Shown here: positions 1 to 64,000 of the stretch, piece by piece
How positions within the stretch are numbered: the stretch's first letter is position 1
How the letters are laid out: each line of letters begins with the position of its first letter
Source: Henricia sp. BOLD:AAB3569
Taxonomy: Eukaryota > Echinodermata > Asteroidea > Spinulosida > Echinasteridae
NCBI GenBank assembly: GCA_037783545.1
Contig: JBBELK010000058.1
Location: 1,922,001 to 1,986,000, forward strand
Reading direction: 5' to 3'
Length of the DNA stretch: 64,000 nt
Position numbers and translations under genes: made by a program
Notes under the pieces: model-generated
The model's input: only the letters and a program-made list of their open reading frames with translations
Told to the model about the DNA's origin: nothing
Databases searched by the model: none

Positions 1-115
1 ATGCAGCATGCACGTTGATTATGGTATTACTGGGCCAAGTGGGTGACATTTTAAAGGATCATGCAAATGATCAAACAATGAACCTGTTCATTTCTAGGTT
101 TTCTGTGTAAAGACT

Positions 116-1035
116 TTAAAGGGACACACCAGCTTTGTTGGACTATTTTGGGCTCGAAATACACCCATACATTACTCCTGTAATCTGGAAAAACCTATTA
201 AGTCCAATTTTGGTGAAAATTGAGTTAGACCCATATTTGGACTTACTAGGTTTCCCCTTCAGTTAAAAATGTTAAACTCAATTTTCACAAAAATTTGACT
301 TACTAGGTTTTTCCAGATTACAGGAGATTATTCTGAAGCGCTTTCCAGAGTAAATTAGATATATCCTGAAAAGACGCTGTCAAATTTGGCCGTTTTTTAG
401 CATTTAAACAAAAAATCAAGGTCACATGACTATTTGGAACCAGATTCTGGTTCCGAAAAGTCACGTGGTCTTGTGAGGTAGTTGTATTTCCAGCCGTAGA
501 AACCAGCGCGAAGTGCGAGTTGCTTTTGTCATTCGCGGTTGGTTTCTCTTCTTGTTCCTACGGACACTATGTACATACCGTATTTTCCAATTTGTACACA
601 AATCTGCTAACAGATTTCATAAGAAGGGTTTCTGGGTGTTGATACGGACGAGAGAATCTCTCAGATTTTCGCATCTTCGTTTCGCGGCGATAAATAATAT
701 CCGAAGAAAAAACAGCTAACTATTGAGGGCGCTAAAGACACCGAAACGTTGCGTTCGAGTTGCTTCCTCGAGTCAGCGCTGACCTGAGGGATCATGCAAG
801 GTGTGATGAATCAGGGAAAACAAGGAAACGAGGTTAAACACGTGTTGACTCATATCGAACGCCACCTTTATTCACAAACACATGATACATCGCGACGGCT
901 GGTAAAGTGTATAGCCCAAAATTTGTTTCTTTTGTTAATTCTAAACATTTCTAGTTAATTTAAACATTTTAAAATTATTGTCAAGGATGCTAGATCGCTA
1001 CATTATGTAAACAGTAAGCCGGTGTGTCCCTTTAA
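116..1035. mobile_element. TTAA-flanked inverted-repeat element, family F4
   Basis: TTAA at both ends (116-119 and 1032-1035) is followed by the inverted ends AGGGACACACCAGC / AGGGACACACCGGC. The size of about 920 bp and the TTAA duplication suggest a non-autonomous piggyBac-type element. No transposase is seen; the 68-codon open frame at 513-719 has no recognisable domain. A second hairpin is nested at about 174-333. Confidence 0.65.
174..333. repeat. Hairpin nested inside the F4 element
   Basis: The arm starting CTCCTGTAATCTGGAAAAAC at the left is repeated inverted, ending GTTTTTCCAGATTACAGGAG. Each arm also holds an inverted AAAATTGAGTT / AACTCAATTTT block. It forms a near-continuous stem of about 60 bp. 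Confidence 0.7.
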
Positions 1036-1932
1036 TATGGAAAGTTCCATGGACAAATACACCTCATTATTCTCCTAATAATTAGCAGTAAAAAATGACA
1101 GCTTCTAGACTATCGCTTTAACAAGTTAAGTCTATAAATCAACTTTTAATCAGAATGACGCGTCATAAACTGCACATGTAAATAACCATAATTTGTGATG
1201 AGTGCACAAGTAATGCATGATGAGTTTATTATAGATTTATGTGCACAGTTAGCATCTGTCAAAGCCCACTTTTTGCCACCTGCTTATTTTCCGACCCTAG
1301 TGTTAAATCGTGTTTTAATATTTTATGAAATGCAATGAGCAACCATAACTATGCCAACAGAATATTAATTCTATAAAGGGTCGATGTATTATCAGGGATG
1401 TGACCAGTAGCCAATGAGAAAAGAGGAAAATATGACTCAAGCCACATACAAAAGAGGAAATCCCCTGTACTTTTGGTGACGAGAAAACTGGAAAAAAAAG
1501 AGAACAAAAATCAAAAGCAGAAAAAAGAGGAAATCAGCTGAAAAGAGGAAATTTCACCGGGACGATGGGTACTTCTTATTTTTAATTCAGTGCGGACAGC
1601 CTAGGAAATTTCCTCTCAGTAACTTTCCCCTCTCCGAGTCCAGCGGTTACTTTTCCTGGCCAACTGCTGCCCAGGAAAATTGACCAGGGAACTTTTCCCA
1701 AGACGACTAGTCCAAAGCGGACACATTGAGTTGGTAAAAGCGCTCTGGAAGCATTACGTCCAGGGGGTGCACTGCGCATGCTCTCCCACGGTATCGGTAC
1801 AATTTTCCCTTGTCAAAAAGTCCAAATGCGGACAGCAGTAAAATTTAGCCATTTTTCATTTTACCATCCTCTCGGTAAAATCTCCCGAAAATCAAGTCCA
1901 ATGCGAACACGGCTTAAGAAAGAATGTTAGTA

Positions 1933-2012
1933 AACTAGGTACCACAACCGGGTAACGAAGCCACAACACCAAGTTTTCACCCGAGTGTTGCCACCCAAAC
2001 TACTTGGTCACA
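1933..2012 (-). repeat. Degenerate SINE head, same family as 53241-53502
   Basis: It shares CCGGGTAACGAAGCCACAAC, CAAGTTTTCACCCGAGT and the following TTGGTCAC order with the tRNA-like head of the copy at 53400-53500. It is too decayed to fold. Confidence 0.45.
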
Positions 2013-2051
2013 GTATCCCATGACCAAACTAAGATTGGTTTTCCATCCTAC

Positions 2052-2174
2052 CTTGCCAGCCCGGATTGCAGAGGCAGTCATAATGGTTAACACTATCTTG
2101 GCATGTTGCATTGTTAAGGCAGGGGTCTGATCCGCATTCATTGATGTCAATCTCGCAGTTGGCGCCACTGTAAC
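2052..2174 (-). CDS. Exon 10: end of EGF 3 and start of EGF 4
   Basis: 123 nt, phase 1 to 1, residues 559-599. Acceptor GTCGTTGCAG, donor GTAGGA. GYSGANCEIDINEC closes EGF 3 and opens calcium-binding EGF 4 (C572, C577, C583, C592, C594). The sixth cysteine must lie in an exon left of the window. I found none between 1 and 2051. Confidence 0.87.
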
Positions 2175-5100
2175 CTGCAACGACAAATTCATTGTAATGT
2201 GATCAACATTAATAAGTTTTAGATTGTCACGTCACCTATATGTACTCTGACATGGTGACATCAGGTTCAGCTTTCAGAGACAATGCCAAAACGATGTCGC
2301 CACGACTTGGACGCATGCGCAGGACCTCAAAATGACGTCATCGCGTCTTAATCCATATAGTCGGCGTGACAACCTAAAAGTGCCGTATGTTTTTAGTTAG
2401 GCTTGAAACAACTACGCTCTTGTGTAAACTATGAACATTTTCACAGTTCTACAGAGCGTAGTATTTGTCAAGACCCCACTCCCTCCCCTGATTTTTTTGT
2501 CACTACCATGAAATATCAACATTTTTCAGGGCATGTAAAGTCCTACGCAGCCTTTGACCCCCCCTCTCCATCCCCACTAACTTCCTATGCTTTGTAGGAC
2601 TGTGAACATTTTGACAACTTTGGCGGACCCTCAGCATCCAAAAATGTTTATGGGTGGGAATCAAGTTGGTGTGGTGGTACTTTCCTTGCCTTCCGTCTCT
2701 GTGGCCTAGGTTCGAATCCCGTCTGGGTCAGAATGCTGATTGGGTTTTCAGTATGTACTGGGTTTTAAAAACTGAGCATTTTTTTATTGTCTTCTCTTTA
2801 CGGATTTCTTCAAGCTTACAGGTTTCTTCAGGCTGAGAGAAGTAACATATTTTATTGACCTGTAATGCACCTATCAATTGTTTCCCCCACCCCTCCCCCC
2901 GCGCTGCCCCAACCCCAAGGTGGGGCTTTGGTCACGTTTTGTTATGCCCTAGGGTGGTGCATTTGACCCTTTTAAATAAAATTTTCTGTGGATTTGTATA
3001 CAAGACGCGCATGTTTTGTACCCGAGGGTGGGGATTTTGGTCACATAAATGTTGCCCCAGGGGTGGGGATTTTGGCACGCAAAAAGTGACAATCCCCACC
3101 TTTTTGTGACAATCCCCTGCCCTTTTGTGGCATTGCTGACACGTCTACTTTAAAACTCACCCGGTAGACAGACGCACTCATAACCAGCCACCATATCCCC
3201 GCATTCCAGGGCATTCTGGCAAGGGTTGCTTGCGCACTCGTTGATTTCGGTCTCACAGAGGGCACCCTCATAGCCGTCTGCACATGTACAGTTGAATCCT
3301 CCCAGGTAGTCGTTACAGACAGCACCGTTCTGACACTGACTTGGGATGCAGTTGTTGGCAATGGAGCAATTTTTACCTGCATAAAATTGCAAGGACGTCC
3401 ACGTATCAGGTTGCATTGATTTCCATTCATAAATACCTGAGACTGTTTGCAAATTCCCATTGGTCGAGAAAACATGACAGAGCAAGTTCAGGCGGGCGAC
3501 TATAGTTAACTAGACTAACCATAGTCGATCTAGATGTCACCCGAATGCTGCGTGGTGTGACTAGCTAGTCTGACTAGCTAGTCTGACTAGCTAGTCTGAC
3601 TAGCTAGTCTGACTAGCTAGTCTGACTAGCTAGTCAGACTAGCTAGTCAGACTAGCTAGTCAGACTAGCTAGTCTGACTAGCTAGTCTGACTAGAGGAAC
3701 CAAGCTCCGGGGGTGGGTTAGTCTAGTTAACTATAGTCGCCCAGCCGAACTTGCTCACAAAGGTCACAGATAATAATAGGCCTGCTTGGTTTTGAACACT
3801 ACCCAGTAGAAATTATTATGTTATACGGTGCATAATCACCACTGAAATGGCAACTAAATATCAAATTTGAGAAAATCTTGTGGGCCTCATCAGGACTTGA
3901 ACCCAAGACCTCTGACCTTCTGCTTAATGTGCAGACGTCCTACCAATTGAGCTATAAATCCAACTGGTGGTCTCAAAACACGGCATCATCCCTGAAATAA
4001 ATCCTCCATTCATACTTTAAAAATGGGGCAAGCCAGGCAGGGGTTTGGGTCGCGTCTTAAGCGATCTCTGGAAGGGGTGGTTATCTCATTGAATGGTGTA
4101 TCCCTCTGTAGGGCTTGTTAAGCTCACGTGATAACCAATCCCAATCAGTGAGGAACAACTGCAATACCATGTTTCGAGACCACCAGTTGGCTTCATAGCT
4201 CAATTGGTAGCGCGTCTGCACGTTAAGCAGAAGGTCTGTGGTTCGAATCCCGGTGGAGCCAAGTTGTTTTCACTGCATCTAGATTTCCCAAACCCATGGA
4301 CATTTGTCTGCATTTATCAGAGTAAATAAATAAATAAAAGATGTATTTTAAAAGATTTGTTTACCTTTATTGAACTCAATGGTACAATAGCATGTATAGT
4401 CCTGAATTCCATCTTCGCACGTCGCTCCGTTTAGACACGGATCGGGGCTGCAGTCGTCAATGTTCATACAGGTCAGAGCAGGGGGAGGAGTGATTTGGCG
4501 AAACCCTCCGGCACAGGAACAGCCAAAGTAACAGCTTTGAGAGGGCACCGGGCAGGGTGGTTCACAGACCTCCTCGGGGAAACAACCGCCGTGACTGATG
4601 TTGCTAGAAATCAAAGATAATGCGGTGGTTGAATGAACTTGGTTTTAATCTTATGAGAAGATCAAATGTCATGGTTGAACAGTTAAGTAACGACAAAGAC
4701 ATGCTAAAGCACTTTTCTACTTGCACTCATCAGAGCAAAACGCAAGAATGGCGTGGTGACGCTATCGACAATAGTATAATGCTAAATGCGGGAATGACGT
4801 GTTAAGAATGCTGAGCTCAACAACAGCAAGAAGCACGCTACTGTGCATGTGCAGTTAGATTACATAAGGGGTGTTCGAGATGCTGACACCGAGTAACACC
4901 AACTTACACCGGAGCGTTCTTTTAGCCATCACGTGATACACAAGTCTGCCCCGGTGGCAGCCACCACTACCCGAGCTCGCGGGCGGGTCTGTGGTGTAAA
5001 GCAAGGTGTAATGACGTAACCACGATTAGTAAAACATGGCGGACAGTTTGGAATCGTGACGCGAGTACAAAGAAAAACACAGACTTATGACATAAAATAG

Positions 5101-8100
5101 GAGGGAATAGGGCTGTAAATACATTTTGTTGAATCAGTAGATGTCTGTGGGCATTGACGAAGTTTACTGCGGTACTTTACAACAACTATTTTTGCGTGGC
5201 GCTGGCTTCATTTTTCATCGTGAGTCAAACGATAACAGCGTTTATAAAGCCCCACCCGGCAACAACCTTTGACCACGTGTTCCCAGAATTCAAAACTGTG
5301 TCGTTCGTTTTGCATCTTCTGGGGGCTTCCCCTGGTGTAAACCCTTTGTTACCCAGTGTAAGCATCTCGAACGCCCCTAACGAGAGTGTGTACAAATTCT
5401 TGCTGACGACACAACACAGGTTTTGTGAAGTGAATTAATGTAGCCTCGAGCATGTGCAGATGCATGATACTGCGTGCTCTGGCCAGTACAGTGAACTGCT
5501 GTTCGCTGTATTGTTTCGAGCACTCAGGGTGATCAAGCAAGTATTGTCCTATAGCAAGAAAATAACAATTGAAGGTATTTTTTTTACCATTCACTTAACA
5601 CAAAAACCATTACATGTACACGGATTTTAAAGGTTCCTGAAGTACTGTTGCATTTGTGTTGAAAGTAATGGGGAATTATGTACACCAGCACACAGGGGCA
5701 CCAGTCAATGAAACTAGACTTGCACGAGTCCATCTATTTTTTAAAATATATTTTTTTAAATCTATTTTTTTTCTCATGAAAGGCTTATTTTCAATTGCTC
5801 TAAGTTAACGATTTCTATTAAAAGTAGTCTACTTGTTTGGTAATTACCATCCAAACATTTCTGAAATATTATCTTTAAGCATACTTGTTATCAAGATGGT
5901 AATGGTAGTAATCATCCTGTGAAATAATTTCGTCTGAAGTGCCCTCATTCATGAGAAAATTGTCAAAACTATTTGAATTGCCAAAGACCGCCTGTCGGCT
6001 ATATTTGGAGCCATTAATTCATGCACAAAAACCATGCTTGGATTTTTCAGATTTTCTGAAGTATTACTGCATCTATGTGGCTGAAATTTCTACAAGGTAG
6101 TTTTCTCGACCTATGCTTTCAATTACCAGTCGAAATCATGCAGTTTTTAACAGTTTACCAAACGAGTATACTACCTTTAAGTAGCACAATGAAATTTGAC
6201 CCATATTTCTTGGAACAAAAGTACAAAAAGCGCAAGTGGAAAACTTACCGTTCAGCTCTCCTCTGCGTGAGGAAGTTGATAAGTTCTGGTGGCTCTGGTG
6301 ATATACTGAATGAGATGAAGCGTAGTCCTTCAAAGCATCCTCTGAGCGATGTTAGGGCAATGGCAGGGAAGGGAGCGGGGATGGTAGTTGGGTCTTGTAC
6401 CCCGCCTATCATCAACTCACCGGCATTCAGAGTCTGGGCTTCGCCAGCTGTTTAAATGACAAACAATATTTCAAATCAAATTTAGAATATGTAGTCCGTT
6501 TGGAGATACCTCGGCTTTTGTCAGTCCTATTCACGTCAGATTTGTCTACAGTGATGTGCCTGGCCACTGCAGAACATTACAGCTGGACACCAGACAAATT
6601 ATGGGCATTTATTACTGTGGAAGAACTGGGGTGAGGTACACATGGCAGAGACCACTTGACCTTTATCACAGTGCCGCCATCTTTCATTTTCTCTATTAAA
6701 ATGAACGTAACCAAAGCAAGGCTTGCAGAAAAAAAATTATATTGAGAGAAAGTTCTATAAACCTTTCAATAAGAGTTTCAAAATATCACAATTGCATTTA
6801 AAAGATTGTACTAGTTTATTGAATTTAAGCCTGCGGCGAGCAGGCTATAATCAGTCTATAATTTTTCGACACGGCGCTGGATCTTCTAATTTGTGATGAA
6901 ATAAGACAAAGTGTTGTAAACAGAATGCACATTATACCCATCGATGCCTTAATTGTGCTATTTGATAACTTCCGCGGTCAGTTTCTTTGCAAATCCTATG
7001 GAAGCACAAATGCCTTTAAGTGACTTCGTGAGGACGTTTGTTTGGCTTGAAATGACACAAGGATAGCCGGCTGCGTCACTTTCCATTAAGATGTGCGTGT
7101 TTTTCGGCTAGCGCAGCCGCACTTCAGTTAGACTGGTTTATTGCAATGGGATAAACCAGCGACTAAGCCAAGATCGGCTGAGTTGGATAGCCGGCTATAA
7201 ATGACCGGTCTACCAGTGGCTAAGTCGATTTTATTGCAATCCGCCCCAGAAGTGCCAAACATGTAAAGATGACACTGTGTTGTTTTTATGGAATGACCCA
7301 TAACCGAGTTTCTGTTCTGTACTTGGTGTGTTTTAATAAACCAAAACATCTTTGATTGTAGTTCTATCTTAGTATTTTATATTCTGACTTGGTCCATGCA
7401 TGGATTATATAATGAAAAAACTGAATAAAATGTTAATATTTGAAGTCAAAAATTGAAATGGTATACATGCTATTTACTTACGATAGCTGACAGAGGCCAA
7501 CTGGCGTCCTGCCTCATCCAATAAAATAGCATCTCTGCCTTCCCTGGTAACCCGTATGTACTTCCATGCCCCGTCATTGAAGCTTGCACCAGTTACCGGT
7601 GTTGTGGCAAAGCTACCAGCCCCGGATCCCTAGTATAATAGAATATGGGAGAAATAAACATGTCATCAGTACTTTGGGGGGAAAAGTACATGTAGAAGAT
7701 TGAACTGTTTCGTCGTGAACCAGGCAATTAAATTTAACCTGAAATAGTGGTCTAGTGGATTATATTTAAGACCTTGGTTATTTCTAAAGGTAGTGGGTTT
7801 GAATCCCGGTCCTGTCCATGCATGGCACGTTTTCTTGAGCAAGGTACTTTGCCATACTTTGCTTCTCTCCACCTACTGTAGGAGTAAATGGGTACTTGAG
7901 AAGGTAGCGAAAGTTGATGTGTTTGATTAACCATTGAGTGCCTGACACCCTGTTAACACTTGATCCCGAGCTCGGGGTCGAACACCGAGCTCGGGGTCGA
8001 ACACCGAGCTTGGGGTCGAACACCGAGCTCGGGATCAGCCCCGGATCACAAACTGAGTGTAAACGTTCTCGGGATCAAATTGGCCCCGGATCAGAGCCCG

Positions 8101-11100
8101 AGATTTTGGTCTCGCATTGGCGGAGGGTTCGATCCCGAGCTCGGGATCAGTTTATGGTAAGATAAGCAATTAATCTTTACCGCATCCGCTCCACAGCCGT
8201 AGCGGGGGAAAAGCCCGCGAAATTCAAGTGGCCTTGTACACTGTACATGCACAACCCATGCACACATTGAGCATGACCTTTGACTGCAACTTCTGGCACC
8301 GTGCTCGAGATCAACTACAGAATGTAAACGCAGCACTCGGGATCATTGCGGTTAACACTGACGTATTCTTATCAGGGCGCTCGGGACTAGTATAAACAGC
8401 CAGGGCTGTATTCTCCCCAGGGAGCTGAGACGGTAAATGGGTGATTTATGGGAGCTCTATGATCAGGGTGATAATAATAACATAGGTGCCTTGATTGAGG
8501 TTTCCTCTGATAAGTGTGGGGTCCATATTTTTATCAGCCTCAGTCTACATTCTTGCAAGTCTACAGTGGATGTTTAATTCTGTAACCAACCTTCGTGTTA
8601 AGACCAAGCACCAGCCTGCCCTGTACCATGTAGACAGTCAAGTAGGCAGGTCCTCCAAAATAGAACAGCATCCCATTCTGGGCTCTGGAATGAGAACAGC
8701 AAAACATGCCACAAAATCAATGAAGCAGTGTTATTATTTGGCAAAATACATGTATTTTCACAATGTGTTTGACAGTAAATGTATGTTTCTTTGACAAGTG
8801 CAATCGTGTTTATCGGAAACCTCTGGTAATAAACTCCTCAAAAAATTTTCGGAAAGTCAAGTTTGACTGACGATTTCTCTCTTGTTACTAAATCATTTCC
8901 CTTGAATTTGGTATCATTGGAAAGCCCTGTTATTCCTCTTTACAGTGATGTGTCATTTGTTATGATTAATCAATTGGGGGATGTGCAGTATAGCGGAATA
9001 CAGGGGTGGGTGGAAAGTGAAATGTCACAAAATTCACTGCTATTGTCATGCAGTGCATTCCCCTTTTGCTTGGAGGATGGGAATGTGTCAATGCACTTTT
9101 TGACAATAGCAATGCATTTTGTGACATTTCACTTTACACCCGCCCCCGTATTCAGCTGTGCTGCACATCCCCCAATTGCTTAATCATAACAAATGACACA
9201 TCATCGTAAAGTGGAATAACAGGGCTTTCCAATGATACCAAATTCAAGGGAAATGATTTAGTAACAAGAGAGAAATCGTCAGTCAAACTTGACTTTCCGA
9301 ACTTTTTTTGAGGAGTTTAGTTGCTGAACTTTCGGGACAAACATTTCGGGAATTTTTTTTAAAACTTTTGACAAACCATACTAAAACCAAACTTGCTGTC
9401 TTTGTTACAGCACTAGTTTGTGGCCCATCAGTGAAATCATTTTACCCACTTACGTTGTCCGAAAGCGAAGACTTAAAATGGTCCTCGTGCCTGGTGTAAG
9501 AGGATGCTCAATGGACAGAAACCCATTACTGCTTCTGATGGTGATCACCGTGGGTGGGGCACAGAAATCCAATGGGCAGCCATCTTTGACCCCATGAAGG
9601 TCATTGGCAAGGTCAAAGTTCAGAGTGTGCTGACTTGTTCTGATGTAGTTTATGCAGGTTACTAGGTAGCCGTTTAGTCTTTCTGTGTTTACCTGAATGG
9701 GATGGGGTAAAAAGAAAATAGGGTATGTTAAAGATGAATTGTCTGTGTGTTTCGGGTGTGGCACCTCGAAAAATAAGTTTTTTAAATTGATATTTTTCTA
9801 GAAACATAAAAGTTATTCTCTTTCAAATGAGACATCAAGGAAAAAAATTGACCAACGTTTAGTAATTAAATAATACCTATTAATATTTCAAGTTATTGGT
9901 GGTCCGCCAATAATTCAACTTACGGCAAGGCGTGGACTTGCCCAAGTCCGACATCCCGTGTTTGGTCTGTAATGCGCAGCATACAGTGCGCCCTCTGGAC
10001 TGGTGGCCTGTTTAATCTGTTTTTTCTGTTTCTTCTCTCTCTCTCTCAGAAAGTCTTTGAAGACTGAAGAAAAGAGATTTGATAGGCCACTAGTCCAGAG
10101 GGCGCGCTGTATGCTGTGCATTACAGACCAAACACGGAAAGCCAGAGTTGGGCAAGTCTAGGCAAGGTGCAAAAACGGCCATATAAAGAATTTGTCTAAA
10201 ATACAAAGTATGATCAATGTTTTTTTCGTTGAAATATAATAAATGCTTTAAAAATTCGCTCGGAGAAAACAAAAACTTTTTTTGCCGAGAACCACAAACA
10301 ATATAACTTTAAATGCATTTGTGTTTGGTTTGGTTTGAAGTAACATCAGCCTATAGAGCTTAAAGTCTAGTTGATACTTTACATGAAAGCAAACGTGAAT
10401 CAGACGTAAATTTGACGTCAAACATTCGTGGTGACCATTCTCCTAAGTTAAAACTAGTTTAACTTTCTGCAAATTTACGCCGAGATGTAGAATTTGTGTT
10501 CGCTTTTGTGACAAAAATGAGAGATACAGTGTACCACAATACCACTCAATGAACTTTCTTCAAGAGGGCCCTGAAGTATTAAACATTTGAGATGCCACCC
10601 CGGCAAAAACTGTCTTATTTTTTAAGCAGTGATTATTATGGCCTATCACAATTCACGCCATTTCACGGGGTAAGGTTACACTTTTAAGGAGGGTACAAAT
10701 ACAGTGTGATGTCAGTGGCCAGGATAACTGGGTCTAAGCAATCGCTGGTAATCTAAAACAGCCACTACTAAAGCACAGGGAAACAGTTCACTGGTTTTAG
10801 TGTAGAGACCCAGTAACCTTAGCAACACCCAAAGGGTGACATTTTCACTTCAGCATTAAAGGACAAAAAAACGAAAAGTCATGCCAAGACCACATGTAAC
10901 ATTTACACCAGCCACAGTATGCAAGTCTTCCGGATGACCGGCCATAATGAGTTTAATACATCACAGGAGGAAGGGAGTTAGAGGGTGATATGGCTGGCCT
11001 TCCGTTGGTCAAATTTCCCCCTGACCATAGATTGATTTGATAACCCGATTAGCATCAGTTACTTGCATTTGTGTGAACATGGTAGTAATTTCCTACGTTA

Positions 11101-14100
11101 TTTCTCCACTAATCCTTTGGCCTAATGAAGTGCAGGTCAAGGAGCTTGTGAAAATTGTGGAGTTCATACAGTGTGTTCATCACAAGACCACAGGCCGGTA
11201 TTAAAGGAGCGTGTCCAGATCACATTGTTGAGCCCCCTAATTTTCCCATAACTTAAGTATTGAGATTTTGATACATATCATTTGTCATATATTTCTCATA
11301 ACCATTCTGAAAATAATTTTGCACTCTTAATCCGTATATTTTCAAAGATATCATAAAAAAACCACCAATGTTTTGTAAACTAATTTATCCGGTTCCATAA
11401 AGCAGTGCAGTGATTACACCACTAAATTGGGACACACAAAAGTGGTCACAGCAAGCATAACTAAAACAGAACAGAATAATGATAGCATCTTATATAGTGC
11501 ACATAGTACATACACTGTCTAGTAGGATGCTCATGGCACTTCACAACATTAATACCCCGGTCATTGGGCACAACTCCCTGGGGAGTATGCAGCCCCAGGA
11601 GCCTGGCACAAGCACTCAGGGGCTGCAACCCTTGCAGGTTGCCATTTAATGTACTCCTGGGTGGAGAGAGGCAATTCATGGCAAAGTGCCTTGCCCAAGG
11701 GCACACGCACCATGGTCGCGGCCAGAATTGAACCAAACGAACGTAGATTTAAGCACGGTCTCGAGTTCAACGCACCAAAGTTTAACCACTCGGCCATGGC
11801 ACATAAACATGTACTCCATATTTACTGTTGCAGTTTTTGCACCCCAAAAACTTTCCCAGCGTTTATTGAAAGAAATATGTATTTTTGTTCACAAAACCTG
11901 AAACTTTATTTATCAAAACAAATTTATTTTTAGATAAAAAAAATCAAATCAAAATCAAAATGTCACCCTCACAACATTGAAGGGGCCATTACACGGAAAG
12001 GCATAGCGCAACAATCACCTTTTTCGGGAGTTGGTGACATATGCCCTATCACGAAATGAAACCAGTGCAGACTAAATTTGCATTTGACATTTTCAACAAC
12101 ATCTCTTTTCAATTTTCTGCTTCTTATCATGTCCACAACACCAAGCTACCAGTGGATGTGGTTTGGCACAGTTATTTTAGAGCTGCGCAATAATAACAAG
12201 GTTTGATGAGGTGCAGTGTTCGGTTCCTTGTAGCTGAACGGTGTACGCAAGTCATGTGGGGGTTGGGGGGGGAGGGGGGTGGGGGGGGGGGGGGGGGGGG
12301 GGGGGTGAAGTGGTGTCACCCTGTATGTTGGTATGAACGTATGTGTCCAAATTTTGCGGGTTCGGGGGTGGTTTTTTCCCCTTCAACAGCGGGCCCACCC
12401 GGACCTACATGTACACAAATAGCAAATAGGCCCCCTCCTAAGAACATTTTAGCCGCAATAGGCCCTCTCATATTTTCTGTTGTAAATAAACTTACAGACG
12501 TCCAGATTTTCACCCAATTTTTAGCTGTTTTCCCGTCGCTCAAGCGCGCTTTATCTCGATCTGTGATTAGTTGTCATTTGCGCGTGCGCATTATGAGCTA
12601 TGTAGTTGTACCATTGACCGACTATTCCTTCCCAATGTCACCAAAAAGGGGGTACGTTTCCCTACCTTGTATGATAAGAAGCAAAATGCCTTCGATGCCA
12701 CTGAAAACCTACCCGCAAGTCATTAACATCTCGATAGCCTCCGACAAACACTGCCCCCATGAGTTGAGTAATGTCCAGTTGACCTTGCAAGACTGGGGTC
12801 AGGTACTCCACCATTGCTGGCTGGGCGTTGATGGTGGCGAAGACGGTGCTGATCTGGGGGGCACCGAGGTTGAAGATAACGACCGTGTAGGTAGTGTTGG
12901 GTTGCAGCGATCCATCTCCAACAAACAACTGTTTAACAAATAAAATAATCAAATAAATAAATACTAGTAATATAAATAATAATACAAAAATCATGAGTGA
13001 TTCAAAATATTATAAGTTAGGGATATTGGTGTGTTGTCAATTACCCTCAATAAAATATCTGCCTAAACCCCACAATATCCCCAACTTATTGTGAGTAGTA
13101 TGTTACTCTCCCCCTCAAAAAGTAACAATTTTCTTAACATTTTCTCAAGTTGAAACTGTCAACTTATGGATAACAAGGCACTGATCGACTAATCACTCTG
13201 GAATCGCTTTGAAGTCTGTTCTGCTTCAAAGATTTCCTCTAGGCTCAATAGGGCCTGCTTGATTCCCACAGCAATGAAGTGACATTTCCTGCTAGGAAAA
13301 TCCTGTAGTTAAGGGAACTCAGAAAACCCATTTTGATGAGTTTTTGAACTGATTGAGCCTGCGTGACATGAGCTGACCACTGAAGCCACATACTTCACTA
13401 ACGGCCATAGAAGCACAGGAACTCATGGAAGTATTTCAGGCAAAATGGCGCACCCTGCCTCGGTTGTTCTCACAGAGGCCTGGGCAGACAGCCTTGCCAA
13501 AAGAGTTTATATATGGGTCATTCTATAAATTTGGGGTCTAACGTGTGACATTTTTCTGTCCCCGTTACACCTGACATACTGCTATTTGCCGTACAAGTAT
13601 CATTAAAAATGCCTTCAAAACATGTTTTTATGAATTGTACTTTAAGTAATCACTCTTTGAAATAGAGAGCATTTAAGAAATATGTCCTGAATTTACAAAC
13701 TACAACATTTTACAAGATGTCAGATGTAACGGGACAGAAAAAAATTGGACCCCAAATTTATAGAATGACCCATATACACATTACTGACCGATAAAATGTG
13801 TATCTCTCAGCCTCCTTGATCTTTAGGTAAGAGTTTAATTTGTTTCCGTCTTTAACCTTTAGGTTTTGGTTACCATGCACCAGACCATTCTACCACAGAA
13901 CTTCACATACTAGACATATCCACCGTAAGTAGGTTCTTGCAGAAAACAAAATCAAAATGGAGCTAATGACTTAATCAGATAGAGTATATTATAAGCTTCA
14001 CAAAACTACAAACATTTTGTCAATCCGTCAAAATTACCAAGTTATGACCATTTCCGTGATGACCAAGAGCACAATTTTTTAAGAAGCGCTTTAGAGAAAA

Positions 14101-17100
14101 ATGGCGTAGAAGGTTGTACTTCTGTTAAGGCATAAAGTCCTCAGCAACCATGCAAATTCCGACTCCAAAAGCCTTCTTTTGGAGCCCTCTGGTGTATGGA
14201 ATATAGTGCCAACCCCTGCCGAAGGCAGTGAGAATAAGTATGGAATATCGGTGATTTCCCCATTGTTTTAGCTAAATTAACCTATAGTTTCATGAAGGTA
14301 TGCTTTAGAAAAACACTGAAAAACTGTTTTCTTGTAGTATTTATTCACTTAAACTTCTTTAGGTGATAGATGGATACTTAATCGGTGGTCTCATGCAGAA
14401 ATCCTTATATCGATAAAAAATGCCCTACTTGACATACATGCATAAATTAGCCATTATCTCAGTTCTGGCCTGTGCGACAAGCGCCTACTTTCGGTGGAGC
14501 GGCTCACATATGCTCCCGTGTCTAGTATCAAAACAATCATAATTCTGTACATGTGCCTTTAACTTACAATGTAACCAGGATCTTATCACTGTGAAACAGA
14601 AACTTTGTCTGCCTCCAAACAAATATAACCCAAGGCATAACATGCTTCAAGTTGTTGAGAGGCAGTTGTTGAAAGCCAGATGCAATCAAGCATGATTAAT
14701 TGTGTTGTACATGTATGTACCTGTAAGTACATGTACACTAAACTACACAGGACATGCAGCTTGGAGTGATTAGGAGAGTGAGTGAAAATTACTTTTGAAC
14801 TGGGCTGCTCTGGAATTGACCATGCAGGGACCAATCTGTGCGCGTAGAGTAAAAAAATGCATCGCGTTGGAACAGCACACAGGCAGTACACAGTGCCCAT
14901 TTCGGACCTCCCAGATGGGAACCAACTTAAGTAAATCGTTTGCAAACAATCTAAATATTTTCATCTTCACGGATTATTTTCTAATAAAATTATATCATCT
15001 CGGGCGGAAACATTTCATTGGATAGTTGCTACTAATTCAATCTTTACTTTGAGGAAGGTTTTCCCTGTCAACTCGTTGATTAACTTTTGGGGTCATTGCA
15101 AATGATACAGTGGGCCTTTAAGTTTAAGTTTACCAAGATTATTTTTTAGACATGTATAGTGTCGTTATTCCAGGAATTTGTAAAAAAGAATTCATTTTTG
15201 CAATTTGGCAAAAACATGTTTGTGGTTATTAAAACAAAATATCAACAATTCAAACTTTGTCACTCGATATTCAAAATACAAAGCTTCCACAGATTATTTG
15301 CAGTGGCTTACTTTGAGATAAAAAAACAATCTGCAAGCACAACAGGAAAACCATAACACATGCAGAAGAACTTCTGAAAAGTCAAAGGCCTGCCAGTGTT
15401 GAACATGATCCTGAAAGCAAAACGCTGGCTTCAGATAAACCCTTATCACTGAGCAACAGTATTATGCCTTCAGCTGAGTTTGCAACCTGATACAGTGTTA
15501 TTCTTGAGTGTGTATCTCAGGTGAAATGTTGACATGATTAATATTATATTCATAATTTTATCTTTGACAGTTTAGGCATTCCCACAGAAAAACAACGTGT
15601 CATGTGGGCGCTGCATGTGGGTGGTCTTAAATGGGTGATAAAGCCCAATTTGTTTTGAACACTTTCTATGGTTAATCTGGCCCCTATAATCAGTTTCAGC
15701 GCAATTATTTTTTTTTAAATGTGCATGCACACAAAAACTGCATATGCCAGAAAGCTCTGGCTCTGGCAATGCACGCAATCATAGAAAAAACACACCAACC
15801 TTACATGCAGTAGGCCTAAAGTACTTTGAATAAACGGGACACATGTATTTGCAAAACTGTGAAGTTAATAGTACATGTATCAAAGAAATCGGGGAGTTTT
15901 ACTAAATTTACACAAGGCATTTATGAATGGGAATAAACGTGTGGTTAATCGGTCTTTAAAGATACAGGCTCGTCAGCAATGCGCGCGCGCCAAATTCGTG
16001 CCACGAAATACGCAGCTCCATGCCTTTGCTATGAAGCTGCGTATTTCGTTGCACGAATTTGGCGCGCGCGCATTGCTGACGAGGCCTGTGCCTTTAAAGC
16101 ACATTGAAAATGTCTTGCAATATCCAAAAGTTAGGACGTCTTAGCTAAGACATAAATGTTTGTATTTACTGTTGTGAACGTTGTTTCAATCGCAATCGAC
16201 ATACAGTCGCACATTACATTACTTGCCAGTCGTTGGTGATGTACGGGTGGTAGTGGCGTTTAAAATGTTGAGAAAACCATCATAATAAACCCTTTCATGG
16301 TTATCGACGCCATGTTGTTCACGGGGCAGTTCGAACACGCGTTGCTGTGTGCGTGCGCGGATCGTATTCGAATGCATTGTTAGGTCACTGTGCATTAGCT
16401 ACGATCCGCGCACGCACACGGCAACGCGTGTTCGAAGTGCCCCGTGAACAAGATGCCGTCAATAACCGTGAAAGGGTTTATTAAGACAGGCCCAGTTTGA
16501 ACCGTAATTACCATTCAGTGAAAACCTTTTCTCGGAATTGAGCAGGACAATTATCTAAAGACATAACTTACAACACATATTAGGTGTCTTAAATTTTGTG
16601 TGTCTTACAACACAAGTTAGGACACAAATTTTCATTGCAAGGCAAACTAATCTGTGATGTCTTGGTGATGTCAGAGTTAACTTTCTTTCTTGTAATCCAC
16701 CCCTGGATGCTGATATTGGCCCTCGACATTCGTCTCAGGGCATTAAAGACATGCAGGGCAAAAAAATGCCTTTAACATGTTCCACAAAGAGTCTCTTGAA
16801 CAGACCAGGTCTGCATGCATTAGGAGTTGTATATTATGAGAGGAAACTTGCCAGGTACTACCCCAGGAAGTGATGGTATTTACACTACCTACATGTACAA
16901 CTCCCACATGGCTGGGAGTTTATCAGATGCCTGTGTTGACAGTTTGGGACACAGGCCAGCTGGGACTGGGTGGGGTGAAGTTTACTCCTGAACTTGTTGG
17001 TTGACACAAATTGTTATCTTAACAAGGCATTGGCATATATGGCCTACTCATTCTAACCATGGAGGAAGAAATGCACACAAGAAGGGCTGAGATTTTGCAC

Positions 17101-20100
17101 CGTGTTTACACTTAAACTTAAGCTAGGGGAACCGGGATCGGATCAGAATCAGATCTGGATCAGATCTGGATCAGAATCAAATATGGATCAGATCCTGAGG
17201 CATGAAACGACCAAATGCAACCAGCGTCTTAAAGGAGCATGACCAGATGATTAAACAAAAATGGATTTCGTTTCTAACCTATAATAATCATATTAAATAT
17301 CTCCCCAAAAATCAATGGGAGCCAAAAAGGAAATTTGCAATCTCCAATTTAGATGTTGAAGAAAAAAAGTTGCAGCAACTGTACTACTTTATGGAACTGG
17401 ATAAGTTAGTTTACAAAATATCAGTGTTTTTAAAAACAAAATCCTTAAAAATATACGGACTGAGAGCGCGAATTTTTGAGAATGGTAAAAATATGACAAA
17501 TGATACGGTATCAAAATGTCAACACCCATGGGGAAATAAAGGGGATTAAAAAATGTGTGGAATATTATTCAGAAAAATCACACATGAATAGTGTAAAAAT
17601 GATAAGCCACATCCTAACCATTAACACGTAAGTGTGTAAGTTATCACTGGTTATTCACTAACTGACTAGTCTAGGAAGAAATTCATTCCACACTTCCTCT
17701 TCCAAAAGTAGAGCATTTAACTCAGGGGGATAGAACAATTAGACCACAGTGATTAGGGCAATTTCTTCTTCCCAAGTACATGTAGCTCATCTCGACAACT
17801 GTATAATGTGTTAACAAGCACCGCGTTTACACTCGAATCGGCAAAGGTGGATACAGATCCAGCATTTTTATTGCGACCACAAAACTGAACATTTGCCGCG
17901 TTTACACTACACCCCAAATCGCTTCAACTCGCTTCAGAAACTGCAAAAGTCACCACTAAAGTCACCCTTTTAAATTCACCTTTTGCGTTTACACTTAGTG
18001 CCTACCCGGCTTCAACTCCCCTTTTTGGAAATTGTGGAGTTCGATTCGGCAAAGGCGAATCGAGTGTAAACGGGGTGAAGGGGTCTTCAACATGCATTAC
18101 ATGTAAAAGATTGAGTAGGCAAAATTCACAAATGCAACAAGAGAATGCTTAATTCGACTAAGCAAATTTGTCGAGTGTACGCTTCTTTTGTTCAACGATG
18201 TGATTTGGCAAGCCTGGGGACACATGTGCATAGAGCGTCTGGCAAGTGTTTTTTGACGCGCTGCTCAAAAAAACGCTAAGAGCGTCAGACACTTGACGCT
18301 CGACGCACATGTGCAACCAAGCCATTGATTGGCATCTCACAGCTTTATTCGTTCGCATCTCACAGCTTTATTCGTTCTTCGTTAGCAGTTGCCTAATGCG
18401 AACAGCACCGGGCCAAATTTCATAGGACTGTTTAACAGCCCATTTTCCATTAACCGAGCGTCAGGCTATTTCATAGACATCTTTAACGAAAACCTGCCTT
18501 AACCGCAGAGCCAAATTTTGCTTAAGATAATGACGCAACAATGGCGGTTTAGAAGCGCGCGCATGCTTAAGCATGCCGCGGCCGTGAAATAGCCTTAATG
18601 TTAGCACAACTTTTCTGCTACAGTAAGCACACGTTTTCAGCTAGCGCTTAAGCAGCTCTATGAAATTGGGCCCTGATCTTCAATCGACCTTCGTCAACAG
18701 TGATTAACTAATCTTCTTTGAATGAAGATATTTCTCCAATGTTAACAAGGACTCCATTCTGACTAGAGAAATCGCTTCGTTCGATGAAGATTAGTTAATC
18801 ATCGCTAGTTAATGAAGCGTGCATTTACATCTCACTCAAAGAAGATCGAACAAAGATCAAATGAAGAGCGGTAATGTTCACATTAGACAACCGCTAACAC
18901 AGATTAAATGAAGCTGTGTGCGTTCACATCAGGAAATCTCTTCGTCGAATCATTGTCGAATCTTCATTAAACGAAGCGATTTTGCTCGTACCCACCACCT
19001 TTACAGGGGTGCAGGGACGGGCTGATGTTCCCTAATGGATTTCTGTGAAGGAAACACGCGACACAATGGTCACATCTACAGACACGCGGAGCATTGTGGG
19101 TTGCTACATGTAGCTGCTAGACGAATAATTAATAAATAGTATGTTAACGCTTATCCAGTGCAAAAATCAAATTTATGAATAAAATGAGTGTACATGTACT
19201 GTGTGTGAGACCTACCTTGCCTGCTGCAAAAAGTGTTTTTACGTCCGTTTACAAGAAAAAGACACAAGGTCACGTGTCGTATAAAATTTTGGCCAATGAG
19301 GGCGCAAACAGATTAGTCCATCCCGGCACCCTGTACGGGTGGTGGGTATTAGCAAATGAAGCGATTTCCCTTTCACAAACGTACCTCAACGAGTGAGTCG
19401 GGTGTCACCTTCCATTCCAAGTACACCTTCCCTTCACTGACGCCCATCGCAAAGAATAGCGTCTGCTGACTGGTGCTCGAGCCTCCATCTTGGTATAGAA
19501 GCATGCCATGGTCGTTGCAGTAGCGAAACTGGAATTCAAGCACCAACTCCGCCCCTCGCAGCTGATTGGTGGATGTGTCTATGACATCATTGTATTTGAT
19601 GTACGCATCAATGTCAATGAACTTTTCGGTTGACTGACAGAAACAGGCACCTATGAATATAGCTGTAAAATATGAAGGGAGCATTTTCAGATTTTAAAAA
19701 TAAGTTGGACATCCTACAATGTACATGTACACGTATGCAAAAGAAAACAAAAGGTTTGTGATTTCAAATTCCACAACACATGCATTTTAAGTTCTTATGG
19801 CATGGTATCGTCCACAACATGTACATTGTACATGTACCTTTATTTCAAAGCTCATTTTGGTTTTGTTGTCACCAAAACAACATTTTCTGTTTTTGACACA
19901 AAACACAGTAAAGGTTACTGAAGTAAAATTATATGAATTCTTCAAGTCTTTTGTTTTCTGTGAGCTTTTTGGATAAAATACCATGATTTAAAAATGATTT
20001 CTGTGTGTTAACTGGAGCTATTTTCATTCCTAAATTTATAAAAATTATTTACGAAATTGCAGGCCCCTTTCTGTCCAATATTTTGCCACAAAAGTGTCTA

Positions 20101-22754
20101 AACAACTTGTAAAAATTCAGTGCTGTTCAGTTGCAATGGGAGACTTTGAAATGCTTGCACCATGTTTACACTCGAATCAGCTACATGTACCAGTAAGATG
20201 GATACAGACCCAGCACTTTTATTGCGACCACAAAACTGAACATTTACCATTTACACTACACCTCAATTCAGCTTCAGCTGGACATTACCATTTACAAACT
20301 GCAAAAGTCACTGCTAATTGTGACCACACTGCATGCATGGATTTGTCAATTAAACCATTAAACCTACCACATGGTGGACACTGCCCCAAGGACACTCAAA
20401 CTGCCTAATCTGTATTCCGGTAGCGTTTACACTACAAGCTACCTTGATAATTGCAGGGTTCAATCCTACCCAAAAGGCGACTTGGAAAAGGCGACTTGGA
20501 AAAGGCGAATCATTCGACTTTTTCAATTCATCTTTTGCATTTACCCGGCTTCAACTCGCCCTTTTGGAAATTGCAGAGTTTGAAATGGGCCTTTGGTGGC
20601 GGCAAACATAAGATTAACAGTCCTACATGACCAGTCCACTATTGTTTGCATCACTCTTGAGCTACAGTGCTCGAGCTTAAAATGACGCAAATAATAGTGT
20701 ACTGATCACATGGGACTATAATGTCTTAAAAGTCTCCCATTGCGTGACAGTGCACCTTACAGTGTACTACATTTACAAACTACATGTAGCTGATTCATTA
20801 TGTAGAAAACAATTTAATGGCACAGTCTCGTCAGCAAGGCGCGCGCCAAATTCGTGCTAGAAAATACGCAGCTCCATAGCAAAGTAATGGAGCTGCGTGC
20901 CTTTAAAGGGGTTCGTGTATGAGATGTAGAGTATATAAACAAATCAGTGTTAACATGCAGATTTTACTGGTGCTTGTACAATGCTTGTGTTTACTTGCAT
21001 GTAAAAATAATGCATGACAAAACTATGCTGAAAGAAAACCTCCAAACAAAAGGCAAGACCAATGGTACATGTGTCAGTAGTTGTAAAAGAGAAGTATTTA
21101 TGGGACCCTTCCTTTTCTAAACTCCTTTTCCCTCCCCCTCCCAATCATCCCTTCCCCTTCCCCAACAGACACAGTGTTAACATGCAGATTTTACTGGTGC
21201 TTGTACAATGCTTGTGTTTACTTGCATGTAAAAATAATGCATGACAAAACTATGCTGAAAGAAAACCTCCAAACAAAAGGCAAGACCAATGGTACATGTG
21301 TCAGTAGTTGTAAAAGAGAAGTATTTATGGGACCCTTCCTTTTCTAAACTCCTTTTCCCTCCCCCTCCCAATCATCCCTTCCCCTTCCCCAACAGACACA
21401 GGAAGGGACAAACAGTGTGAAAGGAAATCGCAGTTCCTGTTGCGTGCTTAGTCAAGAACTGCAACTTCATAAACAGTAATCAAGCACAACTGCTAAGATT
21501 TGTAAGTTTCCGGGATTGCTACGTACTAGTACAACAAGAAAGTCTGCTAACACGTGGGGAATGGGAAAAGAACTTGAATTGAAACTATTCCCAAGATAAA
21601 ATGAGATGAAAATGTCCTTACAGTCATACATATCGAAACTAAATGTCAGTCGAGATTTGCGTGAATTTACAAGTCTCCAAAAGGTGCTTGACCGCTGAAT
21701 GCATAATTTTTCCGTGACTCAGTCAACTACAAAACTAAATGCCGAAAAAAGCGGGGAAAAAGTATTTTCTCGCAGAAAGATGCCATTTTGGACGGAAGAA
21801 AGTCACATTATGTTTGTCACCATTGCTTACTTTCAGTAAGATTTTTATCCTAAACTTTATGTAATAAGATTTTGTGAGCCGGAATGGATTGCTGCAATCC
21901 ATGTCCAGATATATGAAAGATGACTCGGGTTTGACTTGGGTGAATACTGCAGGTTTGACTCTTGGCCGTGGTACATGTGCCCTTGAGCAAGGCACTTAAC
22001 CGCAATTGCTCCATCCTTCGAAAGGGATGTAAATCTGTTGGTTCAGTGTGTTGTGATATGCACTTAAAAGATCCCAGAGCACTCTTTCGTGTGAACATAT
22101 TATGTACATGTAATCATTATTAGGGCCTATAATAAATAAATTGGATTTATTGCAATACTTGTCCCTAGACAACAACCAGCTCAGTGGTCAAATGGTTGAA
22201 GTGTCCACTCCAGAATTTAGGAGGCTGTGGGTTCAAATCCCATCTCAGCATGCTATGATGTAAGAAGTGTTTGCCAGAGTACATCTTTCTTGAGAAAGGA
22301 CCAAATATAAATTGCTCACATGGTTACATTGAGAAAGGCAATTGATTTAAAATTAACACCTTTTGCGACCTAGGCTTTTTCCAATTTATTCCCCTGGAGT
22401 GGGAGACTGCACTTGCAGTTTTGGTTCTACAGTATGTATTTCTCTGGGGCTGGAGACTTGATGACTAGTTTTGATTTCAAGTCGTAAATCAATCTTATTT
22501 TCCAAGTCCAGTCACAAGTAATTTTATCCAGAGTCAAGTCACAGGTCAAAAAACCAACTGACTTGACACTAAGCCAACAAGTTGAGAGACCAGCTCTGCC
22601 CTGGTAGTACTGGCCCATGGGCTAATTCTGTATTTAACCGCCCCCAAGACACTTAGAACTCCATATGCAGTTCCTGTCGGGAAGTGGTTAACCAACAACT
22701 GTACTTACCACAGATGAATAATGTGCTGCGAATAAGCCAGCAACCCCAAACCAT
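2052..22754 (-). CDS. LamG/EGF-repeat secreted or membrane protein, 5' part, 10 exons
   Basis: Ten minus-strand exons join with continuous phase: 22754-22709, 19662-19385, 12928-12713, 9692-9454, 8684-8591, 7629-7482, 6447-6249, 4603-4365, 3376-3161 and 2174-2052. Each junction has a GT donor and an AG acceptor. The joined frame gives about 599 residues: signal peptide 1 to about 27, LamG domain 1 about 28-225, LamG domain 2 about 230-390 (ending in the typical GCFEGLRF), a Cys-rich linker 414-452, then EGF-like domains at 458-490, 496-527, 534-565 and 572 onward. NIDD, EINE and DINE precede EGF 1, 3 and 4 and fit calcium binding. Families with this mix (crumbs, agrin, neurexin, eyes shut) act in adhesion, polarity or matrix. 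Two LamG domains ahead of the EGF array do not let me pick one. The 3' end lies beyond the left edge, so a membrane anchor cannot be judged. Confidence 0.88.
2676..2842 (+). mobile_element. SINE copy, family with GTTCGAATCCC box B
   Basis: Contains GGTTCGAATCCCGTCTGGGT (a tRNA box B), then GATTGGGTTTTCAGT, ACTGAGCATTTTT and the CTTCTCTTTACGGATTTCTTC tail. The same order of blocks recurs at 48386-48582 and, reversed, at 43341-43548. Confidence 0.65.
3161..3376 (-). CDS. Exon 9: EGF 2 and most of EGF 3
   Basis: 216 nt, phase 1 to 1, residues 487-558. Acceptor TTTATGCAG, donor GTGAGT. It has all six cysteines of EGF 2 (496-527) and five of EGF 3 (534 onward). EGF 3 is preceded by the calcium-binding signature EINE. 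Longer open frames over this DNA in other phases are shadows. Confidence 0.9.
3480..3756. mobile_element. Inverted-repeat element with a palindromic minisatellite core
   Basis: The arms start GAGCAAGTTC and continue with GCGACTATAGTTAACTAGAC; the right arm (to 3756) is the inverse, ending GAACTTGCTC. The interior is a tandem array (3559-3693). Related ends occur at 44236-44489, 44641 onward and 45985-46012. It lies in intron 7 of the LamG/EGF gene, between exons 8 and 9 (3377-4364 interval). Confidence 0.75.
3559..3693. repeat. Tandem array of a 13-bp palindrome-rich unit
   Basis: About ten units of GACTAGCTAGTCT in a row. Part-way through the phase flips to AGACTAGCTAGTC, so the array as a whole can also pair with itself. 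Confidence 0.9.
3890..3965 (-). repeat. tRNA-like sequence, left arm of an inverted pair
   Basis: On the minus strand it has box A-like TAGCTCAATTGGTAGGAC and box B-like GGGTTCAAGTCC. The cloverleaf is imperfect. It is mirrored by 4188-4263 and the inner flanks (CCAACTGGTGGTCTC / GAGACCACCAGTTGG) are also inverted, so both arms belong to one structure. Confidence 0.6.
4188..4263 (+). repeat. tRNA-like sequence, right arm of the inverted pair
   Basis: It has an acceptor-like stem GGCTTCA/TGGAGCC, box A GCTCAATTGGTAGC, an anticodon loop position that would read GTT, and box B GGTTCGAATCC. D-stem and T-stem pairs are broken, so I call it tRNA-derived rather than a working tRNA-Asn. Confidence 0.55.
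4365..4603 (-). CDS. Exon 8: Cys-rich linker and EGF 1
   Basis: 239 nt, phase 2 to 1, residues 407-486. Acceptor GATTTCTAG, donor GTAAAC. The linker has cysteines at 414, 420, 424, 431, 435, 437 and 452. EGF 1 starts at C458 after NIDD and its sixth cysteine (C490) comes from exon 9. The linker may be a degenerate EGF. Confidence 0.87.
4865..5379. mobile_element. TIR element, 515 bp, intact (empty) copy
   Basis: Ends are GTTCGAGATGCTGACACC and, inverted, GGTGTAAGCATCTCGAAC-type sequence followed by GCCCCTA. The interior contains AAAACATGGCGGACAGTTTG. It aligns along its length with 54636-55291 but lacks the F1 MITE found there. Confidence 0.7.
6249..6447 (-). CDS. Exon 7: end of LamG 2
   Basis: 199 nt, phase 1 to 2, residues 341-406. 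Acceptor TTTAAACAG, donor GTAAGT. LMIGGVQD followed by LRGCFEGLRF is the canonical end of a LamG domain, with its last cysteine. Confidence 0.88.
7482..7629 (-). CDS. Exon 6: LamG 2, third block
   Basis: 148 nt, phase 0 to 1, residues 292-340. Acceptor TATACTAG, donor GTAAGT. The motif FNDGAWKYIRVTREGRDAIL matches the conserved LamG 'DG-WH-V-V-R-G' block. Confidence 0.88.
7742..7945 (+). mobile_element. tRNA-headed SINE
   Basis: Box A-like TAGTGGTCTAGTGGATTA and box B-like GGGTTTGAATCCC are spaced as in a tRNA. A body with TTTCTTGAGCAAGGTACTTT and ACTGTAGGAGTAAATGGGTA follows. It lies just upstream of exon 6 on the opposite strand. Confidence 0.6.
7950..8160. repeat. Short tandem repeat of an 18-bp GAGCTC-containing unit plus relatives
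   Basis: GGGGTCGAACACCGAGCT recurs about four times between 7973 and 8035, followed by looser GATCCCGAGCTCGGGATC palindromes at 8020-8035 and 8131-8152. It may be part of a MITE ending near 8390. Confidence 0.6.
8591..8684 (-). CDS. Exon 5: LamG 2, second strand block
   Basis: 94 nt, phase 2 to 0, residues 260-291. Acceptor CTCATTCCAG, donor GTTGGT. It reads NGMLFYFGGPAYLTVYMVQG, the LamG 'G-L-Y-GG ... L-V-L' core, and continues exon 4 directly. Confidence 0.85.
8830..9319. mobile_element. Long hairpin MITE, copy 1
   Basis: The arms run from AACTCCTCAAAAA to the inverse TTTTTTTGAGGAGTTTA. Inner blocks TTGGTATCATTGGAAAGCCC, AATTGGGGGATGTGCAGTA and GTGAAATGTCACAAAAT are all present inverted, so the two halves pair over almost the whole 490 bp. 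A second copy is at 49676-50166. Confidence 0.8.
9454..9692 (-). CDS. Exon 4: end of LamG 1, start of LamG 2
   Basis: 239 nt, phase 0 to 2, residues 181-259. Acceptor CCATTCAG, donor GTAAGT. GYLVTCINYIR and a following Cys close LamG 1. SSNGFLSIEHPL followed by RTILSLRFRTT opens LamG 2. Confidence 0.87.
9927..10163. mobile_element. Hairpin element with a CT-rich loop
   Basis: The left arm block TTTGGTCTGTAATGCGCAGC plus GCGCCCTCTGGACTGGTGG is repeated inverted at 10086-10140. The loop holds a (TC)n tract near 10035-10050. It lies between exons 3 and 4. Confidence 0.7.
10300..11200. other. Intron 3 of the LamG/EGF gene, unresolved part
   Basis: AT-rich single-copy-looking sequence with no coding exon, RNA gene or clear repeat that I can support. 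Confidence 0.5.
11201..11445. mobile_element. TTAA element family F3, 3'-truncated copy
   Basis: TTAA at 11201-11204 is followed by AGGAGCGTGTCCAGATC, then the family body (GAGATTTTGATACATATCAT, TTTTGTAAACTAATTT). The right end is lost. Confidence 0.6.
11561..11812 (-). mobile_element. tRNA-headed SINE, reversed
   Basis: On the minus strand a head reading GTGCCATGGCCGAGTGGTTA (a Leu/Ser-type box A) is followed by a box B-like GGTTCAATTCTGGCC and the body CCTTGGGCAAGGCACTTTGC. It lies in intron 3 of the LamG/EGF gene. Confidence 0.6.
12253..12306. repeat. G-rich low-complexity tract
   Basis: Nearly uninterrupted G with a few A and T. It inflates a plus-strand open frame (12203-12943) that overlaps exon 3 in antisense. 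Confidence 0.9.
12713..12928 (-). CDS. Exon 3: middle of LamG 1
   Basis: 216 nt, phase 0 to 0, residues 109-180. Acceptor TTAAACAG, donor GTAGGT. It contains a typical LamG stretch: NTTYTVVIFN, then a central loop, then ITQLMGAVFVGGYRDV. The V-F-V-G-G strand is the conserved late LamG motif. Confidence 0.87.
13510..13776. mobile_element. TIR element, about 267 bp
   Basis: The ends TATATGGGTCATTCTATAAA and, inverted, TTTATAGAATGACCCATATA continue as TTGGGGTC and TGACATTTTTCTGTCCC-type arms. TA-type flanks suggest a Tc1/mariner MITE. Confidence 0.7.
13777..15955. other. Intron 2 of the LamG/EGF gene, unresolved part
   Basis: No supported exon. Palindromic ACATGTAC words cluster near 14708-14735. 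Short open frames at 14586-15025 have no domain. Confidence 0.5.
15956..16097. mobile_element. TTAA MITE family F1, copy a
   Basis: TTAA at both ends. The arms contain CAGGCTCGTCAGCAATGCGC and GTGCCACGAAATACGCAGCT, with the inverse on the other side, giving an almost perfect hairpin of about 65 bp per arm. Confidence 0.8.
16283..16483. mobile_element. Hairpin MITE, about 200 bp
   Basis: The left arm AATAAACCCTTTCATGGTTA is repeated inverted, ending TAACCGTGAAAGGGTTTATT. The arms also share ACGCGTTGC(CG/TG)TGTGCGTGC-like, CpG-rich inner blocks. The loop is short. Confidence 0.75.
17138..17195. repeat. Imperfect GGATCAGA(A/T)C tandem repeat
   Basis: CAGATCTGGATCAGATCTGG and close variants are repeated about five times. 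Confidence 0.75.
17229..17575. mobile_element. TTAA element family F3, reversed and truncated copy
   Basis: TTAA then AGGAGCATGACCAGATG at the left. The body is the reverse of the other F3 copies (AAAATATACGGACTGAGAGC, TGATACGGTATCAAAATGTC). The open frame at 17202-17549 lies inside it and is not a gene. Confidence 0.6.
17818..18085. mobile_element. Inverted-repeat element with TTTACACTCGAATCGGC ends
   Basis: GCGTTTACACTCGAATCGGC at the left and CGAATCGAGTGTAAACGGGG at the right. A decayed relative lies at about 20155-20590 with the same GTTTACACTCGAATC start and internal CGACCACAAAACTGAACATT. Confidence 0.6.
18410..18673. mobile_element. MITE with GGGCCAAATTTCATAG ends, copy 1
   Basis: GGGCCAAATTTCATAGG at the left and, inverted, CTATGAAATTGGGCCC at the right. 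The interior has CTTAA-rich hairpin blocks. Related copies are at 43977-44194 and 63520-63763. Confidence 0.7.
18680..19170. other. Intron 2, region of imperfect GAAGATTAGTTAATC-type inverted repeats
   Basis: Repeated AATGAAGA / TCTTCATT and GATTAACTAATC blocks suggest an old inverted-repeat element, but no clean ends are visible. Confidence 0.4.
19385..19662 (-). CDS. Exon 2: end of signal peptide, first half of LamG 1
   Basis: Acceptor TTTTACAG precedes 19662 and donor GTACGT follows 19385. It starts in phase 1 and ends in phase 0, residues 16-108. The segment LVLEFQFRYCNDHGMLLYQD followed by a YLEW strand is the usual LamG beta-sandwich start (an F-R, G-LLY pattern). Confidence 0.88.
20814..20906. 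mobile_element. TTAA MITE family F1, copy b, internal deletion
   Basis: TTAA-bounded; it keeps the left arm (CTCGTCAGCAAGGCGCGCGC) but most of the right arm is missing. Confidence 0.7.
20945..21401. repeat. Perfect tandem duplication, unit 227 bp
   Basis: The unit starts CAGTGTTAACATGCAGATTT and ends with CCCCAACAGACA. By eye the two copies (20945-21171 and 21172-21398) are identical. The duplication lies in the first intron of the LamG/EGF gene. Confidence 0.92.
21910..22090 (+). mobile_element. SINE copy, same family as 53241-53502
   Basis: CCTTGAGCAAGGCACTTAAC, AAAGGGATGTAAATCTGTTG and AAAAGATCCCAGAGCACTCT appear in the order expected for the reverse of the 53 kb copy. Confidence 0.65.
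22160..22350 (+). mobile_element. tRNA-headed SINE
   Basis: Box A-like AGCTCAGTGGTCAAATGGTT and box B GGGTTCAAATCCC, followed by a body with TCTTTCTTGAGAAAGGACC. Confidence 0.55.
22709..22754 (-). CDS. Exon 1: start codon and signal peptide
   Basis: ATG at 22754-22752 opens MVWGCWLIRSTLFIC and the exon ends at donor GTAAGTAC (22708-22701), phase 1. Joined to exon 2 the hydrophobic run continues as AIFIGACFCQS, which makes a classic signal peptide cut near Q26-S27. This join is the reason for choosing this start over the in-frame ATG just upstream of exon 2. Confidence 0.85.
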
Positions 22755-23027
22755 TGTTCGCTGACTCGTCTCAGATGACAGGTGAAGTACACGTCAATTC
22801 TAACCATTCCGCAGAGTTGATGCTATGACGCTTCGGGTGCGCCACTGAATTGGCTCTTGCTCATAATCTTTCACTTCTCCAAACGGTCTATGTCGTCCCA
22901 AATTTAGATCACAGGTCGTATTATTAGAGTTGGGTTAGTCGCGCAACAGACGGTCTTCTTGGCAAAGTTTCAGGTTTTGGTTGCATGGTGACGGACAGGG
23001 CGCTTTGTCGCATTAGATGGTCCACAT
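22755..23027 (-). promoter_or_regulatory. Likely 5' UTR and possible upstream splice acceptor of the LamG/EGF gene
   Basis: On the minus strand CTTACTACAG ends at 23028, preceded by a T-rich tract. It would make a good acceptor for a noncoding upstream exon, leaving about 273 nt of 5' UTR before the start codon. A short upstream ORF (ATG TGG ACC ATC TAA) begins right after it. No clear TATA box is visible. Confidence 0.35.
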
Positions 23028-23388
23028 CTGTAGTAAGAAAAATGTTACGGATCATGTCAGTTTGCAAAGTATGATAATAAGCCATGAAATTAACTCGGAG
23101 ACAATGTTCTATTTGAGGATATTTTAGGTCATAAAAAGAAATGCTTTAAAAAAACAAAGCCTTTTGCTAAACAAATATTAAATCATTGGTAAATAATTGT
23201 TAAAATTTGTTTGTAAAGAAATCATTGCAGATTAGGCAATAAAAGAAATTTCCTACCATACATCCTGCATGTATCTGACAAATTTTAAATTAAAACTGGC
23301 AGTTTTGTTTCAGATGCTGAGCCCTTGTATTACGTCATGCATTTATTTGTATATTTTATCACAAAAGAAAGCATCGATACCCTCATTT

Positions 23389-23529
23389 TTAAAGGCACAT
23401 GCTCATCAGCAATGCGCGTGTGCCAAATTCGTGCCACGAAATACGCAGCTCCGTGCCTTTGCTATGGAGCTGCGTATTTCGTGGCACGAATTTTGCACGC
23501 GCGCATTGCTGACGAGCCTGTGCCTTTAA
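23389..23529. mobile_element. TTAA MITE family F1, copy c
   Basis: Full-length; TTAA-AGGCACATGCTCATCAG at the left and ACGAGCCTGTGCCT-TTAA at the right. It lies upstream of the LamG/EGF gene. Confidence 0.8.
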
Positions 23530-26299
23530 TAGCAATTTAAAATTCCTCTATTACATTAAAAAATATTTAGGGTAAGCGGGCGGAAACATTTTTTTTGCCT
23601 CATTTTAACAAAAAAAAATTAGCGATTAAATAAAAATAGTGTGTCTGAAAATACAAACACACAAGAGTGAGCCACTTTGTCAGGCTTTGACGGTTAAAAT
23701 AGGCACAATAATTTCTTATTTTGATTTTAAAAAATATTTCTGCATGATTTTCTAGGTTGCCTGGGGCATTTAAGTGGAAAAACCTATTTTTTGTTTCCTG
23801 GCTTTAACAATTTTGAATTCAGTCATCACTTTTATCCCATTTTGAAATCATTTCAAATAATCTGTCCGTGTTTAATATGAGTGTCATTGTCAAGTGTAAC
23901 TGCAGTAGCGAGTACACACGTACACTGCATTCTCAAGTGCACTTTATCCCTTAGCAACCAACCAGTACTAAATTTGCTTTCATTATTTACAAAGGCTTCT
24001 GTGCACTTCATAAATAGCCTATTAACAGTACTATTACCGAAAAGACCATGTACTTTTTGAGACCATGTACTTTTTGTGTACAAGCATAATTTAATGGACG
24101 TCATTCCCTAATACAGTAGAGTGTACAATGTATGTATTGCAAACACTAAAGAGGAAAAATCAATAAGGGCCTTCAACGAACCTTGCGTAAAAGCCTGGCA
24201 CATGTTCAATGCATCAGTGGAGTATAATGGACACACCCAGCCACATGTATGCATAATCTGTGATGTCACGTTTGTTTTAGTAACACATCCACCGGAAGCT
24301 TCAAGGAAGGGGAATGGGGGAACCTACCCCCTCCTCCCTCCCCCATTTTAACTTTAAAAGGTTTAAAGGTTTGGTGAAAAGAAAATGAACAAGGATCCAA
24401 TTTTGTACATGAATTGAAGGAGGTACTTAACAAAATTAAAATATTAAAAAATTAAAAAAGGACACAATTTTTATTTTTCTAAAAACTTTGGTATTTCCAG
24501 GAAAAATTTCCCCCAATTCTTTTTTTGTCACCATGGAGGAAAACAAAACGCGAGTCGTTTCAAAAGACATTACATGAATGGAAAACTAACGGGAAAAACA
24601 GCATTACATAAAATTGTAGACATTTCAGTCACATAAATGCAGTAATACATGATGTACTTAAAAATTCAAGCATGGTTTTTGTGTCGAATCGTAAACGCAC
24701 TTTCAGTTGACAATTTCTCCCACAAAGGTACCATTTTGCAAGGGAAAAAATTAGGAATGGGAATTTACGGTTAATTCAGAAACAGGTTTGCAATTCTTTC
24801 AAGTGTCGGTTAACCGGTTAACCGTTCTGCAGACACTAAAGATTGTTGCTGGTGTTTATAGATGCGTGTGCAATGTACACAATACCCCTAGGCTCCCAAA
24901 ATAATCATTGAACTTTTATCTGGTCAAAATTACTACGACCTCATATAAATTTATTTCAGTTTCATGAAGTCATTAGAAATAACCCTCTGAAAACTATTGT
25001 AAATTCTTTAAGATTTGGTTTCGCTTAAACATTCAGCAAACCGGTTTTTCAATTTTTTTTCCGGTTTTAAAACAGTAAACAGGTTAAACGTCCTATCTTT
25101 TCCATGGAGGACAAAAAAAGATGAGTTGGAAAACATTTAAAAATTAGAACAACAGCATTACATAACTAAAGGATAATGTTTATAATATTTTGGCCAGTAA
25201 GATCGAAATCGCTGACAAAATGTACTCTGAAGTCGGCCGTACACCTTGCTTTCCGACTCCGTTGCGATTCCACAGACACGCCCAATTTCGAGCATACTCG
25301 AAATTTTGCGATTGCGTTTAGACGGACACGTAGGCCTACACAAAATCATGACCACATCGCCATCGAAACGCATCGCAAAACCCGTACACCTTGTGATGCG
25401 ACTGCATAACGTGCGCTATAGCGCTATCGTGATCGGATCAGGGACGAAACGCAAGGTATCCGGCCGGCTTTTTGCGCTTAAAAGTCACCACGTGCACTGA
25501 AACAAGCCATGCATCAGGCCGGCCCAGGTGAAGGCACTGTACAGTTTGTACATATATGTGCCTTCATATTTACCGTGTTTGTGCACTAGTCTGTGCACTG
25601 TGCGGCTGCCGTCGGAGAAACCGGTGAATTTGTTGACTTGCGGACTTCGTCATCGACGTCTTCAACTCTCCGTAAATATTTCAAGATTTTTCTTTATTAT
25701 GCACATCCTTCAAAGGTATTTTTATTATGTCTAAGTTACATAAACTTTATTTTCAAAACAATCTACATAAGATGCATGTAACTTAGAGTCTTTGACTTCA
25801 TGAACCTTGCTATAAATCATATTACAAACATGTGGCGGTCCGGCGGCCGCTAGCGGGAAAACACCTGCACTTACTTCCGGGTTTGAAATTCGCGATGCCT
25901 GCTTTGAGGATACCAGGGTACCCGACCGTTACGATCGTACGGTTCCGGTTCCCTTCAAACCCATATATGCACAGGCTTAGTTTATAAACTGCCCTGTGGA
26001 AATTTCAACCACATGCATGCAGTAATACTTCTGAAAACCTTGACAATCCAAGCAGCTTCTGTTTTTGTGTTGAATGAATGTAAAAAATAAATAAAAATAA
26101 TCTTCAGATGATTTCTTTTTTTATAAAAGCACCTTCAGTTGGCAATTTCTCCCACAGTAACCGGATTGGTCTAAACACGTTTAGGAGAAACTGCGTTAGA
26201 AGTCTACAAACGCAGTAATTTCAGAGAAAAATGGCCAAAAAGTTTATAACAAAGCAACATTGTGGTGTACAATGACATAACATCAACCAACTCTCACCT
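23530..26299. other. Intergenic sequence upstream of the LamG/EGF gene
   Basis: AT-rich, with relatives of the ~260-bp repeat (24600-24745, 26000-26165). A CpG-richer stretch at 25200-25680 has short open frames on both strands but no domain. Confidence 0.45.
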
Positions 26300-26380
26300 T
26301 TAAAAATGCACAGGATCGTCAGCATTGCGCGCGCGCCAAATTCGTGCCACGAAATATGCAGCTCAATAGCAAAGGCATGG
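26300..26380. mobile_element. TTAA MITE family F1, copy d, half element
   Basis: The left arm (GGATCGTCAGCATTGCGCGC, GTGCCACGAAATATGCAGCT) is present. The right arm is lost after 26380. Confidence 0.65.
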
Positions 26381-28290
26381 ACTAACCAAGAAAAAATAAC
26401 ATGCTTCGTGTCAAAGAGGGCGCTTTGCATCACATCACAATTTTTGAAGTTTCGGTCTATTCATTTTCATTGACGATTCCGCACGTAAATTGGACGCATT
26501 TTAACAAGCATAAAACAACAACCGCTTGATGATTTTTTGCAACAAAAGTATTTTTGAAATCTGTTGCAACTTGTCTGTTGTGTGAAAGTGGTTTCAACTC
26601 AAAATATAAATTTTGAAAAAAATGTCCAGTCGCTAGTCTAGTTGATAAGTCATTTTGAGAACAAAATATTGATCAGAGTACTAAATTCTAACTTCATTTC
26701 ATGATTTCACCAACTCACGCATTACGACCGGCCGGGACCGAGCAGCCTAGCCTAGAGTAGACGAGTGTCCGAACGCCAGTGCCGAATCGGCGCAAGTTAA
26801 CCACCAAAGACCGAGTTCATACGACGAGCAAAAACGAGCAAGAAAGAGAAATCAAAACAGAACACACTTCTTTTGTTTATTTCGTTAATTCTTCAAAATG
26901 TTACTCATGCAAACAATACAAATGAAGTTACCGAACTGTTGAATTACTGCGTTTCCATGACGAGAGAAACTGCTTTACGGAACAAATTTCTATGGAAATA
27001 TTTGAACACATTCGTCACCACGGCAGTTGTTGATACTGTTTGACCTGAAAGTGTTAAAGGTCAACCAAGGTCACTGATAGTGAAAGTGATTGGTTGAAAA
27101 ACAGAGAAATATAACCATATAGCAACGAATTACTTAATACAAAACTCATTTTCTTTGTGATAATGATAACGAGGCATTTAATTGTCTATTATTTGACTCC
27201 TCATTGTAATTAAAAATCAGCAAAAACGTGTCAATAGAATTTTTAACGAAAATTAGATGCTTGATTCAACACTTGTCACAGGTGTGCGTAAGCTCATTGG
27301 TCAGCCTTCGCAAAATATAAATATTCATTAGTACGGACGGTACACTACAAAAAGAGGGGTGCGCACAAAACGATCAATCGATCTCACTGGGTAATGAACG
27401 CAGCATTTGGTGAAATAATATAAAGTCACGTCTTTCTATAAATGGAAATCAAAGAGAAATTTCATTTAAAGTTAAAACTATTGTACAGATGGAAAGAAAA
27501 TTATATAATTTTACAATCAATCAAATTAATTCACCTGTTAATGGTGAAAGTGGAGGATGCCTAAACGAGCATTACCGTTTCTTGACAAAAGAGGGCAGCA
27601 AATAAGGTACACGGTGATGTTGTTGTTGTTGTATATTTTATGGCATCTTCGGCAACTAAGGCCCTTTATGCCATACACGGTGATCTCCGTGGTGTCTACT
27701 TTTCTTCACTTGACTCGTGAAAATCATCCTGAGATCTCAGGGAATTTCCACTCTGCAAAGCGACGTAACAATACCCTGAGGAAACACACGCAAATCTGTG
27801 GAGTGCTCCGGCTGTTGTCTTGAGCCAACTCACGCCCGAGTCATTTTGATGTAATTTAATCAATTCGGTCATGTTATGCCGAAAAGAAACGATTTCTATA
27901 CTTTCCAGAAATTGTATTGGGTTCCGTTCCTTATGACTGTCCCATTCCTACCAAACTTCCAAACGACGATCTTAATTTACTCCGCAGTTTTTCAAATTAA
28001 TAACAGGGATGCATGATGACGATCGTAATGGAACGGATTCCCCAGTATGCTTTAAATAGCAGCCAATCGCCGACGCGGACAACGGCCAGCATTACCGAAT
28101 ACATGTATCACATGCATGCACGATGTACACAATCTGCGCGCGTTACATTTGAATGCCTGCAATCATGCTGCAATGCACTGTCAAGCGTCCTGATTGGTCC
28201 AGCAGAGGCGACAAGATTTCTGCCGCTAGTCCCACCGCGAAATGGGGCCTTTTTCAACAGGGCCACTGTACGTAGGAGTCAGGGAGTGCG
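26381..28290. other. Intergenic sequence, nothing assigned
   Basis: No recognised exon. CCAAT boxes occur at 28065-28070 and 28192-28197, but no first exon can be defined. 28291-28526 is bounded by TTAA and could be one more TTAA element (weak ends AGGGGCACTG / AGGCACATTG). Confidence 0.4.
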
Positions 28291-28522
28291 TTAAAGGGGC
28301 ACTGAAAATAGGATGCGTGAAAATAGGCTACTATGACCATGCTATGACCATGCTATGACTATGCAATGTTTTTCTTTCAGTATGGGTGCTATTTTCTTTT
28401 AATCACTTTCATTTTGGACAGGAAAAAAGTGGTGTTTGTTACCACTGATATCAACACAAGGTTTTTTTTTGTCAACTCATGAAGAGAAATTTTTAATAAG
28501 TTGCAACCAAAACAATGTGCCT

Positions 28523-28994
28523 TTAAAGATAGTATACATGATAGGTAAACTGTTACAAATAGTTTTATCCCCCTGTGTGATTGAAGATATGCATGATTAA
28601 AACCAACCTGAGCAAAAAACCAGCTCCGTACTTCGTCTAACTTTTGAGAAAACAGTCAAAAAAGGGTTTGCAGTCATTTCGCCCCAAAACCACTTCGAAG
28701 TGGAATTTGGGCGATGTAGTGTTTGGACGAAGTGATTTGGGGCGAAATGGCACTTGGGCGAAGTGGTTTTGGGGCGAAATGGCACTTGGGCGAAATGGTT
28801 TTGGGGCGAATTGAATGTTTGTCTCATGAGATGAAAAATAATTGTTTTACTCATTTCTCAAAGACTATAGCACTTCAGACAAAACCATTTCAGGGGAGGT
28901 TTTCTACGGTCATCACGCTTATATTGTGTAAGTTAGGCGTAAATCTGTGAACATTTCTGATTTTCGAGATACCAATCATGTATACTGTCTTTAA
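28523..28994. mobile_element. TTAA element family F2 with TTTCGCCC minisatellite, copy 1
   Basis: TTAA-AGATAGTATACATGATAGG at the left and CCAATCATGTATACTGTCT-TTAA at the right. The interior at 28677-28812 repeats (C/G)CATTTCGCCC-type units in both orientations. Confidence 0.78.
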
Positions 28995-30320
28995 AGCTTG
29001 TAAATTACGAAAAGTTGGACATTGGGCAGTCGAACCCGTGATCGAAGAAGCCCATTATAGGTCAGTTACACGCCCTCTATTTTTCGCCAATGCCGGCGAT
29101 CGGAGCATTTTCTCATTCTTGGCATATTTTGATTCCAAGCACATCATCATATCGCATTTCATTGGAAAATAACATCTGCGGCGGACAAGCGAGAATGCCA
29201 CTTATGCATAGCAATTAGGCATAATTCGGTAATTCTGAACGACAATTTACTGAATATTAAACATTTCAGTCAGAATGATGCCTGTTCCGGAACATTTGGC
29301 GCTAGTACAGCAACGAAAACCAATGATGGATCTTCACTCCGCATTCAAACACCATTCGGTGTAAATCGACAGTAATAATTCCGTCATTCCATCAGCATTT
29401 TTAACAGCTGGAAACCCAGAAGAGAGTAACCTTTTGAAAACCATAAAATAATTAAAATAAGGGCCTGAGGCAATGAAAAAGTGCAACAAATAGCACAGGC
29501 GGAATTCTTAGCCCAACTAAACGACGGGCGTCCCCATTGAAACACCTTTTTTTGCCCCGTTTAGATTACAGGCAAATGTTGGAGGAAAGAAAAATCGTAA
29601 GGGCCTTATCTGGATTCGAACCCGAGACCTCTGACTCACCGGGCAGACGCTCTACCAGCTGAGCTATAAGGCACAGTTGGTATACTCCCTTGTTTCATTT
29701 CAGTTCTGATCAAGCACACAGTGTTGTGTTCGTTACATTATAGGCCTAACGTTGGAACAAAAATTGTGTAAATATCCAACAAAAACACAGAAACGGCATC
29801 ATAATTTGATGCCGCGATTTCGATACAAAATCTATTTCGATACAAAATCCCGGCATAAAACACTTTTTTTTTAAAAACTGACACAATACGAGCGTTTTCG
29901 TCAACGCAATCCCCAAAATTGTTATTTCGTTGACGTTTCTTGTTTCATAGCCCCCACTGGGATTCTACATGTACAGTAATTTACAGATAATAAAATGTCT
30001 ACGTACTCAATCAATGGCTTGGCATGCTCCATTAGGCCTATATACGAGCTAGCTTTTCTTGTCATAATATTCTCCCATCCAATTTCGCTACAGGATGGCC
30101 GCATTTGTAGGCGCCCCTTTTACGGACGAAATGTCCTCATTTTCTCCAACATAATTAAATTGTCTCTTGAAATTTTGCCATTAGCTGAACGTAAAATAAC
30201 AAATGACAAGACTTACTAATTACAATATCCTTGATGCAACGTACAATAAAAAAAGTACAGTATCCCTCGTTTGGAAGCTCTTTTGTAATTAACAGAATGT
30301 TGATGATTTGCATTTGGCAG
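28995..30320. other. Intergenic sequence with one tRNA-like repeat
   Basis: Apart from the tRNA-like block at 29595-29676 I see no gene. Confidence 0.45.
29595..29676 (-). repeat. tRNA-like sequence (SINE head or tRNA pseudogene)
   Basis: The minus strand reads GCCTTATAGCTCAGCTGGTA, TAGAGCG, then CTCGGGTTCGAATCC, with acceptor arms GCCTTAT/ATAAGGC. The T-arm is good, but the anticodon stem has a broken pair and the loop lacks the invariant T33, so I do not call a working tRNA. Confidence 0.55.
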
Positions 30321-30870
30321 TATTCTTGGGTTTCACTTTCTTGACAACCGGTTGCTATCCGCCATTACTGTGTCCATACTATGGCACGCCAAAGCGAAAA
30401 ATAATTCAACACTGATAATAATTTAATGTTGACGCATATTTTCGCAAATGATGCGCAAGAAAAAAAAAATTGGCATGACTTTTAAATGTTGATAGACTGT
30501 TTGAAACTGGCATACCGTGCTTTTGTTGGCAAGTTTAAAAAGAGACTTGTTTTAGGGTTGATGGCAGAAATATCAGTGTTGAATTATTTCTGCTTTGGCG
30601 TGCCATATAGTATGGACACAGGAATGGCGGACATGATAGTTGTTGACGTCACGCGTATGGCACTGATAATTCTGCCATCAACCCTGAAAAACAAGTCTCA
30701 ACATTTTTAAAAACTTGCCAACAAAAGCATGGTATGCCAGTTTCAAACAGTCTATACCAACATTTAAAAGTCATGCCAACCTTTTATTTTCTTGCGCAAC
30801 ATTTGCGAAAATGTGTTGAATTATTTTTCGCTTTGGCGTGCCATAGTATGGACACAGTAATGGCGGATTT
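30321..30870. mobile_element. TA-flanked MITE with TTCTTGGGTTTCAC ends, copy 1
   Basis: The left end TA-TTCTTGGGTTTCACTTTC is followed by GACAACCGGTTGCTATCCGC. The right arm is inverted but breaks off at about 30870 in a tandem duplication. Copies 2 and 3 are at 56175-56781 and 61777-62133. Confidence 0.7.
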
Positions 30871-31027
30871 ATGCATGGTTTTTGTGCTCAGCGAATGGTA
30901 AAACAATGTCTGTCCACTCACATTAAAAAAAAAAGTATGGACACAGTAATGGCGGATTTATGCATGGTTTTTGTGCTCAGCGAATGGTAAAACAATGTCT
31001 GTCCACTCACATTAAAAAAGAAAGTAT
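30845..31027. repeat. Tandem duplication, unit 89 bp
   Basis: AGTATGGACACAGTAATGGC through CTGTCCACTCACATTAAAAA occurs twice, with a third start (AAAGTATG) at the end. Confidence 0.85.
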
Positions 31028-32130
31028 GTTGTTATTATTTTTGTTACAGAAAGTACCATCATAGACAGAAATAAAATCATTTTTCCCAGCAGTAAAATGT
31101 TGGGGTCGTTGGAGATGATACGACAGCTAGGCCTTTAATTGTTTGGCCTAGATCTACGACACGGCTTTGCCAGCCGATGTGGCAGGTGCGCTAAGGCAGA
31201 CGTTTTACCCATTTATAACTGGAACGATCTCAGGGCCGCTGTACATTCAGTCAAAACACAGACACGCTTTCTATGGCCCTTCCGCCCTGCGCTGCACTGG
31301 CGTACTGTTTTTAACATAATACTCTTAAATATTTCAGCCAAAATATTTCAAACTCCAGAAGTTCTAAATGACATCATGGCGAGTCACCTTTACTGAACCC
31401 TCGTGAAAATTTGACCCAGATTTTCCAAGGCAAACCCAAACTTTCTGGCAGGCTAACAAGTATACCGGCGGCTGCCAGACCTAAAGATCAGTCGGGAATC
31501 TTTTGGTCCGGGAACCAGACTACGATTCGGCTTGCGTCGAGGACAATTAATATTAATGAGAGTTTTGTTCAAATTACGTCGGGGAGGGCATAAACAAAAC
31601 CCTCATTAATAAAAATGTTGGGACACTACACATCTGTATACAGGTTTTAAACCTCGAATCATAATTCGTAGCATTTTCGTAATAGTTTTGTTGTAAACTC
31701 CCGTACACACGCATACGGACGTGTCGCTCCGGTTTGCCGGCCAAACAAGTTCTGAACATGCATGCATGTGTGTTCAAACCAATGTCTTCAATTAATGAAA
31801 CTCGCATACTGCATATACTGTCATTCAGCAAGGCACCCCCGTATGAAATGACAATAATCACTTGTATTTTAGACCTTCGGCTGTTGGCTGATGAAGGCGT
31901 GCAAGCTACCAGCACGTACGCACATGCCGCATGCAGACAAGAGCTGACTTAAAAACGCTTCGATAACATTCGCATTTTTTGCTTTCAGAAATCGTGTTTA
32001 ATTTAGCTGTATGCTTCATGGCGAAATGAGCAAAACAGAATTCATATTTAAGATGGCATTGATGTTTTAAAGGAGGTACAGGTTTTAGTGTGAGACAAGA
32101 TATGTAGAAGGGATATTTTAAGGAATGTAA
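31028..32130. other. Intergenic sequence, nothing assigned
   Basis: Open frames up to 113 codons have no recognisable domain, signal peptide or splice context. Confidence 0.4.
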
Positions 32131-32164
32131 TTGAAAGAGCGTGACCAGATTACATTTTGTGACC

Positions 32165-32240
32165 CGCTCCCCGCCCACCCCCCTCCTCCTCCCCCCCCGA
32201 CCCCCCCCCCCCCCCCCCCTCCTCCTCCCCCCACGACCCA
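32165..32240. repeat. C-rich low-complexity tract
   Basis: CCTCCTCC and poly-C runs inside an F3 element. Confidence 0.9.
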
Positions 32241-32487
32241 ATTTTTTTCCCATGGGTGTTGAGATTTTGATACCATATATCATTGGTCATGTTTTTCTCA
32301 TTACCATTCTGAAATTTCGCAATTTCAAGGATATCGTCAAAAAACCACAGATGTTTTGTAAACTAATTTGTCTGGTTCTAGCAGTGCAGTATTAAATTAC
32401 ACCAACCTTTTTGCTTTCACATCCAAATCGAAGTAAATTTCCTGTTTTCTTCCCATGGATATAATTTTGGGGAGGTATTTTATCAAG

Positions 32488-32728
32488 GTGTCCGTGGGTT
32501 TAAGCAAGTCAAATTTAAGACTTTTTAAGACCTTTTTAAATGCCTTCTTTAATTGAATTTAAGACCAATTAAACCCCCAAAACAGGAAGGAATTCCATAC
32601 ACGGCCACCACAGGCCAAACATCTATAGCTAATAATTTAATACTTTTTAATGATTTCTAATGCTTTATAATACTTTTTAATGCCTTAAATTTAAAAAAAT
32701 ATTATTTAAGACCCGCGGACACCCTGTT
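32488..32728. mobile_element. MITE nested in the F3 element
   Basis: The ends AGGTGTCCGTGGGTTTAAG and, inverted, TTAAGACCCGCGGACACCCT flank an AT-rich interior with TTTAAGACTTTTTAAGACC and its relatives. The matching F3 copies lack it. Confidence 0.65.
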
Positions 32729-33894
32729 TATATGATTGTTAGGTTTAAAACGAAATCCAATTTCTGGAATAATCTGAACACGCTCCTTTAAACGTTGAAG
32801 ATATTTGAATTGTAAATTACCACTATTTTGTCCTAAATTAAAGCAACTTAGTAAAAATATATGTTCTCAATCACGTTTGTGATGTGCGTGTTTAGCAGAA
32901 ACAGCGTCTGGTGTACTGACGTACATCCTTTCACGTGCGCACTCAGTATCCAGATTACCAGACTAAATTTTGTTGCTATATGGTGTGGCGGCAGGTGAAG
33001 TACAGAATCGATACAATGCATGTTGACTGTAGGAGAGAATGGTATAAATCAACCAGACCGCTGATTGCTAGGCAATGGCGTGCACCACGTAGCAACAACA
33101 ACATAGTATGTGACTTTCTATACTGCACCTCCATTTAAAAGAGAAAAATTCGGGGTGATAGCCATTATGCATACGTTACACACAAGAGCCTAATAAACAT
33201 TCATAAAAAAAATACAGTGATACCAAAAAATGCAACTTTAAAATTCCATAAAAACACAATGTCGGGAAATATACAATAACTATACAACATTAAAATGCAT
33301 AGAACATCGTCCAAATCGTCAAAATTTTACATTTGTATAACTTAAGAAATGCAGGGTAAAATTGGCAAAGGCGCCCCGAATTCCGCATAATAAATAGGGT
33401 GAACGAACCGTCCCTTAACGCCTCCGTACCCCCACCGCTTTTCGCCGTCACACGCCTCGTGTAGAGGCCCTAACCATGGCGAGATTGCACGCAAGTTTCC
33501 CCAGGGTATAACTGCATAGAAAACATTTCCCAAAGGGGCGTAAAATTAAGCTTGTATCTTGACGTGAAGGCACAACTAATTCACACTCATACTTACAATG
33601 CACGATTTCCGTCCTGTGTGTAATTTCGATCGGGAATTTGTATTTTTCCTTGTTGTGCCAGATTTCATCAATGAGATTTAAAATAATAACGTCTGTTATA
33701 ATCTTCTCTGCAGCAAATTAAGAAGGACGGGGAATGGTTAATAACATTGAGAGAGTTAAAAATGTCATTGCATTTCGTATAAGATAACAACAAAAAAATG
33801 CATATTTTCACGAAACAGCAGATGCACCAGAACTATTTCGCTTCAATTGTGGCTACCTGCAGGCGCACAACCCTATTAGCAGTTAGATTGGGTA

Positions 33895-34056
33895 TTCTCC
33901 CCCCTAACAGCTCCTAAAATATCGCTTGGGTTGACGAGGCAATTGAGATTAAGTGTCTTGCCCACGGACACAAACACGTTGGCACAAGTGGGGCTCGAAC
34001 CCATAACCCTTCGATCACGAGCACGGCTGTATACCACTAGACCACACGTGCTCTCA
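33895..34056 (-). mobile_element. tRNA-headed SINE, reversed
   Basis: On the minus strand the head GTGTGGTCTAGTGGTATACA and box B GGGTTCGAGCCCC are followed by a body with GTGTCCGTGGGCAAGACACT. The cloverleaf is incomplete. Confidence 0.6.
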
Positions 34057-34134
34057 ATTTGATTTGTTTTTATTTTTCACACGTTAAACTTCAAAATTCT
34101 CAAAATTAAAAGTTAGGTTCTTGGGGGAAACGAG

Positions 34135-34215
34135 AGGAATTATACCACTGCATTTCAGGTAGCATCTGCCTGGTGTGTCAGCGGTCTCGGGTTCGAACCT
34201 GATGTGAACCACATG
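34135..34215 (+). repeat. tRNA-like fragment
   Basis: GGTAGCATCTGCCTGGTGTG and box B-like GGGTTCGAACCTG. Only part of a tRNA-derived head is visible. Confidence 0.4.
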
Positions 34216-36094
34216 AATTTTCTCTCATCCCACATTAATTTTGGTTATTTCATTTTCATGGTGGTTGGGCAGTGGGCACCATGCCAAATATTTCGTTAAA
34301 TTGAATTGAAAATATCTGGAAAATCGTTTCAATTTTGGAAACTCTTAATTAAGTGAATTGCTCTTATAGGCTACAGAATAACTGCCACATTGTTTCTTTG
34401 TTCCCCAAGGAATTCCATGCATAGTTACACATTTTGTGCTCACATTGTCAACCAATTTAAATGACAAAAGTTGCCCTACAAGATGGCAGCTATTCGATAT
34501 GGTCTATGTAAACGTTAGTGTTCTTAACAGGTGTTATAAACACAATTTTCCGTACGATCTTGTAAACGTGTAATGCTTTTTGCGCGCGGTCAATTTATAT
34601 AAACAGAGACTGTTGTTTCAAACTGGGTGGTTCGTGCGTGCACAGTATAATCCCCGCCCACACTCTATGGAGTGTGTATACAGGCCATTTGGTACAATGC
34701 ATAGTGACTTAGGACGGTTTGATGGCACGCCCACATAGTACAGTTACTATGCCCCGGGGGATAGCTCCATATTGTCCAGCTAGTCCAAATAATAGACAAC
34801 AAAGATATTTTGAAAAATAATTAAGCTACAGTTTTCTTTCCACAAGCCTAGATGGTATTCTGGGTAGGTCTTTTATGATTGTTAAGTTATAATGAAATCC
34901 ATTTTCGGGATTTCAAAAAATTGAAAACAAAATCCATTTAGGCTTAGGTTACCCGCACACTGACAACAAACGTTTTAGAGAATTTTAGAGTTTTGGCCAC
35001 CCGCAGCATGCAATTTATCGCTCTTGCAATGGAAAATAAAAAATCACAGGTATATAATATAGATTGTCAGATATTGTTTTCACTATAATAATTAAAAAAA
35101 CTTTGTAGGAGAGCAATTTCAAACGGCGCACTTTTAGAGCTCAGGTTTACAGATATAATTATATTGGAGACTCGTTTCAACAGTCTGCATATACGACACC
35201 TATGATCATAAAAAGTTCGTTAATTTATTTCAATAAAATACAGAACGGGTTGGCAGGTACACCTTTTTGCATAGGATTTGTATATTTTGGATCATTTTTA
35301 CTTAAAGCAGCTGAGCCCGCTGGCAAACATACAGAAAGTAAATACAATGACATCGGTGAAAATCTCTGTCCCGATTACTTTAACGTGTTGAATTGGCGTC
35401 GGTACACGGAGTCAACACTGGGAGCAGCTGGTCGGAAACCAGGGCCGTCCGCTTCTGTCATTTCAACCTCGTCGGATGCAAAATTTAACTTCATACTTAT
35501 CAATAAAACCGAATTCTGCCGTAAAACGCAATTTATAAGCGGTGGCACACGGTTTCCAAGATTACAATAAGTCACGTTTTGATCCGGTCGTACGTGTTTA
35601 TCGGAGGAAAAATGAAAGAACGAAACACGGGAACATAAAATCGAGTATCCCACGAACATGTTTAATGAGAGCGAACAACGTGCCGCAAAGCAAACATCGC
35701 AATGTGGTTAAATATGCATGGACAATTAATTAGTCCGCCGAAAGACTGACGATTTGAGGACAGAAGTGACGCAGAGTTGTAAATTAAATGCCGACACAGT
35801 CCTGAGTATATGACAAAATCAATTATTGGGCCGGAGTATGCTTTAGTCAACATTCATCAACCGATATTTTGGCGAGGCAATCCTCTGCTGGCGCACGTAT
35901 AGTCTCATGCACGGCGTGGGGTAGTTGAGTAAGTTCCGAAATACGTAGCGATTTTTCACGCTATTTGCAGTGATGCAGTGCACAATATTATTCAACCACT
36001 AAATATTGACAAGAAACAGAAAATGCCTTACAATGCCCGCTTTACATTTTTGTATTAAAGCCGACTATTACATCATTTTGCAGTGACCCAAAAT

Positions 36095-36335
36095 GTTACA
36101 TCATGAGTTGACAAGAAAAACACATAAAAAGTGTTGGTAGCAATGGTAACAAACACATGATTTTACCCCGTGTAAAATTCTACCTTTGAGGAAGAAATTG
36201 CCAACTGAAGGTGTTTTTTAATCGTTTGCAAACGATTTTTTACCATTTATTTAACACAAAAACATGCATGATTTCAAGGTTTTCTGAAGAATTACTGCAT
36301 CTATGTGGCTGAAATTTCTACAAGGCACTTTATCA
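36095..36335 (+). repeat. Uninterrupted copy of the ~260-bp repeat (empty site for the YR element)
   Basis: It contains CATGAGTTGACAAGAAAAAC, the CAATGGTAACAAACAC block, then CCAACTGAAGGTG joined directly to TTTTTTAATCGTTTGC at 36213/36214. Partial relatives lie near 5985-6105, 24600-24745, 26000-26165 and 49200-49285. Confidence 0.7.
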
Positions 36336-37484
36336 ACATTATTATTTAGTTATAGGCCTAATGCTGTTATTCCTAGAATTCGCCAAAAATTTCATCTTCA
36401 ATATATAAAATGGCCAATTAAATAGAAAAGGTAATTGTTGTGAGCTAGTATATATATGCATATTTTTTTATTATCAAACTTTATATCACAAACAACTAAA
36501 TTATCTAAGATATACCGAGTGTTAGAATAATTTTGCACACCACGTATTTCATCTCATTAAACGTCGATAAAATCCGCTCCTAGCAGGCTTTATATGCCTA
36601 ACAAAGTGACAAACCTAACTAATTCTATACGCAGCAGTTTTAGGAGAAAAATATATACTATATAGAAACATCTTGGGAATATATAAAACTAACATTTCCA
36701 GAAATGTTTTCTGTTTTAGAGCTCATTAATTTTAAGTACATGCACGGGGACTTTCCTTGAGTCAAATATGTAAACATGAATAATAAAATAGTATGCTTTT
36801 TCGCACTTTTTAAAATCCAAGTTAAATCCAATCACCTATACCTATTTTGGACCGTACCCTATTTATCTTTTTTTGACAAGCATAAGCAGAATTTATCTCA
36901 TTTAGCTTAATTGTATCTATTTAACTAAGCGGAATTTATTTTGACAAGATATCTTTAAATGACTCACAAGTCAGATGACACATATTCAAAATGTTAAGAA
37001 TTACATAAAATATAAATTGATATTTTCTGACCATTTGTTCAATTTGTCCGAGATGTGTCCCACGTAATCTCCGTGAAAGCGATCCATACGCGACGCTCGC
37101 AATTACACCTGGATTTGTCTAAAAGTCTCGGTAGCCAAGTGATGTATCGTTCGGTTCAATGATACATGGCGTGCTGATGGCATGTTGGTTTTGCAAGTGA
37201 GGAGTATAATCGTTAAGTGTAGAATTACAACCAAGCCCTCGTTTTAATCCCAGTTTAAGGCTCAAATTCCTTCTTTCTGGAACCGTAAGCCTGTGAAACA
37301 TCGTTCAGTTTCCAAAACAAATACCCCAGCATGACTTGCAGCATTAATGGCACTTTCTGTCGGGATTACCATTTCCGCACCGGTTTTGAAATGTGTTTGA
37401 ATTTTGCCCGAAGAAAACAAATCTTCTTCTTTTGTAGTTTCTGAGATTTTCTGGTTTAAAGCCCAAATATATCATTTGCAGTGA

Positions 37485-37598
37485 CTTCACGAGTTGACAA
37501 GAAAAATCCGACTAAAAGTGTTAATTGCAATGGTAACAAACACCACATGATTTTTTAAAATGGTACACCTTTGTGGGAGAAATTGCCAACTGAAGATG
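37485..37598 (+). repeat. Left half of a ~260-bp repeat split by the YR element
   Basis: The sequence from CACGAGTTGACAAG to GCCAACTGAAGATG matches 36105-36213. The right half of the same repeat resumes after the retrotransposon at 39623. Confidence 0.75.
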
Positions 37599-39622
37599 TG
37601 GAATTTCTTTTCGTTTTAGAACGACAGGTGCCAGTGTATTCACACTGAACACAATAGAATTACATAACAACTGGCTATATAAACGCCACGTTCGCTTCAG
37701 TAGCTCACTCTCGGTCAATCGTGTCAACTTTGCTGTACAATCCTATTCTACACACGTCTTCACGCACCGCATCGAACATGTCCCTCGAACCGGGCGTCGG
37801 CGGTTCGGAGTCCGGTACCAGCAGTGATCAGATACTGAACGCTATCCAGGCCCTTTCTAAGTCATTAGACTTCAAGGTCGAATCGGCTTGCAAGAAGCAA
37901 CGCTTATCAGACGTTCCGACGTTCAAACGCGACGGCATCAACAGCAGCACAAGCACTGCGAGAAGCTTCTTTCGCTTGTCGAGTCGGCCATTCAGAACAT
38001 TGACAGCCTTGACATCGACTCGGCCAAGACCGACTGGAACGCCGCCGTGAAGTCCATCAAGGAACGTCAAAAGCTCATACGACTTGCTGACCGTTCTGAT
38101 CTCGGCTGGGGAGTTGTGAAAGAGTACATCGCAGAAACGTCTAATTGAGGCGGCATAGACATTTGCGTCCACCCAGTCGTATGGCACTGAGTTTATAACA
38201 CATTTTATTCGATCGTTTGGTATCGAATTCGATTTGAGGGACAGCGGATTTTTTGTCCGTCCAATATTGGCATCGAGCACATCGTTCAAAGTTTAATTTC
38301 ACAATGTTTTAAAATTGTTGATCTTTCCACACCGGAACTGGCAATCGTAATTTGTTATTTAATACCTTTTTTTACCTTTGTTGTTTTTTCCGCGTTCCGT
38401 GTGCACCGAAGGCCAGTAAACGTCTATTTGAGGCGGCATAGACATTTGCGTATACCCAGTCGCATGGCACTGAGTTTATAACACATTTATTCGATCGTTT
38501 GGTATCGAATTCGATTTGAGGGACAGCGGATTTATTTTATTTTATTTTATTTTTGTCCGTCCAATATTTGGCATCGAGCACATCGTTCAAAGTTTAATCT
38601 CACAATGCTTAATTGTTGATCTTTCCACACCGGAACTGGCAATCGTAATTTGTTATTTAATACCTTTTTACCTTCGTTGTTTTTTGTTTCCCCTTTGCCC
38701 TTTCTTTTGCGACTTTCTATAGACTACAGCAAGGTTCGCACAACGACCTAGCCACTGTTCACCATTGGAAACATTTGACCTGTTTTTGTCCTTTTCTCGT
38801 CTCACATGAGGTATAAATAGAAAAGAAATGAATTTTCTGACGGAAGTATGGAGGAAGAAAGTGGAATTTCTTTTCGTTTTAGAACGACAGGTGCCAGTGT
38901 ATTCACACTGAACACAATAGAATTACATAACAACTGGCTATATAAACGCCACGTTCGCTTCAGTAGCTCACTCTCGATCAATCGTGTCAACTTTGCTGTA
39001 CAATCCCGCCCACCCCATTTTCCCACTTCAATCGGAATTCGGACCGGGGGAGTGCACCCCTGTCGAGTGCCCTGGATGCACCCACGTTTCCTCCAATGGC
39101 TGGGGGTTTTTCGTGGCCACCGAGCGCCAGCACACAGTGCTGGTCCGACACTCGACCCGAATTCAGTTCCAGTTCCGACACGCGTGTTTTATTTTCTCTT
39201 TCAGCTTGATTGATTCTGACCGATTTTAGCACGGTGATAATTATTGAACTTCGACACTTTATTGTCGAGACCTAGACACTGAACTTTTTTATTTGTTTAC
39301 AGCTCGTAATTCATACGTCAAACTTGGTTCAGATGCTAGTTTGATAGCCTCTAAATCGATAGGCCTTTAATACGGCTTACACCAGACGTGTATAATTATT
39401 GTTTTCAACCACATTTGAAGGATATTACATTTGTGCATATAATTTGATCCTAATCAAGCTGATTAGCGGAGTTTAAAATAAATCGAACAGCAAGGTTCGC
39501 ACAACGACCTAGCCACTGTTCACCATTGGAAACATTTGACCTGTTTTTGTCCTTTTCTCGTCTCACATGAGGTATAAATAGAAAAGAAATGAATTTTCTG
39601 ACGGAAGTATGGAGGAAGAAAG
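37599..39622 (+). mobile_element. Deleted Ngaro/PAT-like (YR) retrotransposon with split direct repeats
   Basis: Terminal and internal repeats follow the order A1-internal-B1-A2-internal-B2. A1 is 37599-37743 and A2 is 38862-39006 (145 bp each). B1 is 38726-38861 and B2 is 39487-39622 (136 bp each). B1 and A2 touch, and A1 and B2 form the ends. This split-direct-repeat layout is diagnostic of PAT/Ngaro elements of the DIRS order, which use a tyrosine recombinase. Only an ORF1 remnant survives; reverse transcriptase, RNase H and recombinase are absent. A further ~170-bp internal duplication (38145-38325 and 38424-38605) is present. The element sits inside another repeat without a visible target duplication, as expected for this order. 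Confidence 0.8.
37778..38148 (+). pseudogene. ORF1 remnant of the YR retrotransposon, frameshifted
   Basis: Two overlapping plus-strand frames share one protein. The first runs from about 37778 to about 37945 (LEPGVGGSESGTSSDQIL...). The second resumes near 37945 and ends at a stop at 38148 with KLIRLADRSDLGWGVVKEYI. The segment 'LADxSxxGWxVVxEY' resembles the C-terminal part of ORF1 proteins of DIRS/Ngaro-type elements as I recall them. One frameshift lies around 37940-37950 and the ORF is cut short by the stop. It is nonfunctional as it stands. Confidence 0.55.
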
Positions 39623-39765
39623 CTTTTTTTTTAATCGTTTGCAAACGAACGATTTGTTTATACCATTTGTTAAACACAAAAACCACACATGGATTTTTAA
39701 ACTTTTCTGAAGTATTACTGCATCTATGTGACTGAAATTTTAACAAGGCAGTTTATCAACATTAT
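39623..39765 (+). repeat. Right half of the ~260-bp repeat split by the YR element
   Basis: It continues with TTTTTAATCGTTTGCAAACG and the block ending in GAAATTTTAACAAGGCA. It corresponds to 36214-36330 in the uninterrupted copy. Confidence 0.75.
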
Positions 39766-40100
39766 TCTTTAGTTATGTAATGTTGTTGTTCCTGTTTTAA
39801 AAAGTTTTCCAATCATGTAACCTGTCTTTAACGTTTCGAAATTTTCACCATTATTTAACTTTGTACCAAATATCTTGCTCTACTGACTGTGTCGAAAATT
39901 AAACAAACTGACAACAAACTAAAATGGTTCCGGAAAAGATGTGCCATGACGTCAGATGTTGTCTAAATTGTCCTTGTATTATTAATATTCCGTACACATG
40001 ATGACGTCATAAAACCGGACTGAATGAACGCGCGACGTGGGCTGTCCATGTAACTGAATGATCAAGCCGTCAGGTGAAAACAATTTTGCTCTTACTTAAG

Positions 40101-40551
40101 GTTGCCATGGCAACGGAAAATCCACATAATCCCACTGATTTTCCATTATATGGGAAGGAGGAGGTTTCAGCTTTCAAGTATGTAGCGGACTGACTGGAGC
40201 AAATTTGACGCGCGGCGCAGCAGACAATCACCTTCGCGCCAAATTGGCTTGGCTGTTTAAAGCGCGGGAATTAATTGCACACGTTTCGGCGGGCTTTGCG
40301 CCGATTGTGGGTGAATTGGGATGGGACTAAACCACGCCACCTACGCCAGGGGCGGTCTATATCAGGCTGGCTGTCTGTTGTTACTTCTTCACAATACCGT
40401 TTGTCTACATCCAGATCAACACCACTCAGTAACGCGAGGTTGCGATCTGGGATAAGGACGAGTAGAGATAGAGCAACAATTGCAGACGACTAAAGTGACA
40501 AAAGATTTCCCGCTCTTTTTGATACAACTTGATACGCGTCTGACACGTCTG
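40101..40551 (+). promoter_or_regulatory. Promoter-like block with X-box, E2F-like sites and a first-exon donor
   Basis: GTTGCCATGGCAAC at 40101-40114 is a perfect palindromic RFX X-box. Downstream lie TTCGCGCCAAA (40233-40243), an AAAGCGCGGGAA segment (to 40270) and TTTCGGCGGG (40284-40293), all close to the E2F consensus. A GC box (AGGGGCGG) and a TATA-like TCTATATC follow near 40350-40361. The block ends at a strong splice donor G/GTAAGT (GT at 40552). This fits a CpG-rich promoter and a noncoding first exon of a plus-strand gene whose coding exons I do not find in the window. Confidence 0.4.
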
Positions 40552-40739
40552 GTAAGTTTCTAGCATTTCCCCCCCGTCATTAGTTTGTCTCTTATTTTGA
40601 ACTAAAGTATCTTATTTTGAACTTAAGTGAGAGCAAACACTGTGCTGCTGCGAAACTGGCTGAATTATGACGCTTTGGCTTTTAAAAGTGACATTTTGGG
40701 GCAATTCAAAAATATTTACTCCACTGAAGACGAGTTTGT

Positions 40740-41248
40740 TTAAAGGAGCGCCTGTGTGCAGGGTCCTATTTCATAAAGCCCACTTAGAAACATTCCTAAA
40801 TAAACATTCTTAACTCATGTTTTTAAAGATAGGAAAAATTATATTTTATTGTTCCTAAATCCACTTAAGAATGTTTTTCACTTTTATGAAAAAGGACCCG
40901 GATCATATTTTTGACCACCGCACCCCCACCATTTTTTCCATGGGTGTTGAGATTTTGATACATATCATGTGTCATATTTTTCTTATTACCATTCTAAAAT
41001 TTCGCGCTCTCAATCCACATATTTCAAGGGATATCGTCAAAAATCCACCAAAGTTTGGTAAACTCGGTTACATAAAGCATAGAGCAAACTATGAATAGTC
41101 ACCAACCTGCTTATACATATGAATTGGGGGTTGCAAATTTCCTGTTTTCTTCCCATTGATAGTATTTTGGGAAGGTAATTTATATGACTGTTAGCCTGGA
41201 ACGAAATCCATTTTTTGTTCTCGAAAAAATCTGGTCACGCTCCTTTAA
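40740..41248. mobile_element. TTAA element family F3, full-length copy with nested repeat
   Basis: TTAA-AGGAGCG at the left and ATCTGGTCACGCTCC-TTTAA at the right. A second inverted repeat, GGTCCTATTTCATAAAG ... ATGAAAAAGGACCC, is nested at about 40769-40898 near its left end. Confidence 0.65.
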
Positions 41249-42639
41249 CCAGGCATGTTTATCCTACTAACTTTTACCGTTCTGTAAAGATGTTTGCTTT
41301 TTTGCGCAAACCATGTTAGTTTGCTTAATTTTTTGCTACATTAATTACACCGAGAGAGCGAGGACGGACCGAACCTCTTTAAGGGTCTTCGCAGAAGATT
41401 TTATTTTTATTTAGGCGAAATGTTTAATTTAGGCGAATGGGCTTTGCGTCCCAGAACTCCAGTTGAAGCCTTTCCAGCACCTTAACCCAAAGTTTTTAAG
41501 CCCCACTTTGGCGATTTAAACTTTAACAAACACACTCTTGTACACTGCTATGCAGTAGGCCTAAATCTACAATGGACGAAGTAAGAATGTAGGCCTACTT
41601 GGAAGCCACCAAGAACCATTTTCACGAAAATTATGGAACAGTTCAAGATTATTGAGTCCTGGAAAGATGTTGATGCCCACACAACACATTATATAGATCG
41701 CAAAGCGTTGGAGAAAAACGAGAGTGAAGTTCACGTAAATAGGGCCTATACTGTGAATATTGTGAATTATATATAATATATTTTTACATTTTGAATTCAA
41801 AAGTTGATTATAAAAACCTGCGGTCTTAATTGCCAGATTTAACAGTGCAAACAAACGTGAAATAGGTAGGCCTATATTTTCCACTTATACATGTATGTAT
41901 ACAGTGCACTTTCAAATGACATTTTCCCTTTATTCTTATTTGATGGAATTTGCGATTCAAATGAACTCAGATCTACGAAATTTAAACACCGTTTACTCCT
42001 GTGTTGACACTCGATATATACTCGGTTGCTTTGAAAATATCCCTCATGCATTGTAATATCTAGAATTTAAGATGTGTGTTGAATTCTTGATTTTCCCGGG
42101 AATTAGAAAGTAGAAACCGACATCCCTTTAAGAAATTTACGACAGGGAGAAGGCTGTAGACCCGTAAGTGCATGTAACCCAATGAGCGTGTTCTCTGCGC
42201 AGGTGTGCTTAAGTGTCGTTAGCGCTGTATCACCCATGTGGGGTAGCCATGTGTCATTTGTAAGTGACAATGTCCGTATAGCTGTCCTACTAATCAGGGC
42301 GGACTGTTTGCTCATGTGCCAGTAAGGCCGCCCTCAGGTCGACCTGTGGATCTTTTGCGCCGCGGAAAGGTCGGTTTTTTTTTGCTGAAAAACCGAGTGT
42401 AACCCACGATTTGATGCAACGACGAATTTAATGACGGAATTTTATTGCATGCTGATTGGCTAAAAAAGAAAGAAAAGATGCGCGTTCGACGCGCAACTGC
42501 AAACAGGTTGGTTGCGATTGATCCCCGCGCTTGGCGGAAACTCATTGCATTAGTTTAACTTGTTCTACAACTGCTTGTGACTGGTATTTTTTTAGCGCCG
42601 TCTGATGCCGATTATATTAATGTCCTCAGGCTAGGTCTC
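41249..42639. other. Sequence downstream of the candidate promoter, nothing assigned
   Basis: No plus-strand coding exon with good splice sites was found after the donor at 40552. Confidence 0.4.
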
Positions 42640-42791
42640 AAGCGGGCCTCCCACAGTGCGATTTGGCCACGAATTCCCAACGATTAACTACGATTTGGTG
42701 AAACTGTCTATAGACTCTACACACAATCGTACCAAATCGTAGCTAATCGTACCTATTTCGTGGCCAAAATCGCATAGTGGGAGGCCCGCTT
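42640..42791. mobile_element. Short hairpin MITE
   Basis: AAGCGGGCCTCCCACAGTGC and GATTTGGCCACGAATT at the left are repeated inverted, ending GGGAGGCCCGCTT. The loop is short. Confidence 0.75.
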
Positions 42792-43080
42792 TACTGAAAC
42801 AATCACTGTCTATTTGTTGGGGTCGGTCCTAAGAAGTCAGTCGCCGACTGTTTTCTGTGTTGTCGCAGGGCCGACCTGCTTATGCAGGCGGCTTAAGACA
42901 CCCAACCGCGGGTGGGGGAGGTGGAGGGGGTGGGGGGACAATTAATAACTAAAATTGTTAAATTGTTTGCTTTAAAAAAAAAAAATGTTATACCAATTTC
43001 CCACGAATAGGTAAGTGTTGTTGCTGGGATTACCTCAGACTGTTATATAGATAAAGTTATCTCAACAAATCTTACCAGTC

Positions 43081-43172
43081 CCACCCCCCCCACCCCCCCC
43101 CCCCCCCACCCCCCCCCCCCCCCCCCCCCACCCCCCACCCCCACCCCCCACCCCCACCACTCCCCTCCAACC
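43081..43172. repeat. C-rich tract with CCCCCAC units
   Basis: Long C runs broken by A every 6-10 bases. The reverse strand is (GGGGGT)n-like and could form G-quadruplexes. Gly/Trp-rich open frames here are artefacts of composition. Confidence 0.9.
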
Positions 43173-43340
43173 CCCAAAAATGGAAATTTCGTAGCAAAAA
43201 ATCGCACAGTGGCAGGACGACCCGATAGGTCGCACATACGGTACGAGTTTTGCTGCGATAGGACACTTTGTGATTTGGTGTATATCGCGTGATGCGATTA
43301 TTCATTAAATCTTTTCTCAAATGAGCACATGGCACTATAG

Positions 43341-43548
43341 CTCGTAATCCTGAAGAAACCCGTGAAGAGAAGATGATGAAGAAATGCTCATGCAGTTATA
43401 TAAAGGTGTAAAATAAAGGTGTGAAGAAACCCACAGAATAATATAGGGGAAACTCAATTTAACAGGAACTGAAAACCCAATCCATGTACTGACCCGGACG
43501 GGATTCGAACCAGGGCCACAGCGGTGGAAGGTGAGGAAAGTACCGCGA
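43341..43548 (-). mobile_element. SINE copy, same family as 2676-2842, reverse orientation
   Basis: Read on the minus strand it gives a GGTTCGAATCCCGTCCGGGT box B, GATTGGGTTTTCAGT, GAGCATTTCTTCATCATCTT and the tail ending TACGAGCTATAGTGCCATG. It is the best-matching partner of 48386-48582. Confidence 0.65.
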
Positions 43549-43976
43549 CGACAACCATATCGATTTACTGATACGACATGACAATACTGCAGATTTTCAA
43601 GGGGGAAGAATCTTGATTCTGCCTGTTAATCGAATAACCGTGGCCGATCGTAAAAATAACCCCCATCTTATAGTAAGCTTATTGATCTTTCGCCGTCTGA
43701 AGAGTCGGAGAAGGCTACGTACGTGGGTGTGCCCATGGTGATAGGTCGCTCGGTTTGTATACAAGATTTGGGGAATATGCAGACGAAAGACATGAGGCCA
43801 CCAATGTCAATGGCCTCCAGGGCCCTGCTGATTTGGCCCTGATGCCCCTTCAAGATATTATACACTTTCTGAGACCAACTTGGCCAGTATGCTCTATTTC
43901 TCGAGGCTTGTATACAGTATACACTCATAACATACACATTTGGAACAACGTTTGCCATGGTGCCCCCCTCTCTCAA

Positions 43977-44194
43977 GGGGCAAATTTCATGGCGCTGTTT
44001 AGCACAAACATTTGTTTAGCACATAATTTCTTTGCTCTGTAAAATGGGTTACCATGGAGCAAAATATCAGTAAATACACATCACATACGATTTTAGCTGG
44101 CAACCCAGTTTTGCAAAATAAAGCAAAGAAATTATGTGATATATGATATAAGCAAATTTTTGTGCTAAAAATGCAGCGCCATGAAATTGGCCCC
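43977..44194. mobile_element. MITE with GGGCAAATTTCATGGCGC ends, copy 2
   Basis: GGGGCAAATTTCATGGCGCTG and its inverse flank an interior with TTAGCACATAATTTCTTTGC and AAAGCAAAGAAATTATGTG, which also pair. Confidence 0.7.
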
Positions 44195-44235
44195 AGTTGG
44201 CCTCAGCGCCCTTTGAACATTTTCAGACGAATCAA

Positions 44236-44489
44236 GGGGCAAGTTCGATTCATGACTACGCAGTTAACTATAGTTGGACCATTTCCAACCGAACGCTGTC
44301 TATTCAACGATGGTTAGTCATGTCTGGTCAACCATTTGGTACCCATCATACATACATAGACTTGAAGCAGCATTTTGCACCGAACCATTTGACTAACCAA
44401 TGGCGTTTGCACTTGAACGTTAGTGCGCATGTGTGTTGCCGCAAGGTTTAACCAGTAGTTAATTCTATAGTCTTGAATCGAACTTGCTC
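44236..44489. mobile_element. Inverted-repeat element with GCAAGTTCGATTCATGAC ends
   Basis: GGGCAAGTTCGATTCATGAC at the left and TCTTGAATCGAACTTGCTCC at the right. The ends are similar to those of the element at 3480-3756. Confidence 0.65.
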
Positions 44490-44641
44490 CTATAGACCGT
44501 ATCGAATAGCCGCCATTTCGTGGGGCACCTTTTGTTACTTAAACCGTTCAACAATGGAAGCACAATATGTGCAACCATGCATGTCCTCAAGGAACAAAGA
44601 AACTGCCCCACGAAATGAAGACTATTCAATACGGTCTATAG
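44490..44641. mobile_element. Hairpin element with CTATAGACCGTATCGAATAG ends
   Basis: CTATAGACCGTATCGAATAG and CATTTCGTGGGGCA at the left are inverted at 44600-44641. It is wedged between two GCAAGTTCGATTC elements. Confidence 0.75.
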
Positions 44642-44825
44642 AGCAAGTTCGATTCACGACTATTAACCAATGGTTAAACATCATCCTGGCAACACACATG
44701 CGCACTAACGCTCAACTACGAACGCCTTTGGTTAGTCAATTGGTTCCGCGCAAAACGCTGCATGAACTCAATGCCTGACGGGTACCAGTGACCAGCGCAA
44801 CTGCAAATAGTCGAACTACAGTGAC

Positions 44826-45195
44826 GAAAATTAATTTCGCCCCAAAACCATTTCGCCCAAAAACCATTTCGCCCAAGTGCCATTTCGCCCCAAACCACTT
44901 TGCCCGAGTACCATTTCGCCCCAAATTACCTCGTCCAAACACTACATCGCCCAAATGCCACTTCGCCCCAAAACCACTTTGTGCACAGGCCGTGGTTCAG
45001 GGCGAAATGGTTGAGGGCGAAGTGGTTTATGGGCGAAATGACTGCAAACCCTTTTTTTTTTTACTGTTTTCTCAAAAGTTAGACGAAGTACGGAGTTGGT
45101 TTTTGCTCAGGTTGGTTTCAATCATGCATATCTTCAATCACACAGGGGGATAAAACTATTTGTAACAGTTTACAAATCATGTATACTATCTTTAA
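44826..45195. mobile_element. TTAA element family F2, reversed partial copy
   Basis: Minisatellite units (TTTCGCCCCAAAACCATTTC and variants) at 44836-45046 are followed by the family arm ending AATCATGTATACTATCT-TTAA (TTAA 45192-45195). The other arm is absent. Confidence 0.7.
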
Positions 45196-45947
45196 CGGAA
45201 TGCCAAACGTAGAATGTGTAACCAACATATACATTATATATGCATGGTTTGAAAGCTACAACCTTCCTCTTTCAAATCTGATAATTTTGGACAGAGTTAG
45301 GAGTGATTTCCTAAAACAGGTCATATTGACCATGGGACCAAGTTTATGATTGCGTGTGATAATCAATGGAGAAATCTGCGAAGATAAGGTACCAATTAAA
45401 ATCTCAATCGAGGGCGCTCCGGGTGACATCGAACGGGGAAGTCGGCGCAAAACATCGAATTGGTATAAGAGGCGTAGCTGGATGCCAACCCATATGTCAG
45501 TGCTATAGACGGAATGAAATGCATGGGCCTACCAGGCTACGTTCGTTCAACCTTTTTATAGCTGCATGGTTCACCCGCATCACTCGGCTGTACACAGGAA
45601 CGCACCCGGTACACGCATGCGCACGACATTTACCGTAACAAGACGAATTTACCGTAACAAGACGAAGTAATTTTTGTCAGTTGGTCGTCGACCACTTGCA
45701 GGGAGATGTGCGATTCGGCAACGAAGGTTGATTTTCTCTCGATAGAAAAATCAACCCAGGCAATGTCCATAGCAAGAGTATCAAACAACATTATCACATG
45801 CATTCATAAACTTGGTCCAATGGTCAATTTGACCTCTCTTGATAAATGAGTGTTTGATGTCTCATTTCAAAGATGAAGGTCGTAGCTTTCAAACCATGCA
45901 TAGGTCATCTTTGTTCGTTACACATTCTACGTTTGGCATTCCGTTAA
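45192..45947. mobile_element. TTAA-flanked element, family F6
   Basis: TTAA-CGGAATGCCAAACGTAGAAT at the left and ATTCTACGTTTGGCATTCCG-TTAA at the right. Arms of about 150 bp include GCATGGTTTGAAAGCTACAAC. The interior (about 45370-45770) shows no transposase. Confidence 0.78.
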
Positions 45948-46408
45948 AATTTGATTGTATTTTTTTAGGCACCCTGTATAGTAAACTATAATCGTGAATC
46001 GAACTTGCCCTATATACTGATCGGGTTGCCGCGCCAGACTGTATCTTATCTTCTCGCCCTCTATAATGCTGCCCCTATAGGCCTGGAGGCAGATTATAGT
46101 TAATCTCAGCACAAGAATAGATAAAATCGCCATTTTTTTCGTTCCAGCCAAGCTCTAAATCCCGTGCAGAAATCCAGTGGGAACTGCAACCCGAGAAATG
46201 GATACTGGTGGGATAAACACGCCACAAATTGGTTAGAATTTAAAACGACACAAAATGCGTCATTCATCATGGCTTAATATAATGCTCTTTGAAATTTAAA
46301 AACCCCGACTCCGTGTTAACTAAATCTGCCTTGTTTTACTCTTAATATGCGTGAAATTTACTTCTATATCCTTGCAACACAGAAAGTTTGAATATATTCA
46401 TAAATTGG

Positions 46409-46612
46409 CATTAAAGCCCGCCGCACACCTTTGCGATTTACCAGCCCATCGGACACCGGACCATCGGATCCGGAAAAATCAAACAAGTTTGATTTGCTCC
46501 GGTCTATGGTGTGCGGTCAAACCGGCCCGAATTGTTTCAGCGCGCACCTTTCCGGTAAGTGGTCCGATGATCCGATTATCCGGTAAATCGCAAAGGTGTG
46601 CGGCGGGCTTAA
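46409..46612. mobile_element. TTAA-flanked hairpin, family F5
   Basis: TTAA-AGCCCGCCGCACACCTTTGC at the left and GCAAAGGTGTGCGGCGGGCT-TAA at the right. The middle has CCATCGGATCCGGAAAA-like inverted blocks. The right TTAA is shared with F1 copy e. Confidence 0.78.
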
Positions 46613-46743
46613 AGGCTCGTCAGCAATGCGCGCTAAATTCGTGCCACGAAATACGCAGCTCCATGCCTTTGCTATGGAGCTGCGTAATTCGTGGTACGAA
46701 TTTGGCGGGCGCGCGCGCATTGCTGACGAGACTACGCCTTTAA
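46609..46743. mobile_element. TTAA MITE family F1, copy e
   Basis: Shares its left TTAA (46609-46612) with the F5 hairpin at 46412-46612. The outer GGCACA of the left end is missing. Confidence 0.75.
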
Positions 46744-47973
46744 ACTAACGGCTTATTATCGACACTTGTTACCGACTGACTGTGGTCGACCGTTCTATAT
46801 GGTAAACCTACTAGTACATTCGCGGTGAGCCTTTTCGCGCGCAAAAATAATTTGACGCGCGTCGCTTTGACAAAAAGCGGTGTGGAGGCGACCTCGGCCC
46901 CATGGTCTACTGCTCCAGGAACGAGGATGCTCGACCACCATGGGGACGAGGTTGGTGCGGAGGGCACTGAAAATCACAGAATCCACAAAACAATTTCCAC
47001 CCAAGTCGATTATGTGGTTTTCAGTGCTTGAAGTCATCGTGAAGAATTAAATAATAATTTTAAAAAGATGGCCCTCTAATTATTGGGGAAAAAAAAGTTT
47101 ACGAACCCAGAGCGAAATTTCAAAACATGCAGTGACTTAGGCCTAAGTGTCCCTTCCGGCGCCTTATTTTTACGCGGGAAAGTGTCGTTACCACCTCGCT
47201 GGCCCTTTGGGAAAAATGTGTGAAATATTTATCAAAATAGTTTTGACACAATGTGCGGTGCATTACCTCTCTGATTGATTTTACCGGCGGCAAATCCGGC
47301 ATGCAGGGACAAAAAAATACAGTTTTTGTTTTTAGACTTATCTAGTCTGCATATGGCTTCTTAATCTGTGTCCCAAGATTTAAAAGGACTTGAGGCAATT
47401 CGCGCAAGGGATTCAGTTACAGCCATTAAAACTACCTCTGCGGTAATATTTTCCCTCCGTTTTAACTTTTGGGGGTTTTTTGGTGAAAATAATGAGGTTT
47501 TAATAGACAGGCATGACGCCCTTTGTGACTTTGTACAACGTACACGTTGTTGGGAGGGTTCTTTGCCGTGGGAGGAGAACGTCTATAAAATCTCTCAATT
47601 TCAAGCGGCCGATTGAAAGTGAATCCCACGGCGGCCCGTATATACCGAGCGCGACCGGGCTTAAGCGCCAGCGAGGTTTGGAAAGCATGAACGCAAGGAA
47701 TAAGTCTGCGTTTGCTTTGAAAATTCAACACGGCAGATTTAAACTTATCGAAAACTAACAAAGGTTATGACGATTCTCTCCCCGTGTTTCAATAGCTACA
47801 GGGAATGACATTTCTTGAAGGATTCGCTGTTTTGACACAGAGAATTATTAAAATGGATTTTGCGCACCGGGGGAACTGCAGTGATAAGTTTTTCAATTAT
47901 TGACAAAAAAGCGATGTTCGACGACTGTTGAATGCCGTGGACGAACGTCACACAGTCAGTTACCAGATTAGGT
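46744..47973. other. Intergenic sequence, nothing assigned
   Basis: Overlapping open frames on both strands near 46795-47040 and 47368-47760 cancel each other as gene evidence. Confidence 0.4.
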
Positions 47974-48117
47974 TTAAAGGCACAGGCTCGTCAGCAATGC
48001 GCGCGCTCCAAATTCGTGCCACGAAATACGCAGCTCCAGCATGCCTTTGCTATGGAGCTGCGTATTTCGTGACACGAATTTGGCGCGCGCGCATTGCTGA
48101 CGAGCCTGTGCCTTTAA
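47974..48117. mobile_element. TTAA MITE family F1, copy f
   Basis: Full-length, with TTAA-AGGCACAGGCTCGTCAG and the inverse end. It is one of the best-preserved copies. Confidence 0.82.
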
Positions 48118-48249
48118 AGCACTGAGCGAAAAGCATCAGAGATTATTTACATCCGTTTTTCAGACTGAGAGGGTACTGAATTTATTCGAAATTATAAATG
48201 TGAACAGTCGTCGTGAAGAAATAAAAGAGATTCGAACCAACCGTTCAAC

Positions 48250-48385
48250 GCCGGCCCAATTGGTGGTTGAGTGGTTGAGGCGTCTGCTCTAGAATACAAA
48301 GGTTCGTGGGTTTGAATCCCGCTCGAGTGCGCTACGATGTTTTTGACAGAGTTCTCGAAAATGCACCGAGCATACAGTGCTATGC
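48250..48385 (+). mobile_element. tRNA-headed SINE or fragment
   Basis: Box A-like TTGGTGGTTGAGTGGTTGAG and box B GGGTTTGAATCCC. It runs into the SINE at 48386. Confidence 0.55.
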
Positions 48386-48582
48386 ACTACTTCCTAGCCT
48401 TCCACTTCTGTAGCCCCGGTTCGATTCCCGTCCGGGTCAGTATGTGGATTGGGTTCTCAGTCCCTGCTTGATTCCGTGGGGTTTCCTCTATATAGAATTG
48501 TGTAGGGGGGTTTTGCTCCCACCTCTAAAACTGAGCATTTCTTCATCGTCTTCTCTTCACATGTTTCTTTAGGCTTACGAGC
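48386..48582 (+). mobile_element. SINE copy, same family as 2676-2842
   Basis: CGGTTCGATTCCCGTCCGGG, GATTGGGTTCTCAGT, AAACTGAGCATTTCTTCATC and a TTCTTTAGGCTTACGAGCTA tail follow in that order. It immediately follows another tRNA-headed SINE. Confidence 0.65.
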
Positions 48583-49299
48583 TATACAGTGGCATGGGCA
48601 CATTGAATGAATCCTTGGTTTCAGCACCAGAATGAACTAAGAACAAAAATAACATCCACACAAACCCACGCAACTGTGCGCATTTAAACTCGGGGGAAAA
48701 AACGATCAATAAAAAAACTGGTAATTTGTTGCATACGATGACTTTGTCTACACTCCACCACAAATCAAATAAAACCGGCTTAACGAATTTAATTTCGGAA
48801 CAAAATGACCTATATCGAAATCAACCACCCGTTAAAAATTCACCGAAATGGTATAACTAAAAAGATTAAAGGCAATGCGCATAAATCCTGTCTATATTAA
48901 GCAACGCTGTGCCAAATTCAATCATGTTAATTCAACTTGAAAAACATCTAACGCCAGCGTTCAAGGTCTCTGGCCTAAGTGCCACGGTCACCCGATCAGT
49001 AAAATTGCTGTCGGATAAATATAGAGATGTTGTTAGATGTATCAGGTGCGGATGATCGCGCATGATAAACACTAATGGTAAAACGCGCCGCGGATGTATG
49101 CCTGTATATACCTATGGTATTGGCGTATAGGATTATGTGCGTCCATTGTGCTCACGAAATAGCAAATTTACATTTATCTTTTAAAGGGCTTTGTATTTTT
49201 GTAAAGAACCAAAATGTTACTTCATGAGTTGTTAGGAACAACCTATACTTAAAGTGCTGATAGCAATGGTAACAAACACCGCACAATTGGCAGGACGTC

Positions 49300-49490
49300 C
49301 CTAAAGCCCTGCTCACTATTGGGAATCTCGAAAATCAGAAATGTTCACAGATTTACACATAACTTACACAATATAAACATGATGACGGTAGAAAACTTCC
49401 CCTGAAATGGTTTTGTCTAAAGTGCTATAGTCTTTGAGAAATGAGTAAAAGAATTATTTTTCGTCTCATGAGCTGAGACGAGAATTATAT
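49300..49490. mobile_element. TTAA element family F2, arm fragment
   Basis: GAATCTCGAAAATCAGAAATG, ATAACTTACACAATATAAAC and CCTGAAATGGTTTTGTCTAA match the right arm of the full copies in reverse. The minisatellite core is missing. Confidence 0.6.
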
Positions 49491-49675
49491 TTTTTAATCC
49501 CCCGATTGCGTGTTAAATATCGTTCCAGATTTTCGCCTTTTTCTTGAATATGAAATGACCAATAAGGCTGACACTTTCACAGGGGGATATTACTACATAT
49601 CTCTTTATTCGCAGTTAGTACGGATTACTCTTAGTTTATGGCCAAAAACCAATGTTGTGCGACGGCTTTAAAAAC

Positions 49676-50166
49676 TAAACTCCTAAAATAAAGTTCGGAA
49701 ACTCAAGTTTGACTGACAAATTCTCTCTTGTTGCCATTACATTTTCCTTGAATTTGGTATCATTGGAAAGCCCTGTTATTCCTCTTTACAACGATGTGTC
49801 ATTTGTTATGATTAAGCAATTGGGGGATGTGCAGTACAGTTGAATATGGGGGTGGGTTAAAAGTGAAATGTCACAAAATGCATTGCTATTGTCAAAAAGT
49901 GTATTGACACATTCCCATCCCCAAGCAAAAGGGAAATGCATTGTATGACGATAGCATAATTTTGTGACATTTCACTTCACACCCACCCCCATATTTAGCT
50001 GTGTTGCACATCCCCCAATTGCTTACTCGTAACAAATGACACAACATTGTAAAGAGGAATAACAGGGCTTTCTAATGATACCAAATTCAAGGAAAATGAC
50101 TTGGTAACAATAGATAAATTGTCAGTCAAACTATAATTGAGTTACCAGACTTTTTTGATGAGTTTA
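49676..50166. mobile_element. Long hairpin MITE, copy 2
   Basis: Same order of blocks as 8830-9319: TTGGTATCATTGGAAAGCCC, AATTGGGGGATGTGCAGTA, GTGAAATGTCACAAAATGCA, then the inverse of each. Both copies are about 490 bp. Confidence 0.8.
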
Positions 50167-51607
50167 GTATCACAGAACTATTGAGATGAAGCGAATCATC
50201 TCCAGCAAGACCGTGGGATGACAAGGCAGGCAGTAGGAGATATGAGACAAAGATGCCGGTAAATTCCTGGTGCAATACCTTCTTTTTTTTATAACTGCCT
50301 TGTTTGTTCCCAATGCCATGCATGAATCTATACCATTGGACAGAGGACATTCTATAACTTGTCCACAGTTTTTACTTCTCTTTTTTTTCTCCGAAATATG
50401 CATTTTAGTCTTGTAATCATGATTTTAAAAATGGGTATATACTTTTGTATATATATATAGAGACACCCCGTACTTCTGTTCAAAATTAACAACTGAGGGT
50501 GGTTTTCAAAAGATGAGCACACATGCTCATTTTAAATATCATCCAGACCGTGATCCAATTCCGTCCCTCACGTGAGGGACGGAAATCAAGAGACAAATGC
50601 CTTTTCTTATAGTCAATACAACAAATAAAAACTAAAGCGAACCTGTTTGTTTACCTATTACTGATGTTAATACACACACCCAGTTTATCACATGTTGAAA
50701 TTGACATTACGGTTTTATGCAGAGGTTGTTTTTATGCGTGGGGGACGGACAATCAATACTATTGACAAAAACTACAATTTTTACATGCATTTTAAACTAT
50801 TTCTTGAAAATGTGATGGCACAGTGTGCCCTGCCAAATTTATTCTGTTAATTTTTTAAAATATGATTGTAAAATATGGATATTTCTTTACTGTTCGAGGA
50901 ATTATTTTGATTAATTTAAGAAAAATTAAAATTTTCATCCAGTGTTTTATTGTTTTGGATCACAAAAGCATATATGTATTTTCAATGTTTTATGCAATAA
51001 TATTGTATCTGGAGTTAATTTATTGCAGACTAGCATTCTTTAGATCTGTTATGCCGCTGTTCATCAGCGAAATAATGATCAAATGGTCTTTAATTAATAA
51101 TGTCCCAAGAGCAGAATACGATTGTGTACCCACGCCATTAAAAGTCAATTTGTGTGTGTTTTTCCCCCGCTTGTGTACTACAATGTATATTAATAATTCT
51201 CTGTGTCCTCCGTGTCTAATTTCCCGGTACGTCCTGGCCTTACTTATCTGCTTGTCCGTCAGTTACGTGTCAATTAACTCGGATGATTTCGTAAATGTGA
51301 CAGATAAGGGTTTTCGCCCCGGGAATACATGCAGTGTATTAGACCGTTAAGTATTACAGCATCCCCGCAGGGAGAATGGCATATTGATTGAATGAATAAG
51401 TAGTTAATGAAACGTCTTTATCTATCTCAAACCTGGCGTGGGTGGGTATCTCGCATTATTCATCGTTAAATAATTTCATTTCACATTTTCAAGTCGTTTT
51501 TACAAAATATATTTTGTCATTACCGATCCACTGAAAAGCAGACGTAAGTTATTTTGTTTTAAAATTGGGACACAATGAATGATAAGTGTTTAACATGATT
51601 GAAAACA
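50167..51607. other. AT-rich intergenic sequence
   Basis: It contains a 162-codon hydrophobic frame (50862-51350) that looks like chance in AT-rich DNA, and a TATA microsatellite near 50448-50458. Confidence 0.4.
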
Positions 51608-51922
51608 TACGAAGACCCAGAGGGGACATTTAAGTATTATGCTTTTTTTATTTTTAATACGTACGTACGTGATAATAGTACGTACGTACGTGATAATAAT
51701 ACGTACGTACGTGATAATACTACGTACGTACGTGATAATTTATTACGTACGTACGTGATAATACTACGTACGTACGTGATAATAATACGTACGTACGTAT
51801 TAAATTATCACGAACAAACGTACTATTATCACGTACGTACGTAGTACGTAGTATTATCACGTACGTACGTATTAAACAAATAAAAAAGGAAAATACTTAA
51901 ATGTCCCCTCTGGGTCTTCGTA
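51608..51922. mobile_element. TA-flanked element with an ACGT minisatellite core
   Basis: TA-CGAAGACCCAGAGGGGACAT at the left and ATGTCCCCTCTGGGTCTTCG-TA at the right. The interior (51659-51868) is tandem ACGTACGTACGTGATAATA units which invert part-way. The open frame across it is a repeat artefact. Confidence 0.82.
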
Positions 51923-51974
51923 AAAACATCAGCATCACGAAATATATGAAAAACTGAAAGAACACGCCACTGTG

Positions 51975-52012
51975 CCTGATAGCTCAGTTGGCAGAGCATC
52001 TGCCGGGTTCGT
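51975..52012 (+). repeat. tRNA-like 5' fragment
   Basis: GATAGCTCAGTTGGCAGAGC then CATCTGCCGGGTTCG: a box A and D-arm joined early to a box B-like piece. Confidence 0.45.
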
Positions 52013-52052
52013 CAAAACTCTGCGTGAGGGATATATTTGCAAAAGTGTTAAG

Positions 52053-52562
52053 TTAAAGACAGTATACATGATTGGTGAACTGTTACAAATAGTTTTATCT
52101 CCCTGTGTGATTGAAGATATGCATGATTAAAACCAACCTGAGCAAAAACCAGCTCCGTACTTCGTCTAACTTTTGAGAAAACAGTCAAAAAGGGTTTGCA
52201 GTCATTTCGCCCCAAAACCACTTAGCCCTGAACCACGGCCTGTGCACGAAGTGGTTTTGGGGCGAAGTAGCATTTGGGCGATGTAGTGTTTGGACAAAGT
52301 GATTTGGGGCGAAATGGCGCTCGGGCGAAGTGGTTTAGGAGCGAAATGGCACTTGGGCGAAATGGTTTTGGGGCAAATTGAATTTTCGTCTCATGAGACG
52401 AAAAATAATTGTTTTACTCATTTCTCAAAGATAATAGCACTTTAGACAAAACCATTTCAGGGGAAGTTTTCTACGGTCACCATGTTTATAATTGTGTAAG
52501 TTAGGCGTAAATCTGTGATCATTTCCGATTGTCGAGATACCAATCATGTATACTGCCTTTAA
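52053..52562. mobile_element. TTAA element family F2, full-length copy
   Basis: TTAA-AGACAGTATACATGATTGGT at the left and ACCAATCATGTATACTGCCT-TTAA at the right, 510 bp. The TTTCGCCC minisatellite is at 52203-52375. The right TTAA is shared with F1 copy g. Confidence 0.82.
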
Positions 52563-52698
52563 AGGCACAGCTCGTCAGCAATGCGCGCGCGCCAAATTCG
52601 TGCCACGAAATACGCAGCTTCATAGCAAAGGCATGGAGCTGCGTATTTCGTGGCACGAATTTGGCGCGCGCGCATTGCTGACGAGCCTGTGCCTTTAA
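52559..52698. mobile_element. TTAA MITE family F1, copy g
   Basis: Full-length. Its left TTAA (52559-52562) is also the right TTAA of the F2 element 52053-52562. Confidence 0.82.
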
Positions 52699-53240
52699 GT
52701 TGGTGTGGGAATCAGGACTTCAAATATATACACATTACTTGAACCTCATAAAAGTCTAACAATTTTCTCACAGTGAAAAACAATGTAACATGACAAGAAA
52801 AATAAAATAAAAGGCAATTTTAGTGAGACATGCTGCCTTTTGAAGTGGAAATGTTGTATCGTATGACATATGATATTAAACATGTATTTATCCTGGTGTT
52901 GGCGTACAAGTGGTTGCACGAAATCTTCGCGCTAGTCTATGAAGAGTGCAAACACCTTTCGGCACGGCTGTCAAAATGGCGAGTACCACATTGAAACATT
53001 GCGCGGATTTAATTAGAGTTATGATATTAGAACATGTCAATTGTATGATCTGCAGAGTTTAGAAGAATCTTTGAAGAATGTTGGTTTACTACTAGCCTGC
53101 GAAAATGTCAGCTCCATGTTACCATTGCTATATCAATACTTTGAGTAAGGTTTTTCTCGTAAACTCGTGAAGTAAAATTTTAAATAATACAACTCTGAAA
53201 AGATGAAGCTTTCAGAGTCTTCCACCTAAACATCGAGATA

Positions 53241-53502
53241 CATAGGTGGGTGGCGCCAATAGCAGTTGATGGCCAGAGACACTGGGGAATAATCCCCCAA
53301 CTCTTCACGAAAGAATGCTCTGGGATCTTTTAACATCTTTTAAGACTGGACCAACGGTTTTACATCCCTTCCGATTGAGCAAGTGTGTTTAAGTGCCTTG
53401 CTCAAGGGCGCAGGTACCCCAGCCGGGTATCGAACCCGCAACCCCAAGTTTTCATCCGAGTATTGCGAGTCAGTGACCTAAATCACTCGGCCACGGTACC
53501 CC
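53241..53502 (-). mobile_element. tRNA-Leu/Ser-like headed SINE, well preserved
   Basis: The minus strand begins GGGTACCGTGGCCGAGTGAT, has box B GCGGGTTCGATACCC and closes the tRNA part with GGGGTACC, complementary to the start. The body carries CCTTGAGCAAGGCACTTAAA and AAAGATCCCAGAGCATTCTT. It lies 164 bp upstream of the prepropeptide start codon. Confidence 0.7.
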
Positions 53503-53665
53503 AATGATACATTGGGCCTTTAATTAGCGCTCAAACATGAGTCTAGCTGTTTTAACTTTTGATCCAACTGAAATGTTTGAATTCTTGCTATTACACAGAT
53601 CGAACCATCCAACTACATTTCAACTTTCACTGGGTGCTTATCAACGACCAATCGGCAGCTGCATC

Positions 53666-54034
53666 ATGCATATTCAGAGCGTCACGTGTTTCCTGATCGG
53701 AACCCTATTGGCTGGTCTTATATCCGTCAGTATCTCGTGGCCAATGGAAGATGACAATGACGTTGTCGGGGCAACTGACATGCGCAATAGCCCCTACTAT
53801 CCAGCCGCGCTGGAGGCTGCGGTCGACAAGTTAGTCTCAGCTCAAGACGCTGTCGAAGCGGGCGATCACATATCGATGGAGCGGCTGGCATTGCAACTAC
53901 TGGAAGCAAATAGAGCGAATGAAGGATTCCGACGGGACTCCAGACAACCGAATTTCAGGCCGCGCAAACCCCTGTGCCAGGGTAACACGTGCAATCCGAG
54001 GGGGTGGAAGCGGAGCTGGGATCATCGCCGCTAA
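53666..54034 (+). CDS. Candidate neuropeptide/peptide-hormone precursor, 122 aa
   Basis: I do not recognise the family. The chosen ATG (53666) begins a signal peptide, MHIQSVTCFLIGTLLAGLIS, with likely cleavage after VSIS-24. The frame is open further upstream to 53537, but that extension is not signal-like. Residues 25-88 are an acidic spacer with a predicted helix (about 47-85). R89-R90 is a dibasic site. R93 precedes Q94, which could form pyroglutamate. Residues 94-114 are basic and end CQGNTCNPRGW, with a C104-x4-C109 ring; K115-R116 then follows, and the tail SWDHRR ends in Arg-Arg. This is the usual prohormone layout with the active peptide near the C terminus. A C-x4-C ring also occurs in vasopressin/oxytocin, urotensin II and apela, but no neurophysin domain or other homologous feature is seen. 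A basic antimicrobial peptide is an alternative. It appears to be single-exon; a 5' noncoding exon is possible. Confidence 0.6.
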   Translation: MHIQSVTCFLIGTLLAGLISVSISWPMEDDNDVVGATDMRNSPYYPAALEAAVDKLVSAQDAVEAGDHISMERLALQLLEANRANEGFRRDSRQPNFRPRKPLCQGNTCNPRGWKRSWDHRR

Positions 54035-54280
54035 TGTGCGACTGGTGTTAAAGACTAGATCTCGTCTTTTGAGTAGGGGAGCTTGTTTCAGTCGACGGTT
54101 GATATGCTGTATGTACGTCAGTACAGTGCATGCAAATTGAACAGTGTGAATTACTACTTATTATGAGAATACGATTAAGGTGCAAAAGGGGTGGGCTCGG
54201 CTTAACACATGATTTGTCTCGGCGAAACACGCGTTTTAACGCGTTTTCTCGCGTTTCAGCTCAGTCCATTGTGCCTTATA

Positions 54281-54286
54281 AATAAA
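54281..54286 (+). terminator. Poly(A) signal AATAAA downstream of the prepropeptide ORF
   Basis: AATAAA lies about 245 nt after the stop codon of the 122-residue precursor. It is the first canonical signal on that strand and is at a sensible distance for a short 3' UTR. Confidence 0.45.
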
Positions 54287-54635
54287 AAGACTTGGTATAC
54301 CACGTGTCTCCCAATCAATCATCCCCAATAACGATAGTAATACGTCCCCCAATGTGCAAATCTGAAATTTAAAATGGTCAAGAGGTTTTTTTGCAAACCG
54401 TTTTCGCGTTGTTTCGTATTTGAAACATTGTTCAAGTATAAAAGCCCATTTGCGTCTTTAAATTACGCAAACATTTTAAAGAATTTTTCAAATGAATATG
54501 ATTGATTTTTATCATAATGCAGTATAAATAATGTAATCTTCCTTGTGATAGACCCATCGCACGGGCGGCCATGACAGAGGGCAGTCACACTGTCACCCTG
54601 CATCATGCACGAGTATAGGCACTTTGTGGATCTTA

Positions 54636-55291
54636 TAGGGGCGTTGGAGATGCTTACACCGTGTTTACACCAACTTACACCGGAGCGTTCTTTTAAAGGC
54701 ACAGGCTCGTCGGAAATGCGCGCGCGCCAAATTCGTGCCACGAAATACGCAGCTCCATGCCTTTGCTATGAAGCTGCGTATTTCGAGGCACAAATTTGGC
54801 GTGCGCGCATTGCTGACGAGCCTGTGCCTTTAACCATCACATGACACACGAGTCTGTCCCGCGGCGGTGGCAGCCACCACTGCCCGAGCTCGCGGCAGCA
54901 GGGTCTCTGGTGTAAGGCTCGGTGTAATTACGTCACCTAGTAACCGTGTGGAAGTTGCGAGGAGTAAAACATGGCGGACAGTTTGTAATCGCGACGTGAG
55001 TACGAAGAAAAACACAGATTTATGATACAAATTTGCTTAATCAGTAGATGTCTGTGGGCATTGACAAAAAGTTTGTTATGGTACAATTTGGACAACAAAC
55101 TTCGCGTCGCGCCGGGTTAATTTTTCCTCGTGAGTCAAACGATGATAGTGTTTATAAAAGCCCCGCCTGGCAACAACCTTTGACCTGTGTTCCCAGAATT
55201 CAAAGCGAAACCCCGTGGCGTTTTGCATCTTCTGTTGCTTTCCCTGGTGTAAACCCTGTGTTACACGGTGTAAGCATCTCGAACGCCCCTA
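54636..55291. mobile_element. TIR element, second copy, interrupted by an F1 MITE
   Basis: The ends TAGGGGCGTTGGAGATGC and GCATCTCGAACGCCCCTA are inverted, with TA at each edge. The interior matches 4865-5379, including AAAACATGGCGGACAGTTTG. A TTAA-flanked F1 element sits at 54693-54833. Confidence 0.75.
54693..54833. mobile_element. TTAA MITE family F1, copy h, inserted in the 54636-55291 element
   Basis: Full-length and TTAA-bounded. The related element at 4865-5379 has the unoccupied site TTTTAGCC at 4920-4927. Confidence 0.85.
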
Positions 55292-57730
55292 TCTGCCCCC
55301 TGCCATGGCCGCCGGCGCAAAGGGTCGATAGAGTTTTAAACAACATGAAGCTTGCGAAAAGTAAAATTTGATTAATTCCAATATAGAGTGATATAAATAG
55401 TACTATATAGGCTATTTGTTTTATGGGTATTTGCCTGCATTGAAACTACATTCGTGTACAATGATGTTGGTAGCTTTTAATCGAATGGCGTATAGATTTA
55501 AACAACGTAGACGTTTAAATGTAGCAAAACTTTTACTGTTTGATAACATAATTTATTCCCGTTAGACCGTTGTCATTGTGTTAACAAACAAGTAGCTAAT
55601 TTCGTTTTGAAATAAGAAAGGAAGCGATCTTCTCTTACCTTTTCAACTTTCCTTGCCGAGAGAGGGCGCCGTTTGTGTGATGTCACTTCGGAGACTCACC
55701 ACTGAAAAGTAAAAAACAAACAATAGGATTCAAACTTTAAAATTGTGGGAATTTGCTGTAGTTTTTGATTGAAAACGGGGAACGTTTGATAACAACGTGA
55801 CACGATAACTTTCACAAATTCAAGAAAAATACAAGGAATACTTGTGCACACACAAAATGGAAAATTTTGAGTGCCCAATGTGACGTCACAATTTTTCCAT
55901 GAATATGGAAATTCATATTAGCATAAAAACTAAAACGCGTGATTTCACCTTTAAAACGAAACGGGATTCAAAGTTAGCGTTGACGAGTAACTGAAATGAA
56001 CAGGCACCTATATCATGAATTATATTGATAACAGGGCCTATCCCATTTATAAAGTTACAAAAATGTGCTAAAAAAGTTGAAATAGCCTATGATAAATTAT
56101 CTTGCCTGCGGTACACCTATTGTAATGTTTGCACTCAGAGCCCAGTGATGTTGTTTTAAGTAGTTGTACATAACTATTCTTGGGTTTCACTTTCTTGACA
56201 ACCGGTTGCTATCCGCCATTACTGTGTCCATACTATGGCACGCCAAAGCGAAAATAATTCAACACTGATAATTTAACGTCAACCCTGAAAAACAAGTCAA
56301 CAAAAAAAGGTTGGCATGACTTTTAAATGTTGATAGACTGTTTGAAACCGGCATACCGTGCTTTTGTTGGCAAGTTTTTAAAAATGTTGAGACTTTCAGG
56401 ATTGTTGGTAGAACTATGTTGAATTTTTCCGCTTTGGCGTGCCATACGTGTGACGTCAACAACTATCATATCCGCCATTACTGTGTCCATACTATGGTAC
56501 GCCAAAGCGAAAATAATTCAACACTGATAGTTATACCATCAACCCTGAAAAACAAGTCTCAACATTTTAAAAACTTGCCAACAAAAGCACGGTATGCCAG
56601 TTTCAAACAGTCTATCAACATTTAAAAGTCATGTCAACCTTTGTTTCTTGCGCAACATTTGCGAAAATATGCGTCAACATTAAATTATCAGTGTTTAATT
56701 ATTTCCGCTTTGGCGTGCCATACTATGGACACAGTAATGGCGGATAGCAACCGGTTGTCAAGAAAGTGAAACCCACGAATACATTACCAGTGAGTTGTCT
56801 TAGTCAAATAGCATATTAAGGCCACCTTGATAAAGGGGCCACCTGTTTATAGCGGCCACCCGTTTTTGGTCTCAAATGCTATGTGTATAATCCTAATGCA
56901 ACCTGTTTATAGTGGCCAGTTTTTACGGTCCCGTGGGTGGCCGCTATATACAAGTTTCATAATGTACGAGTATGGGTAAACAGCGCCACCAAGCGTCAAC
57001 ATTATACTGCTTTGTATTGATTTTGGATTTTGAGGAGTGTTGAGGCTCGTCAAAAATTTGAGTAGGTGTCCCTGACTGATTGTTATGCATGTAAAATGTG
57101 ATTTTGAAGCTCCACACCACACGAAAAACTTTCGGTGTTTTAAATGTTTATCTTGTAAATTGCTCGTTTTATGTACGTCAGCACTACAACATACAGAATG
57201 TAAATAAGCCTACGTGTGCATATTCAAATTTCTTGTAACGAAAAGACGCTGTAATATTGTAGGTGTACGTTTTACTAAAGCGCGCGATACATGTGTGAGA
57301 TTTTAAAAACAATATGCGCAATTATTTGATTGTATGTATGAATTCAATAATAATTTGTCATTGTATGCATAGAAAGGTTTTTGATAGCCTATAGATCAGT
57401 TGAGGCTTTGTATAATGATATTCGGGATTTTTGTGGTTATAATTTGCCTAAGCCAAGCTTTAGGAGTTGAAAATCATTTGAATTAAATGGATTTGTTGTT
57501 GCTGATATCAAATTTTGGCTGGTTGTCTATGTATGACAATGTGTTTACTGTATGAGTTGGCGTAAACGTTTATTTTCCTGACGATGATTGGACAGTGCCA
57601 AGATAGACCGGCCCACAGTTTTGTCCGTTTGTAAGGTTCTACAAATAAGAAAAAATGACACAAACAACCACAACAACCCCACACTTTTAATATATTTCGT
57701 TCTAACCCAACAATCATATAAAATGCCTCA
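55292..57730. other. Intergenic sequence downstream of the prepropeptide gene
   Basis: Apart from the TA-flanked MITE at 56175-56781 I see only a short GCGGCCACC / GTGGCC inverted motif at 56840-56945. Confidence 0.4.
56175..56781. mobile_element. TA-flanked MITE with TTCTTGGGTTTCAC ends, copy 2
   Basis: TA-TTCTTGGGTTTCACTTTC at the left and GAAAGTGAAACCCACGAA-TA at the right. The TIRs are over 90 bp, with an extra internal inverted block around 56430-56520. A Tc1/mariner-type target is inferred. Confidence 0.78.
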
Positions 57731-58030
57731 GGGGCGGATCTAGGGGGCGTGGGGGGCGCACGCACTCCCCTTTCCCCTAAATTATCGATTATGTTTTTAA
57801 ATTATCGATAACTTTTAAAACTGTTGGGGTATCTGCCTCATATAACATCACACTTTTGCCTGCTTAAAGTGGTTAAATATTGCCTGAAATCGCACCACAG
57901 AGCATCTAGAATCCAAAAATGTTCGGGGCCCTTAAGCGGGCCCCGGACCCCACGCCGTTTTATCGTCTTCACAATTTCAGGCTTCAACATTTCACGCTTC
58001 CCGTTTGGAAAATCATGGATCCGCCCCTGC
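57731..58030. mobile_element. MITE with CAGGGGCGGAT ends (hAT-like)
   Basis: CAGGGGCGGATCTAGGGGG at the left and ATGGATCCGCCCCTG at the right. These ends resemble hAT-type MITEs, but I could not see a matching 8-bp duplication. Confidence 0.55.
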
Positions 58031-58033
58031 TAA

Positions 58034-58312
58034 AATACTATCCATGGGAAGAAAACGGGAAGTTTTCAATCTCCAATTTGGACGTGGAAGCAAAAAGGTT
58101 GGTGTAATCACTACACTGCTTTATGGAGCAGGATAAATTAGTTTACAAAACATCTGTGGTTTTTTGACGATATCCTTAAAAATATACGGATTGAGAGCGC
58201 GAAATTTCAGAATTGTATTAACGAGAAAACAATAACAACTGATATGGTATCAATATTTCAACACCCATGGGAAAAATGGGGGCTCAAAAATGTGATCTGT
58301 ATGGACACGTTA
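58034..58312. mobile_element. TTAA element family F3, internal fragment, reversed
   Basis: The body blocks CCATGGGAAGAAAACGGGAA, AAAATATACGGATTGAGAGC and ACACCCATGGGAAAAATGGG match the F3 family. Both ends are missing. An F2-like fragment (CATGATTGGTAAACTGTTAC) follows at 58317-58370. Confidence 0.55.
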
Positions 58313-58544
58313 ATTACATGATTGGTAAACTGTTACAAACGGCGTTATCGCCACGTGTGATTGAGGATGGGTACCCCAAGTTTCAAAAACAACGAAAACC
58401 TGTGTCCATGTTTTCAAGAAATTATATGATGTACCACAGTCCTATTTAGGCTGGTTCCTCTACACACTGCACGAAAAAGGGAGCTATAATACCATGATAG
58501 TCAGGGGACTAGTCTCGTCCACATGAGGGCGCCCTTTTAAAATG

Positions 58545-58840
58545 TGTGTACACACCATCGATATATAATCACTGGATGAAGTATGCAATAGCAGTTGGCT
58601 ATACGAGAATTGAAGCCATGCGCCGGCCGCCATTGTATCCCACGAACAATGCTTGGCCTAGACTGCTGCCTGGTCCATGCGATCGCTTGCATTCCACTTA
58701 ACACATGTAGACTAGTGAAGACAGTGTGACCAGTCTAGGCAAGGCATTGTATTTGGTGGGGTACAATGGCGGACGGTGGCTTCAATTTTAGACGTCGTTG
58801 CTTCATCCAGTGATTATATATCGATGGTACACACCATGTT
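58545..58840. mobile_element. Hairpin element with ATCACTGGATGAAG arms
   Basis: GTGTACACACCATCGATATA and ATCACTGGATGAAG at the left are inverted at 58805-58840. The internal GAATTGAAGCCA... and TGGCTTCAATTTT also pair. A decayed relative is at 62680-62900. Confidence 0.7.
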
Positions 58841-58989
58841 GCCTTTACAGATACACTACCCATCAACACTTTGGAAACACCTTGAAAGTTTTAGGTTTTT
58901 GAGAAGGAAGTATTATTTTGTTTATTCATAATAAACCAAGCTATTAAAGCAAACGGAGGTGTGAGGTGTAAGGGGTATCTGGAGAGAAA

Positions 58990-59160
58990 GCAGTCATCTG
59001 GAGTACTGTCCATCATGAAATGGCCTGCCCAGTCACCTGATCTCAATCCCATTGAGATGGGAGGAGTTGGATCGTAAGGTCAGAAAGAAATGCCCAACCA
59101 GCCAAGAAAACCTCTGGAGAGTCTTAAAAGAGGTGTATTTCCACTGAATGTTTGGAGAAA
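58990..59160 (+). pseudogene. Tc1/mariner transposase C-terminal fragment, frameshifted
   Basis: WPAQSPDLNPIE is the conserved block that carries the last catalytic acidic residue of Tc1-type DDE transposases. A frameshift directly after it moves EELDRKVRKKCPTSQENLW into another frame. The DNA-binding and first catalytic parts are missing. It is nonfunctional. Confidence 0.85.
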
Positions 59161-59264
59161 CTGACAATCAGGATGCAGAGATTGTGTGTAGCTGTCATAG
59201 CTGCTAAGGGGGGATTCTTTGATGAACATCAAGTTTAGCCTTTTCTTTTTGCATGCTCTCTAAT

Positions 59265-59900
59265 GACCCAGTCACAATTAGCTTGCGATGGGTTTGCGAG
59301 TAGTTTGCGACGGATTTCTAGGCATTTTCGGCCGGGGCCCCACGGGACTCCTTGCGGCTGCCGGGTCATTTTGGGGCATCAGGCGGGCATCGAGTTACTT
59401 TCAACTCTGACTTAAAACCTGGTGCGGCGTTTCGCATCGCAAACTGATCGCCAATAAATCGGTCGATGCCTGGCCGATGTCCGGCAGGGCATCGCACACA
59501 TCGGGCGGGCTCCGGGCCAATTTTTCGACAACCCAGACAATCCATATATCGGCCAGGCGCCGCCCAGGCGCCGTCCAGGCGCTGCTCAGACGCCGGCCGG
59601 GCCCCGCCCGGCGTCCGGCCGACTTGGCGGAGCCCGGCCGGAAATCGGCCAGACATCGGCCGGGGTATCACAGTGACATAGGCAGGACATCGGCAGGACA
59701 TCGGACGAGTGCCTGCCGGACACCGGCCGATAAACGGGCCAAGAAATCGACCCCATTCCGTCATGGCAGCGTGCGGGGCACTTTTAATTGCGACAGTGAC
59801 CGCCCAATCGCGCGATCTTTCGCCGACCTCTACACGCCGACCGATGCCTATAAATCGCACACGCCGCCCGGCCTCCGCTTTAATTGTGACTTAGGTATAA
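59265..59900. mobile_element. GC-rich insertion inside the Tc1 element
   Basis: A compositional island of about 630 bp rich in CCGG and CGGCC, with AGTCACAATTA at the left and TAATTGTGACT at the right as short inverted ends. Both strands have long open frames (143 and 164 codons), but they look like a by-product of low stop frequency. No domain is recognised. Confidence 0.6.
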
Positions 59901-60095
59901 TTTGTTGATAAAGCCCACTGCCGAGGCCGAAGATGGCACTAAAATTAACATGTACATATTGCTTTTTGTTAGAATACACCTACATTTGCTTTCACAAAAT
60001 TAACATTCACAAAATTAACATTCACAAAATTATACGTTTTCATCTCAAAAACCTAAATCTTTCAAGGTGTTTCCAAAGTTTTGATGGGTAGTGTA

Positions 60096-61776
60096 GGTCT
60101 ACAGTATAGAGTCGCCAGATGTTTCAACTTTCAAAGGGGGAGGGGGATCAAAAAGTGACACAACCGCGCAACACATTAACCCTCGGAGCTGCAAAGGGAA
60201 GCTTCCAGAAGGCATATGTTTGTATTTTAATTACTAAAAAACCTTTGGCCCAATTCCGCTCAAACTTCATGTAATCCTCAACTGATTACCCTAGTCTGTG
60301 CCCCTGTAGTCACCTTTAATACTGCGTTAACTTACCGGTCAGGTCCACCCTGGGGAACCCATTGATTTGTGTACAAACATACATGTATGTTCTTTGAGTA
60401 AGGCCCTTTTGCTGCCGTGCGTTGTATGCTTTACCAGACACCATAAAAAAGAAAATCTTTCTGCTCTTTTTGTTATTACCAAGTAAAGAGATGAGTCGCT
60501 CGTTCTAACTTGTACCGACCGATGTACATACCGTGTTGTGCCAATTTCAAACACGTGAGAACTACAGTCCGCAGGGACCGTTCCCACTGCTGTACACGGA
60601 CCGCTGTGTGCCGTTCGTTCCGTGACACAACCACCGGTCGCAACGCACCAGTATTTACTTCAAAAAAGCTTCATTGTGAGCCACAATTTCACCGTTTTTT
60701 TTACAAAAAGGTATTATTGTCATACATGTATTACATCAAGTGTTTTTCACGTTTGTATTTTGAATACAAGGACAAAACAGGCATGAAGAACATTAACTCC
60801 GTATATTTTCCATTCAATACTGCACAGGCCGTTTTGTGTTCTTCTCAGGATGACGTCAAAACCCTGTTTATCAACAAACCAAGTGACCTCGAGCGTTTCA
60901 TAATTTCGAGTGAAGAGGGTCGGAACTGCTTTGCGTTTTAAACAAAAGCCTGTCGATTTTTGGTGGAAAACAAGTTGTGATGGTGTTGTAGACACATACA
61001 CCTCCATGATAAACATGAAAACTTAAAAGAAATGTGGATGGGGGGATACTAGCTGTTTAAAGTGTGCAGAATCATAAGATTGTTTTGGTCACCGCATGGA
61101 TCTCCATTGTCCTTGGTGGAATTTTACGGGAGCTGGACGTAAACGTTTTGGATAGATCTATATATACTGTTTTGCTGTTATGCTGTATTGTAGCCCCCTT
61201 CAAACATATCCATACAAGTCAAGATAATCCTTTCCGTGTTTTTGCCCGGGTGTTTGCGGGCTATGATGCAGCGAGTTGGGCTTAACTCCAGAGCCTACAC
61301 TTGAGCCAATTTTCACACCACTGGGAATTCTCATTTACGGAAATGTTAGTCCCTGGCTTTACAGACAGCCGAGAAGGTTTTTCAAGCTTTAACTCAGAAT
61401 GAAATGCTGAAACAAAACGGCGCAGTCACAATCAAACTCCCACAGTTACAAAAAGCTCTCCGGAGATGCACGTCAAATGCATTAAAAGATTTTCACGCCG
61501 AAGAACGAGTATAAGGCAGCATTTCAACGAAATGACCTTCGTTTAACAATCTCCCTTAGCTCAGCTTCAGTACATCCAATCAAAGGAGACGTTTCTGCTT
61601 AAAAACAAACTTTAAAGATCGCAGTTTAAGCTGTTTATCAAACCATCCCAACCCGCGGCCCAGAGGGCCAACATGTCCGATGTCAGTCCCAAGAGGGCGC
61701 CCTATAGGCTCCTCGGGCAGAAGCGCGCGATTTTGTTTGCACACACTGGATTAGGTTGTGCCACGGACTTAGATAA
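60096..61776. other. Intergenic sequence, nothing assigned
   Basis: The 143-codon frame at 60510-60941 has no signal, domain or splice support. Confidence 0.4.
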
Positions 61777-62133
61777 TATTCTTGGGTTTCACTTGGCTTG
61801 ACAACCGGTTGCTAATTTGCTATCCGCCATGACTGGGTCCATACTATGACACGCCAAAGCAAAATAATTCAACACTGTTAATTTAATGTTCACGCATATT
61901 TTCGCAAATGTTGCGCAAGAAAGAAAAGTTGGCATGACTTTTAAATGTTGATAGACTGTTTGAATCTGGCATACCGTGCTTTTGTTTGCAAGTTTTAAAA
62001 AATATTGAGACTTGTTTTTCAGGGTTTATGGCAAAATTATCAGTGTTGAATAATTTTCGCTTTGGCGTGCCATAGTATGAACACAGTAATGGCGGATAGC
62101 AACCGGTTGTCAAGAAAGTGAAACCCAAGAATA
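61777..62133. mobile_element. TA-flanked MITE with TTCTTGGGTTTCAC ends, copy 3
   Basis: Compact 357-bp copy with TA at both ends and arms TTCTTGGGTTTCACTTGGC / GAAAGTGAAACCCAAGAA. It is probably closest to the family's basic form. Confidence 0.8.
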
Positions 62134-63519
62134 CACATGTGAATTTTTGGCCGGCAAAGCCCGAAATAGTGTTTACAAGAATATTGACAAGGGTTACAAG
62201 TTGAACAGTATAGAGAGAAAAATGCCATCTTTTTTAATATCCGATTCTTTTCGGTTAGTGATACTCTATACTGTGTCACACCCGGTACTGTGTGCAGCTA
62301 AGCTGACCGAAATAATGAATGGTTTTCTGTATTTTTGTTCACGAGGAACCTGTCAAATACAAAATGAGTACGGAAACAGTCACCACCTGTCCGGCACGTG
62401 GGTACGGAAGCCGCGAATGGCCACCATGTCAAGAATGATGGATTGAAAGGAATCGGTCTTTTCAAATTTGCAGTTTGCGCTTTTGGTATATAATTTAAAT
62501 GTTAATAAAATACTCACACAATACCAAAGCTTTTTTGGCAATGTGTATAATTATATAGTGCCCCATTTTACAATCAATTTCAGAGATTCTTTTAGTCGTT
62601 TTGAACTATAATTTGCAATTTTGTCATTTTATACCAATGGAAATATTCCCATATACACGTCTTTACCCATTTATCTATTAACTATGGACGGTTACAACAG
62701 CAGATGGCTGTGCAAGAATTGAAGCAACGCGTCGACCAGCTTGCTCCGGGCATTACAATGGTTGGTCTATAGACTGCTCCCAGGTCCATACGATCACCCT
62801 GCATTCCGCTTCACACATGTACCTATAGTGAAAATAGTATATAACCAGTCTATGCTTCATCCAGGGAGTCGCGTATCAGGGTGTATACCACACTAAATAA
62901 ATCCCCATAGACAATAGTGCTAATTGGACCAACTTCCAAAAATAATTTAAAATAGTCTAAACTCTCTCAGGACATGGCGCCAGGTACCAAAATAATGTTT
63001 AAGACCCGAACTATCATTTTCTTTTCAATTTTCACTGAGTTGACCATTAATTTTTCCGGCAATTTGGCTCCAAAGAAGACCACCCCTAAAATTAGCATAA
63101 CCCAGAGGCCGCCGTGTCTGAAAATATCCCTCCACTACAGGGCAAATTAGAGCACTTTTCAGCCTTCATTTTCACCCAAAATTTCCCAGAGTTGCAAGAC
63201 CACAAACCAGGCTTTGTGTAAACACCTACTTCTTTACAACATATTACATGTGGGGCCCCCAAGACGCTTTATCCTCTGATTAATTGAGGGTGTGCACAAA
63301 ATTAATAAGCTCCGCGCACGGATCTGGCCCTTATTTATAGTGTGGTGCACCCATCAGTCCATTGTGTAATAGATCAAGGTTAGTAAGTGATGTCATAATG
63401 ACGCGAGAGCTATACAGTGGCATAAACGTAATGTCTTTATGCTAAATTTTTTTGGTTGCGCATCATTTCACAACAGAATTAACAGAATTAACAAAATATC
63501 GATCGATAGAATAACTCCT
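62134..63519. other. Intergenic sequence with a decayed hairpin element
   Basis: 62680-62900 resembles 58545-58840 (AAGAATTGAAGC, ACTGCT-CC-GGTCCAT, GCTTCATCCAG). The remainder is unassigned. Confidence 0.4.
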
Positions 63520-63763
63520 GGGGCCAATTTCATAGAGCTGCTTAAGCATGAAAAATTGCTTAAGCATGAAAAACCTTGCTTGATAAAATGAGGTTCCCAC
63601 AAAAAATTTCATGCGATTGTCATGGAAATGAAACAGTCCTCTAACACTGGTAATACACTATTTCTATCACATGAGGATTTCACTGGTAACGTTCTCTACT
63701 AAGCAAGTGTTTTTTGTGCTTAAGCAAATTGTTGTGCTTAAACACCTCTATGAAATTGGGCCC
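63520..63763. mobile_element. MITE with GGGGCCAATTTCATAGAGC ends, copy 3
   Basis: GGGGCCAATTTCATAGAGCT at the left and CTCTATGAAATTGGGCCC at the right, with GCTTAAGCATGAAAAATTGC inside. It directly precedes an F2 element. Confidence 0.7.
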
Positions 63764-63766
63764 TGG

Positions 63767-64000
63767 TTAAAGGTAGAATACATGATTGGTATCTCGAGGA
63801 TTCAGAAATGTTCACAGATTTACACATAACTTACACAATATAAACACGATGACGGTAGAAAACATCCCTGAAATGGTTTTGTCTGAAGTGCTATAGTCTT
63901 TGAGAAATGAGCAAATTAATTATGTTTTTGTCTCGCGAGACGTAAATTCATTTCGCCCCAAAACCACCTCGCCCTGGACCACTTCGCCCTGAAGCACTTC
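63767..64000. mobile_element. TTAA element family F2, cut by the window edge
   Basis: TTAA-AGGTAGAATACATGATTGG, the family arm, then the first TTTCGCCCCAAAACCACCTC units at the right edge. Confidence 0.72.

Follow-up and report, generated by a model that had tools for sequence, protein, structure and literature searches.

A probable single-peptide member of the RGW (Arnp22/Arnp23) family of starfish neuropeptide precursors in the Henricia genome

The window, that is the whole 64-kb stretch of DNA analysed here, carries on its plus strand an intact open reading frame (ORF) of 122 residues closed by a TAA, whose parts and neighbours are listed in Table 1. The initial annotation had described this ORF as a possible new cyclic peptide-hormone precursor. 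Its coordinates were exact, and the layout was found as described, with R89-R90, R93, Q94, C104, C109, W114 and K115-R116 all in their places. From the sequence, the protein runs from a signal-like N-terminus through an acidic spacer to RR, a C-x4-C-NPRGW block and KR. Residues 5-24 are hydrophobic, with 11-residue hydropathy windows that reach 2.48. The signal peptide was called from hydropathy, and the methionine at 53666 was judged by eye to be its start, in a reading frame that stays open upstream to 53528 and contains a longer alternative start at 53537. An AlphaFold2 single-sequence model of the ORF was of low confidence (mean pLDDT 56.2) and placed helices at residues 45-64 and 71-91, mainly in the spacer, and short strands at residues 103-105 and 108-110, flanking the C-x4-C ring; a model of such low confidence supports nothing by itself.

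Table 1. Features of the precursor locus (window coordinates)
Feature	Position	Strand	Remarks
Dispersed SINE-like repeat, outside the gene	53203..53504	.	About 160 nt separate its end from the ORF downstream
Possible 5' UTR start of the coding exon	53599..53665	+	Candidate 3' splice site before 53599, ttgctattacacag followed by A; inferred
Precursor coding sequence, including TAA	53666..54034	+	122 residues
Putative signal peptide	53666..53737	+	About residues 1-24, by hydropathy; cleavage after SIS inferred
Acidic spacer	53738..53929	+	Residues 25-88 (64 aa), net charge -9
Arg-Arg processing site	53930..53935	+	Residues 89-90
Predicted mature 24-residue peptide	53936..54007	+	DSRQPNFRPRKPLCQGNTCNPRGW; residues 91-114, net charge +4
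Alternative 21-residue peptide	from 53945	+	Starts at Q94 after R-D-S-R, ends at residue 114
C104-x4-C109 ring	53975..53992	+	C104-QGNT-C109; predicted intramolecular disulphide
Lys-Arg processing site	54008..54013	+	Residues 115-116
C-terminal tail	54014..54031	+	SWDHRR, residues 117-122
Candidate AATAAA poly(A) signal	54281..54286	+	247 nt past the stop

The gene had been described as having a single exon. The coding frame is indeed one exon, and the candidate 3' splice site ahead of it (13 of 20 positions are pyrimidines and CAG stands ahead of the exon, by simple inspection) leaves room for a separate 5' UTR exon. If this site is used, that exon would possibly lie upstream, beyond the SINE-like repeat. 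The poly(A) signal said to support expression is present, at 247 rather than 245 nt, and because of the local AT content an AATAAA at this distance is weak evidence. The ORF has a GC content of 55%, compared with 43% upstream and 41% downstream, and among windows of 369 nt across the 64 kb, 0.9% equal it in GC richness. When the ORF was used to query its own genome (740.7 Mb), a single candidate was returned and the single match was the ORF itself, and residues 88-122 queried alone likewise had themselves as the only match. Besides the ORF, a search of the genome with positions 53100-54900 listed matches for the SINE-like repeat and for an inverted repeat at about 54693-54840, plus short, weak ones inside the SINE-like repeat and around 54550-54630. 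The SINE-like repeat has at least 39 other copies with 83-88% identity, the best 40 of 12562 first-look candidates having been scored. The arms of the inverted repeat (54693-54840) match one another as well as several further genomic sites, and the element resembles a small MITE.

The layout was compared with chance expectation by means of a precursor grammar consisting of a signal-like start, a dibasic site, two cysteines and a further dibasic site, with exactly two cysteines after the signal. This grammar, which is loose and was composed after the ORF had been seen, was matched by one of the 94 ATG starts of 70-250 residues in the window (nested starts counted separately), namely this ORF. 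Control DNA from the same genome, 200 kb made up of 20 stretches on three contigs, gave no match among 309 ATG starts, and when this control was shuffled 20 times by single bases, none of the 1979 starts matched. For the motif C-x4-C-N-x-RGW-[KR]2 the expectation is 1.9e-6 per window and 0.02 per genome. A looser motif that allows 0-6 residues after the ring is expected 2.6e-4 times per window and about three times per genome, and is therefore insufficient in a whole-genome search without the surrounding ORF. The window contains 10 ATG ORFs of at least 122 residues, compared with a mean of 2.45 in 40 dinucleotide shuffles, and when the ORF's own DNA was shuffled the frame stayed open in 204 of 20000 cases. 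ORF length alone is the weaker evidence and is not decisive; the precursor grammar is the stronger.

There is good support for reading the ORF as an echinoderm precursor of a cyclic, secreted C-x4-C peptide. Following the established neuropeptide pathway, the product would enter the ER via the secretory pathway and lose its signal peptide, a disulphide between C104 and C109 would close the ring, prohormone convertases would cut at RR and KR, and a carboxypeptidase would trim the basic residues. Neurons would then release a cyclic peptide of 24 residues, or a pyroglutamyl form of 21, with a free C-terminal RGW. The acidic spacer would balance the basic peptide, and the ring and the RGW end are likely to be the receptor-binding parts, with the receptor presumably a GPCR. 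Since there is no Gly ahead of K115-R116, the peptide would not be amidated. A further basic pair, RK at 100-101, has Pro next to it, and Pro after a dibasic pair usually blocks cleavage. The Gln proposed to become pyroglutamate is present at residue 94, directly preceded by the single Arg R93 (in R-D-S-R) and not by the RR. R-D-S-R is a minimal furin-type site, and a pyroglutamyl 21-mer is possible; the peptide from RR to KR has 24 residues, the same length as a published starfish peptide, Arn22a, and by this analogy argues at least equally for an unmodified 24-mer.

The initial annotation knew of no peptide that this sequence matched, a statement that did not hold up, since Arnp22 and Arnp23 have been described in print (PMC4772807) as having just this combination, a C-x4-C ring and a C-terminal RGW that precedes a dibasic site. 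In that paper, Semmens et al. (2016) present both as uncharacterised candidate neuropeptides of Asterias rubens without known relatives, taken from a starfish radial nerve transcriptome. Arnp22 (KT601739) is described there as a protein of 157 residues with a 24-residue signal, dibasic sites at 86/87, 112/113, 126/127, 136/137 and 151/152, and two peptides, Arn22a of 24 and Arn22b of 23 residues, each with C-x4-C and each ending in NQRGW (PMC4772807). Arnp23 (KT601740) has 118 residues and gives Arn23a and Arn23b, which have C-x4-C, an RGW end and dibasic bounds, and the authors suggest that RGW may be critical (PMC4772807). The exact strings of the Henricia peptide had no match in the literature text searched. 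NQRGW was matched in PMC4772807 and in PMC7801262, whose title marks it as a COVID-19 survey, and the other literature matches hold RGWKR or RGWRR and appear unrelated, judging by title. The earlier observation holds and was read well, and the cyclic-peptide precursor stands; the claim that it is new is lessened by the 2016 description. The peptide type has been known as a candidate neuropeptide since that year, and the single peptide copy is the one unusual feature of the ORF.

On the basis of motif, length and layout, with Arnp22 and Arnp23 compared through their published description, we consider the ORF very likely to belong to the Arnp22/Arnp23 ("RGW") neuropeptide family, as a member with a single peptide. 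It has the two cysteines four residues apart, a C-terminal RGW directly before a dibasic site (NPRGW-KR, where Arnp22 has NQRGW), and the sequence of signal (by hydropathy), spacer and dibasic-bounded peptide. Its layout is close to that of the first half of Arnp22, with a signal of about 24 residues against 24, a spacer of 64 against 61 and hence three residues longer, a first dibasic site at 89/90 against 86/87, a peptide of 24 residues in both, and the next dibasic site at 115/116 against 112/113. By description, the ORF differs from Arnp22 in having 122 rather than 157 residues, one peptide rather than two, and NPRGW in place of NQRGW. With Arnp23 it shares the C-x4-C ring, the C-terminal RGW and a tail of six residues behind the last dibasic site, whereas the Arnp23 spacer is short (26 residues) and its two peptides have 22 and 34 residues.

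The family feature that the ORF lacks is the second peptide. No second C-x4-C-x(0-6)-RGW was present in the six frames of the 64-kb window, and the 264 nt past the stop, read in three frames, contain no RGW. Because peptide copy number varies within echinoderm neuropeptide families (PMC5627052), we treated the presence of two peptides as variable and not as defining. The single copy, together with the repeat that ends about 160 nt upstream, would also suit the remnant of a two-peptide Arnp22-type gene that is decaying or has lost its expression; this we regard as highly improbable, as the frame, both dibasic sites, both cysteines and the RGW are all intact and the searches just described found no trace of a second peptide. 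An intact family member may be an Arnp22 orthologue minus the second peptide, a third paralogue, or a pre-duplication form. The more specific proposal of a third, single-peptide RGW type, perhaps a pre-duplication form, in which pyroglutamate would arise by cleavage after R-D-S-R, is tentative and in our view rather doubtful. Searches of the genome with the ORF and with residues 88-122 found no second member of the RGW family. A starfish might be expected to carry both Arnp22- and Arnp23-type genes, and the lone match counts against membership. This absence is weak evidence, because more divergent paralogues could be missed; the same search tool did find a 20-mer (ArSS2) that was 85% identical.

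A cationic antimicrobial peptide could have a similar architecture, in which a signal and an acidic prosegment precede a basic, disulphide-looped peptide freed by a furin-type enzyme, and the charges of the prosegment (-9) and of the two-cysteine peptide (+4) agree with it. The charge is nevertheless modest, the combination of C-x4-C and RGW before a dibasic site is of a type that came from a starfish radial nerve transcriptome, and a relative is reported in the radial nerve cord proteome (PMC9971248), so that we consider an antimicrobial function very unlikely.

The six-residue C-x4-C ring had also drawn comparison with vasopressin/oxytocin, urotensin II and apela, a likeness for which ring size is the sole basis. 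The PRG that comes after the ring is reminiscent of vasopressin, and the C-N there of insect CNMamide. Asterotocin and other vasopressin/oxytocin-type (VP/OT-type) precursors share the ring with the ORF, but in the published accounts they have an amidated peptide behind the signal and then neurophysin, and the ORF has neither. The absence of a neurophysin domain noted earlier was borne out by a Pfam search of the ORF, which gave no family at the cut-off, the one family listed being DUF4398 (E 0.04). A VP/OT-type assignment defined by neurophysin and an amidated C-x4-C-P-x-G peptide after the signal therefore fails. The peptide of the ORF lies near the C-terminus with no amidation Gly before KR, the genome carries separate neurophysin matches on another contig, and the RGW family accounts for more residues than any of these peptides; a divergent relative of vasopressin/oxytocin, urotensin II, apela or CNMamide is scarcely credible. 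Somatostatin/allatostatin-C, MCH, CCHamide, CNMamide, VP/OT, urotensin II and apela types were all rejected, the likeness lying in ring size or in isolated motifs. In echinoderms, MCH and SS types are described with a larger ring and other motifs (PMC4772807, PMC7536072). A PDB search of the ORF gave one match, to trypsin (E 1.2), which was taken as chance, and a sigma-70 promoter scan was set aside as inapplicable to an animal.

The separate neurophysin-domain matches, two in number (L002 and L003), exceed the Pfam cut-off and lie about 234 kb apart on G000:C772. The better of them has a TAG inside the matched frame, and no VP/OT nonapeptide was read next to either. A second VP/OT-type gene could account for these matches, as could a pseudogene or an intron.

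The RGW precursors may be specific to Asteroidea. According to Zandawala et al. (2017), Arnp21-24 were not found in brittle stars, and S. purpuratus and A. japonicus yielded no orthologues, a pattern that suggests precursors specific to Asteroidea (PMC5627052). Occurrence of the ORF in this class is indicated indirectly, by the strand pattern of the mitochondrial DNA and by an ArSS2 orthologue of the FWK type. The mitochondrial contig (C2104, 16,221 bp) has COX1, ND4L and COX2 in order on one strand, an order that is echinoderm, and on the opposite strand ND1 and a second proton-pumping NADH subunit, which was taken to be ND2. This strand pattern is in line with the published 4.6 kb inversion, containing ND1 and ND2, that separates starfish from sea urchins; by mitochondrial gene order, starfish group with brittle stars (PMC3308324), so that the mitochondrial pattern by itself would also suit a brittle star. 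COX1 also occurs three times on G000:C955 (at 7592, 23813 and 40034) at a spacing of exactly 16,221 bp, the length of C2104, and this triple occurrence is probably an assembly artefact. The 20-residue ArSS2 of A. rubens, used as a query, matched one place in the genome with 85% identity over 20 residues (L031, G000:C497:2348546-2348605, minus strand), which reads KR-RSKNAKCMADFWKGRGLVNC-stop and has the FWK motif with KR before it. FWK is reported in the SS-type peptide of A. rubens and A. planci, and I replaces F in the other echinoderms analysed (PMC8851493). On both lines of evidence together, the genome is most likely that of a starfish.

One of the neuropeptides that the radial nerve cord of crown-of-thorns starfish is reported to contain is ApNp22-like (PMC9971248), which is listed together with ApNp23-like as raised in the sensory tentacles of females (PMC9759900); the link of both to the Arnp22 and Arnp23 precursors is by name. 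The tie between the ORF and a family with such members is of possible reproductive interest. The portions of the literature examined name neither a receptor for RGW peptides nor relatives of them outside Asteroidea. With a single-copy member, the residues that persist narrow to C-x4-C and N-x-RGW, and one clean peptide becomes available for receptor deorphanisation. Should the doubtful third, single-peptide type prove true, the ring and RGW could be tested as the minimal active unit of an apparently starfish-confined family.

Pfam scans of stretches of the window covered the plus strand at 49-64 kb in three frames and at 39-49.5 kb in one frame, and the minus strand at 1-15, 15-30 and 40-55 kb in three frames each; the only domains found were of the EGF type, near 2.0-3.4 kb on the minus strand. 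These EGF matches, at 2050-2136 and 3261-3356 (coordinates derived from residue numbers), are probably exons of a multi-EGF protein. Two tandem units of 227 bp, matching each other at 100%, occupy positions 20945-21401 of the window and represent either a very recent duplication or an assembly artefact.
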